A DNA stretch of 64,000 bases from Candidatus Poseidonia sp. (GCA_022426155.1 JAKMEE010000005.1:62001-126000), one strand, 5' to 3'. Counted from the first letter of the stretch, positions 1-64,000 are shown. Made by a program: numbers and translations. The notes: a model not told the origin generated them from the letters alone.

Positions 1-435
1 GGTCTACATCGTACTGATGGGATGGACTGGATTCTCTTCCAGCATCAAGGATTGGAGTTAATGAGGCGAAGAGTTGGTGCAAGCACTGGTGCTGAAGCTG
101 CAAAAAAATTGATTGAACAATACAATTGGAAACATCTCGTAGTGCTATCTGGTGAAGCAGGGGTCACGATTTACTCTTCCGATGAACCTACCGTTCACGC
201 ACCATGCAGCCTAGTGGATTTACGGCAAATGATCGGTCTCATTGATGCGGCTGCCGTGGCCATTGCATTCTCCCTTTCACGCAATCTCGATGTGCGTTCA
301 ACAGCACTGCTTGCAAACGCTGCGTGTGAATGTATTCTAGGGGCCGAGCAGACAGATTCTTTTGTGCTAAGCAGAGAAGATTTGATTCTCCGCATTGGTG
401 AAATGGTCTGGAATCTACAAGTTTCAAAGCGATGA
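1..435 (+). CDS. PfkB-family (ribokinase/RfaE-like) sugar kinase, C-terminal part
   Basis: Only the last 144 codons are in the window; the frame is open to base 1. The order of elements fits the C-terminal half of PfkB kinases: a strand HLVVLSGEAGVTIY, then the region of the catalytic loop, then the helix LLANAACECILGAE with a trailing SREDL, much as in RfaE-type ADP-heptose kinase domains. The usual GAGD anion-hole/catalytic-base motif is degenerate: the aligned stretch reads GLIDAA, keeping the Asp but not the Gly-Ala-Gly. So the protein may be a kinase relic, a binding protein or an altered kinase. Stop TGA lies inside the ribosome binding site of the archease gene, so the two are probably co-transcribed. 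Substrate cannot be told. Confidence 0.6.
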   Translation, partial: GLHRTDGMDWILFQHQGLELMRRRVGASTGAEAAKKLIEQYNWKHLVVLSGEAGVTIYSSDEPTVHAPCSLVDLRQMIGLIDAAAVAIAFSLSRNLDVRSTALLANAACECILGAEQTDSFVLSREDLILRIGEMVWNLQVSKR

Positions 436-444
436 GGTGATCCT

Positions 445-939
445 TTGAGCGCTTGGATTTTTCCGACTACCGCAGATGTCGGTTTGAGAACATTCGGACG
501 TGACCTTTCATCACTCTTCATCGAAGCAGCTCAGGGAATGCAACAATACCTGTCATCTCAAAAGGGCTTTGAAGAAGCTGAACGGAGCGTTCGGCATTAC
601 GGCCAATGGGAAGTGAAGTGGTCTCACCAACCCCTTGATCATAGCATGCTTTTCATCACATGGCTTGAAGAAGTCCTTTACAGATGTGAAGTGCACAATC
701 AATGGTTCATGGAGGGGATGGCCAAGGTTGAGGAGGTAGAAGATGGCCTACGATTCATTGCACAAGTCACATGGTGTGATGCAGATGTGGTTGAACGAGA
801 AGTCGAAATCAAAGCCGTAACAACACATGAATTGCTCGTAAGTTTTGTTCAACCAGGTGATGTGGTTACAAGTCAATGGCCCGATGTACCAGAATTTCAA
901 GGACCTGGCTGGTATGCTGATGTCGTCTTTGACATTTGA
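445..939 (+). CDS. Archease, RtcB-activating protein
   Basis: 164 aa, the usual archease length. The N-terminal TADVGLRTFG matches the conserved (H)TADVG motif with its metal-binding Asp (D11), the middle has LLFITWLEEVLYRCEV, and the C-terminus has IKAVTTHEL and GWYADVVFDI, all family hallmarks. Archease speeds guanylylation and turnover of the RNA ligase RtcB in tRNA splicing and repair; an RtcB gene lies at 44775-46250. Start is a TTG preceded by GAGGTGATCC (434-443), a near-perfect Shine-Dalgarno match that decides the start. One odd point: the His usually before TADVG is Thr here. The gene ends 4 bp from the 3' end of the convergent SRP RNA. Confidence 0.93.
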   Translation: MSAWIFPTTADVGLRTFGRDLSSLFIEAAQGMQQYLSSQKGFEEAERSVRHYGQWEVKWSHQPLDHSMLFITWLEEVLYRCEVHNQWFMEGMAKVEEVEDGLRFIAQVTWCDADVVEREVEIKAVTTHELLVSFVQPGDVVTSQWPDVPEFQGPGWYADVVFDI

Positions 940-942
940 ATG

Positions 943-1240
943 AGGTGGGAATTCCAAGGGTGGACGCTCGTTCACTCAGGCCAAATCCGCTAGCTTCCTC
1001 CATCCCGAGACCCCACAGCACCCATGGCCCCAGGTAGGGCTGCTCCGTTCCCGGCCTGACCTAGTCCCCCGGTTATTCTCTTCCCGTTTCCTTCCGGAGA
1101 CGGGTCATGACACCCGGGTCATGTGGGGGCGAGACATCAATGTCCGCCTGCGGGAACCTGAATGCCGCTCTCGCCGCTCCAAGGCGTTCAGCCCACCATA
1201 ACGACGCTTTGTGGTACAGGGTACGCCGAGCTCCCCACCT
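943..1240 (-). ncRNA. Signal recognition particle RNA (7S RNA)
   Basis: Read on the minus strand this 298-nt segment folds as archaeal SRP RNA. Helix 8 (plus coordinates 1032-1062) carries AGGTCAGGCCGG then GAACGGAGCAGCC, the conserved Ffh/SRP54 site with a GGAA tetraloop closed by CCG/CGG. Helix 6 (1083-1104) is CCCGTCTCC-GGAA-GGAAACGGG, the SRP19-type hairpin. The CCTGTA motif of the Alu domain is at 1215-1220. The 5' end AGGTGGGGA (1232-1240) pairs with the 3' end TTCCCACCT (943-951), forming helix 1, and CATTCAGG pairs with CCTGAGTG in helix 5. Length and ends agree with archaeal SRP RNAs of about 300 nt. Exact ends are inferred from the terminal helix and the TATA box. Confidence 0.93.
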
Positions 1241-1265
1241 ATCCCAACAAACCGTCCGACTCAGG

Positions 1266-1274
1266 CTATATGAA
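1266..1274 (-). promoter_or_regulatory. TATA box of the SRP RNA gene
   Basis: Minus strand TTCATATAG, centred about 30 bp upstream of the predicted SRP RNA 5' end at 1240. This is the archaeal TATA spacing, and it falls in the short gap between the ccmE stop codon and the RNA gene, so the RNA has its own promoter. Confidence 0.7.
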
Positions 1275-1293
1275 CTCAACGCTAAAGCAATCC

Positions 1294-1686
1294 TCAAGCC
1301 TCATCGTTCACTTCTTCGTATTTTGAGGGGCATGAAGTCTTGATAACGTCGGCCTCGAGAAAGTAGGAACCTTCATCGTAACGAAGAATTCCTTCAGCAT
1401 AGACGGTACGATTGTCATCCAATCCATTTGATACGGCTGCATTAGAAAAATGAATAACAAGAGAGGACGTTTCCCCCTCTAAGACAAAAATCATGGATGA
1501 ATTTTCGATCGAACCATCTCGGACTTCACCACGAATTGCGACTTCCTCTCCAACGTAGTGATCCGGACCTACCATCAATTCGTCAACCGTCTGCGTAACT
1601 GGCGGCGATTGAACGAGAACCGTTGCCAACAAACCCAGAGTGATGATACCACCAATCACCAAAACCCGAGTTCGACGTGCCCACAT
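1294..1686 (-). CDS. ccmE: Cytochrome c maturation protein CcmE, CXXXY (cysteine) type
   Basis: 130 aa from ATG at 1686: one N-terminal membrane anchor (RVLVIGGIITLGLLATVLV) followed by an OB-fold with VGEEVAIRGEV, VIHFSNA and TVYAEGILRY, the CcmE pattern of a heme chaperone that hands heme to apocytochrome c outside the membrane. The heme-attachment site, classically His in HxxxY, is here CPSKY (C119-Y123), the CXXXY form known from archaea and some sulfate reducers whose Ccm systems also lack CcmG/CcmH. Start choice: ATG at 1686 lies 8 bp after the pyrD stop and behind GAAGGA; an in-frame ATG at 1731 would overlap pyrD by 38 bp. No other ccm gene is in the window. A quinone-linked enzyme is its operon mate. 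Confidence 0.85.
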   Translation of the reverse strand: MWARRTRVLVIGGIITLGLLATVLVQSPPVTQTVDELMVGPDHYVGEEVAIRGEVRDGSIENSSMIFVLEGETSSLVIHFSNAAVSNGLDDNRTVYAEGILRYDEGSYFLEADVIKTSCPSKYEEVNDEA

Positions 1687-1693
1687 GATTCCA

Positions 1694-2830
1694 CTATCCT
1701 TCGTTGGTCGTATTTTTCGTTGCTGATCCAACGGCTTCTTCCAAATTCTTGAAAGAAGAATCTTTCAAGCGCTGGTCTATACCGCTGACGACGGTTTTCA
1801 CAATGGATGGACCTTCAAAAACAAATGCACTGTAGGCCTGAACCAAACACGCTCCTGCAGTAATTTTTTGCCAAGCGTCATCGGCTGAAAAGACACCACC
1901 TACGCCAATAATCGGCCAATCACCGGATGTCATTTCATGCACGATTCGAATCATTTCCGTCGAACGTGTGAAAAGCGGTTTTCCACTCAACCCGCCTTGT
2001 TGTGCGAAGACAGAGGCTTCCTTTACCCCCGAGGGAGTTGGTCGTTCAAGTGTGGTGTTCGACACTACGATACCAGCGGCATGGTGAGCCCTGGCAGTGA
2101 CAACCATGTGCTTCAATTGCTCGTCTGTCAGATCCGGAGCTACTTTGATCAATACGGGTTTAAGATGCTCTTCATTACCTGCAAGATGCAAATTAGCAGA
2201 ATGACACGCCTCAAGAATCCGAATCAATCCATCATCTTTCTGAAGTTCACGAAGGTTGGGAGTATTAGGTGATGATACATTCACAACAAACACATCAGCG
2301 TAATTCCAAAGTGCTGACAAAGTCGATTGATAATCCAGATGGGCTTGGTCGAGTGGTGTTGTTTTTGACTTACCTATGTTTACCCATAGTGGAATATCAC
2401 TTTTCCCATGACGTTTGTGATGTTTCTCAAGGGTCATCGCAATTTTCTTGGATCCATTGTTATTGAAACCCATTCGATTGACAAGGGCTAGGCTATTGTC
2501 GGCTCGAAACATCCTCGGGCGTTCATTCCCAGATTGTTCTTGTTGTGTCACGCCGCCAATTTCTGTGAATCCAAGACCAATTGCATCCCATCCACGTAAT
2601 GCCATGGCATTTTTGTCCATGCCGGCTGCAAGCCCAAACGGATGGGTATATTCATGACCAAAGACGGTGATAGCGACTCTCTTTTTTGGTGAATAGATCA
2701 TTCGAAGAACCGAGCGAGATATCGGATTACCTGCAAGTAGACGAAGGATTCGCAAACTACGAAGGTGTGCTTTTTCCGAATCTTGGAATTTGAGGAGAGG
2801 TCTGCCAAACCATCGATAGGCACGCCCCAT
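1694..2830 (-). CDS. pyrD: Dihydroorotate dehydrogenase, class 2 (quinone-linked)
   Basis: 378 aa. Oxidises dihydroorotate to orotate in pyrimidine synthesis, passing electrons to membrane quinone. The FMN barrel shows PFGLAAGMDKNA, GLGFTEIGGVT, NRMGFNNNG and the active-site stretch NVSSPNTPNLR with the class 2 catalytic Ser; the C-terminal phosphate loop is PIIGVGGVFSADDA. The roughly 60-residue N-terminal extension before the barrel is the membrane-docking part that class 1 enzymes lack. It is followed 8 bp later by ccmE. Start ATG at 2830 seems right because it keeps the full N-terminal domain (GRAYRWFGRPLL). Confidence 0.95.
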   Translation of the reverse strand: MGRAYRWFGRPLLKFQDSEKAHLRSLRILRLLAGNPISRSVLRMIYSPKKRVAITVFGHEYTHPFGLAAGMDKNAMALRGWDAIGLGFTEIGGVTQQEQSGNERPRMFRADNSLALVNRMGFNNNGSKKIAMTLEKHHKRHGKSDIPLWVNIGKSKTTPLDQAHLDYQSTLSALWNYADVFVVNVSSPNTPNLRELQKDDGLIRILEACHSANLHLAGNEEHLKPVLIKVAPDLTDEQLKHMVVTARAHHAAGIVVSNTTLERPTPSGVKEASVFAQQGGLSGKPLFTRSTEMIRIVHEMTSGDWPIIGVGGVFSADDAWQKITAGACLVQAYSAFVFEGPSIVKTVVSGIDQRLKDSSFKNLEEAVGSATKNTTNEG

Positions 2831-2884
2831 GAACCGGACTCAGCAACACCATCTTTGAAGACTTGCCTCATCTTGGGTTAAATC

Positions 2885-3334
2885 ATGCGAGTCACTCATC
2901 CATTATGGCCTGCGGTGCAAGAGGTTGCGCGAACCTTGCTGCGCGAACCTCAACTCATTGTGAGTGGGCCAGAACACTTGAGTGAATCCATTCAAAAATT
3001 AAATCGAGATATTGGAAACGCCCTGCCATCACGAACAACGTTTCACACGTACACGCCAAAGAATTCGATTAATGTCGAGGTATTCCAAACCAATGATGAC
3101 CTAAATTCACCCATCATCCAGTTGGGTGGTAAGCAACCCAGCGTTACCACTCAATGGATACCTGGAGATGGTGAAGATCAATTGAGTAATGTCCTCGAGG
3201 CAGCGTATGACCTGCTGGATGCAGGGTACCCAGGATGCTTGGGGTGTGGTGGTCCTGGGTCAGAAGTCGCTTGGGATGAACAGGCTCATCGCTTGGCTAT
3301 GAAAGACCATCAATCACCTTACACAGGCGCATGA
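2885..3334 (+). CDS. Conserved-looking protein of unknown function
   Basis: 149 aa, soluble, acidic, no signal peptide or membrane segment. I do not recognise the family. The C-terminal third holds a short Cys-Gly motif (GCLGCGGPGSE), possibly a two-cysteine metal or redox site. The gene is divergent from pyrD (54 bp apart) and runs just ahead of the topoisomerase gene in the same direction, so it may be co-transcribed with it. Confidence 0.6.
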   Translation: MRVTHPLWPAVQEVARTLLREPQLIVSGPEHLSESIQKLNRDIGNALPSRTTFHTYTPKNSINVEVFQTNDDLNSPIIQLGGKQPSVTTQWIPGDGEDQLSNVLEAAYDLLDAGYPGCLGCGGPGSEVAWDEQAHRLAMKDHQSPYTGA

Positions 3335-3416
3335 AATGATTCATTTCATGGAAACGAAACTCTCAACGAAGAGATTGAGGAGGGTTCAAGTATGGTCGGC
3401 TGCGGCCCTAGTTCAC

Positions 3417-6161
3417 ATGTCAATCGTCATCATCGCCGAGAAACCAAGCGTTGCTGAAGACTTGGCTAAGGTGCTTGGAGTATCCAAAAAAGCAGCGACA
3501 CACTGGGAAAGTGAGGACATTATCATCACGTGGGCAATCGGCCATTTGTTGCAACTAAAATACATGGATGATTACGATGTGGAGTTCAAAAATTGGAGAA
3601 AATCCATCGAGCGGCTCCCCTATGTCCCAGATACATTCCAATACAAACCAATTGGTGGACGAAGTAAGACCCAACTCCAAGCAATCTTGAAACTCATCAA
3701 AGATAAAAACGTTACAGAAATTGTCAATGCTTGTGATGCTGCACGCGAGGGTGAACTGATCTTCAGAACGATTGTTCAACATTCCAAAGTCAAAACTACA
3801 ACGAGTCGAATGTGGATGCAATCCATGACGTATGATGCAATGCTAGATGCTTTTGAGACCCGTAAACAGGGTGAAGAATACCAAAACTTGAGTGATGCGG
3901 CCTATGCACGGAGTTATGCTGATTGGATTATTGGTATGAACGGTTCAAGGGTTGCTAACACCTTCCTTCCAAGAAAGAAAAATGAAAAATCTCCCAACTC
4001 ATTGGGCCGTGTTCAAACAGCAACGCTGGCATTGGTGGTTGAGCATGAATTAACCGTGCTCAGTCATGTACCGGTTCCATTCTGGCAATTGAACGCTGAA
4101 TTTACTGCTGGCGATGCTACTTGGACTGGGCGCTGGGAACGTGAAAACCATCGCGATGATAAAAACCGACCAGAATGGAAAGCCCATAGGATCATTGAGG
4201 CATCTGAAAAAGAAGCCATTGAGGCAACGTTGAAAACCGAAACAAAGGCAACCGCTTCTGAAACCTCAAGAACCAAGAAAGAACAACCTCCTCTCAATTT
4301 CGATTTGACCAACCTCCAGAAGCGCGCAAACGGTATGTTTTCATGGTCAGCGAAGAGAACTCTGAGCGTTGCACAAGATTTGTATGACAAGTTCAAATTG
4401 ACCACATATCCTCGAACTGATTCACGATATCTTCCAGAAGATATGCATGAAACCGTGGCCAAAACCTTGGACCAATTGGGACAACAATCTGATTACAAGG
4501 TTCATACAGACCGCCTCAAGAAAGACGGTTTGCAGAATGCGTCTCGGAATTTCAACAACTCAAAGGTGAGCGACCACTATGCCATTGTCCCCACAGGTCA
4601 GTCCCCACCAACAAATCTAGGTGCCGACCATCAAAAATTGTATGACCTCATCGTTCGAAATTTCTTGGCATCTTGGCATCCGAATTCAGAATGGAATGTG
4701 GTCAAGCGTAGGGCACAAATTGGTGAATATTCATTTTACAAAGAAGTCGAGACATTACAAATTGCTGGATGGCGTGCGGTCATGTCGAAAAAGGACAAAA
4801 TTCCAAATGGTTGGGGAGCACTTCCATCAAATCCATGTGCGGCAATGCTCAATGGTTTCGAATTCGAGGAAGAGAAATCAAAGCCTAAAAACCGACTTAA
4901 AGAAGCGAGTTTACTTCAATTGATGGAATCAGCTGGAAAGCATATTGATGATGAAGAAATGGCAGATGCAATGAGAGAGAAAGGTTTGGGAACCCCCGCA
5001 ACTCGAGCGGATACGATTGAAAAATTGATTGATAGAAACTACATTCGTCGTTCAAGAAATGGTACAATTAGTGCAACATCGCACGGTATTCGAATGATCG
5101 ATGTTCTACGTCGTATTCCTGTGGAATGGATTACATCACCGGAACTCACTGGTGAGATGGAAGCATCCTTGCTTGCTGTGCAGCGTGGAGATGAGCCTCA
5201 GCAGGATTACATGAACAAAATCATTGACCGTACCACTGAAATGGTTGTCAAAATACGAGACCATGACCGCTCAGTGTTGTATGAAGGTGAACCATCTCTA
5301 GGAGATTGCCCTGCTTGTAGCGCAGAGGTACTTGAAACCACATTTTCTTATCAGTGTGTCAAGAATGAAGGGAGAGACAAAGGATGTAAATTCGTCTTCT
5401 GGAAGGACACATCAGGTCGATGGTTTGACCGAATGACTGCAGGTCGTTTGATTGAAACCAAAAAGTTGGATGAGTTACACGGTTTTTTCAGTCAAAGTGG
5501 AGAGGGATATGAAACAAGCGTCGAATTACTGAATGATGGAAAAGTGAAATCAAAGGGGAGCGGTGAATCTACGTCCGATGCGAGCAATGAATCCCTTTGC
5601 CCATGTCCTGTTTGTGATCACGGCACCATTCGCATAACAGAAATCAATTACAGTTGCGATCATGAAGAATGCAGTTTCAGAGGTTTGTCAAAGGAAATGT
5701 GCAAACGGCCAATTTCAGTTGAGGAAGCCAAGGAAATATTCACCAATGGTCGATCTTCCCTCTTGGAAGATTTCACTTCCAAACGTAACAGGCCGTTCAA
5801 TGCTTTCCTGGTATTAGAGAAGAACCGAATTAGTTTTGATTTCCCCCCAAGGGAAGCAAAAAACGCAAAGAAATTCCCAGTTGAGGAAGGCGTAGTCGGT
5901 ATCTGCCCAACACACAAGACCAACATCATTGAAACTGAAACTCACTATACGGCGGAAACAAGAGACACTGGATGTAAAATTCATGTGGAACGTTGTATGT
6001 CAAAACGGGATATATCTCGGGCTGAAGCCAAAACATTGGTTGAGAGTCGTGAATTAGGACCTTTCGATGATTTCGTGTCAAAGAAGACAGGTAATCCATT
6101 TGCTTCGGTGTTGTATTTCAGGAAAAATGAAAGCGTTGCCTACAAGTTCGCCAAGAAGTGA
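3417..6161 (+). CDS. Type IA DNA topoisomerase (topoisomerase III/TopA-like)
   Basis: 914 aa from the ATG at 3417 that opens MSIVIIAEKPSVAEDL, the Toprim strand; an in-frame ATG at 3336 adds 27 residues with no family match. The Toprim domain also has ACDAAREGELI. The active-site Tyr is Y331 in TTYPRTDSRYL, and KGLGTPATRADTIEKL follows, as in topoisomerase III-type enzymes. It cuts and rejoins single strands to relax negative supercoils or unlink recombination intermediates. After residue ~620 come three Toprim-associated C-terminal repeats: the first two with four-Cys zinc motifs (CPAC... and CPVC...), the third beginning CPTH and lacking a full zinc site. The YxxPF(N/A) tail signature recurs as RPFNAF and NPFASV. 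Confidence 0.93.
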   Translation: MSIVIIAEKPSVAEDLAKVLGVSKKAATHWESEDIIITWAIGHLLQLKYMDDYDVEFKNWRKSIERLPYVPDTFQYKPIGGRSKTQLQAILKLIKDKNVTEIVNACDAAREGELIFRTIVQHSKVKTTTSRMWMQSMTYDAMLDAFETRKQGEEYQNLSDAAYARSYADWIIGMNGSRVANTFLPRKKNEKSPNSLGRVQTATLALVVEHELTVLSHVPVPFWQLNAEFTAGDATWTGRWERENHRDDKNRPEWKAHRIIEASEKEAIEATLKTETKATASETSRTKKEQPPLNFDLTNLQKRANGMFSWSAKRTLSVAQDLYDKFKLTTYPRTDSRYLPEDMHETVAKTLDQLGQQSDYKVHTDRLKKDGLQNASRNFNNSKVSDHYAIVPTGQSPPTNLGADHQKLYDLIVRNFLASWHPNSEWNVVKRRAQIGEYSFYKEVETLQIAGWRAVMSKKDKIPNGWGALPSNPCAAMLNGFEFEEEKSKPKNRLKEASLLQLMESAGKHIDDEEMADAMREKGLGTPATRADTIEKLIDRNYIRRSRNGTISATSHGIRMIDVLRRIPVEWITSPELTGEMEASLLAVQRGDEPQQDYMNKIIDRTTEMVVKIRDHDRSVLYEGEPSLGDCPACSAEVLETTFSYQCVKNEGRDKGCKFVFWKDTSGRWFDRMTAGRLIETKKLDELHGFFSQSGEGYETSVELLNDGKVKSKGSGESTSDASNESLCPCPVCDHGTIRITEINYSCDHEECSFRGLSKEMCKRPISVEEAKEIFTNGRSSLLEDFTSKRNRPFNAFLVLEKNRISFDFPPREAKNAKKFPVEEGVVGICPTHKTNIIETETHYTAETRDTGCKIHVERCMSKRDISRAEAKTLVESRELGPFDDFVSKKTGNPFASVLYFRKNESVAYKFAKK

Positions 6162-6217
6162 TTCTGCCTGCTGGTATCACAACAAGGTTGATGCGACCCA
6201 CGCGATGCCCAAGAGTC

Positions 6218-7432
6218 ATGGAGCGCATCCACTACGATGTAGTCATCGTCGGCGCAGGACCGATCGGTGGAAGAGCGGGAACGCTGTTAGCACTCGAAGG
6301 CCTCAAGGTGCTCATGCTTGAAGAGCACAATGAAATTGGCCGACCGTTTCAATGCGCAGGATTGGTCACACCCTCTGCAATGAATGTCGTAAAAGCTTAC
6401 GAAACCGTCCTTGAAGAGGTGGACGGGGCTTTGATTCATGGCCCGAGTGGAACTCTTGTCCCAGTGGGAACTGATGGAACACTTCGAACGTATGTAGTAT
6501 GTCGAAAGCGTTTCGATCAAGCAGTCGTCCAACAAGCAATGGAGGCTGGGGCTCACCTTTGGGTGAACAGCACACCCAGTGATGCAAACGCGAACGAAGA
6601 CGGTGTCGATGTCACAGTTCAACGAAACGGTGAACAACACTTGGTCACATGTAAATTATTGATTGGAGCAGACGGAGCCCATAGTTGGACCCGACGTCAT
6701 TTCAAAATGGGTCGACCGAAAGAATTGATGATTGGATTTCAAACAGAAGTTGTTGGTTATGAGGGGCGATCACGATGGCTTGAGATGTACAGTGGGAGCG
6801 ACATTGCCCCGGGGTTCTTCGCTTGGGTCATTCCATCTGGATTTGATACACATCGAATTGGGGTATGGTCAACCGCAGAACATCTTAACGGACGTAGCAT
6901 TGAATCATGCTACAATGATTTGTTGAATCATCCATTATGGCAAGATCGATTTACCAACATCAATGAGGTAGCGCGATATGTAGGCCCAGTCCCTTCAGGG
7001 ATGGTTCGTCGAACCATTGGCAATCGTGTGATGTTGCTTGGCGATGCAGCTGGCATGGCTAAACCAACCACAGGAGGGGGGATCGGGCCAGGATTCCACC
7101 AAATTCAATCCATCCTGAAACCTTTGGTGAATGCCATTCGAGAGGATACGCTCACGCAACCAACCTTGAAAAAAATCACAAAGAAACCTTGGGATGCCAT
7201 GAAGAAAGAACAGGATCGTGCAAGAGCACTAAGGAATCTTTTGGTGAGTGAATGTTCAGATGAGCAACTCGATACACACTTCCTCAACTTTTCACACCCC
7301 TCAACTTTAGAATTGATCAATGAGATTGGTGACATCGAAAAACCAGTTCCATTGGGCATGGCATTGCTAAAAAATGTTCCAGCCTTCCGAAAATTAGCCT
7401 TGAAGGCAAGCGTTCGTTTGTTGCTCTCATGA
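6218..7432 (+). CDS. Geranylgeranyl reductase family FAD-dependent oxidoreductase
   Basis: 404 aa from the ATG at 6218 (MERIHYDVVIVGAGPIGG); earlier in-frame ATGs at 6158 and 6191 add residues without family match. The N-terminal Rossmann GAGPIGG binds FAD, followed by the family motif FQCAGLVTP, a mid-protein IGADGAHS and the second FAD contact LLGDAAGMAKPTTGGGIGPG. These are hallmarks of the digeranylgeranylglycerophospholipid reductases that saturate archaeal lipid isoprenoid chains, which is the likely role; related enzymes act on chlorophyll or quinone side chains. It is followed 9 bp later by a membrane protein gene. Confidence 0.88.
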   Translation: MERIHYDVVIVGAGPIGGRAGTLLALEGLKVLMLEEHNEIGRPFQCAGLVTPSAMNVVKAYETVLEEVDGALIHGPSGTLVPVGTDGTLRTYVVCRKRFDQAVVQQAMEAGAHLWVNSTPSDANANEDGVDVTVQRNGEQHLVTCKLLIGADGAHSWTRRHFKMGRPKELMIGFQTEVVGYEGRSRWLEMYSGSDIAPGFFAWVIPSGFDTHRIGVWSTAEHLNGRSIESCYNDLLNHPLWQDRFTNINEVARYVGPVPSGMVRRTIGNRVMLLGDAAGMAKPTTGGGIGPGFHQIQSILKPLVNAIREDTLTQPTLKKITKKPWDAMKKEQDRARALRNLLVSECSDEQLDTHFLNFSHPSTLELINEIGDIEKPVPLGMALLKNVPAFRKLALKASVRLLLS

Positions 7433-7441
7433 GGTGAACCT

Positions 7442-8584
7442 ATGGTCGATTTGGTTGTAGAAGAGCGGGTTAAATACCCACCGTTTGAGCCCAATCGATG
7501 GGAACCTCAAGCCCTTCCACTTGCTGTACAACGAAGTGTGATTGGCACCTATGAGTCGAAAGATGAAGCTATGAATGAACTCAAACAGAGGGCTCCAATG
7601 TTTACTTTGGGTGGAGAAGATACCTGGATGGTGGAACACCGTTATTTCATTGGCGATGAATTGGTTGAATCCATCTCAGAATCATCTTGGGTGGACCAAC
7701 GACCCTATCCGAACGTTGTCAAACGTCAACGAAGAGGATGGTACCTCCTCCCAAATCCATTCCACAATATCGTTCGTAAATTTATCAACAGTGTTGTTAT
7801 TTTGTTGCTCATTGCACTTGCTTATCTCGCAATTTCACCGATTTTGATCATGTTCAATATCCCGGTATATGGAATCAGAACTGTACGGTTGGGCCTTCTT
7901 GATTATCCAGTACTAGCAACCTTTGTTGTTCCATTGATATTCCTACCATTGATGATCCGAGTTTTCGCAAATTTGATCGAACTCAAGCGTCAAAATACAT
8001 TTTTACAAAGGAATCTCAAGGATCCTATCATCACCTTTCAACAAACCTCCGTTACAGATCAACCGCTTGCAATCGAGATAGAATTTCCAGAATGGGACGA
8101 TGAATGGAACCATGTTGATGTGTTTTGGAGAGTAGGAGTTCTCCCGCCAAGTCGTGAGGCTTTGCTGAAAACCCTCAACAGGAAAGCCAACGCACAACCT
8201 CCACCTGGCCTATCAACAGAATTGCCTCATCATTGGGAGGAGGGACTTGATGATGGAACGGCTGGAGGAGAAGATGCTCCGATGGAAATCCAAGAAGTCA
8301 AGGGTGGGTTGTATCTCCGCCCAATGCGAATCATGGCAAGCGGGGGTACGCAACGTTGGAAGAAGGGTGAAACTGTTTCCCTTGACCCACCAAATCCCAT
8401 TTGGCCTGGAACATTCAAGAGTGAATTAATTCGGGTTCATTGGGAATGCATTCTGCGAATCGATCGACAACGGGGTGGAGCGCTTTTCTGGGTTCAGCCT
8501 CTCAATGTCGCTCATCATTCACATCAAACGTCTCTAGAACATCTCCCATTGTACGACGGACGAAGTGAATCTGATTTACGTTAA
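7442..8584 (+). CDS. Two-pass membrane protein, unknown function
   Basis: 380 aa. Start ATG is preceded by GAGGTGAACCT. Residues ~1-110 are soluble, with two adjoining membrane helices at about 116-140 (INSVVILLLIALAYLAISPI) and 155-177, then a ~200-residue soluble C-terminal region with a Pro/Gly-rich, acidic linker and a beta-rich end. No family recognised. It sits between the lipid-modifying reductase and the PNGase F-like lipoprotein, all in one direction. Confidence 0.75.
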   Translation: MVDLVVEERVKYPPFEPNRWEPQALPLAVQRSVIGTYESKDEAMNELKQRAPMFTLGGEDTWMVEHRYFIGDELVESISESSWVDQRPYPNVVKRQRRGWYLLPNPFHNIVRKFINSVVILLLIALAYLAISPILIMFNIPVYGIRTVRLGLLDYPVLATFVVPLIFLPLMIRVFANLIELKRQNTFLQRNLKDPIITFQQTSVTDQPLAIEIEFPEWDDEWNHVDVFWRVGVLPPSREALLKTLNRKANAQPPPGLSTELPHHWEEGLDDGTAGGEDAPMEIQEVKGGLYLRPMRIMASGGTQRWKKGETVSLDPPNPIWPGTFKSELIRVHWECILRIDRQRGGALFWVQPLNVAHHSHQTSLEHLPLYDGRSESDLR

Positions 8585-8621
8585 GCAACACATTGATGTC
8601 CTGCCCCGTCATGCAAACAAC

Positions 8622-11600
8622 ATGGACAAGCAGCAAACAACTGCCATGGTATTAATCGTCCTAATGACCCTTGCTGGTTGCTTAGGCAACTCAAGCCCTG
8701 AGGAGGTCATCATAGAGGAGCCTATTGTTGAATCACTTTCTTTGTCACCCTCATGGCTACTCGCCCCAGAAGCAGTCACACTGGGAGACCAAGCGAGCTA
8801 TTTGTTACAAGTGGAGGTCATAGGTGATGCTTCATGGAAAGCAACACCTTCAATCATCCTGCCATCATTCCAACCATCCTCTGACTTCAAATGGGAGGAG
8901 AACACACAAGGATTCCAACTCTCGTTCACTACTCAACATGTTGGGGAACATATTGTAGCCGTCGCCTTTGAAGCTACAGGAGATATTGAATTTGACCAAA
9001 ATGTACCTAACCTCGTTGCTGTTTTAGAAGTCAACGAGCCCGATGAAGAGGCACCAATTTTGAGTACACCCGTTCGGTTGATTTTAGAAGAACCAAATGT
9101 CGTTTGGTTTGAGGGTAGCGTTTCACATGAGTACCTGGAATCCTGTATTGCAAGTTATTCATCAAGTGATGGTAACGAAGGGTCACTCAGTATGAGTGAT
9201 TCTGGAACATGGAAGATCTTATTGGATTACACAGAGGCTACATCATCTCATACCATCACAACTCAGGTCACCTGTGGCAAGTATGTCGAACGAACTGATA
9301 GTAGTTCCACACAGGTGATTATTGAGGGGGCTGGTGATGACGAAGACGGGGATGGAATTCCTAACAACAGTGATCGTTGCCCTGAGGGTTTGGGGGCCAA
9401 TGAGGGTTGGGGGTCCACAACCGCGACAGATGGTGATCAGGATGGATGTCGAGACATTGATGAAGACGATGATGATGACAATGATGGCATCATTGATGTC
9501 CACGATGGCTGCCCCGAATCATACGGCTGGGTGAGTACACCGAGTGCCGATTATGATTATGATGGATGTCATGATGCTGACGAAGATCTGGATGACGACG
9601 GAGATGGTGTTGAAGACCTCTATGATGAGTGCCCCCTAGGTCGAAAAGGATGGGCATCAAATCGATACAGCGATTGGGACAGTGATGGGTGTTCCGATTT
9701 GGATGAAGACGACGATGACGATAACGATGGATTCAGTGACCTTAACGATTCATGCCCTAAGGGAATTGCCAACTGGGAATCAAACAGTTCCTCTGATTGG
9801 GACAACGATGGATGCATGGACGATTCTGAAGACCTTGACGATGATAACGATGGCATAGAAGATGTGAATGCGACAGGCAGTATGCTCGATGAATGTCCTC
9901 AGACCCCAGCAAATGCCAGCGATGTCAATGAAGTCGGGTGCGCCGCAATGCAACGTGATACTGACATGGATGGAATTAATGATGCAGAAGACCAATGTCC
10001 TGGTTCGCCTCTAAGCGTAGTAGTCAACGGAGTAGGTTGCGCTGATATCGACGGAGATGGCGTCTTTGCTAACGTTGACATTTGCCCTGATTCACCAACA
10101 CGTTGGAGCATCAATACAGTTGGATGTGCAATCATACAGGAGCCAGTTCAATGGCAATCTGCTAGCACACTCACAGGTCCGATGGAACGAGTACCTCAAT
10201 TTACGGTTCCAACACTGAATGGGTCCTATCACTTCCAAAATGATTGGACTGGAGAGGATGTCCACCTTTTCATGTTCAAGTACACTGATTCTAGCGGAAA
10301 TTCAAATTCTGCAACTTGGGGTCAAAATCCAGGGAAATTCATTCGTAACTTACCTCTGAACACTCAATTATTCTACGGATCGTTTGATTCCACCTATCAC
10401 AACGATATCATTTCTCAGCGCACAGCTGTGCAGTCAGGACTCAGTTCATCTGAAGAAGATCATTGGAACTCGAGAATCCATTACATAGACACCGATGCGA
10501 ACAATATTGGAGGTGGTCTTGGTAACATGATCTCTTCAATCAACAATCCACTTTACATGGGAATTGATCGCTTTCAATTGGCACGTGAGACGGGTTCACT
10601 CTATGCTTGGACCACGCAATCCAATGATCCATACCATCTCTCGCATGAGCCGAATCAATGGGTGGCAGAATTTCCGACAAAAATACGATTACAGGATGCA
10701 AATGTGCACTCAATTGACATCATGAATTTCCAACGGCATACAGGTGGTTGGGGTGGAGGATTCTCCTCATTTACAAATGCAACATTTGATCTTCCCAATG
10801 ATTTGTCATCCTATGACACTCTCGAGGTCTACCATGAACATGCATGCTATGAGCGTTCAAACCGATATCAGAATTCTGATGGAAGTTATGGAGGTTGCCA
10901 TGAATGGGATTATCTCGCTAATTTGTATATCTGTGACGAGGACAATTCATCAGTGTGCAACACAGAAATCATGCGTTGGATTACAACCTATGGTCGCGAG
11001 GGAATGTGGCTCACCGACATCTCACCCTATCTCTTCATGATGGACGATGGACAAGAGAGGAGATTCAAGTATGGTGGAGCCAATAAAGGGGACCTAACTG
11101 TAACGTTCATGTTCAGTGATTGGGGAAGTGGTACACAAGCCATCAATGGAACGTATGCATTTAGTGGTGGTCAATTTGATGGGACCTATAACAACGAATC
11201 AAGGTATGATCGACAACTGAACTTTACAACCCCATCTTGGGCTACGAAAGTCAAAATTGTTGCGACGATTACCGGTCATGGATTTGGCAAGGATAACGCG
11301 AATTGTGCTGAATTTTGTGATCATCAGCATTACTATTTCATGGATTCATACCAAACCTATGAATGGCATCCAATCGTTTACGACAATGAAGGCTGCGAAA
11401 ATGAAGTTGAAAATGGGGTCGTTGCGAATCAGTTCGGATCCTGGCCGTTTGGTCGTGCCGGATGGTGTGCTGGCCAAGATGTCAAACAGTGGACATACGA
11501 CATCACATCCTGGGTGGACAATTCAACTGGAAATAGCAATCATTTGACCTACAGAGGATATTACAACGGAGGAGAGTATGTTCCATCCGACGGAGTAGGC

Positions 11601-11660
11601 AATGGACAGCGAAACATTCGTGCCGTAATTTGGGTTGTATTTTACGGACCTACGACCTGA
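8622..11660 (+). CDS. Lipoprotein with TSP3 calcium-binding repeats and a PNGase F-like domain
   Basis: 1012 aa from ATG 8622; the upstream in-frame ATG at 8565 would bury the signal peptide. Signal peptide ends in a lipobox LAGC (C20), so the protein is likely anchored outside the cell. Residues ~240-505 are TSP3-type DxDGxxDxxDxCP repeats. Residues ~510-690 may be a thioredoxin-like fold without CxxC (uncertain). From ~700 on it resembles peptide-N4-(N-acetyl-glucosaminyl)asparagine amidase F: CHEWDYLANLYI matches the PNGase F segment carrying catalytic Asp60 (here D763), followed by RWITTYG, then GHGFGKDNANCAEFC and GRAGWCAGQDV in the C-terminal half. Such enzymes release N-glycans from glycoproteins. 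The stop overlaps the convergent mqnC end by 11 bp. Confidence 0.82.
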   Translation: MDKQQTTAMVLIVLMTLAGCLGNSSPEEVIIEEPIVESLSLSPSWLLAPEAVTLGDQASYLLQVEVIGDASWKATPSIILPSFQPSSDFKWEENTQGFQLSFTTQHVGEHIVAVAFEATGDIEFDQNVPNLVAVLEVNEPDEEAPILSTPVRLILEEPNVVWFEGSVSHEYLESCIASYSSSDGNEGSLSMSDSGTWKILLDYTEATSSHTITTQVTCGKYVERTDSSSTQVIIEGAGDDEDGDGIPNNSDRCPEGLGANEGWGSTTATDGDQDGCRDIDEDDDDDNDGIIDVHDGCPESYGWVSTPSADYDYDGCHDADEDLDDDGDGVEDLYDECPLGRKGWASNRYSDWDSDGCSDLDEDDDDDNDGFSDLNDSCPKGIANWESNSSSDWDNDGCMDDSEDLDDDNDGIEDVNATGSMLDECPQTPANASDVNEVGCAAMQRDTDMDGINDAEDQCPGSPLSVVVNGVGCADIDGDGVFANVDICPDSPTRWSINTVGCAIIQEPVQWQSASTLTGPMERVPQFTVPTLNGSYHFQNDWTGEDVHLFMFKYTDSSGNSNSATWGQNPGKFIRNLPLNTQLFYGSFDSTYHNDIISQRTAVQSGLSSSEEDHWNSRIHYIDTDANNIGGGLGNMISSINNPLYMGIDRFQLARETGSLYAWTTQSNDPYHLSHEPNQWVAEFPTKIRLQDANVHSIDIMNFQRHTGGWGGGFSSFTNATFDLPNDLSSYDTLEVYHEHACYERSNRYQNSDGSYGGCHEWDYLANLYICDEDNSSVCNTEIMRWITTYGREGMWLTDISPYLFMMDDGQERRFKYGGANKGDLTVTFMFSDWGSGTQAINGTYAFSGGQFDGTYNNESRYDRQLNFTTPSWATKVKIVATITGHGFGKDNANCAEFCDHQHYYFMDSYQTYEWHPIVYDNEGCENEVENGVVANQFGSWPFGRAGWCAGQDVKQWTYDITSWVDNSTGNSNHLTYRGYYNGGEYVPSDGVGNGQRNIRAVIWVVFYGPTT
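9336..10130 (+). repeat. TSP3-type repeats within the lipoprotein gene
   Basis: At least six units spaced irregularly, each coding an aspartate-rich run (for example DEDDDDDNDG) followed by a Cys-Pro pair and a Trp- or Gly-rich spacer. At DNA level they appear as GATGA-rich imperfect repeats. Thrombospondin type 3 repeats bind calcium and stiffen on doing so; this stalk would hold the enzyme domain away from the membrane. Confidence 0.85.
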
Positions 11661-12843
11661 GTTCGATGTTAGGAGTGGGCGCTGCAAGTGTTTGTGGATC
11701 ATCTGACAAAATTTCAGTGGCGAGACCACGATAATCACTGTCTCTTCGCTGAGGGGTAAATCCAGCCCGACGAATCACATTCTGAAGTTCTATTTCTGAA
11801 GCCTGAACCTTCTTTGTCCCCGAAGCTGAAACAACATTTTCCTCCATCATGGTGGAGCCTGCATCATCGGCTCCCCCCAAGAGAGCCATTTGTGAGACTT
11901 CAATCCCCATGGTTGGCCAGGATGCTTGTATGTGTTCAATGGAATCAAGGTAGAGTCTTGATACTGCGACGTGCCTCAAGTACTCTGAAGACCCAGCTCC
12001 CAAGGTATGTTTGTTTTGACCTCGGTTTCGACGGCCAAATGAATTGACCTCTAACTGAACTGGCCAGGCAATGAAAGAAGTAAATCCAATATCATAATTG
12101 GTTAAGGAACGATCCTGCAATTCTCTGATACGGCGCATGTGAGTGATACGTTGTTCAAAACTCTCTCCAAATCCAATCACATTGGTGGCACTGGTTGTCA
12201 ATCCCAAACTTTGGGCTTCTTCCATAACTCGTAACCAATTAGCAGGTGCACCTTTTTTTGGAGACACATCATTTCTCACATCATCTACAAGCATTTCAGC
12301 ACCACCACCTGGAAGTCCATGCATCCCTGCCTCCTGTAACTCACGAAGAACATCGAGGGTTGATTTCTCACAGACTTCTGCGATACCTTCAATTTCAATA
12401 GGACTGAAACAGTCAAGGTCAATGGATGGATGTTGAATACGTAAATGTCTCAACAAATCGAGGTACCAATCAAACGGTAATGCTGGATTGACACCACCTT
12501 GCATGAGAATTCGAGACCCGCCAATTGATTCCAATTCTTCGACCCGTGTCGAAATTTCTTCAAAGGTTTGAGTGTAGGTTTCATCATGACCCGGAGGACG
12601 ATAAAATGAACAAAATTGGCAGTTGATGGTGCATACGTTGGTGTAGTTGATGTTACGATCGATAAGATAGGTCACCTTCCCATCTGGATGCATACTAAGC
12701 CGACGAGCATGTGCTGCTTGCATCAGTTCATGAAGCGGTGCATCTCTGTAGAGTTGTAGTGCTTCTTCCTCGCTAAGCCGAAATTGCTGGCTCTTGGCAC
12801 GATTCCAACCGGACTGCTTGCTTAGGATGTCACGCCAAGTCAT
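11650..12843 (-). CDS. mqnC: Radical SAM cyclic dehypoxanthinyl futalosine synthase-like (MqnC)
   Basis: 397 aa. The cluster motif CTINCQFC (C71, C75, C78) sits in the family context DRNINYTNVC, followed by ILMQGGVNP, LPGGGAEML, TSATNVIGFGE and MEENVVSASGT, which read as the MqnC branch of the MqnE/MqnC/CofH group. MqnC closes the ring of dehypoxanthine futalosine in the futalosine route to menaquinone. CofH (F420 synthesis) is the closest alternative; the GGVNP, SPKK and MEENVVSAS segments favour MqnC. It is the last gene of a minus-strand run after pepP (10 bp gap). No other mqn gene is in the window. Confidence 0.78.
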   Translation of the reverse strand: MTWRDILSKQSGWNRAKSQQFRLSEEEALQLYRDAPLHELMQAAHARRLSMHPDGKVTYLIDRNINYTNVCTINCQFCSFYRPPGHDETYTQTFEEISTRVEELESIGGSRILMQGGVNPALPFDWYLDLLRHLRIQHPSIDLDCFSPIEIEGIAEVCEKSTLDVLRELQEAGMHGLPGGGAEMLVDDVRNDVSPKKGAPANWLRVMEEAQSLGLTTSATNVIGFGESFEQRITHMRRIRELQDRSLTNYDIGFTSFIAWPVQLEVNSFGRRNRGQNKHTLGAGSSEYLRHVAVSRLYLDSIEHIQASWPTMGIEVSQMALLGGADDAGSTMMEENVVSASGTKKVQASEIELQNVIRRAGFTPQRRDSDYRGLATEILSDDPQTLAAPTPNIELRS

Positions 12844-12852
12844 GAAATCAAC

Positions 12853-14226
12853 TCAACGGTGGTCAGTTCCAATAATTGCTTCTAAGTCATCGGCTGTTTT
12901 GGGACATTCACGTGTCAAAACAACCGGGCCATCCTTCGTGACCAAAACATCGTCTTCAATGCGAATACCAAGATTAGCGTATCGCTCAGGACAGGATACA
13001 TCGGGCCTCCATGCTCCAAAATACAACCCAGGTTCAACCGTCAAGCACATCCCTGGTTCAAGACAACGGGGTGTTCCATTGGGCTTGTAAATTCCAACAT
13101 CATGTACATCAAGACCGATCCAATGACTTGTGTTATGCATGTACCATTTGCGAAGGTCTCCGGTTTCCATATCGAGGGCTTCTTCAAGAGATTGAGTTGA
13201 GATTCCGAGGTCAATGAGACCCTGAGCAAGGACTTGCCGAGCAGCCTCATGAGGTGCTGTGTACGCCGCACCAACTTGGCATGCCTCAATAGCAGCTTCT
13301 TGGGATTTCAAAACAAGATTGTAAATTTCCTTCTGCTCATGAGAAAATGTTCCAGAAATGGGCCATGAACGTGTAATATCTGCTGCATATCCTCTGAATT
13401 CCGCCCCTGCATCAATCAGGATTACCTCGCCATCCCTGCACGGTGAATTGTTCACTGTATAATGCAAAATTGTAGCATTTTCACCGCTGCCCACGATGGA
13501 CGGATATGCCCATCCAGAGGCACCTGCGTATGCAAAGAAGCCCTCAATAACTGCTTGTAGTTGTCCTTCATTTACCCCATTACGGCTGTGTCGCATTGCC
13601 AATTCATGGGCTAAACTACTCACTTGACTTGCATATCTCATTTGCGAAATTTCTGATTCTGATTTACGAAGGCGTAATTCTGCAAGGAGTGGTGATGGAT
13701 CTTCAACGACCACTGGGCCACTACCAAAATGTTGACGAGGCCTATCCCGACGAGCGACTGCCTCGTCGATCAAAGCATCCAAATTTGGGTTGAATCCTTT
13801 ACGATGGAAAATACGCTTGCTATCAGTGAACCATGTTTGTAGACATGTTTCTAGTTCATCTATATCATAGGCTTCATCCACGGCAAAAGACGCTAGAGCC
13901 CCCTCTGTACCAAGGCGACGACCTTCCCAAATTTCTTTGAGCGTATCCTTGGGTTGGACAAAGAGACAAGTTTTCCATCCATCATTATCGTGACGAATGA
14001 TCAATGTCGTTTCAGGATCAAACCATCCTGTGAGGTAAATGAGGTCACTCGAGGTACGAAATCGATAATGAACATCGTTGGAATGAATCGCTTCGTGTGG
14101 TGCACAAAGAATAAACAGGTCATCGCTACGAAACTGGTCACAGAGACGGCTTTGTCGCGCCCGGTATTCATCAACTGCTGTAGGCTCGGGTTGCGCTGGC
14201 AAACGAGCCACAGCATCGGCGAACAT
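12853..14226 (-). CDS. pepP: Xaa-Pro aminopeptidase (aminopeptidase P family, M24B)
   Basis: 457 aa, full length for PepP. The pita-bread metal site is complete: D272 (LIDAGAEFRGY), D283 (AADITRSWP), H368 (HNTSHWIGLDVHD), E398 (LTVEPGLYF) and E424 (IRIEDDVLV). The N-terminal domain has DLIYLTGWFDPETTL as in E. coli PepP. It removes N-terminal residues ahead of proline from peptides in the cytoplasm. It lies 3 bp from the gene upstream and 9 bp from mqnC, inside one minus-strand operon. The proline dehydrogenase at 53.6-54.6 kb could use released proline. Confidence 0.93.
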   Translation of the reverse strand: MFADAVARLPAQPEPTAVDEYRARQSRLCDQFRSDDLFILCAPHEAIHSNDVHYRFRTSSDLIYLTGWFDPETTLIIRHDNDGWKTCLFVQPKDTLKEIWEGRRLGTEGALASFAVDEAYDIDELETCLQTWFTDSKRIFHRKGFNPNLDALIDEAVARRDRPRQHFGSGPVVVEDPSPLLAELRLRKSESEISQMRYASQVSSLAHELAMRHSRNGVNEGQLQAVIEGFFAYAGASGWAYPSIVGSGENATILHYTVNNSPCRDGEVILIDAGAEFRGYAADITRSWPISGTFSHEQKEIYNLVLKSQEAAIEACQVGAAYTAPHEAARQVLAQGLIDLGISTQSLEEALDMETGDLRKWYMHNTSHWIGLDVHDVGIYKPNGTPRCLEPGMCLTVEPGLYFGAWRPDVSCPERYANLGIRIEDDVLVTKDGPVVLTRECPKTADDLEAIIGTDHR

Positions 14227-14229
14227 GAT

Positions 14230-15822
14230 TCACCCTGAGGCTTCGTCTTCTTCAACCGTTGCTTTTCGAATCTGTTGAGAAATGGATTCTTCCATGGGTT
14301 GATTGTCAAGGGTATGAGGTTGAGTTGAAGATGATTTACTCCATTTTGGTAATCGTTCACCAGTTTGATTCGACCGTTGAATGACGAGATACATGCAGAG
14401 TACCAGTGCGATGAATAAGAGAATCAAACCCAATTGAACTGCACCACTGATCGACGCGGTCTCTTCGCCCTCTGAGGTCACAAGATCAACCCAAATGACC
14501 ATCGAATCAGTTTCTCCATCATCATCAAAAACAATTAATTCAACGGTGAATTTGCCACCTGATTGCTTTGAAGTCCCTTCAAGGTCCTCAAATGTAAGAG
14601 CAGATTGACCTCTGATCGAACGACCTTCATCAATAATCCATAGAAATTCAATCGGTTCGTTATCGAAACTTCCTTCCCCTGAAATAGTCCAATTAGAGCC
14701 AATAACACGAATCTCACCATCGTTAATGACTTCAAGTCCATCAACTGATATGATCGATCTTGGTTGAATGTTTTCAACTGTAATATTGACGGTTGATTCT
14801 GATGAATACCCTGCACTATCTGAGACATAAAGGATGACTTCATACAACCCCGATTCATTGAATTGAAATTGGAGGTGAGTCGAATCCACGGATTCATTCA
14901 TGGAGGGAGCACGTTGAGTTCCATTTTCACTTCTGATGGTCCATGCAGTAGTTGTACTTGCTCCCTGATAGCCATCATCAACTGTTGCATAAATGTTGAA
15001 CAATTCACCCTCACTGACAAATGTCGGACTCACAATCTCGACATTTGGAGCTTGTTCATCGAATTGTACATGAAACGTGAGTGGGTCCGATTTACGAAGA
15101 TAATTATCGATCAATGTGAGAGATATTTTCCAAATTCCGTCGTTCAGGCCAAGAGAATCCGACGATATGTCGGTAGTTAATTGGAGGTCAGCACCTGTGA
15201 AATTGAGGCTCATATTCGAAGGTAATCCCAAACATACGCCAAATGGCGACTCACAAACTTCTGCGATTAATTGGGCCTGAGAAATATTACCTAATGGCAA
15301 CACTACATTGATTTCTAATAGGCCATTTTGGCGAAAACCCAATCCCGGGTTCGAGGATATTGAGGATTCAGGAATTTCTTCGATCAACAATACCGGACGA
15401 TGGCCATGATCTCCGAGATAAACGACCAATTCCTTTGACAAGACCGTGGTCTCGGCTTGAATGTGAATCCTAATGATACATGTGCAATTCATTTCGGAAA
15501 CATCAACATCCAGTCCCCAGCTATACTGTTGTCCAGATATTGGGGTTACGACTGTTAGAAAAGTACCAGAGGCAAGTATGTCAAAATCTGGGGACTGAGA
15601 AAAATCTGTGATATCCCAGGTCGTATTTTGCAAGACAATATTTGAGGTCCCGTTGAGATTGAGTGTGTTGACAAATTTTGAACCTGGTTCCTGATTGATG
15701 GTGAATTCCATCGTCGGATCACGTGCGGACGTCAATGCTTCCGACGCATGCACGAACGAAGTCAATAACAGAATCAACGTAATCCATGCAACCCTTCCAC
15801 CATGGCGGTGTTTGGCGTACAT
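14230..15822 (-). CDS. Secreted single-pass membrane protein with Ig/PKD-like domains
   Basis: 530 aa. Signal peptide at residues ~10-30 (VAWITLILLLTSFVHASEA), a long beta-rich exterior, one membrane helix near 463-482 (LGLILLFIALVLCMYLVIQ) and a ~48-residue charged cytoplasmic tail. The ectodomain has repeated Ig/PKD-like stretches (YEVILYVSDSAGYSSES, KFTVELIVFDDDGETDS). No enzyme motif is visible. It is 21 bp after the TSP3 protein gene and 3 bp before pepP. Function unknown; a cell-surface structural or binding role is inference. Confidence 0.78.
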   Translation of the reverse strand: MYAKHRHGGRVAWITLILLLTSFVHASEALTSARDPTMEFTINQEPGSKFVNTLNLNGTSNIVLQNTTWDITDFSQSPDFDILASGTFLTVVTPISGQQYSWGLDVDVSEMNCTCIIRIHIQAETTVLSKELVVYLGDHGHRPVLLIEEIPESSISSNPGLGFRQNGLLEINVVLPLGNISQAQLIAEVCESPFGVCLGLPSNMSLNFTGADLQLTTDISSDSLGLNDGIWKISLTLIDNYLRKSDPLTFHVQFDEQAPNVEIVSPTFVSEGELFNIYATVDDGYQGASTTTAWTIRSENGTQRAPSMNESVDSTHLQFQFNESGLYEVILYVSDSAGYSSESTVNITVENIQPRSIISVDGLEVINDGEIRVIGSNWTISGEGSFDNEPIEFLWIIDEGRSIRGQSALTFEDLEGTSKQSGGKFTVELIVFDDDGETDSMVIWVDLVTSEGEETASISGAVQLGLILLFIALVLCMYLVIQRSNQTGERLPKWSKSSSTQPHTLDNQPMEESISQQIRKATVEEDEASG

Positions 15823-15843
15823 GCTTCACCTTTCAATCACTGC

Positions 15844-18800
15844 TCAGTCCGAAAACGGATCGCACAATTCACCCTGTCCAGGGTATGAGACTGGGTTCCG
15901 TGGATTCGTGTCCCACTTGTATTCACAATAGTTCACGTGGCCGTCACCGTCGGTATCAACCATGCGGTCTGCACCGTCAAATGGATCAAATTGGAAGTGG
16001 AATTCCCATCCAGTAGCCATTCCATCATCATCGTGGTCCTGATAGTAAACTTCTGGACCATCGTTCCAATCATCGCCATCTGTATCGTTTGTAATAGGAT
16101 TGGTTCCATTTTGAAGTTCCTCGAAATTCGTATAATTCTCCAAGTTGTCGTAGAACCGCTTACCATCTGGGCTGTCTGGGTCAATGTTACATTCCGAATT
16201 GGTTGTATCATTGTAACCTGGGCAGTATCTCTTAATGAGTCCAGTTCGATTCAATCCATCGAGATCAGGGTCTTCGCTGCCGTCATTAATTCCATCCAAA
16301 TCACTGTCTGGCATTGATGGGTCCATGACACCACGCGCACCGAATGCTCCAATGGTTGAATTGTCTACCAATCCCAACTCAAGAGCCTGTTGAGAGTAGT
16401 AAACCTCCCAACCATCAGGGAGAAGATCTCCGTCTGAATCGTCATCCACTGGATTGGTATTCCATCGATCGGGAGCTTCTTGGCTGTTGGCGAGTGTGTC
16501 ATTATCAACATCAAAAGTGTCATCCTTCAATGAATCCAATGAGGGGTCAAGGGCCCAACGACCATTGCAACCATCACACATGTTGTTGCTTGGCATCTGG
16601 AATCCTGTGAGATTCATTTGGCCCACAGTAAACTTGGGTTCAAGAATGAAACCACCAAGCCAATTCTGCCAGACATATCCGCCAGGTTGCATCACACAGT
16701 TGTTGGTTTGAGAACCATCACAACCAGGGCGATTCCATTGAGAAGTTGCTACCCAAAGACTGTGTGAATTCGTATTATCCTCAGCAGATTTCACTTGCAT
16801 CTCCCATCCGTCAAGCATTCCATCACTGTCACTATCGTTGAGCAAAGGATTAGTTGGGTTTTGGAACGGACGAGGAACGAAGAGAACTTCCTGACCGTCA
16901 ACGAGCCCATCTTCATCGGTGTCAGATTTGTTAGCGTGAGTTAAGAAATTATCTTCACCAGCAACAACTTCTTCGCCGTCTTCTAGGCCATCATTGTCTG
17001 TATCAAACATACAAGGGCTTGTTGAGTATGCCTCACCATCCCACATGAAATTGTTACCTGCTTCTTCAAGGTCGGTCAAGCCATCAGAATCCGTGTCAGG
17101 GTTGGATGCATTGGAACCGCCAGTAGAACACACTGAAGAAAACTCAGCGAAATCAGATAATCCATCTGCATCGGTATCAAACATACCTGGGTCTGAGGTG
17201 ACCCATGTTGGTTGAACACCACGGTTAACAACAAGAATTTCCCACCCCATCACTTCAATTCCATCGTAGAGCCCATCACCGTCGGTGTCTGGATTCAGTG
17301 GATCTGTGCTACGACCGTCGGCAATTCCATCGTTGTCGCGATCTCGAGCATTGTACTCCATGAGATTCGTGAATTGTTCACTCGGCTCTACAATCGTCAT
17401 CCATGAAAGGAGGCGAGATTCAATCGACTGGCCAACTGCCACATCAATACCGTAGACATATCCGTCAACTGGAGCCAAGAGAGGAATGATTTGTTGGTTT
17501 CCTCCTCCAAGCGTAATTCGTGCACGAGCAACTGTCTGATTAGCCTGAACGAAGTCATCAAGTTCAACGTCAATGGCATGAACGATTGCAGAATTTTCGA
17601 GGGTGCTGTACATTACTGCGCCGTCGCCATCAATGTCCCAACCATCCCTGTCTGGATCGAGATCTCCATTTGATCCGTCACGAGGATGAAGACCATTGAC
17701 GGCTTCCCAACCATCTGGCATCTGATCCAAATCAGTGTCCATTCGCCATGGGGATGTGAAGTTGGTTGGACCGAAAATCTGAGCGACTTGATATTCTTCG
17801 AGATTGTTCATGCCGTCCATATCCCAGTCATTGTAACCATCTGATGCGTTGGCTGGATTCAGTACGGAAGCTGCATTAGGAGCATCATCTTCAAGCGAAT
17901 AACAATATTCAAATCCATCAGGCATACCATCGCCATCTGTATCCCAATCGGATGGGCCGTTAAGGAATCCATCATCGTCCATGTCCATCAGGAACCAGCT
18001 CTTATCAAAGCCTTGGAATGGCCCCTTTTGTTGGATTGAGTCAAGGAGTGGTATGTTACAATCTTCTCCAAGCCCAGTGAATAGGCCCATGCTTGCATTG
18101 GCCACTTCAACAATGTCGTCAATTAAATCCATGTCGGAATCACGAGCTGTTGGGTTGGTTCCATAGGATTCCTCCTCGAAGTTTACCAATCCATCATCAT
18201 CGCTGTCAAGGACCATGTCGCAAGAATGGCGACCGTTTGATGCAAGGTCATCCCAATCAGGAGTGCCGTCTTCGCCGTCAAAGATACTCTCAAGAGCATC
18301 ACGCATGGCTTGGTCCAAGAGAATACAGTCCCAGTTTCCATCAAGAGGGTTGAACAAAACCACATCACCACCAGGTGTTTGAACAGTCATTGTGTATTGT
18401 GACTCCCATCGGTCATTGAGTCCATCGTTATCAGTATCAGCACGCTGAGGATCTGTTCCCAAATCTTGTTCTGCTTGATTCGTTAAACCATCTCGATCTG
18501 GATCACCTGCTGGCCCTTGATTGGGGTCTGGCCAGGAATCAGTTTCATTTTCAATGGTTGCATCCTCGGTTTCCTCACTTTGTGACGGATCGACTTCCAA
18601 ATCTTCACTTTCCCCGTTATCAAGAGGGTTAAGACCGTGTTGAACTTCCCAGCCATCACTCATCCCGTCGTTATCCGTATCGGGATCATTGACGTCAGTT
18701 CCGTATTGGGTTTCTTCCAATTTGTCGGAAAGACCATCTCCATCAGTATCTATTGCCTCATCCATTGGAAGCGCTTCTCCTCGAATATCTTCTTCAACAG

Positions 18801-18924
18801 CTGAGTCATAATTCCCAACTGATTCACTGGTTTGGAAGAAGCCCGAAATACCTACGAAAAGTGACCCAAAAATAAGTGTTGAAACGATAGCGACATAGGC
18901 CATTTGATTGTGATTCATTGACAT
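15844..18924 (-). CDS. Large TSP3-repeat surface protein with an inserted biotinyl/lipoyl-like segment
   Basis: 1026 aa from the ATG at 18924; in-frame ATGs also at 18942 and 18918. A TATA-like box centred about 29 bp upstream of 18924 argues for a leaderless message starting there. An N-terminal hydrophobic segment (VAIVSTLIFGSLFVGISGFF) is a signal or anchor. Almost all the rest is DTDGDGLSD / DTDNDGMSDGWE repeats that bind calcium, with many DP and Trp-Glu turns. Around 17380-17560 the repeats are broken by IIPLLAPVDGYVYG and VGQSIESRLL, which resembles the hammerhead hairpin of biotinyl/lipoyl or RND-adaptor domains but lacks the modified Lys. First gene of the operon leading to pepP and mqnC. 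Role unknown. Confidence 0.82.
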   Translation of the reverse strand: MSMNHNQMAYVAIVSTLIFGSLFVGISGFFQTSESVGNYDSAVEEDIRGEALPMDEAIDTDGDGLSDKLEETQYGTDVNDPDTDNDGMSDGWEVQHGLNPLDNGESEDLEVDPSQSEETEDATIENETDSWPDPNQGPAGDPDRDGLTNQAEQDLGTDPQRADTDNDGLNDRWESQYTMTVQTPGGDVVLFNPLDGNWDCILLDQAMRDALESIFDGEDGTPDWDDLASNGRHSCDMVLDSDDDGLVNFEEESYGTNPTARDSDMDLIDDIVEVANASMGLFTGLGEDCNIPLLDSIQQKGPFQGFDKSWFLMDMDDDGFLNGPSDWDTDGDGMPDGFEYCYSLEDDAPNAASVLNPANASDGYNDWDMDGMNNLEEYQVAQIFGPTNFTSPWRMDTDLDQMPDGWEAVNGLHPRDGSNGDLDPDRDGWDIDGDGAVMYSTLENSAIVHAIDVELDDFVQANQTVARARITLGGGNQQIIPLLAPVDGYVYGIDVAVGQSIESRLLSWMTIVEPSEQFTNLMEYNARDRDNDGIADGRSTDPLNPDTDGDGLYDGIEVMGWEILVVNRGVQPTWVTSDPGMFDTDADGLSDFAEFSSVCSTGGSNASNPDTDSDGLTDLEEAGNNFMWDGEAYSTSPCMFDTDNDGLEDGEEVVAGEDNFLTHANKSDTDEDGLVDGQEVLFVPRPFQNPTNPLLNDSDSDGMLDGWEMQVKSAEDNTNSHSLWVATSQWNRPGCDGSQTNNCVMQPGGYVWQNWLGGFILEPKFTVGQMNLTGFQMPSNNMCDGCNGRWALDPSLDSLKDDTFDVDNDTLANSQEAPDRWNTNPVDDDSDGDLLPDGWEVYYSQQALELGLVDNSTIGAFGARGVMDPSMPDSDLDGINDGSEDPDLDGLNRTGLIKRYCPGYNDTTNSECNIDPDSPDGKRFYDNLENYTNFEELQNGTNPITNDTDGDDWNDGPEVYYQDHDDDGMATGWEFHFQFDPFDGADRMVDTDGDGHVNYCEYKWDTNPRNPVSYPGQGELCDPFSD
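15930..18790 (-). repeat. Calcium-binding TSP3-type repeats of the large surface protein
   Basis: More than a dozen coded units of the form DxDxDG(L/M)xDxxE spaced 20-60 residues apart across nearly the whole gene, often followed by GW-E. They are diverged at DNA level, so an old array and not a recent tandem expansion. Confidence 0.75.
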
Positions 18925-18948
18925 AGGACATACCCCGCACATCTGTGC

Positions 18949-18957
18949 AAATATACC
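18949..18957 (-). promoter_or_regulatory. TATA box of the surface-protein operon
   Basis: Minus strand GGTATATTT, centred about 29 bp upstream of the ATG at 18924. The spacing implies transcription starting at or beside that ATG, a leaderless mRNA. It decides between the three possible starts only by inference. Confidence 0.5.
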
Positions 18958-19033
18958 GAGACAATGATTCGGTTATAGACCTTGACCAAAAATGGGCAGG
19001 AAAAAACAAGCCAGATGGCACACAATCATGCCA

Positions 19034-20077
19034 TTAGGTCTCGTAATCCATCTGTCTTGGATACAGTGAAAATATCAATGCATCAATTCCAATCTCAACC
19101 TTCATTCGAAACGGCGAACCATGCGCTCTCTCCCACATGCCCCAAATTAATCCAAGTGAATACCCTGGTTGAGGTGAGTGCAAAGTAGCCTCAAGTGAAT
19201 TCGTTGAGCTCAAGGAACAACTTTGCTCTGAGAGCACTCCGAAGCCCCGCTGACTCAGTCTGAGTTCAACATGATCATTCCAATCCGATTCTTGTTGAAC
19301 AAAAAGTCCGTAGTTACTGCTTTCAAACATAAATTTAGATGCTGCAACTGAGGCTTGAAATAATGGCATAATGGATTGCTCAAGACCTTCAACTTCCATA
19401 TCCTGCTGAACACTTCGAGCATCTCGTAGCGGCCTACCTTGGAGGCCGAAATACAATCGATTAAGGACCTGACTTGGAACGAATAAACCCCGTTGTTGGC
19501 CGATGAAAAATCCAAAACTTCGCAATTGAATCTCGTGATTTAGTTCCTCTTTCCCATGTGAGAGGGTGGTTTGCTCTCCCCAGTTGAGCAAAGGAGCTTG
19601 GTGAACATCAGACATGGGCTCATTTTTTTCTGAAAAATCTATTGAAATGTAATCACTCGAACGTTGATCCCATTCAAGGCGAAAACGCTTCTGGACGAAA
19701 TGTTCCTTTGCTGCAAGAGCGAACCCAACCGTCAATGTTGGGTGTGCAGGAGAGAGGATTGAGTCCGATTCAAGATCATAGACCCCCCAACCCATCGCCC
19801 TCCAACGTTGGAGAAGTGCTGAGTAACTTTTCTTTTTACTGAACCATTTTTTGGGTTGTATGTAGGGATGCTTACCCAAGGAATATTCTTCTTCATCCGT
19901 CGCCGCATAGATTAACTTACGACCGATAGGGGAAGCGAAAAATGATTCAAATTGATTCCACCAATCATTGAATTCCTGAACCCCGAATAATAGAAGTTCA
20001 TGTCCAAATGGATCGAGTATTCTCCCACCAGTTGCATGAGTGAACCCGTTATGGATTGAGGCAATTGAATCAGACAT
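19034..20077 (-). CDS. Unknown soluble protein, last gene of the glyA operon
   Basis: 347 aa from ATG 20077, 13 bp after the glyA stop and preceded by GGCGGAG; an in-frame ATG at 20197 would overlap glyA by over 100 bp. Rich in aromatic residues (WRAMGWGVYDLES, FHHATGG-like N-terminus, WGMWERAHGSP near the end), no membrane helix, no catalytic motif I know. Direction and spacing suggest co-transcription with glyA. Function not assigned. Confidence 0.7.
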   Translation of the reverse strand: MSDSIASIHNGFTHATGGRILDPFGHELLLFGVQEFNDWWNQFESFFASPIGRKLIYAATDEEEYSLGKHPYIQPKKWFSKKKSYSALLQRWRAMGWGVYDLESDSILSPAHPTLTVGFALAAKEHFVQKRFRLEWDQRSSDYISIDFSEKNEPMSDVHQAPLLNWGEQTTLSHGKEELNHEIQLRSFGFFIGQQRGLFVPSQVLNRLYFGLQGRPLRDARSVQQDMEVEGLEQSIMPLFQASVAASKFMFESSNYGLFVQQESDWNDHVELRLSQRGFGVLSEQSCSLSSTNSLEATLHSPQPGYSLGLIWGMWERAHGSPFRMKVEIGIDALIFSLYPRQMDYET

Positions 20078-20090
20078 GGTGGCTCCGCCT

Positions 20091-21452
20091 TCACATCGGG
20101 TACCCAGAACGACCTTCATCATTGAAGCAATAACGAATTGTTTGAAATTGTTCTTTGAGAAGATGGACGTCCTTTTTGACGGCTGATGGATCTTCATGAT
20201 CTAAAAGAACTCGCGCATAAAATGAGGCGACATCCTGCATATCATCGGGCTGGAACCCAACTCTCGTCAATTCTTGGACCCCTAGCCGAAGGCCTGAAGG
20301 AGTCATTGCTTTGGTATCACCTGGCAACATATTCATGTTGGTAATAATTCCTGCTTCCTCAAGTAATTGTGCTGCTTTTGCACCGGCTCCAGAATCAGTT
20401 TCGCCGTGTCGGGTTAACACTTGATGTGATTCAGTATACCCTCTGCTTTCAGCGAGAACGTCAAACCCTTTGGCTGCCAATTCTGAGGCAAATGCTTGAG
20501 CGTTCGCAACCGTATCTGCAGCATAGGATGCCCCATATTCTTTGAATTCAGCAAGTGCCATCACCTTCCCTGCAACATGGTGAAGATGGTATGACGAGAC
20601 CACACCAGGGAACATTGCCGTATTCAATCTCCTTTGGAACACCGGGTCCTCTGAAGAAGATAGGAGGAAACCACCCTGGGGTCCGGGGAAAGTTTTGTGG
20701 CTTGAACCGGTCATCACATCAGCCCCCTCACGAAGCGGGTCTTGGAATTGACCACCCGCTATGAGACCCAAGACGTGGGCTCCATCATACATCACTGAAG
20801 CTCCAACTTCTTTGGCGGCGTCTGCCATTTCACGTAAAGGAGTTGGAAATAGGAAAACAGATTGCCCGAACAGTGCAATAGACGGTTCTGTTTCTCGTAT
20901 GACTTTACATGCAGCATCAACATCTGGCTCCATCCGGTCTTCATCCCACGGATAGGTTGTAAGATTCAGATCTCGTAAGCCAACAGCACCCATTCGAGCG
21001 TGAGATATGTGCCCTCCATCAGCCGTTGAAACCGCTGTAATTCTGTCACCTGGTTTGGCTAAGGCCTTGAGAGCGCCAATGTTACTGACTGTACCTGAGA
21101 TGGATTGGATGTTAGCAAATGGTGCATTGAACACTTCCTTAGCCAATTCTAATCCAAGAGATTCAATGGTGTCAAAATCTTCACAGCCTTGGTAATATCG
21201 GCGGCCTGGTAAACCTTCAGCATAACGTCCGTGTAGGTCACTGGCCACAATGTCTTGAACAAGGGGGGAGACTATGTTTTCCGAAGCGATCATTCCGAGC
21301 CCCTTGCGATAGAGACTACCGCTTGCTTTGACTGCATCCATGACCGTTTGGCCTAATTTCCGATTTTCTTCCGAGGGAGTCCAAGCACCGTTTCCGCCTG
21401 CCATGCTGAAATCATGACCGATGAGGTCTTTGAACTGATTGCAAGCCTTCAC
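20091..21452 (-). CDS. glyA: Serine hydroxymethyltransferase
   Basis: 453 aa. Interconverts serine and glycine with a tetrahydropterin one-carbon carrier, using PLP. The PLP lysine is K253 in TGSSHKTFPGPQGG; YDGAHVLGLIAGG holds the ring-binding Asp and His; IASENIVSPLV and GRRYYQGCE at the N-terminus bind the second subunit's cofactor and substrate. The GTG start at 21452 overlaps the upstream stop in GTGA, typical of coupled translation; ATG at 21404 (MAGGNGAW) is an alternative. SerA at 36758-37741 feeds the same pathway. Confidence 0.95.
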   Translation of the reverse strand: MKACNQFKDLIGHDFSMAGGNGAWTPSEENRKLGQTVMDAVKASGSLYRKGLGMIASENIVSPLVQDIVASDLHGRYAEGLPGRRYYQGCEDFDTIESLGLELAKEVFNAPFANIQSISGTVSNIGALKALAKPGDRITAVSTADGGHISHARMGAVGLRDLNLTTYPWDEDRMEPDVDAACKVIRETEPSIALFGQSVFLFPTPLREMADAAKEVGASVMYDGAHVLGLIAGGQFQDPLREGADVMTGSSHKTFPGPQGGFLLSSSEDPVFQRRLNTAMFPGVVSSYHLHHVAGKVMALAEFKEYGASYAADTVANAQAFASELAAKGFDVLAESRGYTESHQVLTRHGETDSGAGAKAAQLLEEAGIITNMNMLPGDTKAMTPSGLRLGVQELTRVGFQPDDMQDVASFYARVLLDHEDPSAVKKDVHLLKEQFQTIRYCFNDEGRSGYPM

Positions 21453-24400
21453 TGACCAGGGCGGCGTGAACTGTTCGTTGTGACCGATGAGCGTTCACTA
21501 CGAATCGTATTGCGAGGGATGATGCGGTCAGGAACAGAGACATCTTTTCCTTGTGAGATCGCATTGAGGTACGGTGCCTGCTTTTTGGTAGTGTAGGCCT
21601 TTCTCCCACGGTAGGCAACTGGCCCAATGGCTCGCTCTAACATTGGACCGGAAAGATCATGCTCTCGAGGTCGCTTTAGCCACCAGGCCTTCCCAAGTCG
21701 TTGGATACGAGGCGGACGAGCCTTGCTCATGGCCGTGGATCTTCGCCTCAATCGTCCTTTGATTTTTTTGTCAGTTTCTCTCGGGAGCCGTTCCGTCATC
21801 CATGCAGGCATACCAATATCGAGAACAACTCCGTTCACCGTTACGAGAATACCAGACAAGAGCAAATGATTACCAATTGGAATATTTGTGGAATTCGGTT
21901 TGACTTTGAAACGTTTCATTCTCCGAGCATATTTGAGCATACCTCGCTGATCTCGATGTTTGATTAATTGCTCTTGTTGTTTGAAGAACCTTCGGACTCC
22001 AAAATGCATTACTAAAAGACCTATCAGTAAAGTAGCCCCTTCTGTTTCACCTACTTCTTGGTAAGTGAGGATACTCAAAACAAACCAAAGAGGAATGAGT
22101 ACAAGGAAGGTTACGACCAGCGAAAGCGGGCTTGGAGTGAATCGCGGAGGCATAGCCTGTTTGGTTGCCTGATGGGATGCGATGAGCATGTTCGCAGTAA
22201 GCGCTTCATCCATGCCACCTTTGAGATCAATGGCGACAAATGGATTCACTGGGGCTTTATCTAGCCACTTTCTCTTGGTCTTTTGATCATCAAGCAACAG
22301 GGATACCTCCAAGTGCTCTTTGCCCTTTTCACCATATCCAAAGATAACACCTAGTGCCATAACACGAGGGTCTTTACCGTCGCTCTTGACCAATTCATCA
22401 ACCACAGTTTTAGCATCATGCCATTCACCCTTATCAAGCAAGCAGAGAGCAACGGCAATACGGGGACGAACACCGGTAGGATCTTGTTTGACCAGTGTAA
22501 TAGCCATTTCTAAAGCCTCATCGTACTTACGCTGTGCCCTCAGCATTGACACCATGGACAATTGGGCGATGAGAGATATACGGTCGCTTTGGAGCATCAT
22601 GTCTTTTGGTTGTGGGCTCCAAGTGCGAACCATGTTTTGGAGAGTTTGCAGATAATCAATGGTCGAGTTATTTTCCCAATCCCAGATATCATCTTCCGTA
22701 ACAGAACCGTGCCAAGGGTCCAGCCATTCACTAATGAAACTGAGAAGCTCGGGTTCATCGTAACCCTCTGGCTGTTGCAATCCATGCAACGCTTCTCTCG
22801 CAGCATCCAAACGACGTAATGCAAGGTAACCAGTTGCGATGATCATTCGGGCTTCATCATCTTCGCCGCCTGCCTGAGCCAATAATTTGCGGCTTTCCTC
22901 AATAGCATCCGGCCAAAGACCTCTTAGCGCTTTTTCCCACATGGATGCCCTAGATTGTTCTTGACGAACCAAGGCTTGGTCACCTGGGAAATCATGGTTT
23001 TGTATCCGAAGAAGCAAATCAAGATCCTCATTGTAGGCGGCTGTTTCGATAAGGTTCTGTAGTTTCCCTCCTCCTTCGAGTTTTACTGCACCGCTACGTC
23101 GTTCATCGGGATTTAAATCAAAGCGGAGCGCTTGCAAACTACTGAAACGGATGATAGAGAGAAGCCACGTCAGAAGAAACACAGTCTGTCCAACGGCAAT
23201 GAACAGCCAAACGGTTAGCAAGCGCATTCCTTCATCGAATCCTTGCGCCTCTAACCAGGCGGTCATCGGCATGAGTGAGCCGAATTCTTTGTAGCACACC
23301 AAAATGAGTAAGAGCACGGTATACCCCGAAAATCCAGCAAAAGCAAAGGTAAGTTGACGTGCCTGTGCCGATTTTTCGGTTCGTATTTCACGAGGAGTAT
23401 CCAAGGTGACTCCAAAGAGACCTCCAAAGGATTGACCGCCCAAAATCAAGTTTCGTGTCAGTTCAAAAATGAACGCCAATCCAACGATTGCAATGTTCAA
23501 GGTCAAATAAAGAGATAAAAACTGAGGAAGTGATTTGACGAATTCCCAATGGAAAAGAATTTCTGAAATCACATCGATTCGGACGAAAATTGAATGCCCG
23601 ATAATTCCCCCGTAATTGAGAACCTCAGCACCATTACTCGGATTGTCAATCATAACGTACAATACAGTGACAATCCCGTTCAAAGCTGTGATTGGCATCG
23701 TCAATAAAAAGAGGACCAATATGAAGGAAAATAAACGGCCAATAATACCAGATTTGTCAGGGTCAATCGGGTTAGGTCGTCCTCGTGTAGTTCGCCATTT
23801 GTTAATCAGCAACATGTTCCAAGATGCCCCCATGATTCGGCCATAGGCAAAAATGGTTGGGGCCATAAACACAAGCATCGAGAATGCAAGCCATGTAGGC
23901 GTGACGGTTCCTTCAATGCTAATACCGTACACAAGGGTGGTCAATGTTACAACAACGATGAGGATGAGGGTGATAAGTCGTCGAAACAAGGAGTTCAAGA
24001 ATGAGCTTTTACCACCTACTTGCCGTCGACCAATTAATTGCGCGTTAGTTGTTTCCCACGGAGAAATCACAACTGGGATGAGGATTAATGTAGCAATCAA
24101 GTAAAGATTCAGTTCATAGAATACCCCTGGATCGAACAATAATTCAGCGATAAGGAGCAACACTCCTGTCAATCCCATCAAGTAAAGAAGGACCCCGTAG
24201 CCAACCAATCCCTCTCGAAGTAATGATCTTGCTTCCTTCAAATTATGGGTGATTCGATGAACTTCGTAGAGGTCATCATCAATCTCGAATGCAACTTGAA
24301 GGTTTGAGAGTTGTTGGGGGATGAACCATCGGCGAACAAAAAATGCACCGATGATGGCAAGAAGCGGAGGGTATAGAAGACCGATGGAGAATTCTGATGT

Positions 24401-24553
24401 TTTCGATATCTCAGCCGCTGCTACATTTGGAATGAAGAGCATCGTGAAAATTGCAACGATGCAGAATTTATACAGCATCCGCATCTTCTGCATAGTGCGA
24501 ACGACCCACAATTGATTTTTGAAGTCTCTCCCTACAAGATGAGAGACTTTCAC
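21449..24553 (-). CDS. Large polytopic membrane protein with an internal TPR-like soluble domain
   Basis: 1034 aa from a GTG that overlaps the aminotransferase stop (GTGA). The first ~470 residues hold around ten hydrophobic helices (such as VLLYLMGLTGVLLLIAELLF and ILIVVVTLTTLVYG). Residues ~480-780 are helical repeats of TPR-like pattern (ARMIIATGYLALRRLDAARE, ALCLLDKGEWHDAKTVVDEL). Two more helices follow near 800-850, then a basic C-terminal tail. Residues like those of a protease or ATPase are not seen. It may organise a membrane complex; function unknown. Confidence 0.78.
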   Translation of the reverse strand: MKVSHLVGRDFKNQLWVVRTMQKMRMLYKFCIVAIFTMLFIPNVAAAEISKTSEFSIGLLYPPLLAIIGAFFVRRWFIPQQLSNLQVAFEIDDDLYEVHRITHNLKEARSLLREGLVGYGVLLYLMGLTGVLLLIAELLFDPGVFYELNLYLIATLILIPVVISPWETTNAQLIGRRQVGGKSSFLNSLFRRLITLILIVVVTLTTLVYGISIEGTVTPTWLAFSMLVFMAPTIFAYGRIMGASWNMLLINKWRTTRGRPNPIDPDKSGIIGRLFSFILVLFLLTMPITALNGIVTVLYVMIDNPSNGAEVLNYGGIIGHSIFVRIDVISEILFHWEFVKSLPQFLSLYLTLNIAIVGLAFIFELTRNLILGGQSFGGLFGVTLDTPREIRTEKSAQARQLTFAFAGFSGYTVLLLILVCYKEFGSLMPMTAWLEAQGFDEGMRLLTVWLFIAVGQTVFLLTWLLSIIRFSSLQALRFDLNPDERRSGAVKLEGGGKLQNLIETAAYNEDLDLLLRIQNHDFPGDQALVRQEQSRASMWEKALRGLWPDAIEESRKLLAQAGGEDDEARMIIATGYLALRRLDAAREALHGLQQPEGYDEPELLSFISEWLDPWHGSVTEDDIWDWENNSTIDYLQTLQNMVRTWSPQPKDMMLQSDRISLIAQLSMVSMLRAQRKYDEALEMAITLVKQDPTGVRPRIAVALCLLDKGEWHDAKTVVDELVKSDGKDPRVMALGVIFGYGEKGKEHLEVSLLLDDQKTKRKWLDKAPVNPFVAIDLKGGMDEALTANMLIASHQATKQAMPPRFTPSPLSLVVTFLVLIPLWFVLSILTYQEVGETEGATLLIGLLVMHFGVRRFFKQQEQLIKHRDQRGMLKYARRMKRFKVKPNSTNIPIGNHLLLSGILVTVNGVVLDIGMPAWMTERLPRETDKKIKGRLRRRSTAMSKARPPRIQRLGKAWWLKRPREHDLSGPMLERAIGPVAYRGRKAYTTKKQAPYLNAISQGKDVSVPDRIIPRNTIRSERSSVTTNSSRRPGQ

Positions 24554-25758
24554 CGATGTCGAAGGAGAAATTGTTCAATTCTATCAAAGGCTTGTTTGAG
24601 AACATCAACACCTGGCAAATAAACAAGACGAACATGTCCCTTTCCAAGTTCTGGAGAAAAACCGCTTCCATGAACTAAAAGCACATGTTCCTGATGTAGT
24701 AATTCAAGCACAAATGATTTGTCATCTTCTGCCCATCGCTCATCCGTCAATCGAACAAACATGTAGAAAGCACCACCCGGGGCTTCTACTTCTAACCCCT
24801 CAATGTTAGCAATACGTTCCAAGCAATAATTACGTTGTGACATGACCCTATCGCCGTACTCCTGCATCCATGAACGGTCGCCTTCCAGACCTGCTAAATA
24901 CCCCACCTGAGCAGGTGTTGAGGCACATAATCGCGAACGTAACAATCGTTCTAATCCGTCACGCACCAAACCCATGCGTTGGGTCGGGTCATGAATTGCC
25001 ATGTATCCAATACGCCAACCTGGCGCATAGTACACCTTGGAAACACCGTTCAATGAAATGACCGGAACATGCTGGCTTCGACTAGCTACTGAGACATGAC
25101 GCCCAGAAAAGTCCAATCCATCGTAGATTTCATCAGCCACAACAATGCAATTTGGATATTGTTTTGCAATATCGAGGAGACGGTCAATGTCACCAGCATC
25201 ACTCACCGTCCCGCACGGGTTGTTTGGATTGATGAGGACAAGCAGTCGAACATCATCGTCCATTTTTGCTTCAATGTCATCGAAATCTAAACGCCAACCA
25301 TTTCGATTCTGTAATTTGTATTCAACCGTCGTTGCCCCGTACATTTGTGGGTAGGCCATGTATGGTGGATAGTGAGGGCCCGGGGCAAGCACTTTTGAGT
25401 TCGGTTCAAGAACCGCTGCGAAGATGAGTTGCAAGGCTTCTGTCACACCATGGCAAACATAGACATCATCAGCAGTAGCTTCCCATCCTTTATTGCGTTC
25501 ATCTTTTGCAATGGCTTCACGAAGTTCTGGCAGGCCGTAGGAAGGTGAATATCCATTCCTTCCACTTCGGAGAGCTGCTGCGTAGGCCTCAACCATGTGA
25601 GTTGGTGTTGGAAGACCAGGATATGCAATAGGGTCACCGATATTTAATTTCAAAATTGAATGTCCTTGGCGTTCTAATTCAGTTGCTGGAACAACAACAT
25701 CACGAATCGCATACTCAATGTTGGCAGCACGTGCTGATACAGGGACAGGATCAACCAT
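24550..25758 (-). CDS. Class I/II PLP aminotransferase (alanine/aspartate aminotransferase-like)
   Basis: 402 aa from ATG 25758, which stands 4 bp after the EVE gene's stop; TTGAGGTGTGA is its ribosome binding site. Fold type I signs: NGYSPSYGLPELREAIA, the NPNNPCGTV loop, VADEIYDGL with the PLP-ring Asp, SLNGVSKVYYAPGWRIGYM with the Schiff-base Lys, and the carboxylate-binding Arg in GHVRLVYL. The pattern is closest to AlaA-type alanine:pyruvate transaminases, but the donor cannot be fixed by eye. Middle gene of the six-gene operon; its stop overlaps the next start. Confidence 0.9.
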   Translation of the reverse strand: MVDPVPVSARAANIEYAIRDVVVPATELERQGHSILKLNIGDPIAYPGLPTPTHMVEAYAAALRSGRNGYSPSYGLPELREAIAKDERNKGWEATADDVYVCHGVTEALQLIFAAVLEPNSKVLAPGPHYPPYMAYPQMYGATTVEYKLQNRNGWRLDFDDIEAKMDDDVRLLVLINPNNPCGTVSDAGDIDRLLDIAKQYPNCIVVADEIYDGLDFSGRHVSVASRSQHVPVISLNGVSKVYYAPGWRIGYMAIHDPTQRMGLVRDGLERLLRSRLCASTPAQVGYLAGLEGDRSWMQEYGDRVMSQRNYCLERIANIEGLEVEAPGGAFYMFVRLTDERWAEDDKSFVLELLHQEHVLLVHGSGFSPELGKGHVRLVYLPGVDVLKQAFDRIEQFLLRHR

Positions 25759-25762
25759 ACAA

Positions 25763-26242
25763 TCACACCTCAACATCGGTTCTTGAAAGGCCACCCATGC
25801 TGAGCACCTCATCAAAATACTTCTTTTCAACCGGTTGAACCGATAAGCGTTGACCTTTTCGTAACAACGGCATCCCATCAAGAGCAGGGTTTTCTTTCAT
25901 GGATGGAAGAGAAACAATCACATTGAAAGCAATAACGGGTGAAATATCAACCATGAACCATCGAGGAGATTCCGGAGTGGATTTCGGGTCAAAATAATGT
26001 CCTTTTGAATCCCATGAAGTGAAATCAGGATATCCTTCTTTGACCACTTGAGCCACACCTGCGACGTGAGGGGGCTTGGTATTTGAATGATAAAATAGAA
26101 CGAGATCTCCTTCTTTCATATCGTCCCTCATCATATTTCGTGCTTGATAATTACGGACTCCATCCCAATGAGTGGAGCCGTCTGAAACCAGTTGCTCATA
26201 AGGATAAACATGGGGTTCAGACTTCATCAGCCAGTGATTCAT
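25763..26242 (-). CDS. EVE domain protein (THYN1-like, modified-base binding fold)
   Basis: 159 aa from ATG 26242 with GGAG four bases upstream. Features of the EVE/PUA-like fold: HWLMKSEP at the start, WDGVRNYQARNMMRDDMKEGDLVLFYHSN, VAGVAQVVKEGYPD and WFMVDISPV. EVE domains bind modified cytosine or adenine in DNA or modified RNA. The gene is within an operon with an RND protein and an aminotransferase, which offers no clear clue to its target; no restriction or methylation gene is beside it. Confidence 0.9.
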   Translation of the reverse strand: MNHWLMKSEPHVYPYEQLVSDGSTHWDGVRNYQARNMMRDDMKEGDLVLFYHSNTKPPHVAGVAQVVKEGYPDFTSWDSKGHYFDPKSTPESPRWFMVDISPVIAFNVIVSLPSMKENPALDGMPLLRKGQRLSVQPVEKKYFDEVLSMGGLSRTDVEV

Positions 26243-26279
26243 ACAACTCCGATGAGAACCAAGTCTATGGAACTCTCGC

Positions 26280-29200
26280 TCACCAAACATCACTGTTGTC
26301 ATCGACCAAAGCTGCATCCATAACGTCGCCTGAGAACGTATTGTGAGGCACCAACCCAAGTTTCTTGGCCATGCCCGTGGTTCCGCCCACGGCACCAATC
26401 CCCATCTTTTCAAGCGTGACAAAGATCGCGGGTAAGAGAATCAGCGCACTTGCAGCAGCTACCCACAGAAGAATGAGGATGACGGTGATGAAAGGTTGAA
26501 TCTCAGGAATCGGAATATTGTAGGCTGTAAACATACCAAGGGAGGTGACCGTTGCCGCCTCAAACAATGACATACCTGTGCCAACTGCTGCACTGCGGAT
26601 GGCATCAATGCCCCCACCGAGTTCTTTGATACGGTTCGCAATGTGAATTGAAAAGTCAACTCCGACGCCCACCAAAATGGATCCAATCATTACCGTCACC
26701 AGCGATAACGGAACATCCATCTGCCACATCACTAACCATTGAAGTGCAACCGTTGCAATCACCGGCGAAGTCGTCCAAAACGAGTAGCGAACATCCCGGA
26801 ATACAATTGCCAATGTGATCAAGGTCAAAATGATTGCAAAGAGCAAGGAAGTCCATTGCGATCCAACGATGAGTTCGTTGACTTCAATGGCAGTGGCAGC
26901 AACTCCAGTGAGTTCTTCGGCACTCTCATCATAATCTCCTTCAAAAGTATCCGTGAATTCATTCACCTTGTCAACACTTCTTGCTGTATCTGCGACTGGG
27001 ATAAACGGCATGTCAACATAAATCAAGGAACGACCGTAATCAGAACTTACGAAGATTTCACGTGTTTCTTTGGTTAGCGAGGCGTAGAACACATCCAACA
27101 AAAACACTTGACTTTGTCTGGATCCGGGGATACCAAATTCATCAGGGCGAGTTAATAAATCCCAAAATGAACCATCAATTGATTGACTTTGATTGAGAAG
27201 TACAGCAGCAATTGCTTTGGCTTCCTCACATTGTTCAGCCCCAGCACAAGGAATTGTGGTTTGAAGCAAATCGTTTACCTGCTCGCCTGAAACGCTTGCT
27301 TTGACACCGGAGGCCTTCATCAAAAAGACAACCGAAACAGCGGTAGTATTCTCAATGTTGTTGAGTTTCCCTTCAAGATGGTCAATTTTCTTCAGAATCT
27401 CGGTGGGATTGTTATTTGATGGATCTCCATCGTTGAGATTGCCACTGACGTTTGCATTGACGAGGACCATCCCGACTTGGCCGGCTTCGAATTCCGAACT
27501 GTATTGCTTCATCTTGACAACGGGAGATTCACCTTCGGGGGCCATGCCGAGCAAATCGATGTTTTCTTCAACGTTCACACGACCTATGGTTCCTGAAAGC
27601 AAAATCAAAAGAAGGAACACTGTGATAACTTTCTTATTGTGTTTGACGGGAATTTCAACCAGAACATCGAAGGCCTTGAGCGGAGGGTGTTTGGTCTTTC
27701 TCAGATCAAGGATGAGTGTTAAATTTGGGACCATGAACATCGTTAGAACATAGACGATAACAATGCCGAGTGACAATGCGATCCCCACTGTCTGAATAGG
27801 AGCCATGGGCGTGAAAACTAGAGAAATAAATCCAATGACGGTCGTCACTGCTGACAAAAATACGGCCTTCCCTGTTGAAGAAAGTGATGCACGCATCTTT
27901 TCTTGGCGGGTTCCTTCTTCCTCCGCGTAGCGATTCGTAATGTGGAGACCATAAGAGACCCCCAACGCGAGAAGAATAGGACCAACAATGATCACCGTCA
28001 TCGTCACTTCATAATTCGTCGCCCCAATAACCCCTAGTGTCCAAAACACGGCACACAGCGTCGGTAGCCCCGAAATAACTACCACTTTGAACCCCTGAAG
28101 TGGGCGCATTCCTGTTATGCCTGTTTGAAGGAGATCTGAGTGAAAGACGAAGAGTCCGATGGCGACTAAGACAACTGCCATGGGAAAGATTTCCCAGAAC
28201 AGGCGGAAAGAAAACTCGGTCACAGCGTTCGTGATAGGCACGGGTCCAGTAAGGGTCATACTGATTCCCAAGTCATCCCAATCACACACACGGCTGTCAG
28301 CAGGCTGTCCGTTCTCGGTGAATTCACACGGGCGTTCCATCTCAGATATCTCATCAAGCATTGCTTGCGTTTCTTCGATGATTTCTTTGGCTGGACGATC
28401 TTCTGTGACAGCCACTGCCATGATAGCTCTGTCAAGAACTCCATCGGGGCCACCATCTTCCGCTCCCGCGATGTCTCGAGCCAATTTGTTTAACCCGGAA
28501 CCTGGCTCACCATTTTCATCATACATCTCTCCAACAACAAGATCAATGGTCGGTTGACTTGGGATTTCATAGGCTCCACCTAATTCTTCGTCTGTGAGAG
28601 CAAATAAATAATTCAAATCTTCAGCTGCACTTGCGCTAGCACAAGTTTCCGAACCGGTAACACAACCGAGGTTACCGATTTCAGTGACGATGGCTTCACG
28701 TATTCTTGGAGCACTGGAATTCACCTCTTTCAGAACTGTTGAAATCGATAAAATGTAAATGACGTCATCTGATGAATCCGATTGATAAGGATTCAGAATT
28801 TTTTCAACATAACTAATTTCTTGTAATATACGCTGATCCGTGATATTTTCATTATCAGATTCAATATAAACAACCATGACGTTGGTCGACCAATCCTCTT
28901 CTACTTTGGCGATTAATTCAGCCACCTTACTGCCATCTGGTAAGTAGACTTCCAAATCACCGTTCACATTCAGAGCAGGATTGTCAGGGTCATCGTCAAA
29001 ACGAGTATCGTCTAGGAAACCCGATTGTGTAACAAAGTAAACCGTGAGCAGAAGAAAAACAAGCACAGTAGGAATTGGAAATCGCGTGATAGCGCCGGTC
29101 GCTCCACTTTTTTCCCATTCCCTCTTCATCCGTTTTGGAGCCTCAAGAACTGCATCTATACTGCGTTTAGAATCAACCGTTTTGAATTGCTCCATCAACT

Positions 29201-29306
29201 GTTTTCTGGATGTTTTGAGGAGATTGATACCTCGGTCCTTTGCAGACTTTAGACCAGAATCAGGTCCGTTGGACGAGGATTCACTTGAATCGCTTGATTT
29301 CGCCAT
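26280..29306 (-). CDS. RND-superfamily transporter (MMPL/HAE3-like)
   Basis: 1008 aa from ATG 29306, preceded by GAGGGTGTGGTG; an in-frame ATG 54 bp earlier is less likely. Charged N-terminus, helix 1 at ~75-95, a large outer loop, a bundle of about five helices with GVSYGLHITNRYAEE, a short cytoplasmic link, then the pattern repeats ending in GVGVDFSIHIANRIKEL and further helices. This two-fold 6+6 layout is that of MMPL/HAE3 RND proteins that move lipids or hydrophobic compounds by proton flow. The relay Asp is present in the second half but is Ser in the first. First gene of the operon. Confidence 0.9.
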   Translation of the reverse strand: MAKSSDSSESSSNGPDSGLKSAKDRGINLLKTSRKQLMEQFKTVDSKRSIDAVLEAPKRMKREWEKSGATGAITRFPIPTVLVFLLLTVYFVTQSGFLDDTRFDDDPDNPALNVNGDLEVYLPDGSKVAELIAKVEEDWSTNVMVVYIESDNENITDQRILQEISYVEKILNPYQSDSSDDVIYILSISTVLKEVNSSAPRIREAIVTEIGNLGCVTGSETCASASAAEDLNYLFALTDEELGGAYEIPSQPTIDLVVGEMYDENGEPGSGLNKLARDIAGAEDGGPDGVLDRAIMAVAVTEDRPAKEIIEETQAMLDEISEMERPCEFTENGQPADSRVCDWDDLGISMTLTGPVPITNAVTEFSFRLFWEIFPMAVVLVAIGLFVFHSDLLQTGITGMRPLQGFKVVVISGLPTLCAVFWTLGVIGATNYEVTMTVIIVGPILLALGVSYGLHITNRYAEEEGTRQEKMRASLSSTGKAVFLSAVTTVIGFISLVFTPMAPIQTVGIALSLGIVIVYVLTMFMVPNLTLILDLRKTKHPPLKAFDVLVEIPVKHNKKVITVFLLLILLSGTIGRVNVEENIDLLGMAPEGESPVVKMKQYSSEFEAGQVGMVLVNANVSGNLNDGDPSNNNPTEILKKIDHLEGKLNNIENTTAVSVVFLMKASGVKASVSGEQVNDLLQTTIPCAGAEQCEEAKAIAAVLLNQSQSIDGSFWDLLTRPDEFGIPGSRQSQVFLLDVFYASLTKETREIFVSSDYGRSLIYVDMPFIPVADTARSVDKVNEFTDTFEGDYDESAEELTGVAATAIEVNELIVGSQWTSLLFAIILTLITLAIVFRDVRYSFWTTSPVIATVALQWLVMWQMDVPLSLVTVMIGSILVGVGVDFSIHIANRIKELGGGIDAIRSAAVGTGMSLFEAATVTSLGMFTAYNIPIPEIQPFITVILILLWVAAASALILLPAIFVTLEKMGIGAVGGTTGMAKKLGLVPHNTFSGDVMDAALVDDNSDVW

Positions 29307-29371
29307 CACCACACCCTCATTGTAGGGGAGGGGAAGGTCATTCAAAGCCCTACCCCCCAACTGCGGAGTAA

Positions 29372-29382
29372 AACTATAATTT
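29372..29382. promoter_or_regulatory. TATA-like element between divergent operons
   Basis: ACTATAATTTC on the plus strand, GAAATTATAGT on the minus, in the ~170-bp gap between the RND operon and the valyl-tRNA synthetase gene. It could serve either direction: about 65 bp from the RND start and 95 bp from the synthetase start. No better element is visible in the gap. Confidence 0.4.
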
Positions 29383-29475
29383 CAAACGTCAAATAAGAAC
29401 GAGGGGTTCAAATGACAACCCCCCCACGGCCGCATGGACCTACCTCATTCACAGAGGCGGGGCCAGGTGAGGCAC

Positions 29476-31968
29476 ATGCCAGCCCCGACACTACCCGAAA
29501 AGCGATGGTCAATTGACCTAGAAAAGAAGATTCAAGAAGCCCATTATGCTGATGAGCAATCCTATGGATTACGCTATGCATTCAAACCTGAATCAACCAA
29601 AGAAGTCTTTGTGATCGATACTCCACCGCCTTATCCCTCGGGCACATGGCATATTGGTGCAGTGGCCCAATACTCGATGATTGATGTCATCGCACGTAGT
29701 CAACGATTGCTCGGTAAGGAAGTTTACTTCCCATGGGGCGTTGATCGTAACGGGATCAACATTGAATTCACCGTAGAGAAAAACACCAAAAGGAAAATGA
29801 AAACCTACGACCGAGCTGAATTCTTGGAGTTGTGCAGGGAAACAATTGAAACTTTCACTCGCTCCATGCGCCATACTGCAAAGCGCGTGGGCCTATCCTG
29901 CGATTTTGCAAGAGAATACCTGACAGATGCTCCTGATTATCGTGCAGTTACACAGTCGATCTTTGTGGACCTGTTCAAAAAAGGAGATATCGTTGAAGAC
30001 TTGCGTCCGAATATTTACGACCCTGTGGAAGGTACAACCATCGCAGATGCAGAAGTAGAGCGACTTCCTCGTAAAACCAAACTTGTTGATGTTCGTTGGA
30101 CTTGCGAAGATGGTACTGAATTGATTATTTCAACGACACGCCCTGAGATGATTTGTGCTTGTGGAGTGGTTGTAGTACATCCAGATGATGAACGTTATCA
30201 GCACCTCATCGGCAAGCGTGTGACATTGCCCTTGCCATCACATGGCCGAGATACAACAGTGGAAATTCAAACCCACCCTTCCGTCAAGTCTGATTTCGGA
30301 TCTGGTATTCTGATGGTGTGTTCATTTGGTGACCAAAATGACGTTGCGGTATTCAGAGAACTTGGCCTAACCCCGTTCCCAGCCATTGATTTGGACGGAA
30401 GAATGACCGATCTAGCCGCAAACTTCAGCGGGTTGACGGTGAAAGAAGCACGAGAGGCTGCGATTGAACAACTTGAGAGCGATGGTACATTGGCAAATTG
30501 GGTTGAACGCGACCAAGATGTACCGGTTTCTGAACGTGGAAAAAACCCTGTTGAAATTATTCTTCTCAAGGAATGGTATGTTCGCCAAACTCATATCCAA
30601 GAAAGGATGAAAGAACACATTGAATCCATTGAATTTCATCCTGCTCGCAATCGACAGTTTTTGCTGGATTGGATGGATAACATCAGCATTGACTGGCCCA
30701 TCAGTCGAAGGCGATGGTACCACACTGAAATTCCAATTTGGTACAACCAAGATGCTACCAAGGTCATCGTACCGCCCAGTGGCATGTATGTCCAACCTTG
30801 GAAAGATCAACCCCCTCTGGAGAGTCGAGTGCTTGACCGTGAGAGTCGCCATGATTTGGGAAGTTTCGAGGATCTCATGAGCAGTCTTGGAGAGATCCGT
30901 GGTGAAGAAAAAGTGTTTGACACGTGGATGGATTCATCCAACTCCAACCTCTTTGTTAGTGGCTACTTGAACCAACCAGATGTTTTCAAGAAAGCCTTTC
31001 CAACCGCACTAAGGCCGCAGGGGAAAGAAATTGTGAGAACATGGTTGTATTATACCCTCCTTAAATCCACTTTATTGCTTGACCAGCCCGGATTCCAACA
31101 TGTCTGGATTGACGGACTTGGTATGGATCCTTGGGGTCGAAAAATGAGCAAATCACTGGGTAATGGTATTGATGCCGATTCAGTTCTCGAGTGTGGAGCA
31201 GGTGGTCGAACGGGTTCATGGAAAGTGAAAGGACCAGAAAAATCAGTGAGTCTACGAGCCAACAAGATCGGTAGTGAATGTTTCCGATTGTGGAAAGCAT
31301 GTGATGCTCAAGTCGGAGATGATTTCCATATCAACCCTGAAGAAATCGAGAAGAAATATTTTGGAGTGCTAACGAAATTATTCAACGTTGCCCGTTTTGC
31401 CTCTCAATTTGAGGTTCCAGAAAACTTAGATGTTGCCCCCGAGGGATTGGCCCCCGAAGACCGATGGATCATGGCAGAATTTCAGTCCACGATGAAAACT
31501 GTAGAAGAATCATGGGTCAATTTGGACATCTATACCGCTACGCAGGCACTCAAGACCTTTGGCACGGGCATCTTACCCAGCCATTATCTTGAGATGGTGA
31601 AATCACGCCTCTATGATGATGATCAAGAGGCGGCATGGACCCTTCATCGCATGGTCCGTGATTTCATGGCGGCTTTCAGCCCAATCTGTCCATTTTTCAC
31701 TCACCACATCACAAATACAGTGTACGGATCATCAGCAGTTGATGTTGATGTCTTTCCACACATGCCACTCTCGGATGTTGGCGCTGATACGAGTGAAGGA
31801 CAACGGTTATGCCAACTTTCGAACGCCTTGCAAGACTTCAACGGTCAAACTTGGTCGGCCAAAAAGGAAGCTGGAATTTCTTTGAATCAGCCGATTACTG
31901 GTATTGTCATTCCCGATGTTTTGAATGAATTTTCTGAGACGCTCACCCGCATGCACCAGTTGAGTTGA
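29476..31968 (+). CDS. valS: Valyl-tRNA synthetase, divergent archaeal type
   Basis: 830 aa from ATG 29476, behind CAGGTGAGG; ATG 29434 is in frame but lacks a site. Class I synthetase with CP1 editing domain. TTRPEMICACGVVVVHPDDERY and GILMVCSFGDQNDV are ValRS-type editing motifs; WPISRRRWYHTEIPIWY, FDTWMDSSNSN and GRKMSKSLGN complete the catalytic core. Two oddities: the HIGH signature reads HIGA (residues ~57-60), and an insert of ~25 residues (GGRTGSWKVKG and on) sits between KMSKS and the FRLWKACDAQVGDD helix. IleRS and LeuRS were considered; the editing-domain FGD motif and the linked TTRPE context favour ValRS. Confidence 0.82.
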   Translation: MPAPTLPEKRWSIDLEKKIQEAHYADEQSYGLRYAFKPESTKEVFVIDTPPPYPSGTWHIGAVAQYSMIDVIARSQRLLGKEVYFPWGVDRNGINIEFTVEKNTKRKMKTYDRAEFLELCRETIETFTRSMRHTAKRVGLSCDFAREYLTDAPDYRAVTQSIFVDLFKKGDIVEDLRPNIYDPVEGTTIADAEVERLPRKTKLVDVRWTCEDGTELIISTTRPEMICACGVVVVHPDDERYQHLIGKRVTLPLPSHGRDTTVEIQTHPSVKSDFGSGILMVCSFGDQNDVAVFRELGLTPFPAIDLDGRMTDLAANFSGLTVKEAREAAIEQLESDGTLANWVERDQDVPVSERGKNPVEIILLKEWYVRQTHIQERMKEHIESIEFHPARNRQFLLDWMDNISIDWPISRRRWYHTEIPIWYNQDATKVIVPPSGMYVQPWKDQPPLESRVLDRESRHDLGSFEDLMSSLGEIRGEEKVFDTWMDSSNSNLFVSGYLNQPDVFKKAFPTALRPQGKEIVRTWLYYTLLKSTLLLDQPGFQHVWIDGLGMDPWGRKMSKSLGNGIDADSVLECGAGGRTGSWKVKGPEKSVSLRANKIGSECFRLWKACDAQVGDDFHINPEEIEKKYFGVLTKLFNVARFASQFEVPENLDVAPEGLAPEDRWIMAEFQSTMKTVEESWVNLDIYTATQALKTFGTGILPSHYLEMVKSRLYDDDQEAAWTLHRMVRDFMAAFSPICPFFTHHITNTVYGSSAVDVDVFPHMPLSDVGADTSEGQRLCQLSNALQDFNGQTWSAKKEAGISLNQPITGIVIPDVLNEFSETLTRMHQLS

Positions 31969-31970
31969 GG

Positions 31971-33104
31971 TCATTCGTCCTCACTGAACAATGTGGCTTG
32001 TTTTGATACTGGAATTTCCAATTGCCCCAACCGGAAGCCGATCAAACGCACCCGCCCTTCCGATTGTACGTTCATTGCAAAGAGCGTTGAAGCGAGGCGT
32101 TGGAACACATCGAGTTCATCCATGGCCACTGGAATTGAACGACCACTGGTATGAGTCTCAAACCCCGTGTATCGTATTTTAACTTCGGCTAATCTCCCCG
32201 CGACACCCATGGAATGTGCTTTTTTCATGACCAAATCCACCAAGGAATTTAGTCGTTCCATCACCACTTCATGATTGGTTTGATCTCGCTCAAAGGTGTG
32301 CTCTTTGCCGATTGATTTACGACTTCGAATCGGACTGATTTCCTGACTGCTTTCACCTTCCAACACACGGATAAACCATTTTGAAAATCTCTCTCCTGTG
32401 ATACGTGCCAAGGCCAAATCACCCAAGGCATAGGCCTCATCTGCGTTTTCAAGACCCCATTCAGCCATCTGTGTCGAGCGTTTTGGACCTACACCTGGAA
32501 TCTCCCGAAGTGACCTTCCCTCAAAGAATTGAAGAATTTCATCTGGCAAGACACGAAAGATACCAAATGGTTTCCGAACTTCACTGCTCATTTTTGCAAG
32601 GATTCGCGTAGGACCAATTCCAAAAGATGCTGAGAGACCCACTTCATCCATGATGGCTTGTTGCATGGTTCGAGCTAATGCCAAGGCTTGATCCCAATCT
32701 CCTCCAATTTTCTCGGTGACATCCAAATATGCCTCATCAATGCTTGCTTGTTCAAACACATCTGCTTCTTCTCGTAAAATACTCATCACTTTCCGACTTG
32801 CCCGACTGTACAACCCTCGAGTACCTGAAATGTACCTGGCTGGACCGAAAGGTGCTGCAGGGCAACGCCTCCATGCTTCTGAAATCGGCATAGCTGAACG
32901 AATGCCGTAAGCCCTTGCTGCATAATTGCATGTTGAAACAATCCCCCGTCCTCTGCCCTGTTTTGGGTCAGAACCAATGATGAGAGGTATGGAGTCGTCA
33001 AACCCATGATGAAGGACTTCAACTGCAGCAAAAAACGCATCTAAATCACAGTGAATCAGAATCCGTTGCTCTGACGGCAACGAATAGAGGGAATCTACTT
33101 CCAC
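31971..33104 (-). CDS. dinB: DNA polymerase IV (Y family, DinB/Dpo4)
   Basis: 377 aa, GTG start. Catalytic carboxylates D20 (HCDLDAFFAAVE) and D123/E124 (ASIDEAYLDVT) are present, as are YAARAYGIRSAM, the fingers SASFGIGPTRILAKMSSE, the helix-hairpin-helix REIPGVGPKRS and the little-finger domain (RSIGKEHTFERD). Performs error-prone bypass of lesions. The last residues, KQATLFSEDE, hold a QxxLF-like sliding-clamp motif. Divergent from the RecA-like gene 80 bp away; a B-family polymerase follows that gene, making a polymerase-rich locus. Confidence 0.95.
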   Translation of the reverse strand: MEVDSLYSLPSEQRILIHCDLDAFFAAVEVLHHGFDDSIPLIIGSDPKQGRGRGIVSTCNYAARAYGIRSAMPISEAWRRCPAAPFGPARYISGTRGLYSRASRKVMSILREEADVFEQASIDEAYLDVTEKIGGDWDQALALARTMQQAIMDEVGLSASFGIGPTRILAKMSSEVRKPFGIFRVLPDEILQFFEGRSLREIPGVGPKRSTQMAEWGLENADEAYALGDLALARITGERFSKWFIRVLEGESSQEISPIRSRKSIGKEHTFERDQTNHEVVMERLNSLVDLVMKKAHSMGVAGRLAEVKIRYTGFETHTSGRSIPVAMDELDVFQRLASTLFAMNVQSEGRVRLIGFRLGQLEIPVSKQATLFSEDE

Positions 33105-33184
33105 ATCTCATGACTTTCGCCAAAGGTGTTTGAACTTGGCGCTCTGAACACTTTCATTTTGAACGAGGGGTCTGGCAAATCATC

Positions 33185-34000
33185 GTGGAGTGTCTTCAAC
33201 GACCTCTGTTGTTGATGCAAATGAGAACTCTGACGGATCCTGTGAATACCCAACTCTTGACACGACTTGCGAATCGGTTTGATACCACACTCGTGGAACC
33301 TCAAGCAGGTCAAATCTACCATTTAGCAGGACCCGAAGTGGCTGGAAGAAGCATGCGAGTTATCGCTGAGCAATGGGTTGCAAGAGCCCTATCACGGGGA
33401 AGTGCTGTTCACTGGATTGATGGGGCCTGTCGAATTGACCCCTCTCGCTTCATACCCGTTTTACAACAACTAAACGCCTCACTCGAGACATGTTTGAGCA
33501 GCCTCTTTCTTAGCCGAGGGTTCACCCTCCATCAACTCGCTCGCCAAATTGAACGTTTGCCATCTGAGGTGGCAATCACTCGTGCACCCTTGATAGTGAT
33601 TGATGGGGTCCTCTGCATGCATCATGACAAGGAAATCTCAAGGATGGAATCTCGGTCCTTGTTTCGCCGACATATCGCCCTTCTTGCAAAAATGGTACAG
33701 CATCAGCATGTCGCTCTCATCTTGATCACTGAACAAAATCCAAGAGATGATCACCACGGCCGTTTATTGAGTAGCATCAAACATCACTCCCAAAATTATC
33801 TTGAAGGAAGTTGGAAGGGGAGGAGAAACAACAGAATGTTGTACTTACAACATCCCAAGAGTGGTTTAGGTGGCCTTTGGAACCCATCAAAGAGTCCACT
33901 ACAAACGCAATTTCAAATCCAAAACCCGAAATCCATCAACTCAAACTCGTGGCATCATCATCGACTTGAAGTGGTAGGACTCAAACAAATTCAGGATTGA
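33185..34000 (+). CDS. RecA/RadA-superfamily ATPase-like protein with altered Walker A
   Basis: 271 aa from a GTG at 33185; ATGs at 33215 and 33221 are alternative starts. Residues 49-56 read GPEVAGRS, a Walker A in which the invariant Lys is Arg. APLIVIDGVL (D140) fits Walker B, and VHWIDGACRIDPSRF resembles the strand-helix after Walker A in RecA/RadA. ALILITEQNP is in the place of the RecA sensor strand. So the fold is probably RecA-like with reduced or lost ATPase. The C-terminal ~70 residues are polar, Asn/His/Ser-rich and likely disordered. It is divergent from dinB and overlaps the convergent B-family polymerase by 20 bp, much like the ImuA-ImuB pairing in bacterial mutasomes. No functional proof. 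Confidence 0.65.
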   Translation: MECLQRPLLLMQMRTLTDPVNTQLLTRLANRFDTTLVEPQAGQIYHLAGPEVAGRSMRVIAEQWVARALSRGSAVHWIDGACRIDPSRFIPVLQQLNASLETCLSSLFLSRGFTLHQLARQIERLPSEVAITRAPLIVIDGVLCMHHDKEISRMESRSLFRRHIALLAKMVQHQHVALILITEQNPRDDHHGRLLSSIKHHSQNYLEGSWKGRRNNRMLYLQHPKSGLGGLWNPSKSPLQTQFQIQNPKSINSNSWHHHRLEVVGLKQIQD

Positions 34001-36431
34001 ATTCCAACAAGGACCGTTGCAAGCCAGCAGATTGAATGCTGGTTTCTGTCCATCCAAACGGGGCGAGTATGGCCCAAATCGCTCTCAAGGCCAGTGAACG
34101 ATAGTGTTGGATGCAGGGTTGGCCTAATGATGACTCACTGGTTTCAATTTCCTCGGATAAGACGACCCGGTCATAACTCACGCTAGCCAATATATCAATC
34201 ACAACGTACCTTATTTTTGTGCCTGGAAGGACCAAGTAGCCTCTTCTTCGCGCTCGCTCTAAAGCCGCATAGGTAAGATTTTTGACACGATAATCTGTCA
34301 AAGGCTTTGTCACTCTGCGAGTCAAAATAGCTTCTGAAAGATTCAATTCTCCTTTTTTCAGCCGATGAATTTCACTACGATACCAACTCAATACATCCCA
34401 TTGAGCACGAGTACTCGGAATGTTTCTGTCATTTATTTCACTCTCTTTTGCCAAAATAGTGAGTGCCGTTTGTTGCAAATTACGAATCCAAGGAGGAGAT
34501 GAATGTTGTCGCATCTCAATGCCCCGTATTTTGAACCCATTCTGTCCAAGACCCCAATATTTAGTGAGTGAGCCTGCCCCATGCATTCGACTCGGCAAAA
34601 AGGCAATGAAGGTGTAAATATCTTCAAACTCCAATGGGATTCCGACAATCTGGCTCACCTGTTCCGCAAATTCTAACGCCGCTGCATGCTGTTCTGGAGC
34701 TGTTCGCCCCAATCGATCGGAAAGCCAAACACAATCCACAATTGCATGCAAAACATCCCATCCCGACTGATGAGCTAATTCGATTGTAGTGAGCAAAATA
34801 TCTCGAGCCCAAGCGCAAATGGCCTCATGAGCTTCAATGCGCCCAAAACGTGCATTGCGATATCCTGTGTACCCAAAACAGGTCACTAACAACCATTTCA
34901 ATGCATTTTGCCGTAAATCGTAAGGGTCTCCCGGGCGACGGCGCAACTGTTTCAACTGCCGACGACGTTCAATCAAAGGAGCGACGACTCGGCCAAGGAA
35001 CCCCTGCGTACGGGCACATGTGTGCGTGTTCAATCCAGGAACTTGCAACGCCTTTGATTGCGTTTGAGGAAAAAGACCACTCCCCAAATGTTCTGCCAAT
35101 TGCCGATGACGAAATTCTTGTTCAGCAACTTCTGGATGAAGTGGGACAAAGCCAGAGGAATCTCCCGTCCGAGGAGGTTGACAACAAGCACAATTTAGAG
35201 TTTCAGGAGATATGTTTCTTGAAGCAATGATGCTTGGAAAGAGGCTAGCAAAATCCAACTCAATCACGGGGCCATGGAGTCCTGGCTGACTGTCCAAGTA
35301 AAGTCCACCTCGGTCAGCATGCAACAACTCCAGAGCAGTTTTTGTATCCTCGGGCCGATTCTTTTTCCAGGGTACGAGGACACCATCATCTAAAGCAACC
35401 CTCATTTGAATGGCACTGATCACTGACCCAGGAGACAAACGTGAAATTTCTTGAGCCGATTGTCTGGAATGGCGTGCCAACTCAAATAATCCAACAATTC
35501 CCCCCTCACGAACAATGAAACTGTTGTTCAAATCCAAGTGCAATCGCCCCTGGAGCAAATACGAGGCTGGTCTGTGAAGTGTTTGACCGTAGGAATGGAC
35601 CGTTTGAGCCGCCTTTGAGACGCTCAAGGAATCTGAGGTACGGCCAAGATGAAGGGGGGCATTCGTTTGTTTCGCCATTGACAAAAGAGCTGGAAAAAGA
35701 TGACGATCTCCTCCTTGAGTCAGCACAATATCGGGGTCCAATTCATTCATGATTGATTGAAACTTTACGAGAAAGGAACGAGCGGATTCACATTCACTTC
35801 GATGAATTTCACGAGACATCGTGAAGGATGGAGAAGGGGCAAACCCTTCCTGTTGAATGCTTTCAAATTCCAACCTCATGGGTTCATCATCATGAGAAAT
35901 AAAGCCCTTTGGATGTTTAAAATCAGCACTTAGGCGGATAATATGAAATGGAGGGAAATTTTCACCATTTTCACTCATCATTTGAAGAGAATGTAAGTGT
36001 TCTCCGTCCCAACGAACATACTGGAATAGTACGCAATCATGTTCATGCAGAAAGCGCTGAGCAACATGTGCATCAACGGAAAACAAAGAAAAACGGTGGA
36101 AATTTCCACGCGCTTCAATATGCTGGGCTAGCCCCTTCAGCCGATGGTGAAGGAGAACATCTATCTCCAGAACTTGATGAATTTCATAGGTATCCAATGC
36201 AAGACGTGCTTTCTTTTGCCGCATTCCACCGATGGAAAAACGCTGCTGAATTTCTGGTTGCTGGAGCCAATACAACAACTGTTCCAAATCCCTTGCACTA
36301 CCATGGACATGCAATGTAGGATGCCAGGGGACGGAACACCTATGGGCAACACCATCAATGTCAATTAGCCAAGCCAACATCTGTTGCCCTGCATGATCTG
36401 AATGGACATCCAGTAACCACCCATCAATCAT
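33981..36431 (-). CDS. Divergent B-family DNA polymerase (PolB2-like)
   Basis: 816 aa from ATG 36431, which overlaps the upstream stop by 8 bp and has AAGGAGAAG as binding site. Polymerase motif A is intact (ELDFASLFPS, D393). Motif B keeps its Lys (ALKWLLVTCFGYTGY, K512). Motif C reads IVDCVW: one of the two DTD aspartates remains (D566). The exonuclease looks broken: Exo I DxE reads EFE, Exo II has GGDRHLFP in place of NxxxFD, and no Exo III Tyr/Asp is visible. A GRLHLDL segment shared by archaeal PolBs is kept. This is not the replicative PolB type; it resembles the archaeal PolB2/Dpo2 group tied to damage tolerance. Residual synthesis is possible but unproven. Confidence 0.85.
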   Translation of the reverse strand: MIDGWLLDVHSDHAGQQMLAWLIDIDGVAHRCSVPWHPTLHVHGSARDLEQLLYWLQQPEIQQRFSIGGMRQKKARLALDTYEIHQVLEIDVLLHHRLKGLAQHIEARGNFHRFSLFSVDAHVAQRFLHEHDCVLFQYVRWDGEHLHSLQMMSENGENFPPFHIIRLSADFKHPKGFISHDDEPMRLEFESIQQEGFAPSPSFTMSREIHRSECESARSFLVKFQSIMNELDPDIVLTQGGDRHLFPALLSMAKQTNAPLHLGRTSDSLSVSKAAQTVHSYGQTLHRPASYLLQGRLHLDLNNSFIVREGGIVGLFELARHSRQSAQEISRLSPGSVISAIQMRVALDDGVLVPWKKNRPEDTKTALELLHADRGGLYLDSQPGLHGPVIELDFASLFPSIIASRNISPETLNCACCQPPRTGDSSGFVPLHPEVAEQEFRHRQLAEHLGSGLFPQTQSKALQVPGLNTHTCARTQGFLGRVVAPLIERRRQLKQLRRRPGDPYDLRQNALKWLLVTCFGYTGYRNARFGRIEAHEAICAWARDILLTTIELAHQSGWDVLHAIVDCVWLSDRLGRTAPEQHAAALEFAEQVSQIVGIPLEFEDIYTFIAFLPSRMHGAGSLTKYWGLGQNGFKIRGIEMRQHSSPPWIRNLQQTALTILAKESEINDRNIPSTRAQWDVLSWYRSEIHRLKKGELNLSEAILTRRVTKPLTDYRVKNLTYAALERARRRGYLVLPGTKIRYVVIDILASVSYDRVVLSEEIETSESSLGQPCIQHYRSLALRAIWAILAPFGWTETSIQSAGLQRSLLEFNPEFV

Positions 36432-36693
36432 CTGCAGCTTCTCCTTCCAATCGCTCCAAACGAAGTTCAAGTTTGTGAATACGCTGTGAGAGACCTAACA
36501 TCATCGACAGAAGGAGAGGATTCCAAGGATCATGGGCAGGCAGCATCCCTCCTGCTGCTCGGCGAGTTCTTACGTCATTGAGCAACACATCTAGCAGCAT
36601 TTGTTCATCCACTGGAAGTGCGCGACGGAACGGCCCCAACGCATGTAATTCTGCCTCAATTCTCGTACGCCATGGAAGGACACTTCGACCCAT
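36424..36693 (-). CDS. Small helical protein coupled to the PolB2-like gene
   Basis: 89 aa. No family recognised. The C-terminal third is a short amphipathic coiled coil (LSQRIHKLELRLERLEGE). Its stop overlaps the start of the polymerase gene by 8 bp, so translation is probably coupled and the two products may bind each other. The start ATG at 36693 is 64 bp after serA, which runs the same way. Confidence 0.7.
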   Translation of the reverse strand: MGRSVLPWRTRIEAELHALGPFRRALPVDEQMLLDVLLNDVRTRRAAGGMLPAHDPWNPLLLSMMLGLSQRIHKLELRLERLEGEAADD

Positions 36694-36757
36694 AGCCTAA
36701 GACTGAACATTCGGAAGACAGGCTTTGTGAAGACCCCTTTGCACAAACTGAAAGTGT

Positions 36758-37741
36758 TCACATGTGGGCACGGTTCACCACATAATCGCAGGGTCGTCCG
36801 TTCAGAATGTCCATCACATTGTTGATGATATCAATACCAACTCTAGCTTGGGCTTCAATGGTAGAGGCCCCAATGTGAGGTGTCCCATGAAAATGTGGAT
36901 GCTGCAAAAGTGGATGTTCGGGAGAAACTGGTTCAATTTCGAATACATCCAGAGCAGCCGTGGTTAGCTTACCTGACTCAAGGGCTTCTAAAACGGCTTG
37001 TTCATCGACGATTCCACCTCGTGCACAATTGATGATATGGTTGCCACATTCCGCACCATCCCGACCAATTTGGGGCATTGATGAAAGACGTTCAGCATTG
37101 ACCAAATGATGTGTTTCATCTGTGTAATTGCAATGGATGGAAAGATGAGTGCAGTTGGCAAAGAGAGCGTCAACTGTTTTGTGCAATCTCGTATTTTTTG
37201 ATTTAGCAATTTTGGGAGGCAAATAAGGGTCATAGGCATGGACTTCCATACCAATCGCTTGGGCAACATCTCCTACTGCCTGGGCAATACGGCCAAATCC
37301 AATCAGGCCGAGCACCTTTCCAGAAAGTTCCGAACCTTTGAGGGCTTTCTTTTCCCATTGGCCGTCTCTCAAGCCACGGTCTGCCCGTGGCAAATGACGG
37401 ATTGATGCCAACAGATGACCAATGGTTAATTCAACGACAGATTGGGTACTTGAGCGCGGTGCATTGACGACACTAATTCCTTGTTCACCCGCAGCTTTGA
37501 GGTCAATGTTGTCAACACCGACACCTGCACGACCAATGACAGATAATCGGTCACCTGAAGCCTGAATAACAGCCTTCGTCAGTTTGGTAGCGCTGCGAAC
37601 AATGATACCGTCAAATTCAGAGAGGCCCCCTTGAAGTAAATCCTGAGGAGAAATAGATGCGACAACGACTTCATGTCCCGCTTTTTCAAGAAGATGAACT
37701 GCTTTTGGGTCCATCCCATCGGTCACAGCAATCCTTGCCAT
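36758..37741 (-). CDS. serA: D-3-phosphoglycerate dehydrogenase, short form
   Basis: 327 aa, so lacking the C-terminal ACT regulatory domain of long SerA. First step of serine synthesis: 3-phosphoglycerate to phosphohydroxypyruvate with NAD. NAD fold GKVLGLIGFGRIAQAVG; catalytic Arg in INCARGGIVDE, Glu in DVFEIEPVSPEHPL and His in TPHIGAST. Substrate loop IVRSATKLT and GRAGVGVDNIDL. Other D-isomer 2-hydroxyacid dehydrogenases share these motifs, but the N-terminal VRSATKLTK and VGVDNID favour SerA. Confidence 0.88.
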   Translation of the reverse strand: MARIAVTDGMDPKAVHLLEKAGHEVVVASISPQDLLQGGLSEFDGIIVRSATKLTKAVIQASGDRLSVIGRAGVGVDNIDLKAAGEQGISVVNAPRSSTQSVVELTIGHLLASIRHLPRADRGLRDGQWEKKALKGSELSGKVLGLIGFGRIAQAVGDVAQAIGMEVHAYDPYLPPKIAKSKNTRLHKTVDALFANCTHLSIHCNYTDETHHLVNAERLSSMPQIGRDGAECGNHIINCARGGIVDEQAVLEALESGKLTTAALDVFEIEPVSPEHPLLQHPHFHGTPHIGASTIEAQARVGIDIINNVMDILNGRPCDYVVNRAHM

Positions 37742-37847
37742 GGCTCATGTTTCAGCAGACGGAAGAAGAACCTTCTCCTGAACTGTGATTCAACCGCGTT
37801 CTTCAACAACCACGACTCAGTGGCAGAACTGAAGGGGCCTGAAAACA

Positions 37848-38993
37848 ATGGATACTGAGGGCTTGCTTTGGAGTGCTGGTATCCTTGCCCTACCAATTCT
37901 ACTCGCTCTCCCGATGCGATTAGCGTGGCAGATATGGGTTGGTGTTGGGCATGAGGTCTCTGAATATCGCACCAACATACGACGTATTATTGACTCTGGG
38001 CATCAAATCTCTTCTTTTTCTCAAACGCTTGACGACATAGCTCGTAACCTTCGGATCAGTCCCTCAAAGCAACGATTAATTGAGGCTGAAATGGTCCATC
38101 CATTGACGATTTCACATTTTCTTCTGCTTCCTGCATTGCTAATTCTCCCTCTGACCGCCATCATGGCACTACCAGTGGTTCTGATCGGATTCCCATTTAT
38201 GCTCTTTATTGAATTCGTTCTCATTCGACAGAAAGTTTTGATTCGCCTGCTATTATTCATCGAACGCATCAAACATTGGCAAGTGATCCACATACCAAAA
38301 TCCCATAGAGGCAGAAAAGACGACACCACCAGCCTCACCGAGTTCTCTCAGCACATCGCACATTTCAATTACGTTCCACAGGCTGCTTTTCTCGGTCTTT
38401 TCACTTGGCTCATTATCCATTGGTTATTCAATTTGGAATCTTGGACGGTCGAATTTATTCTCTCGGCTATTCTCTACATGGTCCTTCTCTCTGTGCTCTC
38501 CGTATTGAACACGGCATTTGAGGCAGATTTGGTATTTGTTGACCCGTCAAAGGGAAGATTGGTTCCTGTCAATCAATGGCTTGAGGGGATGTTGAATCCC
38601 ATTGTAGGGCTTGGTTTACTCTTCCTTTTGGGAAGGAATCTTCTGGAAGAGGCACGTGATGTTGGAGGAAATCCAGTACTGTTCTCCACCGTAGTTTTGG
38701 CTTTGCTCTATGGGGCTGCAATTGTGGGTATCTCCTATCGGTGGGGATATTCATCATGGCGTGGCGGGCGGGTGCGCCAACAATTTGAGCAACAAGTCAT
38801 CGATGAGTTAAGTCCACTTTCTTACGATTTGACACGCCTCAAGGGCCGCATTGATTTCAATGTCCGCATGGGCATGGAAGAACGATTGTCTGTTTTTGAG
38901 GCACCCGTACCTCACCAATTAAATTTCGAGGACTTGCAAAGTTTGCCTTCTGTCTCCAGTGAGATTCTTCCGCCAGAAAATCCACTCAAGTGA
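37848..38993 (+). CDS. Polytopic membrane protein, unknown function
   Basis: 381 aa with about seven hydrophobic helices: one at the N-terminus (LLWSAGILALPILLALPMRL), a pair near 85-130, and three or four between 180 and 305, followed by a ~75-residue soluble tail. Residues ~45-80 form a soluble helical segment with ISPSKQRLIEAE. No transporter or enzyme signature is visible. Divergent from serA, 106 bp apart; nearly touching the convergent MBL gene. Confidence 0.75.
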   Translation: MDTEGLLWSAGILALPILLALPMRLAWQIWVGVGHEVSEYRTNIRRIIDSGHQISSFSQTLDDIARNLRISPSKQRLIEAEMVHPLTISHFLLLPALLILPLTAIMALPVVLIGFPFMLFIEFVLIRQKVLIRLLLFIERIKHWQVIHIPKSHRGRKDDTTSLTEFSQHIAHFNYVPQAAFLGLFTWLIIHWLFNLESWTVEFILSAILYMVLLSVLSVLNTAFEADLVFVDPSKGRLVPVNQWLEGMLNPIVGLGLLFLLGRNLLEEARDVGGNPVLFSTVVLALLYGAAIVGISYRWGYSSWRGGRVRQQFEQQVIDELSPLSYDLTRLKGRIDFNVRMGMEERLSVFEAPVPHQLNFEDLQSLPSVSSEILPPENPLK

Positions 38994-39000
38994 AGGATCA

Positions 39001-39750
39001 TCAATCCAACCAAGGGATGTTCTCAGGGATTTCTGCGAAGAGATTTGCAGGAACTGCAACCCTAATTTTGGAAACGCCTCCCAATCTTTCAGCCGTCTTG
39101 TTTTGCCAGGTAACGAAATCCTCAAATGAATCCATTTGCAAAATTGGGTTGTGAGTTCGGTTCCAATCCAATGGCTGCATTACCGTGCCAGGAGGGTCAT
39201 GACCAGAGCAAACCACCTCGTGTCCCGTGAAGCGGTCCAATACACTCAGCGAATCCCAGTGTCTTTGCAAACGTCCACTAGGCAAGTCGTCTCGACCGAC
39301 TCCCCCCTCTCCATTGAAGAGAAAATCCCCAGTCATGATGTAACCCGGAACGTGAACGATCATTGAATCGTTGGTGTGGCCAGGGCAGAAATGAAATTGG
39401 ATGGGGATGGATCCGAGCATGATCTTTTCTTCATCATCCACATAATGCGAAACCCCAAGGCTGGCTGTTTCGTGTGACATCACATATTCGCAACCAAATC
39501 TCTCCCTGAGCGAAAAGCAAGCCGTGATGTGGTCAGCGTGGGTATGTGTTGCAATGACGTATTGAAGGGTCAATCCTTCTTTCGCAATGCGTGAAACATA
39601 GGCATCCATGAAATCAAACACGGGATCGATTAAGGCCGCCATATTCGTTGACTCATCAACCACCAAATATGTCATTGCCCAGCCCTCTTCGTTCAACTGT
39701 TCAAAGTGCATGACACATGCTAAGAAAGCGAGACCCTTGAAGTTTGACAT
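39001..39750 (-). CDS. MBL-fold hydrolase, persulfide dioxygenase (ETHE1)-like
   Basis: 249 aa; ATG at 39711 (MHFEQLNEEGW) is the start expected from the family and would give 236 aa. Metal motif THTHADHITA, then CPGHTNDSM with the next His, MTGDFLFNGEGGVGRDDLPSG and CSGHD with the last. The GRDDLPSG stretch is the ETHE1/persulfide dioxygenase signature, in place of the GRxD of glyoxalase II. Such enzymes oxidise glutathione or other low-molecular-weight persulfide to sulfite with O2. No rhodanese domain is fused. Divergent from rmuC. The natural thiol carrier in this archaeon is unknown. Confidence 0.8.
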   Translation of the reverse strand: MSNFKGLAFLACVMHFEQLNEEGWAMTYLVVDESTNMAALIDPVFDFMDAYVSRIAKEGLTLQYVIATHTHADHITACFSLRERFGCEYVMSHETASLGVSHYVDDEEKIMLGSIPIQFHFCPGHTNDSMIVHVPGYIMTGDFLFNGEGGVGRDDLPSGRLQRHWDSLSVLDRFTGHEVVCSGHDPPGTVMQPLDWNRTHNPILQMDSFEDFVTWQNKTAERLGGVSKIRVAVPANLFAEIPENIPWLD

Positions 39751-39789
39751 CAGAGACTCTTCAAATACCGTCGGCGAATATGGAGTTCC

Positions 39790-41019
39790 ATGACTGGAAT
39801 AGCCGAGTACGGACTCATGCTACTTGGAGCACTCTTTGGTGCGGCCTTGGGATGGCTGTTAGCCAAAAACAAATACGGGGCTGCAACGATGCGCGCTCAA
39901 GCACGTGCCGAGGCGTTAGAGGAACGAAAAGCAAGCATGCTTGCAGAGATGGAAAGTGTGGCATCGAATGTTGCACGACAAAATTCTGAAGATTTCCTCC
40001 GCCTCGCTGAAGAACGATTGGGAAAGGTCCAAACCGAAGCATCAAAAGATTACGATGCTCGAAAAAAGGAAGTCGAATCATTGGTGACTCCGATTAAAGA
40101 AAACCTCGAAAAATTACAGATTGCAACTACTGCAATGGAAAAAGATCGAGAAGGTGCTTACCAGGGAATCAAGCGAATGGTTGAGGGATTGCAACAGCAA
40201 ACTAACGAATTACGAGACACAAATGTAACCCTCTCAACAGCACTACGGGGCTCTGTCAAGGCCCGAGGGGCATGGGGTCAAGTTGCTTTGCAAAACATTG
40301 CTGAAGCAGCAGGTATGTTGGAGCATTGTGACTTTGATGTAGAATATACGCTCAAAAGTGGAGCAGGTGGCGCAAGAGTGGATATGCTTGCAAAAATCCC
40401 AAACGGAGGGCACATTCCTGTGGATTCTAAAGTTCCCCTCGCTGCATATTGGGATGGACTAGAAATCGACGATTTAGATGCACGTGCACTCAAAATGAAA
40501 GAGCATGCAAAAGATGTGAAGAAACACATCGATGAATTAGCTTCAAGGGATTATCCTCAACTGATTGATGGGGTGGACTTCACTGTGATGTTCATTCCAG
40601 CCGACCCCATCCTTTCAACTGCTTACGAACATCAACCTTCCCTGCAAGAATATGCATTCAACAAACATGTTCTGATCGTGACTCCGGTCACATTGATTGC
40701 TTTATTGCGCACTGTAGGACTGTATTGGCATCAACAATCTCTGGCAGAAAATGCTCGTGAAATTCATGACCGAGCCAAGGAATTTTACGACCGTGTCGCC
40801 AAATTTAGCGGGGATTTGGCCAAGATGGGGCGAGGAATTAACACTGTGGTTGGTGCATACAATGCCGCTGTTGGTTCGTACGATAGCACAGTGATACCAA
40901 GTGGGCGACGATTGAAAGAGTTGAAAGTTGTAGAAGGAGCGCAAAGGCACCTCGAAGAACTTCCCAACATCAATCACGTTCGAGATGTCAAACATCTTAC
41001 CATGAGCGAAGAAGAATGA
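39790..41019 (+). CDS. rmuC: RmuC family DNA recombination protein
   Basis: 409 aa. N-terminal membrane anchor (LMLLGALFGAALGWLLAKN), long coiled coil (~35-130), then the RmuC nuclease-like domain: GAWGQVALQNIAEAAGM, RVDMLAKIPNGGHIPVDSKVPLAAY, VMFIPADP and VTLIALLRTVGLYW. In E. coli RmuC limits recombination-linked inversion of repeats and has a PD-(D/E)XK-like fold. Followed by a Nudix gene 48 bp on. RmuC is mostly bacterial, so transfer from bacteria is a reasonable inference. Confidence 0.93.
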   Translation: MTGIAEYGLMLLGALFGAALGWLLAKNKYGAATMRAQARAEALEERKASMLAEMESVASNVARQNSEDFLRLAEERLGKVQTEASKDYDARKKEVESLVTPIKENLEKLQIATTAMEKDREGAYQGIKRMVEGLQQQTNELRDTNVTLSTALRGSVKARGAWGQVALQNIAEAAGMLEHCDFDVEYTLKSGAGGARVDMLAKIPNGGHIPVDSKVPLAAYWDGLEIDDLDARALKMKEHAKDVKKHIDELASRDYPQLIDGVDFTVMFIPADPILSTAYEHQPSLQEYAFNKHVLIVTPVTLIALLRTVGLYWHQQSLAENAREIHDRAKEFYDRVAKFSGDLAKMGRGINTVVGAYNAAVGSYDSTVIPSGRRLKELKVVEGAQRHLEELPNINHVRDVKHLTMSEEE

Positions 41020-41067
41020 CGTGTATTCAAAGCGAGCATTCTTCATCCACCAAGACCTGCGAGTATC

Positions 41068-41787
41068 ATGCACCCAACCACCGTCGTTCATCTTGAGCAT
41101 GACGGGAAGGTGCTGTTGGTTGGCGAAGATGGCACGGGCCCACATCTGCCAATTCAGGGACGAATAGACGCAAATGAAGGGTTACGATTCCCATCTCCCG
41201 GTGAGGTTCAAAACTTGGGGATTGAATTTGTAGAAAAGGGTTGGACGATAACACAATTTGCTGACCAATCCTACAAAATCATCAAGGGATATCCTAAGAT
41301 TGAATGGCCTAAAGAATGGGCCTGGAAAGATGATTGCATTGCCGATAATTCAGTTCACCCGGTTGCAAGGGAAGCAATTTACCGTTCAATTCATCGTTTG
41401 GTTTCAAAAGTGATGATTCAAAATGATGCAGAAGAGGTCCTTATGGCAAAGGTTGAACGTGGCCACTTCAGAGGTTTTTGGACGCTACCAGGAGGATACA
41501 TGGACCATGATGAGCATCCTGCAATAGGGTGCGTCAGAGAAACCCTTGAAGAATTAGGTTTGACAATTATGCTGGATAATCATGAGCCCGTTGTCACACA
41601 AAATATATTCAACAGCGAAGGGATTTCCTTTGTTTCCTTCACCTATCGTTCGACGTGGAATGGCTCAATTGAAGACCTTCATCTCCAAACAGAAGAAATT
41701 TCCGAAGCCAAATGGTTTTCCGTTGGGGAAGCCCTTGGCGTAGCAGTATCGCATTTCGATAAAGAGGCGTTACGGAGCCTTAACTAA
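41068..41787 (+). CDS. Nudix hydrolase
   Basis: 239 aa. The Nudix box GYMDHDEHPAIGC + VRETLEELGL fits Gx5Ex7REUxEExGU. An N-terminal ~100-residue part (VVHLEHDGKVLLVGEDG) precedes it and may be a second small beta domain. Cleaves a nucleoside diphosphate linked to another moiety; the substrate cannot be read from the box. Stop is 13 bp from the convergent alaS stop. Confidence 0.9.
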   Translation: MHPTTVVHLEHDGKVLLVGEDGTGPHLPIQGRIDANEGLRFPSPGEVQNLGIEFVEKGWTITQFADQSYKIIKGYPKIEWPKEWAWKDDCIADNSVHPVAREAIYRSIHRLVSKVMIQNDAEEVLMAKVERGHFRGFWTLPGGYMDHDEHPAIGCVRETLEELGLTIMLDNHEPVVTQNIFNSEGISFVSFTYRSTWNGSIEDLHLQTEEISEAKWFSVGEALGVAVSHFDKEALRSLN

Positions 41788-41799
41788 ACGAAGGCCCCA

Positions 41800-44649
41800 T
41801 CAAATCCCGATGAGGTCTCTGGCCGCCTGTAATGCGTCATCCAACCCTTCAGGATAGTTTCCTGCTCCCTGAGCCATCGTTGGTCGACCACCTCCCCCTC
41901 CCTTGATGTGAGGGGCTATTTCACGCATCAATTTGGACGCATCGTATCGTTCACTCGCTGCTGTTCTTTCAGTAGTAGCGATGATCAACTTTCCACCGCT
42001 ATCTCTTGAACCCAATACAGCTAGTGTGGGTTGCGAGTCATCCAATGTGAGTTCTTTGAGCATGGTGGTCATGGTTTTCAGGTCACCGTCCACTTCCATG
42101 ATGATGACTCGAACACCGTCAACCTCAGTAGTCGAGCCTCCTCCGCCTGAGGTTCTTAGACGAACAATTTCTGCTTCGAGTTGAACAATTGACTTTCGTT
42201 GTTCCTTCCATTCTGAAAAGAAACGTTCTGCTGTTTTTGGAAGGTCTTGGGAGTGGACGCCAAAAATTTCACTGGCTTGCCTGAGTAAATCATCCTGGGC
42301 ACGTGAAAAAGCCAATGCTGCTTTACCAGCAACAATATGCAAGCGCTCCACACCGTCTTGAACAGCGGTTGAACGGACAATACGTATGGACCCAATTTGT
42401 CCAGGCTCATCGTGATGTGTACCCCCACACGCTTGAACATCATGGTTCGCGATTTTGAGAATACGGATGCTATTTCCTTTGGGCGCACCCCCTTGATACA
42501 AATCAAATCCATGTAATTCATCGGCATCCTTTCTGTTCAATTCAGTTTTTTCTGTGCGGTGAACTTCCCCAAGGACCTGATTTGCTAACATTTCAATTTC
42601 ATCGAGTTGTTCTCTGGTCAGGCGCTGATAATGGGTAATGTCAAGGCGTCCACTTTCAATGGATTTGTTAGCTCCTGCCTGATAGATATGAGGTCCGAGG
42701 ATTCTTCTTGCAGCACCACCAACAATGTGAACAGCCGTGTGGTGGTCCATCAATTGCTTTCTTCGATCCCAATCAAGACGGCCCTCAATTTCTGAGTCAA
42801 CTTTCAATGAACCATTGCAGAGGTGAACGATGGTTTGACCAATTTTTTGAGTATCCATAACCGCAACACTAACTTCTGAACCAAGCAATTCGCCATGGTC
42901 TCCTTCTTGCCCGCCCCCTTCTGGATAGAAACTGGTGGCGTCTAAAACAACACCATGAGTTGCCCCTTCAGGCCCCTCTCCTTCGGGAAGTTCGACACAA
43001 GCAAGGACACGTGAATTGAAGTTTTGATTGTAAACATCATCGTAATACTCCGGTATGGTTGGGGGTAAACCCGAGGGGAGATATTCACTGTCTTTGACAT
43101 CAAGAGATTGAGCAGCTTGCTTAGCCATTTTTGCGTGACGCTCGGCCATTTCAGCAGAGAAACCAGTACGTAGCACAACATCTGGCCAGCCTGCGTCCCG
43201 TGCAAGTGTGATGGCCATGTCGGGAGCGAGACCATGAGAATCATTCATGGTGAAAAGAGCAGAATCTGGAATCGATGTAGCATCCTTAGGGAGCAGTTTG
43301 AGTTGAGTTTGAATCACTGTTTTCCCCTTACGGAGCATTTCTTCATAGCGTTCTTCTTCAAGACGTAGGATGGTCAGCAACCCTTCGACCGTTTGCTTGT
43401 TGATGTGGCCGCCTAAATTCACATCCAGATGATGCTGTGCGAGATCTGCAAGTGGGACCTCCAGTTTCAAATCATCACGCATTCGGAGTACGCGACGAGC
43501 CAACATTCGGGCCAAGTACCCTGCTTTGGCATTAGAGGGAACCAAACCATCACCGAGCATATTGCATAAGGCATGAAGGTGATCTGGAATTGCGTAAATG
43601 TTGGCGAGGGGTTCTGTGATCGAAGTAAATTGCTCTGCCGTGACATCAAGTCCACGTTCAGATAGGCGTTCGAGGAAGCGTTGAATCAATTCATCCCCAT
43701 CAACACCTGCTTCAATGTTCATGATACCATTGAGACGACTCATCTCACCAAGCAATTGGTCCATATTGAGAGAAGGCCATTGGCCTGCGATGGAATTGAA
43801 ATTACTGAGTTCCTTGAGCCATGCCACGGTGTCAGGATAGATGGCCTCGTAAATGGTGGGCGTACCTGCTGCTGCCCAACAAAATCTTTCGAGGCCATAC
43901 CCAGTGTCGATAATTTGTAAGGGCATGGTTCGGTACAAGTCGCCCTTCAGTTCAACCGTCCCTTCGGGATGTTCTTCCATGTCCATGAATACCAAGGTTG
44001 CTAATTCGAGCCCTCCGACAATGACTTCAACCGCAGCCCCTGCATTTCCACCACCGCACCATGGGTTCTCCACATAGGTGATTTCATCGGATGAGATACC
44101 AAATGTATCTGTCAAGAGACTGTGACAATATTCCACACATTCTTCCATCCAGTAATAGTATTCGCCATCATCAGATCGATTGAAAACATGGTGGGCCATC
44201 ATTTCAAATGTGGTAAGGTGGCGCCCAGAGCGCCCAACTGCATCAACATCGGTTAGACGGATACAGGGTTGAGATACCGTAAGAGGATTGGCTGGTGGAC
44301 GTACTTGACCAGAGGTCACATGTGGTTGGAAATCAGCAATCGAAGCGATGGTCAGATGAATATCATCTCTCCATCTGGCGAGAACGGGGTATGGTGCGAT
44401 ACGAGTGTGGTCTTGGCCCTCGAAAAACGTCAAAAATGCTTCACGCATGGCATCTTTTAGTTCCTTACCACGTTGAGAAAAGCCATCGATAAGTGGGGCC
44501 CCGATGAAGGTATATTCATCCTCTGAAGTATCGCCACAAGTCGTTCGTTCTTCATCAGTGGTCCAAAACCATAACGATGTCACACTGCATTGACGACGAA
44601 CGAAACCGTTCGCATGGAAAACAGCCAAGTCAATAGGGGGAAGGGACAC
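41800..44649 (-). CDS. alaS: Alanyl-tRNA synthetase, archaeal type
   Basis: 949 aa. Archaeal AlaRS N-terminal lead-in (FHANGFVRRQC...CGD...YTFIG), class II core with VSQPCIRLTDVDAVG and FEMMAHHVF, and WCGGGNAG; editing domain with HHTAVHIVGGAARR and QACGGTHHDEPGQIG; C-terminal DHHA1 part with GGGGGRPTMAQGAG. The lead-in metal region is reduced: the expected second Cys of CxxC is Thr (QCSVT). Divergent from rtcB by 125 bp. Confidence 0.95.
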   Translation of the reverse strand: MSLPPIDLAVFHANGFVRRQCSVTSLWFWTTDEERTTCGDTSEDEYTFIGAPLIDGFSQRGKELKDAMREAFLTFFEGQDHTRIAPYPVLARWRDDIHLTIASIADFQPHVTSGQVRPPANPLTVSQPCIRLTDVDAVGRSGRHLTTFEMMAHHVFNRSDDGEYYYWMEECVEYCHSLLTDTFGISSDEITYVENPWCGGGNAGAAVEVIVGGLELATLVFMDMEEHPEGTVELKGDLYRTMPLQIIDTGYGLERFCWAAAGTPTIYEAIYPDTVAWLKELSNFNSIAGQWPSLNMDQLLGEMSRLNGIMNIEAGVDGDELIQRFLERLSERGLDVTAEQFTSITEPLANIYAIPDHLHALCNMLGDGLVPSNAKAGYLARMLARRVLRMRDDLKLEVPLADLAQHHLDVNLGGHINKQTVEGLLTILRLEEERYEEMLRKGKTVIQTQLKLLPKDATSIPDSALFTMNDSHGLAPDMAITLARDAGWPDVVLRTGFSAEMAERHAKMAKQAAQSLDVKDSEYLPSGLPPTIPEYYDDVYNQNFNSRVLACVELPEGEGPEGATHGVVLDATSFYPEGGGQEGDHGELLGSEVSVAVMDTQKIGQTIVHLCNGSLKVDSEIEGRLDWDRRKQLMDHHTAVHIVGGAARRILGPHIYQAGANKSIESGRLDITHYQRLTREQLDEIEMLANQVLGEVHRTEKTELNRKDADELHGFDLYQGGAPKGNSIRILKIANHDVQACGGTHHDEPGQIGSIRIVRSTAVQDGVERLHIVAGKAALAFSRAQDDLLRQASEIFGVHSQDLPKTAERFFSEWKEQRKSIVQLEAEIVRLRTSGGGGSTTEVDGVRVIIMEVDGDLKTMTTMLKELTLDDSQPTLAVLGSRDSGGKLIIATTERTAASERYDASKLMREIAPHIKGGGGGRPTMAQGAGNYPEGLDDALQAARDLIGI

Positions 44650-44774
44650 GGAACATCACCGTCCTGTGAGGACAAATTGTCCAAAACCGCCTCCCCCTTC
44701 AAGCCTGCCCCCGATGGAACTGCTGAAACCATGTTTGTGAAAACCCTCAAAGCCACCAAGCCAAACGGTGTAAC

Positions 44775-46250
44775 ATGAGTGAGGCATGGCGTAAGCACTT
44801 GGTCGATGAGGGCCAAGGTATCATGCGCATCAAGGCTCATGGCACCATGTTGACCGATGCACGCATGGTAAGTGACAAAAAACATCTTGCCACGCATGCT
44901 GATGATCGAGGTCATGAGCAGTTGGTCAACATCGCCTCCATGCCGGGAATCGTAGGTGATGCTTGGGCCATGGCAGATTGGCACTACGGTTACGGATTTC
45001 CAATCGGAGGTGTTGTGGCCACCGATACCAACGCAGGTGAACTCGGTGGGGCAATCTCTCCAGGGGGAGTTGGTTTTGACATCAATTGTGGAGTAAGGTT
45101 CCTCGCCCTCGATGCAACATTGAACGATGTCCCCAATTTGAAAAAACTCGCCAGCCGATTATCTGGACGAATTCCTGCCGGTGGCTCTGGTAAAGGCGGC
45201 GTTGATATCACATCTCAACAATTGACTGAACTCTTGCAGGGGGGAGCAAAATCTGCTGTTGAAATGGGCTATGGTATCGATGAAGATTTGGCTCATCTTG
45301 AATCGCATGGCCAACTGGAGACCATCGAAGCCTCTGTCTCACAACGCGCTGTGGAGCGTGGTATGAAATCCCTAGGAACCCTCGGAAGCGGCAATCACTT
45401 TCTTGAATTACAAACCGTGGGTTCAGTGGTTGACGAAACTACCGCAAAAACATGGGGTCTGTACGAAGACCAATTGGTTGCCATGATTCATTCTGGGAGC
45501 AGAGGGCTTGGCCATCAAGTTTGTACGGACCACGTTCGGAAACTTGAGGCGTGCTATACGAAAAATGGCTCGATGTGGGAAAACGAAGCGTGGGGTTACT
45601 CCCTACCCGACCGACAACTTGCTGCTGCACCATTCCATTCGAAGGAAGGAGAGGCATATTTCGATGCCATGAACGCAGCAGCAAATTTCGCTTTTGCAAA
45701 CCGGGCAGTATTGGCCGACAGATTACGGACAGTGTTGCGTCTTGAATTGGGTGATGACGGAGAGGCTCGTACGCTCTATGATGTTGCGCATAATATCGCG
45801 AAAGTTGAACAGCACACCATCCATGGACAATCATGCTCCTGCTGCGTCCATCGGAAAGGGGCGACACGAGCATTTGCAGCAGATCATCCGGAAATGAGTT
45901 CTTCCTTTGCCACAACTGGACAGCCCGTGATGGTCCCCGGAGACATGGGAACAGGCTCTTGGCTCATGGCAGGGCCAAATTCAGGACACAATCAGGCATT
46001 CGGTTCTTCTTGCCATGGAGCAGGAAGGGCGTTGAGTCGTACAGTCGCAAAACGTACCATTGACGGTCATGCACTCAAAAACGAGTTGGAGGCAAGAGGG
46101 ATTCGTGTTCACGCATCAACACCAAATGTGTTGGCAGAAGAAGCACCAGATGCCTACAAAGACGTAGATGAGGTCATTCGATTAACAAATGAGGCAGGAC
46201 TTGCACGTCCTGTGGTTCGAATGAATCCGTTAGCTGTCATCAAAGGGTGA
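44775..46250 (+). CDS. rtcB: RNA-splicing ligase RtcB
   Basis: 491 aa, no intein. Joins 2',3'-cyclic phosphate and 5'-OH RNA ends in tRNA splicing and repair using GTP and Mn. Metal ligands C105 (GVGFDINCGVR), H208 (GSGNHFLEL), H239 (IHSGSRGLGHQ) and H339 (DVAHNI) are in place, and H414 in SSCHGAGRALSR is the residue that carries GMP. Its activator archease is at 445-939. The two tRNA genes in this window have no intron. Convergent with a small coiled-coil gene, whose stop codon abuts this one. Confidence 0.96.
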   Translation: MSEAWRKHLVDEGQGIMRIKAHGTMLTDARMVSDKKHLATHADDRGHEQLVNIASMPGIVGDAWAMADWHYGYGFPIGGVVATDTNAGELGGAISPGGVGFDINCGVRFLALDATLNDVPNLKKLASRLSGRIPAGGSGKGGVDITSQQLTELLQGGAKSAVEMGYGIDEDLAHLESHGQLETIEASVSQRAVERGMKSLGTLGSGNHFLELQTVGSVVDETTAKTWGLYEDQLVAMIHSGSRGLGHQVCTDHVRKLEACYTKNGSMWENEAWGYSLPDRQLAAAPFHSKEGEAYFDAMNAAANFAFANRAVLADRLRTVLRLELGDDGEARTLYDVAHNIAKVEQHTIHGQSCSCCVHRKGATRAFAADHPEMSSSFATTGQPVMVPGDMGTGSWLMAGPNSGHNQAFGSSCHGAGRALSRTVAKRTIDGHALKNELEARGIRVHASTPNVLAEEAPDAYKDVDEVIRLTNEAGLARPVVRMNPLAVIKG

Positions 46251-46442
46251 TTACATACAAATTTGAGCCATCCCTTGTCCAGGGATCGTTGGTGCCGCAC
46301 CTGAGTGCACGCCATCCGGCTCTTCGACTATCACACTCAAGAGTGTGTTTACCAATTCTTTCAATTCATCAACTTGGTGTTGTAAGTCCTTAACACGTTG
46401 TTGCATCTCTCTGTTTTTTTCTTGCTCTCGCTCCATGTGCAT
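46251..46442 (-). CDS. Small coiled-coil protein
   Basis: 63 aa. Residues ~3-40 form a heptad pattern (QQRVKDLQHQVDELKELVNTLLSVI) likely to dimerise; the tail is Gly/Pro-rich. A TATA box (46488-46496) about 50 bp upstream of the ATG supports expression. No homology recognised. The frame is intact and abuts rtcB without overlap. A second start ATG is two codons on. Confidence 0.6.
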   Translation of the reverse strand: MHMEREQEKNREMQQRVKDLQHQVDELKELVNTLLSVIVEEPDGVHSGAAPTIPGQGMAQICM

Positions 46443-46487
46443 CCCACGAGAAGTTGCCTTCTCAAATTGAAGTCTGGAAAATCACCA

Positions 46488-46496
46488 CTTATACAT
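46488..46496 (-). promoter_or_regulatory. TATA box of the small coiled-coil gene
   Basis: Minus strand TGTATAAGT; start of transcription would be near 46465, about 23 nt ahead of the ATG at 46442. Confidence 0.5.
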
Positions 46497-46562
46497 TGAG
46501 GTTTGGACAAGGAGAAAATCCCTGTTTTCTTGAGATAATGGAACACATCGACCAGAATGAAA

Positions 46563-46637
46563 TGGAGCCACCGGCGAGATTTGAACTCGCGACCTCCTCA
46601 TTACCAATGAGGTGCTATACCCCTTAGCCACGGTGGC
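46563..46637 (-). tRNA. tRNA-Thr(GGU)
   Basis: Minus strand 75 nt including encoded CCA. Acceptor GCCACCG pairs with CGGTGGC; anticodon arm CCTCA-TTGGTAA-TGAGG gives anticodon GGU; T arm GCGAG-TTCAAAT-CTCGC. Discriminator U, as in archaeal tRNA-Thr. No intron. Confidence 0.97.
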
Positions 46638-46663
46638 AGTAGCCCGAGCGACCAACCAAATGG

Positions 46664-46670
46664 ATATAAT
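46664..46670 (-). promoter_or_regulatory. TATA box of tRNA-Thr
   Basis: Minus strand ATTATAT, centred 30 bp upstream of the mature tRNA 5' end at 46637. Confidence 0.65.
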
Positions 46671-46685
46671 CGCTTCGCGAGCAGT

Positions 46686-48278
46686 CTATTGTTCAAGTTG
46701 GAACAATCTCCATCCAGAGGATTGGCCTAATTTGCTCAGGGAAAAGGGTTGATTTCCCTCATAGAGGAGAGACGAGTTCTCAGGAACAAAGGAATCGTCT
46801 GGCCCGACAAGCACATGTGTCACATTAACACCTAAAGGCGAATTTAGAAAATCTGTTGCATCGAGTGAATCTCTCCAATAGCCAGTGATTTGTTCATCAC
46901 CAGAAAGATCAATTTCCGTTTTTAGGCTGTACAACGAATGCAATGCTAGGGATGGTTCTGTCACGAGAAGGAAGGTATCACCAGAATCTAAGTGATCATT
47001 CAGTACCTCTCCGGCCTCATCTGTCCACAACTGTTGCCCATGAACAGCGATGAAAAGTGTCATTGGTAGAATCATCACAAGTGCTAGTCCCAAAGCCTTC
47101 ATGCTAGGATGGGCCTCAAAATTCATGGGTTCATCGCTTTCATCTTGAATGAGATGAAATAGCATGATGCAGGGTAGAATGAGGACGGTCATATACCTCC
47201 CATTATTCCCCAGCAGGAAGGCCGTTTCAAGCAATGAAGCATTCCATAATTGGGATTCGACTGTCCAGAGTGCAGCGATATAAACCGTGATGCAGGTTGC
47301 CATGATTGAAATGAAAACAGCTAGCATAGTGATGTTTGGGCCTCGAGCTTTTTGAGCATCGGAAATTCTGTCTTTGAACAGGGGCCAAAGACAAAAACCA
47401 ATGAGAAGAAACAAGACCACCCCATCAAGAAGTGCGAGGATAAATGCCAATGCGAACTTAAATGGTTCATTTGCAACAATATTGAGTGTCCCTCCAGACC
47501 CCGTAGCACCCAAGATTGAAACCCCACCAAGAACAAGGAACGAGGCAAGAACGGACATCTTCCACGGGTGGTGGGTCATTGGATCTAGATGATCCTTGAA
47601 CCATTTTGCATGAATCCATTCCCATGCAAAGCCACTGATGATTACAGTTAACCACAAACTAAAACTCGGGAGAAGGCCAAATCCTTTCCAGCCAGCAATC
47701 AACAGAAGGCTTGTGGCCATACCAATCAGCCCCAACCTTCTAGAGGGGTTGGATGAATTCTTCGAGCCAAATAACCAAAACACAGAACCCCCCATCAGTA
47801 ATGCCAGAAGGGCTTCATCATAGCCACGTCCAGTGGCAAATATGAGGGGTGGGCTCAATGCAACAAGAGAGGCAATACGGGGGTCAAACGACATGCCCAA
47901 TTCGTCTCGGCGCCATGAAGGCACCCTCCCCGAAATTCCAATGAGCATGAACATACTTGCCAACATGAAAAGTTTGACATTCATGGAAGAAGAGAACCAG
48001 GGGCCGATGTATCCATCGTATTCACTCACCGCAAGTGGATCGTGAAGTTCGTCAGATGCTAACCGAGTTGGACCCCAAGGATACTGTGCACCCTCCTCGG
48101 AGACATCTTGTGCCACGTTGAGGCGAACATGAGCGTCAAGGCCTAAGTCATTGGTGAAAGATGCTGCAATTTGTAGAACAAGTCCAATCACGAGGAGTAA
48201 ATACCACCATCGGGTATCATTCATGCGAATGCGGTCCACAAACCTTCCACCCGTCGTTTGAATAACACTCTTTCCCAA
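46686..48278 (-). CDS. Polytopic membrane protein, GT-C glycosyltransferase-like
   Basis: 530 aa; ATG at 48224 is a second possible start. About 11 membrane helices with a soluble C-terminal end of ~110 residues. After the first helix comes DLGLDAHVRLN with acidic residues in the first outer loop, and an ATGRGYDEALLAL turn, a layout seen in GT-C family dolichyl- or polyprenyl-phosphate-linked sugar transferases (inference from topology, no definitive motif). It could build or transfer surface glycans; the host makes many large secreted proteins with NxS/T sites. Placed between two tRNA genes. Confidence 0.7.
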   Translation of the reverse strand: MGKSVIQTTGGRFVDRIRMNDTRWWYLLLVIGLVLQIAASFTNDLGLDAHVRLNVAQDVSEEGAQYPWGPTRLASDELHDPLAVSEYDGYIGPWFSSSMNVKLFMLASMFMLIGISGRVPSWRRDELGMSFDPRIASLVALSPPLIFATGRGYDEALLALLMGGSVFWLFGSKNSSNPSRRLGLIGMATSLLLIAGWKGFGLLPSFSLWLTVIISGFAWEWIHAKWFKDHLDPMTHHPWKMSVLASFLVLGGVSILGATGSGGTLNIVANEPFKFALAFILALLDGVVLFLLIGFCLWPLFKDRISDAQKARGPNITMLAVFISIMATCITVYIAALWTVESQLWNASLLETAFLLGNNGRYMTVLILPCIMLFHLIQDESDEPMNFEAHPSMKALGLALVMILPMTLFIAVHGQQLWTDEAGEVLNDHLDSGDTFLLVTEPSLALHSLYSLKTEIDLSGDEQITGYWRDSLDATDFLNSPLGVNVTHVLVGPDDSFVPENSSLLYEGNQPFSLSKLGQSSGWRLFQLEQ

Positions 48279-48309
48279 ACGTTTGGATGATGAACATCAT
48301 TGAGAGAAG

Positions 48310-48395
48310 TGGCGCCGAGAGAGAGATTTGAACTCCCGAGGGACAGGCCCACGCGATTTCCAGTCGCGCGCACTACCAGGCTATGCGATCTCGGC
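48310..48395 (-). tRNA. tRNA-Ser(GGA)
   Basis: Minus strand 86 nt including encoded CCA. Acceptor GCCGAGA pairs with TCTCGGC; anticodon arm CGCGA-CTGGAAA-TCGCG gives GGA; a long variable arm (GGGCCTGTCCC) marks it as class II; T arm GGGAG-TTCAAAT-CTCTC. Discriminator G. No intron. Confidence 0.96.
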
Positions 48396-48421
48396 TCTAA
48401 TCCGCCCGAATCATCAATCTC

Positions 48422-48428
48422 GTTTAAC
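48422..48428 (-). promoter_or_regulatory. TATA-like box of tRNA-Ser
   Basis: Minus strand GTTAAAC, centred 30 bp before the tRNA 5' end. Weaker than the tRNA-Thr box. Confidence 0.4.
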
Positions 48429-48506
48429 CGTCACCCTTGTTCAAGACGAGAATCAAAGAGGCTGCAATAGCGAAAGGACTCAAAGGTGTAACAGCCACCG
48501 CTAAGC

Positions 48507-49637
48507 ATGAGCGAAGAGAGCGCTCCGACAATCGAGGTGGAACGCGACCACATGTCGCTGCCCTTTCGACTAGGAGATATCGAACTCTCCACGGCCTTTG
48601 AAGGTCGTTTTATGGGTGGGGGATTTATCGATACTGTACGCCGTGAGTGGCTCTTCCAATTCAGACTTGCTCGGGCTGAATGGACTCGGGATTACTATGT
48701 TGCCCTCCTCTTTGGTACACTTGCATTATTATTCGGTTCTGTTTCACCAGAATTACTGAGTGGTGGAGACGCCGCATTGGTTGGAGTTGGGGGTGTCATG
48801 GCGATCAGTGGTTTCCAATACTTCCAATTGCTCATATCAGTCCTTCTTTGGTGTTGGTTTGTTTTCCAAGGGTGGCAATTATTTCCTGTGATGAGAACCC
48901 ACTTGATTTCACTCGTGGTCCTATGGAACGGTCTCATGCTCGCACAGATTTTCTTCCATTCAAAGAATGCGACCTTCCCCTCGCAACTTAATTTAGCCGA
49001 TATGATGGAAGGGACTTTGTTGTACTTGGTTGTATTTTTCTTCATGTTTTATTTCTGGAAGGCGGTCGTTGAAACCCGCGACCTTCATGTCGAAATAAAT
49101 CACGTGCATGAAGATGTCAGAGTTATGGAAGCTGAAATGGCAGAACATTCCTTGACAGGATGGACCATCATTTTCGCAGGCTGGCTGGTGTTAATCATCA
49201 CTTCCACATGGGCAGGTGTCCATCATGTTGCTGAACTCAATGAAACCAATATTGGTGCTCTGGTACTGCACCTAATTACAGGGGTTGCTTCACTCCCAAT
49301 CTTCTTCTTTTTACTCTGGTACCCTCAACGAATGCTTGGCCAGGATGCAAACGTAACAACAAGAGCAGCCATTGATGCGGCCCTCGAAATGGCAGAGAGT
49401 ACCTCATCATACCGAGCAGATGCACGTTGCCCAGATTGTGAAGCACCCTCACCATTGACCAGAACCCCATCGGGCGAGGTAGCGGCATCGTGCCTAACAA
49501 CAGGCTGCAATGCATCTGTCGTGGTTGGCATGGTATGCGATAGTTGCAAGAATGTGATGCCAACAAGGCTACAATGTACATCTTGCGGGGTGAATGCCCC
49601 CGCAATGGATTATTTCCCCGATCAGGAGGCATGGTGA
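48507..49637 (+). CDS. Membrane protein with C-terminal zinc ribbons, upstream of sufS
   Basis: 376 aa. Six or so helices between residues 65 and 280 (VALLFGTLALLFGSV, LLYLVVFFFMFYFWK, WTIIFAGWLVLIITS), then a cytoplasmic tail with paired cysteines: CPDC at ~312, CLTTGC at ~332, CDSC at ~345 and CTSC at ~355, fitting two zinc ribbons. No enzyme motif. It ends 1 bp before the cysteine desulfurase start, so the pair is translationally coupled; a role in metal or sulfur handling at the membrane is inference only. Confidence 0.75.
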   Translation: MSEESAPTIEVERDHMSLPFRLGDIELSTAFEGRFMGGGFIDTVRREWLFQFRLARAEWTRDYYVALLFGTLALLFGSVSPELLSGGDAALVGVGGVMAISGFQYFQLLISVLLWCWFVFQGWQLFPVMRTHLISLVVLWNGLMLAQIFFHSKNATFPSQLNLADMMEGTLLYLVVFFFMFYFWKAVVETRDLHVEINHVHEDVRVMEAEMAEHSLTGWTIIFAGWLVLIITSTWAGVHHVAELNETNIGALVLHLITGVASLPIFFFLLWYPQRMLGQDANVTTRAAIDAALEMAESTSSYRADARCPDCEAPSPLTRTPSGEVAASCLTTGCNASVVVGMVCDSCKNVMPTRLQCTSCGVNAPAMDYFPDQEAW

Positions 49638-49638
49638 A

Positions 49639-50853
49639 ATGTTTACCCAATTACGAGAAGATTTCCCAGTCTTGCGCGAAGATGATGCCCCTGCCTATCT
49701 GGATAATGCATGCGTGACGCTCAAACCTCAATCAGTGATTGATGTCGTGACTCAATACTACACCGAGACGCCAGGATGTGGAGGACGCTCAGTTCACCGT
49801 TTCGGCACAACCATCTCAAAGTCCGTGCATGAGGCGAGAGTAGCGTTGAGTCAATTCATTAATGCCCCATCACCAAAGGAAACAATCTTCACCCGAAATA
49901 CTACTCAATCAATTAATCAAATTGCACACGGCATGTCATGGGAAAAGGGGGACGTGGTGTTGACTGGAGACAGAGAACACAATTCGAATCTTGTCCCTTG
50001 GCTGCAACTAGAGCAAGAACAGGGTATCGATCATCGCATTGTTCGAAGCCACGATGACAACACCTTCGACCTCGAGGCTTTTGAGGCGGCCTGTGCGTCT
50101 GCAGGAAAGCGCTTGAAGATGGTTTCAATGAGTCATGTGGGCAACCTTGATGGCGTAGCAATTCCAATCCGTGAAATCACAAAAATCGCGCATGACCACG
50201 GGGCACTGGTTGCGGTTGACGGTGCCCAGTCGACACCGCACATGAATGTCGATGTCCAAGAATTGGACATTGATTTTTTATCGTTTTCGATCCATAAGAT
50301 GTGCGGCCCTTCTGGAATGGGAGGGTTATGGGGGCGTTATGATCTGCTGGATGGTTTACGTACCATTCAATCTGGAGGACAAACCGTTCGTGCATCAACC
50401 TACGATTCTGCAACTTGGGCCGACCCCCCTGCTCGCTTTGAGGGGGGCTTAGGGAATTTCTCAGGGATGATGGCCACAGGTGCAGCTATCGATTATCTTT
50501 CGAAACTCGACATGAATGCAGTCCATGAGCATGAAATTCGATTAAATCGACGAATGACTGATGGGATCAAAGACCTCCCTGGTCTTGAGATTATAGGGCC
50601 ACAAGACCCCTCCTTACGAGGAGGTATCTGTTCAATTTTGATGGAAACATTACCACCACATGAAGTCGCCATGCTCCTCGATGAAGTCAATGGAGTCATG
50701 GTTCGAAGTGGACAACATTGTGTTCACTCATGGTTTGCAGACAAAGGCTTGCAACAAGGGTCCTTAAGGGCGTCTGCCTATTTTTACAACAACGAGGACG
50801 ATGTCAACCGGTTTGTAGAGACCTTAAGCGAGATTGTGCATACACTGGGATGA
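49639..50853 (+). CDS. sufS: Cysteine desulfurase, SufS/CsdA type
   Basis: 404 aa from ATG 49639, placed 1 bp after the previous stop behind AGGAGG (49624-49629). Releases sulfur from cysteine to an enzyme persulfide for Fe-S clusters and thio-cofactors. PLP lysine K220 in FSIHKMCGPSGMG; VAVDGAQSTPH with the ring Asp; VSMSHVGNLDG; the persulfide-forming Cys is C361 in RSGQHCVHS. Group II desulfurase. No sufBCD or sufU gene is adjacent. A protease follows 4 bp later. Confidence 0.93.
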   Translation: MFTQLREDFPVLREDDAPAYLDNACVTLKPQSVIDVVTQYYTETPGCGGRSVHRFGTTISKSVHEARVALSQFINAPSPKETIFTRNTTQSINQIAHGMSWEKGDVVLTGDREHNSNLVPWLQLEQEQGIDHRIVRSHDDNTFDLEAFEAACASAGKRLKMVSMSHVGNLDGVAIPIREITKIAHDHGALVAVDGAQSTPHMNVDVQELDIDFLSFSIHKMCGPSGMGGLWGRYDLLDGLRTIQSGGQTVRASTYDSATWADPPARFEGGLGNFSGMMATGAAIDYLSKLDMNAVHEHEIRLNRRMTDGIKDLPGLEIIGPQDPSLRGGICSILMETLPPHEVAMLLDEVNGVMVRSGQHCVHSWFADKGLQQGSLRASAYFYNNEDDVNRFVETLSEIVHTLG

Positions 50854-50857
50854 GTTC

Positions 50858-52033
50858 ATGTCAACAGAAGAGGACAACGGAGATATGGTTGTTCAACCAA
50901 ACCCAATGCAGGGTGTATTTGTGATACCACCGCTCCAACCCTTCAACACTGAAGCCGACATGGACTTAACATTCATTCGAAGGGTAGTCACCATCACTCT
51001 GAGCGTCACAATGATTATCGCCACGGGATATATTGCAGCTGTCATTTTATCGGATGGAGCCATTCTTTTGCGACCGAGTGAAAACGCCCTTGAGCGTCAC
51101 GAAATTTATCGAAACCTTGTCAATGAACCAGGTGAAGACCTCTCTGGGTCCGGCGTGACTGTTTGCATCGTCGATTCAGGCATTTCTACAGAGCACAGCG
51201 ATTTGGACACCATGAATCTGGAAAGTTGGAAAGATTTTGTCAACGATCGTGACACGCCCTATGATGACCACGGGCACGGGACTTCGATGGCTGGAATTCT
51301 TGTTGCCAACGGTTGGCTCAAAGGCGTTGCACCTCAAGTGAACCTGCTAGTCGCTAAAGCACTCAGCAAGGATGGTCAAGGAGATGATGGCGTCGTCGCA
51401 GAAGCCATTGATTGGTGTGCAACGAATGGGGCACACATCATTTCACTCTCACTCGGAGGTGCTCCCAATGTCCTCCCATTCAGCATCACAGGTGGACGAA
51501 CATCTGGAGATGCAGCGAATGAAGCCATTGATTCTGGGATTTACGTCATCGCTGCTGCAGGAAATGATGGTGGTGAAGATGATGATGGAGATGTGGCTTC
51601 TCCGTCGAGTGAAGCCGGTGTTATTTCAGTCGGGGGAGTCACGCATAAGGGAAATTCGTGGGCGGGTTCATCCGAAGGTGACAATAATGGACGATTGGTT
51701 CCCCTTTTGTTTCCAAGAAACGACCCGCACAAAAAGCCTGAAGTCGTTGCTCCTGCTCAGGAAGTCCCTATTCTGATGACTGATGGAGGTTGGGGACTCG
51801 CTGACGGAACAAGTGCTGCAACAGTCTACGTTGCTGGAGCCATCGCATTGGTTCTCGAGGCTCATCCAAATCTCATGACCAATGGAAGCCAGGGCAATGC
51901 AGATGACATTGACCAAATGAAAAATTGGCTCATGAACTCAGTTCGGCCACAACAAGATCAAACCGGCCACGATGATCGTTATGGTTATGGTTTGCTCGAT
52001 ATCGAAGCACTGATTGCTATCGTAGATTCATGA
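50858..52033 (+). CDS. Membrane-anchored subtilisin-like serine protease (S8)
   Basis: 391 aa from ATG 50858. One signal anchor at ~50-75 (VVTITLSVTMIIATGYIAAVIL) puts the peptidase domain outside. The triad is complete: Asp in CIVDSGISTEH, His in DDHGHGTSMAG and Ser in DGTSAATVYVAG; the oxyanion Asn is in AAAGNDGG. An Asp-rich loop after it (EDDDGD) may bind calcium. It is shorter than most subtilases, having no propeptide evident. In a coupled run with sufS; the stop overlaps the convergent methyltransferase gene by 6 bp. Confidence 0.94.
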   Translation: MSTEEDNGDMVVQPNPMQGVFVIPPLQPFNTEADMDLTFIRRVVTITLSVTMIIATGYIAAVILSDGAILLRPSENALERHEIYRNLVNEPGEDLSGSGVTVCIVDSGISTEHSDLDTMNLESWKDFVNDRDTPYDDHGHGTSMAGILVANGWLKGVAPQVNLLVAKALSKDGQGDDGVVAEAIDWCATNGAHIISLSLGGAPNVLPFSITGGRTSGDAANEAIDSGIYVIAAAGNDGGEDDDGDVASPSSEAGVISVGGVTHKGNSWAGSSEGDNNGRLVPLLFPRNDPHKKPEVVAPAQEVPILMTDGGWGLADGTSAATVYVAGAIALVLEAHPNLMTNGSQGNADDIDQMKNWLMNSVRPQQDQTGHDDRYGYGLLDIEALIAIVDS

Positions 52034-52768
52034 ATCATGAGGCAACCAGGCAACCAAAGTGCCCCCAAACAGTGGCATGAATCCAATATGATGGGTTGAA
52101 TTTGAGGAATGAATCAACTCAATCCACGCATTGAAGCCATTCACTAAGGCCATTCCAGCCTCATCGTGTTCCTCAACCTCACCCGTAGGCATGGCTGGCT
52201 CAACCGTGAAAAGAACTCCGTGTTGACTGAGCAAAGGCAGATAGGTACTCACCAAATTTGCTCTCTCAGGAGAAGGTGCGTCAATGATAATTGCATCATA
52301 GGTGGATTCAAACGGAGTGTTGGAAATCTCAGACATCGTTGTTGAAGCCAGAGCCCATGCAGCATGCTCAGCGGCGAGTTGAAGAGGTTCGCCAACTACG
52401 ATATTTGTTCGACTTTCTGCTTCATATCGAGTCATCAGACGGTGCAATATCACTCCGAATTTAGCACCCTGTTCGACCATGGTGAACATTTCGGGTGGCG
52501 AATCACTACGTTCGAAAGTATCGAACAACCAAGCTGAACGGTGCCCAATACCTGCGCCAACTTCCAAGACATTTGTTGGATCTAATCGGGCAATCGCATC
52601 TCGAATTCGGCGGAGTATCGAAATGGACCATGTCGACAAACCCATATGAGTCAACTGCTCTCCAATATTGGCTGCAATTGCAGGTTCATCTCGGGGTTGT
52701 TCTGCATCAGGCGAGAGTAAGTGAGCGAGGATTTCATCCCTCCCAGGAGGTGCTTTTTCCTCTGCCAT
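52028..52768 (-). CDS. SAM-dependent methyltransferase, O-methyltransferase-like
   Basis: 246 aa. Rossmann motif I VLEVGAGIGHRSAWLFD, acidic motif II TMVEQGAKFG, and YDAIIIDAPSPERANLVSTYLPLLSQHGVLF, which resembles the catalytic strand of the class I O-methyltransferase (COMT-like) group. Substrate cannot be told. Convergent with the protease gene. Confidence 0.8.
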   Translation of the reverse strand: MAEEKAPPGRDEILAHLLSPDAEQPRDEPAIAANIGEQLTHMGLSTWSISILRRIRDAIARLDPTNVLEVGAGIGHRSAWLFDTFERSDSPPEMFTMVEQGAKFGVILHRLMTRYEAESRTNIVVGEPLQLAAEHAAWALASTTMSEISNTPFESTYDAIIIDAPSPERANLVSTYLPLLSQHGVLFTVEPAMPTGEVEEHDEAGMALVNGFNAWIELIHSSNSTHHIGFMPLFGGTLVAWLPHDS

Positions 52769-52866
52769 ACCTCTGCCTCAAGGCCGAGGAACTTCAAGGC
52801 TCGCCTTCCGCTTTGAAACGGAGGGTTCAAACATGTGAGGCCACGCGAACAAAATGGGGAGTCGCC

Positions 52867-53631
52867 ATGGAAGATGCTGATGATGCGTATGTTGAGGAAG
52901 AAATCCTTGACAATGCCACACATTGTCCCGTCTGTGACATTATGGAAGCGCATGACATCCTCAAAGAAAAAAGCGTGGGAGAAGGGGCTGACTTCCTCGT
53001 ACAATGCCAAACATGCCAGCATGTTCATACGATTGAATTCCGCCCACCACCAGCCAAACATTTGCCCTTCATCTTGACTGAAGGACCGCATTCCGAACGT
53101 GTTGTCCTTGTGATTGATGCAGATGAGGAATTCGTTCTTGGGGATGTATTTGAAGAGAATGATAAATTATGGACAATCCATCAAATTGAGACAATTGACG
53201 GGAAGACACCCAGCCATGCCATCGCCTCAAAGATTGAACGTATTACTGCTCTACGAACTGATATGGTACGTGTGAAAATTACGATGACACGAGGAGAAGA
53301 TTCTGTGCCAGATGTTCTGATCGTTCCCCAAGAAACCACCTACACAGCATCACATTTGATGGATCATAATGGAGAAACTTGGCGTATCCGAGCCATACAT
53401 ACTGGTACTGGCAGAACGTTGCGTGGAACAGTCCAGGCACCCGACATCAAACGCATGTACCTCCATGAACCACCCAGGCCTGAATATTTCGCACCACGAA
53501 CTCCTCGTGAACGACGTCAGGCATGGAAAGAAGGAAAGTTGGGCCACAACCCCAACCCAATTCGTCCAAAGGAAGAAATCAAGAAAGGAGTCAAACCTTC
53601 ATTCAAGAAGCGTAAGAAACCGCGCCGATGA
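52867..53631 (+). CDS. Archaeal zinc-finger protein of the HVO_0476 type
   Basis: 254 aa from ATG 52867; the frame is open upstream but that part overlaps the methyltransferase and has no match. N-terminal zinc finger CPVCDIMEAHDIL...CQTCQHVH, then a beta-rich middle (VVLVIDADEEFVLGDVF) and a strongly basic end (KPSFKKRKKPRR). It resembles the archaeal HVO_0476 zinc-finger family, whose role is unknown; nucleic-acid contact is likely from the basic tail. Confidence 0.75.
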   Translation: MEDADDAYVEEEILDNATHCPVCDIMEAHDILKEKSVGEGADFLVQCQTCQHVHTIEFRPPPAKHLPFILTEGPHSERVVLVIDADEEFVLGDVFEENDKLWTIHQIETIDGKTPSHAIASKIERITALRTDMVRVKITMTRGEDSVPDVLIVPQETTYTASHLMDHNGETWRIRAIHTGTGRTLRGTVQAPDIKRMYLHEPPRPEYFAPRTPRERRQAWKEGKLGHNPNPIRPKEEIKKGVKPSFKKRKKPRR

Positions 53632-54609
53632 TCATGGACGGTTCGTCCACGGCATCAAGAATGCCTTGGCAACTTGACTGCCAATAGTTGGGTTTTCTTT
53701 CAGGCGACGAATACTGTATTCGTACCATTTTTCACCATAAGGAATGTAAATTCGCGTCCGATGCCCTTCTTTGGCCAATTTTCGACGAAGAGGCCCTCGA
53801 ACACCCAAGAGCATTTGGAATTCATATCCCGGGCCTTTATTGTGTCGACTTGGCCCTGCATTTTTCCTCGGATCATCTAACCCTGGACCCATTTTATGTG
53901 AGGCTAAAGCAGATTTTGCATACTGAATCACAGGGTAATCATGACTTGCAATCGCACAATACGCACCGGCATCTAAGATTCGGTCAATGCACGCATTCGT
54001 CCCGTCAACAATGTCTCTGTATGAGGTGAAAGCAATATCTTCTGGCTCCAAGTAGATGCCCTTGCATATTCTGTAATCTGCCAACGGACCCAATTCTGTT
54101 TCACACTCGGAAATATCAGCGAGTGAACGAAACAAGCGACCTTGAAGGACGGTTCCAACATTTGTTAGCCCTTCTTTATGCAACTCTCGAACAACGTCCA
54201 ATGTATCGGTAGTCACGCGGTGGTCTTCCATATCCAACCGGACAAACATATCATGAGTTGCTGCGAGTGCGACAAGTTTTCGGATGTTTTCCATGCCAGC
54301 TTCGCGATTGATAAGGAGGCCAAATGCAGTAGGTTTGATACTGAGGTTAGCATCAAACTTGTTCAACTTGATTGCCTCTATGACACGAATATATTCGTCA
54401 TAGAAAAAATTAGCTTCGTCCATTGACGTAATCTCTTCACCTAAAACATCAATCGTAAAGCACGTGCCCTCACCTGATAGGCGTTTCATAATCGTAACAG
54501 CATCCTCAAGCGTGGGTCCTGCCACATAACGGCGACTGACCCATCGAACGAACCATCGTGGCATACGAACAGTGAGGGCAACGATGCCTCGCGAGACCAT
54601 CCCGACCAT
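53632..54609 (-). CDS. Proline dehydrogenase
   Basis: 325 aa, the monofunctional PRODH length. Oxidises proline to pyrroline-5-carboxylate with FAD, feeding electrons to the quinone pool. Motifs: LSIKPTAFG, VRLDMEDH, VGTVLQGRL, RICKGIYLEP, IASHDYP, YEFQMLLGVRG and the proline-binding RIYIPYGEKWYEYSIRRLKENP in part. Convergent and touching the zinc-finger gene. Located downstream of dtdA (45 bp gap). Confidence 0.93.
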   Translation of the reverse strand: MVGMVSRGIVALTVRMPRWFVRWVSRRYVAGPTLEDAVTIMKRLSGEGTCFTIDVLGEEITSMDEANFFYDEYIRVIEAIKLNKFDANLSIKPTAFGLLINREAGMENIRKLVALAATHDMFVRLDMEDHRVTTDTLDVVRELHKEGLTNVGTVLQGRLFRSLADISECETELGPLADYRICKGIYLEPEDIAFTSYRDIVDGTNACIDRILDAGAYCAIASHDYPVIQYAKSALASHKMGPGLDDPRKNAGPSRHNKGPGYEFQMLLGVRGPLRRKLAKEGHRTRIYIPYGEKWYEYSIRRLKENPTIGSQVAKAFLMPWTNRP

Positions 54610-54654
54610 GATTGCTTGGCTGGAGTGGCGCTCTTTGACCCTTTGGATTCAAGC

Positions 54655-55599
54655 CTATGCGGTTTCAAGCCGTGCAAGGATTTGCTTCGTTGTCAGCAAT
54701 GGAATGTCAAGAACCTCCAAATGGTCACGTATTGCCTGACGTTGCCAACCACGAAACGCTTTCTTGTCCATGGAGACAACCAAGTATCCTTCTGGGAAGG
54801 CTTCTCTGGTTGCCGATATTGCAGCATCAATGGATTGTTTCCAATTTCCCTCGGGTTCGCCTTCGGTTTGTACAAATGGCAAGGCGTAAGAGGCAAGCAT
54901 GTGACCCAACCAAACACCTTCATGGAGACCGAGATTATTCCCCCGTGGTGCATAATGACCCCCGCCCAGTGTTACGACAACAAGTTGGCCTGCATGAGAT
55001 TCAGCATTCCATGATGTCACCTCATCTCCGATTAGTCCGAGCCCCTCAACCATAATTTCTGCCAAAAGTTGTGCAGCAGGGAGATGACCCCAAGTGGCAT
55101 CTGTCGAGCCAACTTCAATAAAGAGACTCGGAGAATTGAGGCAAGGCCCATGATGCGTGGTTTCGAGTGAGAGGTCAAAACCTGATAACTCAGAACGAGC
55201 TGTCGCTAGCCGATTCAATTTCCTCCACCATGGAGCTAGTCTTGGGTTTGGCGGTGGAGCAGTGCCCCCTACACCTCCGTATTTGCCCCGTTCGCCTGAT
55301 TCAAGATGAGGGACGCCGATAGGGTGGAGAGTCAACGAAGCTTGTCCACTTGCAGCAGCATGACGCGAAGGAAAAATCACCTCATCAACATTTTCTCCAG
55401 TTGCTGCTTCCCAACGAAGATCAAGATGGTCTTCATACAGCACACCCGTTGGAATCCACCACATTCGAACATGTTTGCATGATGAGGCACGATGCCCATC
55501 AACATCAGAAAGGGGGTTCCACGTCACCAAGCCGAGTAATGCATCTGCTTGATTGGTTGAGGCAATGTCCGCTTGATTGACGACAATGAGCACGACCAT
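54655..55599 (-). CDS. dtdA: D-aminoacyl-tRNA deacylase, archaeal/plant (DtdA/GEK1) type
   Basis: 314 aa. Removes D-amino acids from mischarged tRNA. Family features: PSRHAAASGQASLTLHPIG, GKYGGVGG, LETTHHGPCL with the zinc-binding His pair, FIEVGSTDATW, and LGGGHYAPRG near the end. An insert of acidic and Pro residues occurs around TAPPPNPRLAPWW. Divergent by ~75 bp from the next gene. Confidence 0.92.
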   Translation of the reverse strand: MVVLIVVNQADIASTNQADALLGLVTWNPLSDVDGHRASSCKHVRMWWIPTGVLYEDHLDLRWEAATGENVDEVIFPSRHAAASGQASLTLHPIGVPHLESGERGKYGGVGGTAPPPNPRLAPWWRKLNRLATARSELSGFDLSLETTHHGPCLNSPSLFIEVGSTDATWGHLPAAQLLAEIMVEGLGLIGDEVTSWNAESHAGQLVVVTLGGGHYAPRGNNLGLHEGVWLGHMLASYALPFVQTEGEPEGNWKQSIDAAISATREAFPEGYLVVSMDKKAFRGWQRQAIRDHLEVLDIPLLTTKQILARLETA

Positions 55600-55675
55600 G
55601 TATCATCCAAGACTTCCCTGCATTTGACCCCATCTGGAACGAGGTTTCACATAGAGCCTTGAGTTGAGGTGGAAC

Positions 55676-56638
55676 ATGGACGAGGGATTGCCTGAGCAAC
55701 TACCGTTTCTTCCCTCCCGCATCATTTCACATGAGCATGGTATTTTGGTAACTGGCATGGACGGTGAATTGGCCGTTCTTGATGAGCATTTTAACCTGAA
55801 ATCCCCCGTCAACAAACCCTTTCCAATGAGTATCAGTCACGCAGTTATCGTTGACAATCGATTGTATGCAACCTGGATTGATGGTGAACTAATGATGGCC
55901 AGAATGGGATGTATTCCACTGGATCAACCGATTCAACAGGGGCCTGAAAGAGCAGCCTTACGTACGTCTACTACCATTCTTGATGCGAAACATCCCGCAG
56001 GATCGACCTGGTCGCATGTCTTGGATGCTGAGCCTCTTGGCTTAACGGCTGTTGAAGGAATATTGGTGTTCACACTTTGGAACAAAGGCACCTATGGGCT
56101 TGACCTCAGTGCCAATGAAATTTGGCGCATGCCACCCCCAAACTGGCAATATGAACGGAAGCGCCCACGCATGAATGAAGTGATTGGACTTTCAATCAAC
56201 GATGGAGAATGCTTTGTAACCTCAAAAGGAGGTCGTTTCCAAAAACTCAATGTGATCACCGGTGAATGCTTGGAGGAAACAATGCATGAACAACCCGAGG
56301 CCCCACTTGAACAAGTCTTCCATCACCAACAACACACTCTCATCTGTTCAACAAATGGAGAAGTTGCTTGGGTACATAATGGTGATTTAAAGCGGAAATT
56401 GAAACTTAACGGGCCTGTCCAAAGTGCAACTTGGGATGGATTCATTCATGGATGGAGAATTGCTGGTTGGAGAGAAGAACTTCTCCTCACCGATGATGTG
56501 GTTTCACGACAAAGTTGGAATGAAATCCCCATACATGTCCACCCAGTTGAAGGAGGTGGCATCGTGTTATTCAATGACGGAACATGGGCAAATAGCCCAC
56601 ATGAACATCCGCCAATTCGGTTAAATGAAGAGGAATGA
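55676..56638 (+). CDS. Unknown protein, probable beta-propeller
   Basis: 320 aa from ATG 55676, which has GAGGTGG ahead of it; the frame extends to a TTG 12 bp earlier. No signal peptide. Repeating short stretches of the form (I/V)xxxxG(E/G)xxxL followed by a Trp or Asn turn (GILVTGMDGELAVLDE, NRLYATWIDGELMMAR, GECFVTSKGGRFQKLN) suggest a cytoplasmic WD40/PQQ-like propeller. No family recognised. One base from the convergent S27ae stop. Confidence 0.7.
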   Translation: MDEGLPEQLPFLPSRIISHEHGILVTGMDGELAVLDEHFNLKSPVNKPFPMSISHAVIVDNRLYATWIDGELMMARMGCIPLDQPIQQGPERAALRTSTTILDAKHPAGSTWSHVLDAEPLGLTAVEGILVFTLWNKGTYGLDLSANEIWRMPPPNWQYERKRPRMNEVIGLSINDGECFVTSKGGRFQKLNVITGECLEETMHEQPEAPLEQVFHHQQHTLICSTNGEVAWVHNGDLKRKLKLNGPVQSATWDGFIHGWRIAGWREELLLTDDVVSRQSWNEIPIHVHPVEGGGIVLFNDGTWANSPHEHPPIRLNEEE

Positions 56639-56812
56639 TCAAGAATCATTCATTGCGGTATAACCACAACGACCGCAGGATTTGCGGTCTTCATGAGCAG
56701 CAAGGAAGACACCAGGTCCACATTCAGGGCAGCTTTCTGCGCGAACGAGTTTCCCATCTTCAACCTTGTATTTTGACCACTTAGCAGTAGCATTAGGAGT
56801 TCCGTTTGGCAT
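56639..56812 (-). CDS. rps27ae: Ribosomal protein S27ae (eS31)
   Basis: 57 aa, beginning [16 protein letters not shown] four-Cys zinc ribbon, SCPECGPG and SCGRCGY, with the hallmark [11 protein letters not shown] between. Small-subunit protein. Start overlaps the S24e stop by one base (TGATG). Last gene of the Rpo7-Spt4-S24e-S27ae operon. Confidence 0.96.
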
Positions 56813-57123
56813 CACTCATCGCCTCCTTCTGGAGCTGCATTACCTGAGCGGAACACTTCATGGCGCTTGTGAATGTATTCTGGCTCAACGGCCATGGCTT
56901 CTTGGGATTCGTAGATGTACGCCAGCCCAGTCGTCAATGGTTGTCCGAATCGAGTTTGACAATCCTTGACAACAATCCACTCAGGGTTTGATCCTGGTTC
57001 AAGTGTTTTCACCAAATCCATCACTTCTTTGCGTGAGGGGGTGGTTTTGCCTTCGTGCTTCCAACTGAACGAAATTTCAATTCGGTTCAAGAGTTTGTTT
57101 TGTTTTCTTTCTGTAATGTTCAT
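56812..57123 (-). CDS. rps24e: Ribosomal protein S24e
   Basis: 103 aa. Family motifs: [49 protein letters not shown] and a basic IHKRHE. Small-subunit protein found in archaea and eukaryotes, in its usual gene order after Spt4 (9 bp gap) and before S27ae. Confidence 0.97.
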
Positions 57124-57132
57124 GATATCACC

Positions 57133-57342
57133 TCATCGGATGCTGACTTTGAGAGCATATTTTCCTGGTTGTTCAACCATTAAACGCTTGGCAATTTCTG
57201 AGCGCTCCGGTTGCATGATAATGACGTAGCCGGTCCATTCTGTGGAAACCTGTGCAGAGGGGTGGCGTGGGCATTGGTCAACTTCATCGTTGAGGATGAG
57301 GTGACATTCTCCACAAGCAAATGGGATTTTTGCCATAATCAT
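57133..57342 (-). CDS. spt4: Transcription elongation factor Spt4 (RpoE'')
   Basis: 69 aa; ATG 57342 overlaps the rpo7 stop (ATGA), with ATG 57336 as a second choice. Zinc ribbon CGECH...CPRH followed by TEWTGYVIIMQPERSEIAKRL and PGKYALKV, the Spt4 signature. Pairs with Spt5 to keep RNA polymerase processive. The fourth zinc ligand is His where most Spt4 have Cys. Confidence 0.95.
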   Translation of the reverse strand: MIMAKIPFACGECHLILNDEVDQCPRHPSAQVSTEWTGYVIIMQPERSEIAKRLMVEQPGKYALKVSIR

Positions 57343-57905
57343 TCACCGTCCCTGTTCTTCTTTGGATCGTGAATCCATTCGTGGCAGCCCAGACCGTCTT
57401 GCTTGCTGGTCAGCCCAATCTTTGAGCGTCGTGGATCAGTTGTGTCCGGTGAGATTGACACGATGCGAGCACGGACTGATGAACCAACCCCCATTTTACG
57501 GTTGGAACTACGGCCTACAATTTCAGATTTACCGATGTTCATGTCAACCGGCTCATCCATGATGGTTGATTTGTGAAGAAGGGCCTCCATAGGGCCAATA
57601 CGCACGAAAGCGCCAAAGTCGTTGATTTCGGTAATTGCACCTTCAACGATTTCTTGGTCATCCATGCAAAATAACACTGCATCGAATTGAACTTTTTGGT
57701 AAATTGCACCATCACCGTGAATGATACGGCCACGTCCGATTGTCTTGTGATTGTTGGTCACCAAGATGAAGCGGTTTTGCTCATCAAACCGACCCTCAAA
57801 GGCGGTCATGGAAAGTCGGTCAATGTGCTGGTCCAAGGATTGGCCCTTGCGCATGTATTCCGCAGGAATGCGGATTGTGTCTTCCTTGGTTACTACCTTG
57901 TACAT
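57339..57905 (-). CDS. rpo7: DNA-directed RNA polymerase subunit Rpo7 (RpoE')
   Basis: 188 aa. N-terminal RNP-like half (MYKVVTKEDTIRIPAEYM) and C-terminal S1/OB domain (EIVEGAITEINDFGAFVRIGPMEALLHKS), as in Rpb7. Forms the stalk with Rpo4. Ribosome binding site GAGGTGAAAAA just before the ATG. First gene of the operon. Confidence 0.97.
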   Translation of the reverse strand: MYKVVTKEDTIRIPAEYMRKGQSLDQHIDRLSMTAFEGRFDEQNRFILVTNNHKTIGRGRIIHGDGAIYQKVQFDAVLFCMDDQEIVEGAITEINDFGAFVRIGPMEALLHKSTIMDEPVDMNIGKSEIVGRSSNRKMGVGSSVRARIVSISPDTTDPRRSKIGLTSKQDGLGCHEWIHDPKKNRDGE

Positions 57906-58169
57906 TTTTTCACCTCTGTGATGTTCTCAAAAGAGGCAAGGGAGAGACGGAAGCCATAACGACTGTTCCGTCCTTCACCGGGTTACCTCAGGAGAGAATG
58001 CGACCGAAGTCATGCTGTCCACCGTCGACCCCTATTTAATTCAAACGGCAATGTCTCGCCCTGCACCACATTGGCGCCGATCTTGTGGCGCAGATGAAAC
58101 ATCAAAGAAAAGAGGTTTTAGAGCATGGATGAGCCATAAGCCATAACAACCCCCCGAGGGCGGTGGAGA
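57906..58169. other. Divergent intergenic region between rpo7 and the giant surface-protein gene
   Basis: 264 bp with no convincing gene. A TATA-like element (minus AATTAAATAG at 58031-58040) lies ~125 bp from the rpo7 start and ~130 bp from the start at 58170; because it is near-palindromic it could serve either side. Both messages would then have a leader of about 100 nt. A GC-rich stretch (58070-58100) and an AT-rich one follow; I see no tRNA or known riboswitch. Confidence 0.5.
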
Positions 58170-61100
58170 ATGATGTCAAGAGACCCCAGTCGTGGATTCG
58201 CCCCAATCGTGGTGGCGATAGCGCTGGTAATGCTCCTGTTAGGAGTTCCAATAACAGCAATGATTGATGGCAATGAACTCCCTCCTGAACCCATCGTCAC
58301 AGCCAGCAACCATGACGAAGCATGGAACCCTTCATCCCAACCTTGGGCCCAATACGGAGGAGTGCCAACACATAACCCGGTCATACCTGCTCACGACCCC
58401 GACGGTGGTCCTGGAGAGGGGAACCTTAGCGAGATGACCGAATACGCCTCAATATTGGACCCAGTTGTGAATTGGCAAGCATTCTCAACCGGAGAAGGGG
58501 CTGACGGTTACGGCTCAGTTGTTGGAAATTTCAGTCAAAGCATTGTCGCAACAGAGGCTGCTATTGAGCGATGTGGCCTAGGCACACTCTCACCCGTCAT
58601 GGTATCAAGTACGGTGGTCGAAGGCGGACGGGATAGTTCCTTGAGTATTGTTTCGGGGGACGATGCCAAAATTGCATGGCAGGTGGACTTGGGGGTCACA
58701 GAAACAATTCGATCCACGCCAATCATTCACGACATTGACCAAGATGACCGACCAGAAATCATCGTTGTCTATGATACTGCTTCAGCACTCAACATCGACG
58801 TCTGGTCACCTGAGCTGTCCTGCACAGAGTCAGGTTGGCAAACCTCAGGTCACTCCAATGAATTGATGTGGTCTTATTCTGATGCAGATGTTCGCATTGG
58901 CTCACCTTCACCCCATTTCGCCACAGCCAACAGTAACCACCTTGCTGTGACTCAACCATTGCTTGCTGACCTCGAACTTGATGGAACACCAGAACTTGTC
59001 TTGGCCGTGGTTGACGACCCCAACAATGACCCTGTTCCGAAAGTTATGTCATTCGGATTAACAACAACGGTACCAAGCACTGCACAATGGGACGTGACAT
59101 TGGACCGGGGGACTCATCCATCCGACCCATCATGGGCTGAATTGGATGAATCAACATCTTCTGTGATTCTTACTACCATGGATGGTAATTCTGGAAACAT
59201 GTGGATTTGGCAAATTGATGGAGGTACGGGCTCACTTGATTGGGAACGAGTGAGTGTAGCGGGCACAGATTCAGACACAGATTCTCCAAGACTACGATTG
59301 CCAGGCCCTGTCATCGCCCAATTGGACGACGATGCCGCACCAGAAATGATCATCACAGTCCCAACTGATTCCAATGGCCGCACATCTGGGAGTGGGGCTC
59401 GTTTCATCGGCATGGAATTGACGTCAACAGATGAAATTTTCAACTTCCGTGCTCAAAATGGATACGCTGATGCCCAACCTCTGCCGTTGGATACTGACGA
59501 CGATGGTGTTGCTGATCGCTTATGCTGGGTCACATGGTACTCGGAATCAAGTTTGAATTTTGATCGGAAAGGCATGCTTGGATGCACCGATATCAGCGAT
59601 GAAACGACCGTTCTTGAATGGACCCGGGATCTGCAGCGAGGAAGTGGTAATGCTAACGACGAGATAGCGGTTTCACCGCCAATTTGGATGGACCTTGACG
59701 GAGAGGGGACTCAAGAAATCATTGTTGGATTCGGGCGTCGTGTGTGGGCGTATGACGGAGATACTGGTGCTGCTGCTGATATCAACGACGCATGGTCAAC
59801 ACCACTTACTATGCCACATCGCACGTGGGCCGCCCCCGCCGTAGCAGATGTTGATGGAGACGGTCAACTCGACCTCTTGTATGGAGACACTCTGGTATCC
59901 CAACGAGGTCCGGACTTCATGCCATCCTCAGACAATCGTGGAATTTCCTTCAACCCCACTGCTCCAAACCCTGGAGACACTGTCACCGTAACAGGGCAAT
60001 TTTCCAATATTGGAACCAGTGAAGCAGATGATGATGTGGATGCCGTATTGTACATGAACGGTGCAGAAATTGGACGACAGAGATTTAGCAACTCAGAACC
60101 AGTTGCGCCATCCGGAGAAGGAGGCCCATCTACATTTAGTGCACAATTTGTAGCTGAATTAGGAGTTCATGAATTTGAATTGGTCTTAGACATCAATGCC
60201 AACATTACCGAACATCGAGAAGACAATAATAGAGCAATTCAATCTCTGGTTGTTGTTGAACCGTACGTCGCTCGACTGAATGGCCCATCTCTTAATCCGC
60301 GGGTCCTCCCCGGAACCACTGAATTTGTGGACCTTGAAATCATGGCAACGGGTTCAGAGACTGGATCATGGACACTCAGTTACAACATCGAAGGACTACC
60401 AGAGGAATGGACTTTCCAAGCCTCGGGTATGCAAAATATGAATCCCGAATTGGAACCTAATTCACCGATATCTGTGACTTTTGAGGTATCTGTACCACAA
60501 GATGCACTTGGAGATGAATCAGGGTATGTGGATTTTCTTTTAGCATTGGATAGCAATTCTGCGGTGAACACAACACTTCGATTACCTGTTGAGGTATTCC
60601 GTACGAGAGGGTTAGATCTTGATGGCCCAACAGGATTGAATGAAACCATTGGCCAAGGTCGCCCTGGAACGACTGCCAAGGGTTGGCTCATGGTCGAAAA
60701 CCTTGGCAATGCCCCAGAAACGACCACCTCCATCACATGGACAGCTCCATCATGGGGCGGGACTCCATCCCTCCATGACGAGAATGGAAATGAATTATTT
60801 TCGTTAACATTGCAGCCTGGAGAACGCATCGAACTCTCCACACAACTCCCCACACCTAGTAGCGCAGGATATGGATCACAAACAGCATCAACTCTCACGA
60901 TCTGTTTGGGAAGTGGAGCAGATACATTGTGTGAATCGGCTGAAGTTCACTTCATAGCAGTTCGAACTGCTGCCGAACCAACACACGTACGAACACTTCC
61001 AAACTCAACCGTGTCCTGGGGGTTGAACGGTCAGATTCCAGCATCTGGCCAAATCCAATGGAACATGGCCGAAGCATCGATGCTCCAAACTAATTGGGAA

Positions 61101-63914
61101 TGGAGTGTTAGCGGCGACTATAGTATCAACGGCACTTACCTCGAAGCTAGTGGAATCGAGGGAGAAGCCATCAACGGCCTGTTGACTTTAGATTTACCAC
61201 AGAATGCCATTCCACAACGTCATCAATTCGTAGAACATGATGATATTGAAGAGGATGATTCACTTAACATCACACTCCATGTATTGCAAGTCTATCGGTC
61301 GATGGCCAATATTCTCTCACCCATAGCAGATGAAAACCAACCAATCCTCTCCCTGAATACCAGCGAACAGCATCGATTTTTACTACGACTAGAGAACCCT
61401 GGTAACGGCGAGGATACATTTGTTCTAACAGGTGAAGCCTATGACCACGAGACACAGGTGAATCCAGATGTTGAATTCACATATTATGACCCACAAAAGA
61501 CGCTAGGTGCCCTCTCAACAAGCATTGGTTCTGTTGACGTCATGCTATCTCCAGACATACCCGCACAAGTGCCGTTTTGGTTATCATTTACCTGGACATC
61601 CCTCGGAGGATCCAACGTATCTCATACAGCGACCATGCTCGTTCAAGTGCAACCAAGCCATGAATGGAATTTGAGTCTCGTGAGCGACCAACAGCAAACC
61701 GTCTTACCTGGTGAAAGTATACAATTGAATTATACAGCAGAGAATGTTGGTAATGCTGCAGATACACTTGCACTCTCTCCACAGATTTCAGTTCAATACT
61801 CTGGGAATGATTCTTCATTGTGGAACATTGAAACTGTGACCACTGAGCTCATTGAAATAAATGCTACAACCAACCTCTCACTCACACTCACTGTGCCAAG
61901 CGATGCTTGGTTCCAAACAAAGATCGATGTTAATGTAAATCTCATGGCAAGTGGATTTGTGATTGGAACCACAAATTTCTCATTGGATGTAGGACAAATG
62001 TCTGGATGGAAGTTGAACTTAACCGGGGCAACATTGGACATTCATCCGGAGGGACAAAACCTCACCCTCAATGTTGAACATCTGGGTAACGGCCCTGAAA
62101 TCCCCTATTTCAGCAAAGCTGGCGCTGGATGGAACATTACGCTACCTGAAGAGAGCAACATGGTGGAACCCTTCGGCAGCACAACAATGACTCTCTTTGT
62201 CCAACCACCTGAACAAGCCGTTGCTGGTGAAGTTGGCGTCTTACGAATCCGAATTTCTGATGACGACCTCTCAGGCGTTACCGTCGAGGAAGTTCCAGTT
62301 CGCATCGGTGCCACACCAGGATTGAACATTGACCACCGAAGTCAATGGAAGGTCAATGAATTAGGTGGATTCCCAACCGCCTGGGTGGAAAACATCGGCA
62401 ACGATATCGCACTCTTGACGTTTGATGTTCAAGGGCTCCCATCTGGATGGAGCACAGAACAGGGGACGATACTTGTGCTAGCGCCCGGTGAAATCAGAGG
62501 AATTCCGCTAAGCCTTCTCCCTGCACAAGATTGGGACGGGCAGAGGTTTTTGGTCACTTTAAATGTTTATCACCCGCTGATGGGAACAACAACTTATGGA
62601 CTCGAAATTGAAGAATCCCCACTCTCATTCGCATCCTCGCCTGTCGTGGATGCTTACATCGGAACTGAACGCTCAGTGAATCTCTACAATCCTACGTCCA
62701 CAGTTTGGGCCTATGCGAGTGATCTCCCGGTCGCATCAGATGGAACAGAACTCACATTTACTCAGCCGAGTTCAACCGGTGAAGAAAAAATTGAATTCTC
62801 AGGAAATGAAACTGATGGTAATCTCTCCATGTATATTGTTGCCCGTGCATATCCAGATGCAACTGCGGATTGTTCATTCATTGCAGGTTCATTCGGTGAA
62901 CTTGGCAGGACCACAGTCACTGGAAGTATTGGCACATGTGAACTCGTCGCCTCACTCGATCAAGATTTGACGGCAGTCATCACCATGGTGACAACCGAAG
63001 GCGAACAAGTCCCTCTTGATGTGAATTCATGGTTTGTCCCTGCAGGCAGTAACAAGAGCGTGAACCTGAGTGTTCTCGATTGGACTCCAAACCCAGGAGA
63101 ATTCACGATTCAACTCAACCTTCTCGACCAATTTGGTCGTTCACTTGACCAAGAAGAACAATCTGTCATCGCTCGAGAAACTGGCTGGAATATAGGAATC
63201 AATTCTATGACATCTGATGGAAGCATTACCATCGGAATTAAGCGCAGTGGATACAGTGTTCTCAATAACGCCATCTGTCAATTAACCGTAGAATCAGACC
63301 GTGATTGGAGTGTAACGTTCTTCGTTGATATCGCCTATTCGGATTATGCCCCAGTCATCGTCATAGAGGACCCTGGTGTTCTGGAAAAAGACGATAAATT
63401 GACGGCAAGTATTGGTTGCTCATCACCCTTTGATATTGATGATGACCCCACCGACAACACCCTGTCAACGTATTATGACTCAGCGAATCCCCTTGTCATT
63501 GAATCTGGTGACGCCGGGTGGGTGATTGGAGTTGCTGCATTCATACTCGCTGCGGCTTGGATCCTAGGTTTCATTCAGACAAAGAAACCAGAAGAACGTG
63601 AACCTGCCCGTCAGACAAAGAAACGAGGTATGTCAGAAGAACCTCCTGAACAGACCAGCGAAGAAATATCAGAAGTGGAAGAGAGCATGAGTCTGGAAAT
63701 TGAGGAGATTCCTGAGCAAGAAAATGAAAAAGAACAAGACCTTCAAGATGATGTCTTGCCCAGTACGATTGAGATCATCGATGAACCTGTGCCAGAGCCT
63801 GATGCAACTGCTAGTGGTCGTTTAGCATCATTACGTGATGAATTGACAGAAGATAATTCCACACCCCCATCCGAACCATTGGAAGATCGGATGAGTCGCT
63901 TCTTTGACCAATGA
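58170..63914 (+). CDS. Giant cell-surface protein, FG-GAP/VCBS-like, CARDB and Ig-like modules
   Basis: 1914 aa, ATG 58170 behind GGTGGAG. Signal segment at ~10-32 (FAPIVVAIALVMLLLGVP). Residues ~170-580 carry propeller-type repeats (DIDQDDRPEIIVVYD, DLELDGTPELVLAV, ADVDGDGQLDLLYGD), then a CARDB-like domain (~590-700: PGDTVTVTGQFSNIGTSEADD, LDINANITEHREDNN), then a string of beta domains with (G)NxxDTxxL turns (~700-1780) and many NxS/T sites. One membrane helix at ~1783-1803, then a ~110-residue acidic tail inside. A wall-anchored scaffold or adhesin is inference. Confidence 0.85.
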   Translation: MMSRDPSRGFAPIVVAIALVMLLLGVPITAMIDGNELPPEPIVTASNHDEAWNPSSQPWAQYGGVPTHNPVIPAHDPDGGPGEGNLSEMTEYASILDPVVNWQAFSTGEGADGYGSVVGNFSQSIVATEAAIERCGLGTLSPVMVSSTVVEGGRDSSLSIVSGDDAKIAWQVDLGVTETIRSTPIIHDIDQDDRPEIIVVYDTASALNIDVWSPELSCTESGWQTSGHSNELMWSYSDADVRIGSPSPHFATANSNHLAVTQPLLADLELDGTPELVLAVVDDPNNDPVPKVMSFGLTTTVPSTAQWDVTLDRGTHPSDPSWAELDESTSSVILTTMDGNSGNMWIWQIDGGTGSLDWERVSVAGTDSDTDSPRLRLPGPVIAQLDDDAAPEMIITVPTDSNGRTSGSGARFIGMELTSTDEIFNFRAQNGYADAQPLPLDTDDDGVADRLCWVTWYSESSLNFDRKGMLGCTDISDETTVLEWTRDLQRGSGNANDEIAVSPPIWMDLDGEGTQEIIVGFGRRVWAYDGDTGAAADINDAWSTPLTMPHRTWAAPAVADVDGDGQLDLLYGDTLVSQRGPDFMPSSDNRGISFNPTAPNPGDTVTVTGQFSNIGTSEADDDVDAVLYMNGAEIGRQRFSNSEPVAPSGEGGPSTFSAQFVAELGVHEFELVLDINANITEHREDNNRAIQSLVVVEPYVARLNGPSLNPRVLPGTTEFVDLEIMATGSETGSWTLSYNIEGLPEEWTFQASGMQNMNPELEPNSPISVTFEVSVPQDALGDESGYVDFLLALDSNSAVNTTLRLPVEVFRTRGLDLDGPTGLNETIGQGRPGTTAKGWLMVENLGNAPETTTSITWTAPSWGGTPSLHDENGNELFSLTLQPGERIELSTQLPTPSSAGYGSQTASTLTICLGSGADTLCESAEVHFIAVRTAAEPTHVRTLPNSTVSWGLNGQIPASGQIQWNMAEASMLQTNWEWSVSGDYSINGTYLEASGIEGEAINGLLTLDLPQNAIPQRHQFVEHDDIEEDDSLNITLHVLQVYRSMANILSPIADENQPILSLNTSEQHRFLLRLENPGNGEDTFVLTGEAYDHETQVNPDVEFTYYDPQKTLGALSTSIGSVDVMLSPDIPAQVPFWLSFTWTSLGGSNVSHTATMLVQVQPSHEWNLSLVSDQQQTVLPGESIQLNYTAENVGNAADTLALSPQISVQYSGNDSSLWNIETVTTELIEINATTNLSLTLTVPSDAWFQTKIDVNVNLMASGFVIGTTNFSLDVGQMSGWKLNLTGATLDIHPEGQNLTLNVEHLGNGPEIPYFSKAGAGWNITLPEESNMVEPFGSTTMTLFVQPPEQAVAGEVGVLRIRISDDDLSGVTVEEVPVRIGATPGLNIDHRSQWKVNELGGFPTAWVENIGNDIALLTFDVQGLPSGWSTEQGTILVLAPGEIRGIPLSLLPAQDWDGQRFLVTLNVYHPLMGTTTYGLEIEESPLSFASSPVVDAYIGTERSVNLYNPTSTVWAYASDLPVASDGTELTFTQPSSTGEEKIEFSGNETDGNLSMYIVARAYPDATADCSFIAGSFGELGRTTVTGSIGTCELVASLDQDLTAVITMVTTEGEQVPLDVNSWFVPAGSNKSVNLSVLDWTPNPGEFTIQLNLLDQFGRSLDQEEQSVIARETGWNIGINSMTSDGSITIGIKRSGYSVLNNAICQLTVESDRDWSVTFFVDIAYSDYAPVIVIEDPGVLEKDDKLTASIGCSSPFDIDDDPTDNTLSTYYDSANPLVIESGDAGWVIGVAAFILAAAWILGFIQTKKPEEREPARQTKKRGMSEEPPEQTSEEISEVEESMSLEIEEIPEQENEKEQDLQDDVLPSTIEIIDEPVPEPDATASGRLASLRDELTEDNSTPPSEPLEDRMSRFFDQ

Positions 63915-63944
63915 GCTCCAAGCAAGGGCTTATGGGAGAGCGGC

Positions 63945-64000
63945 ATGGCCGCAAATCATGGAAGGCTTGCCCATCGCCTCAACATCGCCGTTCTTCACCC
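63945..64000 (+). CDS. Possible start of a further gene, cut by the window end
   Basis: ATG 63945 follows GGAGAG with a 4-base gap and opens MAANHGRLAHRLNIAVLHP, with the frame unbroken to the end. ATG 63958 in another frame and 63932 are alternatives, so the true frame is not settled. Confidence 0.3.
   Translation, partial: MAANHGRLAHRLNIAVLH

Follow-up and report, generated by a model that had tools for sequence, protein, structure and literature searches.

The DNA analysed here is a 64,000-nucleotide stretch from Candidatus Poseidonia sp. (hereafter the window), and the locus studied in it carries the genes of the known archaeal PolB2 mutasome, rearranged in a way particular to archaea of the ocean surface. 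The locus very probably encodes a lesion-bypass complex of PolB2, iRadA and PPB2, with the neighbouring Y-family polymerase DinB not a subunit. Known as a complex from models only, the PolB2 mutasome has been put forward as a B-family translesion polymerase of several subunits in prokaryotes; the PolB2-iRadA-PPB2 cassette was described in 2014 and 2025 (PMC4104785, PMC11791011).

The initial annotation had read the locus as a candidate mutasome-like unit of four genes, suggested to be independently built. The core of this reading stands in that PolB2, iRadA and PPB2 belong together by exact co-occurrence, adjacency and joint transfer, while DinB is only a part-time neighbour that is inherited apart; the assembly is not newly seen, since the complex had already been published. 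New for Poseidoniales are the convergent gene order, an apparent hand-over of the clamp motif, an intact P-loop in half of the Poseidoniaceae and a shared promoter element, and the transfer of the cassette as a unit is a further new point. The mutasome is found here in archaea that are abundant in sunlit water but uncultured; its gene order is rearranged yet stable, and it has moved between genomes as a unit.

The four ORFs proposed within 4.7 kb were all recovered at their positions, as were the 80-bp gap between DinB and iRadA (annotated starts) and the 20-bp overlap in which iRadA and PolB2 meet tail to tail. Because relatives share this arrangement, chance is excluded as its cause. The features are as follows:

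33981..36431, minus strand: PolB2 gene, 816 aa from ATG 36431, the open frame reaching TTG 36470; assigned on NF004418 (an archaeal type-B subfamily model; 401 bits, below the cut-off of 692), motif C IVD, ADRGG, loss of Exo I and the C-terminal clamp-type motif QRSLLEF
36424..36693, minus strand: PPB2 (arCOG07300-like), 89 aa, MGRS N-terminus with Arg3 and Arg9; assigned on invariant M1, G2, R3 and R9 (n=39 homologues) and phmmer against canonical-operon PPB2 (E 5e-14 to 6e-6)
33215..34000, plus strand: iRadA, Rad51/RadA fold without the catalytic Glu, P-loop GPEVAGRS, open frame from GTG 33185; assigned on the AlphaFold model, Foldseek, phmmer and alignment
36731..36760, minus strand: PPB2-PolB2 upstream element, TGAACACTTTCAGTTTGTGCAAAGGGGTCT, core ACTTTC AGTTTG
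33145..33173, plus strand: iRadA upstream element, TGAACACTTTCATTTTGAACGAGGGGTCT, core ACTTTC ATTTTG
31971..33104, minus strand: DinB, Y-family polymerase with IMS and IMS_C; a neighbour of the cassette, not a fixed part
36758..37741, minus strand: SerA-like dehydrogenase gene bordering the insertion site on the left; listed for context and not counted among the parts

The three cassette proteins

The polymerase ORF carries a DNA_pol_B domain (domain profile search, E 1.6e-21), and structure comparison also matched it to B-family structures. Alignment with the replicative PolB of the same genome showed IVD at motif C in place of DTD, a replacement found in 52/52 Poseidoniales homologues, while motif A is intact and is preceded by the ADRGG motif. 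The Exo I segment SFDLE of the replicative enzyme aligns with RLSAD, in a decayed domain where the alignment is weak. The degraded exonuclease and altered motif C of the initial annotation were thereby borne out, and the traits that define PolB2 are present: the first Asp of DxD is replaced, a D(K/R) motif lies ahead of motif A, and the exonuclease site is lost. An IVD-type motif C, an ADRGG-type motif and Exo I loss are among the published hallmarks of PolB2 (PMC11791011). The closest matches in named genomes belong to Poseidonia and Poseidoniaceae MAGs, which places the window in a Poseidonia-type genome of Marine Group II, order Poseidoniales. Translation most likely starts at ATG 36431 rather than TTG 36470; this ATG lies within the end of PPB2 (ATGATTGA) and overlaps the PPB2 stop by 8 nt.

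The 89-aa ORF that had been noticed ahead of the polymerase was found at 36424-36693 on the minus strand. Alignment of 39 homologues showed M1, G2, R3 and R9 to be invariant and, together with the MGRS arm and Arg9 of this protein, identified it as PPB2/arCOG07300. It has the expected size of about 90 aa, and its N-terminus reads MGRS against the MGRT arm that defines the family. At all Poseidoniales loci on contigs long enough to include it, PPB2 directly precedes PolB2.

The RecA-like ORF at 33185-34000 on the plus strand scored 19 bits for a Rad51 domain in the profile search. AlphaFold predicted a Rad51/RadA core fold for it (pLDDT 86), the best Foldseek matches of this model were RAD51-family entries (E ~3.5e-11), and phmmer matched the protein to iRadA of canonical operons with E values down to 1e-12. 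The catalytic Glu is absent, IDGA replacing IDTE, and the Walker A Lys is changed to Arg (GPEVAGRS). The protein thus combines the iRadA traits of a Rad51 fold, no N-terminal domain and lost ATPase residues, and the true RadA of the genome is encoded elsewhere. The first ~30 residues of the longer frame from GTG 33185 are of low confidence in the model and absent from relatives, so ATG 33215 is most likely the true start. That the protein is instead a housekeeping RadB, beside the polymerase by chance, is highly improbable. Among NCBIfam models RadB fits it best, and neither protein has the RadA N-terminal domain, but TIGR02237 gave only 27.5 bits against an equivalog cut-off of 172.4, the gene was found only where PolB2 exists and always beside it, and the match to canonical iRadA and the missing Glu also speak against RadB. 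The identity was ruled out on the sub-cut-off score, the PolB2 linkage and the canonical iRadA match. A RadB with freely varying neighbours, the outcome that the initial annotation had set against itself, is not what was found: the RadB cut-off was missed and the polymerase neighbour is constant.

Two traits differ among the groups compared, of which Thalassarchaeaceae correspond to the second family of Poseidoniales. An intact GxxxxGK(S/T) P-loop occurs in 22/42 Poseidoniaceae iRadAs and in 0/28 others, and the catalytic Glu is missing in all iRadAs readable at that position; some iRadAs may possibly bind ATP without hydrolysing it. The clamp motif (Q/K)xxLxx(F/Y/W) near the C-terminus was found outside Poseidoniales in 16/17 iRadAs and 2/16 PolB2s, in Thalassarchaeaceae in 8/11 and 9/11, and in Poseidoniaceae in 5/42 and 22/42, respectively; in this genome it is the QRSLLEF of PolB2. 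A 'shuttling' clamp motif has been described (PMC11791011), and the distribution looks like a stepwise hand-over from iRadA to PolB2, with the clamp-binding motif apparently caught mid-passage between mutasome subunits.

Gene order, DinB and mobility of the cassette

Full PolB2 was detected in 36/59 relatives and iRadA in the same 36, always adjacent, the remaining 23 carrying neither; many of these genomes are incomplete, and the match is nevertheless exact. The neighbourhood comparison that the initial annotation had called for in relatives thus upheld the adjacency of PolB2, iRadA and PPB2, which were always together, and not that of DinB. iRadA is convergent with PolB2 at 54/54 Poseidoniales loci, including one (L217) with two foreign genes between them, whereas in other Thermoplasmatota the two are co-directional at all 16 loci holding both, most often arranged as iRadA-PPB2-PolB2. 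This marks the convergent order as a trait of Poseidoniales, which do not have the single operon of one orientation. The three genes are reported to lie mostly in one orientation (PMC11791011), so this feature is not strictly defining, and the single-operon argument of the literature is not directly applicable because iRadA is not co-directional with PolB2. The main text of PMC11791011 mentions neither Poseidoniales nor a linkage to DinB.

DinB itself carries the domains IMS (E 8e-37) and IMS_C in the profile search and retains the catalytic motifs DLDAFF and SIDEAYLD. It adjoins iRadA in 25/37 cassette genomes and shares a divergent intergenic region with it, which favours a four-gene lesion-bypass unit with DinB as a true component, inserting opposite lesions for a PolB2 complex that extends. 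Several observations make this unlikely. DinB is present without any cassette in three genomes, directly after SerA in G030 and G042 and ~0.85 kb from it in G034; it was undetected in all six cassette-bearing Thalassarchaeaceae of the sample; and it was not among the genes matched on its own strand by the profile of the upstream element described below. In G001 and G028, which carry the cassette elsewhere, DinB also directly follows SerA. SerA and DinB are thus direct neighbours where no cassette intervenes, from which it follows that the cassette was placed between them.

The phylogenies separate the two further. Five Poseidonia genomes carry the cassette next to an OGT gene, and both the PolB2 tree (from a quick search, supported by SH-aLRT only) and the iRadA tree group these cassettes with those of genera g16/g17; in the DinB tree the same lineage (G001, G028) stays inside Poseidonia. 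Judging from these trees, one Poseidonia lineage gained the cassette horizontally at a new site and kept its own DinB at SerA, and the three-gene cassette was transferred as a unit, DinB not being included. DinB as a fixed component was rejected as a rule on its variable linkage and separate inheritance, and the evidence gives no support to a four-gene unit that includes DinB. Further cassette sites adjoin an OGT/MGMT gene, a photolyase-amine-oxidase fusion or SRAP, and several have no adjacent repair gene; SRAP close to polB2 was likewise reported in PMC11791011. The repair neighbours favour the mutasome reading, while the sites that lack them, like the NF004418 score below its cut-off, count against it. 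Carriage of the cassette by viruses was not supported, one scan of viral contigs having returned no relative of PolB2.

A shared upstream element

Of the new points, the promoter element at four genes is the lead of greatest interest. The sequence TGAACACTTTCA(G/T)TTTG...GGGGTCT precedes both PPB2 and iRadA, the two copies differing by one base in spacing, and a 17-base part of it is matched perfectly at just two places in this genome. A profile built from 27 elements was searched in 29 Poseidonia genomes at a threshold of E<=0.02. By our own tally, the 71 matches within this threshold all fell upstream of PPB2 or iRadA (50), a 187-190-aa gene (18) and a 58-aa gene (3), a few matches above E 0.02 lying outside the tally. 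The 187-190-aa and 58-aa genes were absent from the training set of the profile, and G010 and G021, in which no cassette was detected, still carry the element at the 187-aa gene. When 22 genomes from other genera were searched, the top ten matches were again at these genes, namely the 190-aa gene (5), iRadA (4) and the 58-aa gene (1). For the 190-aa protein, structure prediction gave a half beta-propeller of four blades (pLDDT 86).

At its core the element is a tandem of ANTTTC, the damage-response hexamer of Sulfolobales that is bound by Orc1-2 (PMC5817253, PMC9738581). Of 52 regions upstream of PPB2, 81% carried this core with at least 9/10 fixed positions, mostly 60-76 nt ahead of the start codon, compared with 1.4% of random windows; for iRadA the corresponding values were 35% and 2.6%. 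Across the whole window, with one mismatch, 21 tandems were observed against 11.5 by chance; this excess is only mild, so the tandem carries meaning only where it recurs at a constant position ahead of the same genes.

Whether the element is a damage signal or a strong constitutive promoter or unrelated operator, with a coincidental likeness to ANTTTC, is evenly balanced. For the latter, the element sits ~60-75 nt ahead of the start codon, at a distance expected of promoter elements; the hexamer is short, and most SerA-site Poseidonia iRadA elements read TTCAGTTCAA; chance alone would let roughly 1% of tandem hexamers match ANTTTC in one phase or strand or another (our own estimate, the likeness having been noted after the motif was seen). 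Each genome has two Cdc6/Orc1 genes, and neither of those in this genome was among the matches of the profile search, so no regulator is named. Against it, all 71 matches within the threshold in the 29 genomes are confined to four genes, so that it cannot be a general promoter, and the element persists at relocated cassettes and is seen again at these genes in a second genus. The shared promoter signal suggests a small set of genes, possibly induced by damage, of which the complex is part. A more specific proposal, rather less likely than not, is that ocean-surface Poseidoniales possess a compact DNA-damage regulon of the mutasome with its two facing promoters, the half-beta-propeller protein and the 58-aa protein, controlled through tandem ANTTTC as read by Orc1-2 in Sulfolobales. 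If so, one archaeal damage-response element would be common to two distant archaeal branches. Outside Sulfolobales, where little is known of damage control in archaea, the element is a concrete and testable candidate for a regulon of the damage response.

Proposed mechanism and comparison with known systems

For complex formation, lesion bypass and damage induction we infer the following scheme, for which background exists in biochemical and genetic work on the Dpo2 of Sulfolobales and in a modelled complex (PMC8764526, PMC7390963, PMC11791011). PolB2 would act as an extender-type B-family translesion polymerase without proofreading and is predicted to bind one iRadA subunit as Rad51 subunits bind each other. 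A PPB2 trimer is predicted to bind PolB2, its MGR(S/T) arm reaching the polymerase cleft, and the C-terminal motif of PolB2 would tether the polymerase to PCNA. PPB2 and PolB2 are probably translated from one message through their overlapping stop and start, and iRadA would be expressed from the facing gene by its own promoter. Because the same element stands at both promoters, the two messages could be turned on jointly, DNA damage being the most likely trigger. At the SerA site, DinB next door may serve as a separate inserter polymerase, not as a subunit.

The closest known system is the Dpo2-type mutasome of S. islandicus, with which the locus shares all three protein families with their hallmark residues in tight linkage, the overlapping PPB2 and PolB2 genes, a clamp-type motif and, in some relatives, the SRAP neighbour. 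It differs in that iRadA of Poseidoniales is convergent rather than co-directional with PolB2, the clamp motif is on PolB2 here rather than on iRadA, the P-loop is intact in half of Poseidoniaceae iRadAs, and a tandem ANTTTC element stands at two promoters. The PolB2 mutasome is further described as a damage-induced heteropentamer of PolB2, iRadA and three PPB2; the present locus has the three genes and a candidate cis-element for such induction. The Sulfolobales damage element (PMC5817253, PMC9738581) has the same hexamer core at a similar distance upstream of start codons, but here the core is tandem, is followed by GGGGTC and occurs at about four promoters per genome.

Among bacterial systems, E. 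coli Pol V (UmuD'2C-RecA) likewise joins a polymerase with a RecA/Rad51-family subunit and a small oligomeric subunit (PMC11791011), although its catalytic subunit is of the Y family, its RecA is active, UmuD' takes the place of PPB2, and the two are not homologous as systems. The ImuA-ImuB-DnaE2 cassette, to which the locus was initially likened, also brings a RecA-like gene, a Y-family gene and a specialised polymerase close together. This likeness reduces to analogy: the polymerase here is of the B family and not a C-family DnaE2, DinB keeps its catalytic motifs where ImuB is catalytically dead, and the linkage of DinB does not extend to all relatives. Pol V is the closer published parallel.

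Further genes preceded by the cassette promoter element

The promoter element of the PolB2 cassette, with its tandem ANTTTC core, was also found at the genes of two other conserved proteins:
G000:C40:105221-105255 (L267), element of the 58-aa protein gene; orthologues in L269, L271, L273, L276, L281, L282, L284 and L285
G000:C40:154719-154754 (L266), element of the half-beta-propeller protein gene; orthologues in Poseidonia and g16, another genus

The 58-aa protein is basic and helical and carries no Pfam annotation. The second protein, of 187-190 aa in Poseidonia and g16, is a half-beta-propeller of four blades in the predicted structure (pLDDT 86). In the loci that were read, its gene follows one for a TFB-type transcription factor.

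Surroundings of the cassette

Two features adjoin or lie within the cassette region:
L095, about 4940-5080 (example), near-inverted repeat TTGAACTTGATG...ATTCAGTTCAA between DinB and iRadA in SerA-site Poseidonia
L220 6411-8756, photolyase N-terminal domain fused to flavin amine oxidase; orthologues in L219, L232 and L233

The DinB half of the repeat (AAGTTCAAACAC) is retained as well in G001 and G028, where SerA directly adjoins DinB. The fusion gene adjoins the cassette in four Poseidoniaceae genomes. In one g16 genome (L217 8762-11014), PolB2 and iRadA are separated by two genes, one ceramidase-like and the other CDP-alcohol phosphatidyltransferase-like. A second SerA-PPB2 end (L163, G015:C36) occurs in a MAG already containing a cassette, and is probably contamination from a related strain.

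The DinB C-terminus

DinB of Poseidonia terminates in a conserved short motif:
window 31971-32030, minus strand, QTTLF/QATLF ending

DinB of other genera ends instead in QxxLxx(F/Y). The archaeal PCNA motif is longer than the Poseidonia ending, which resembles the bacterial clamp motif.
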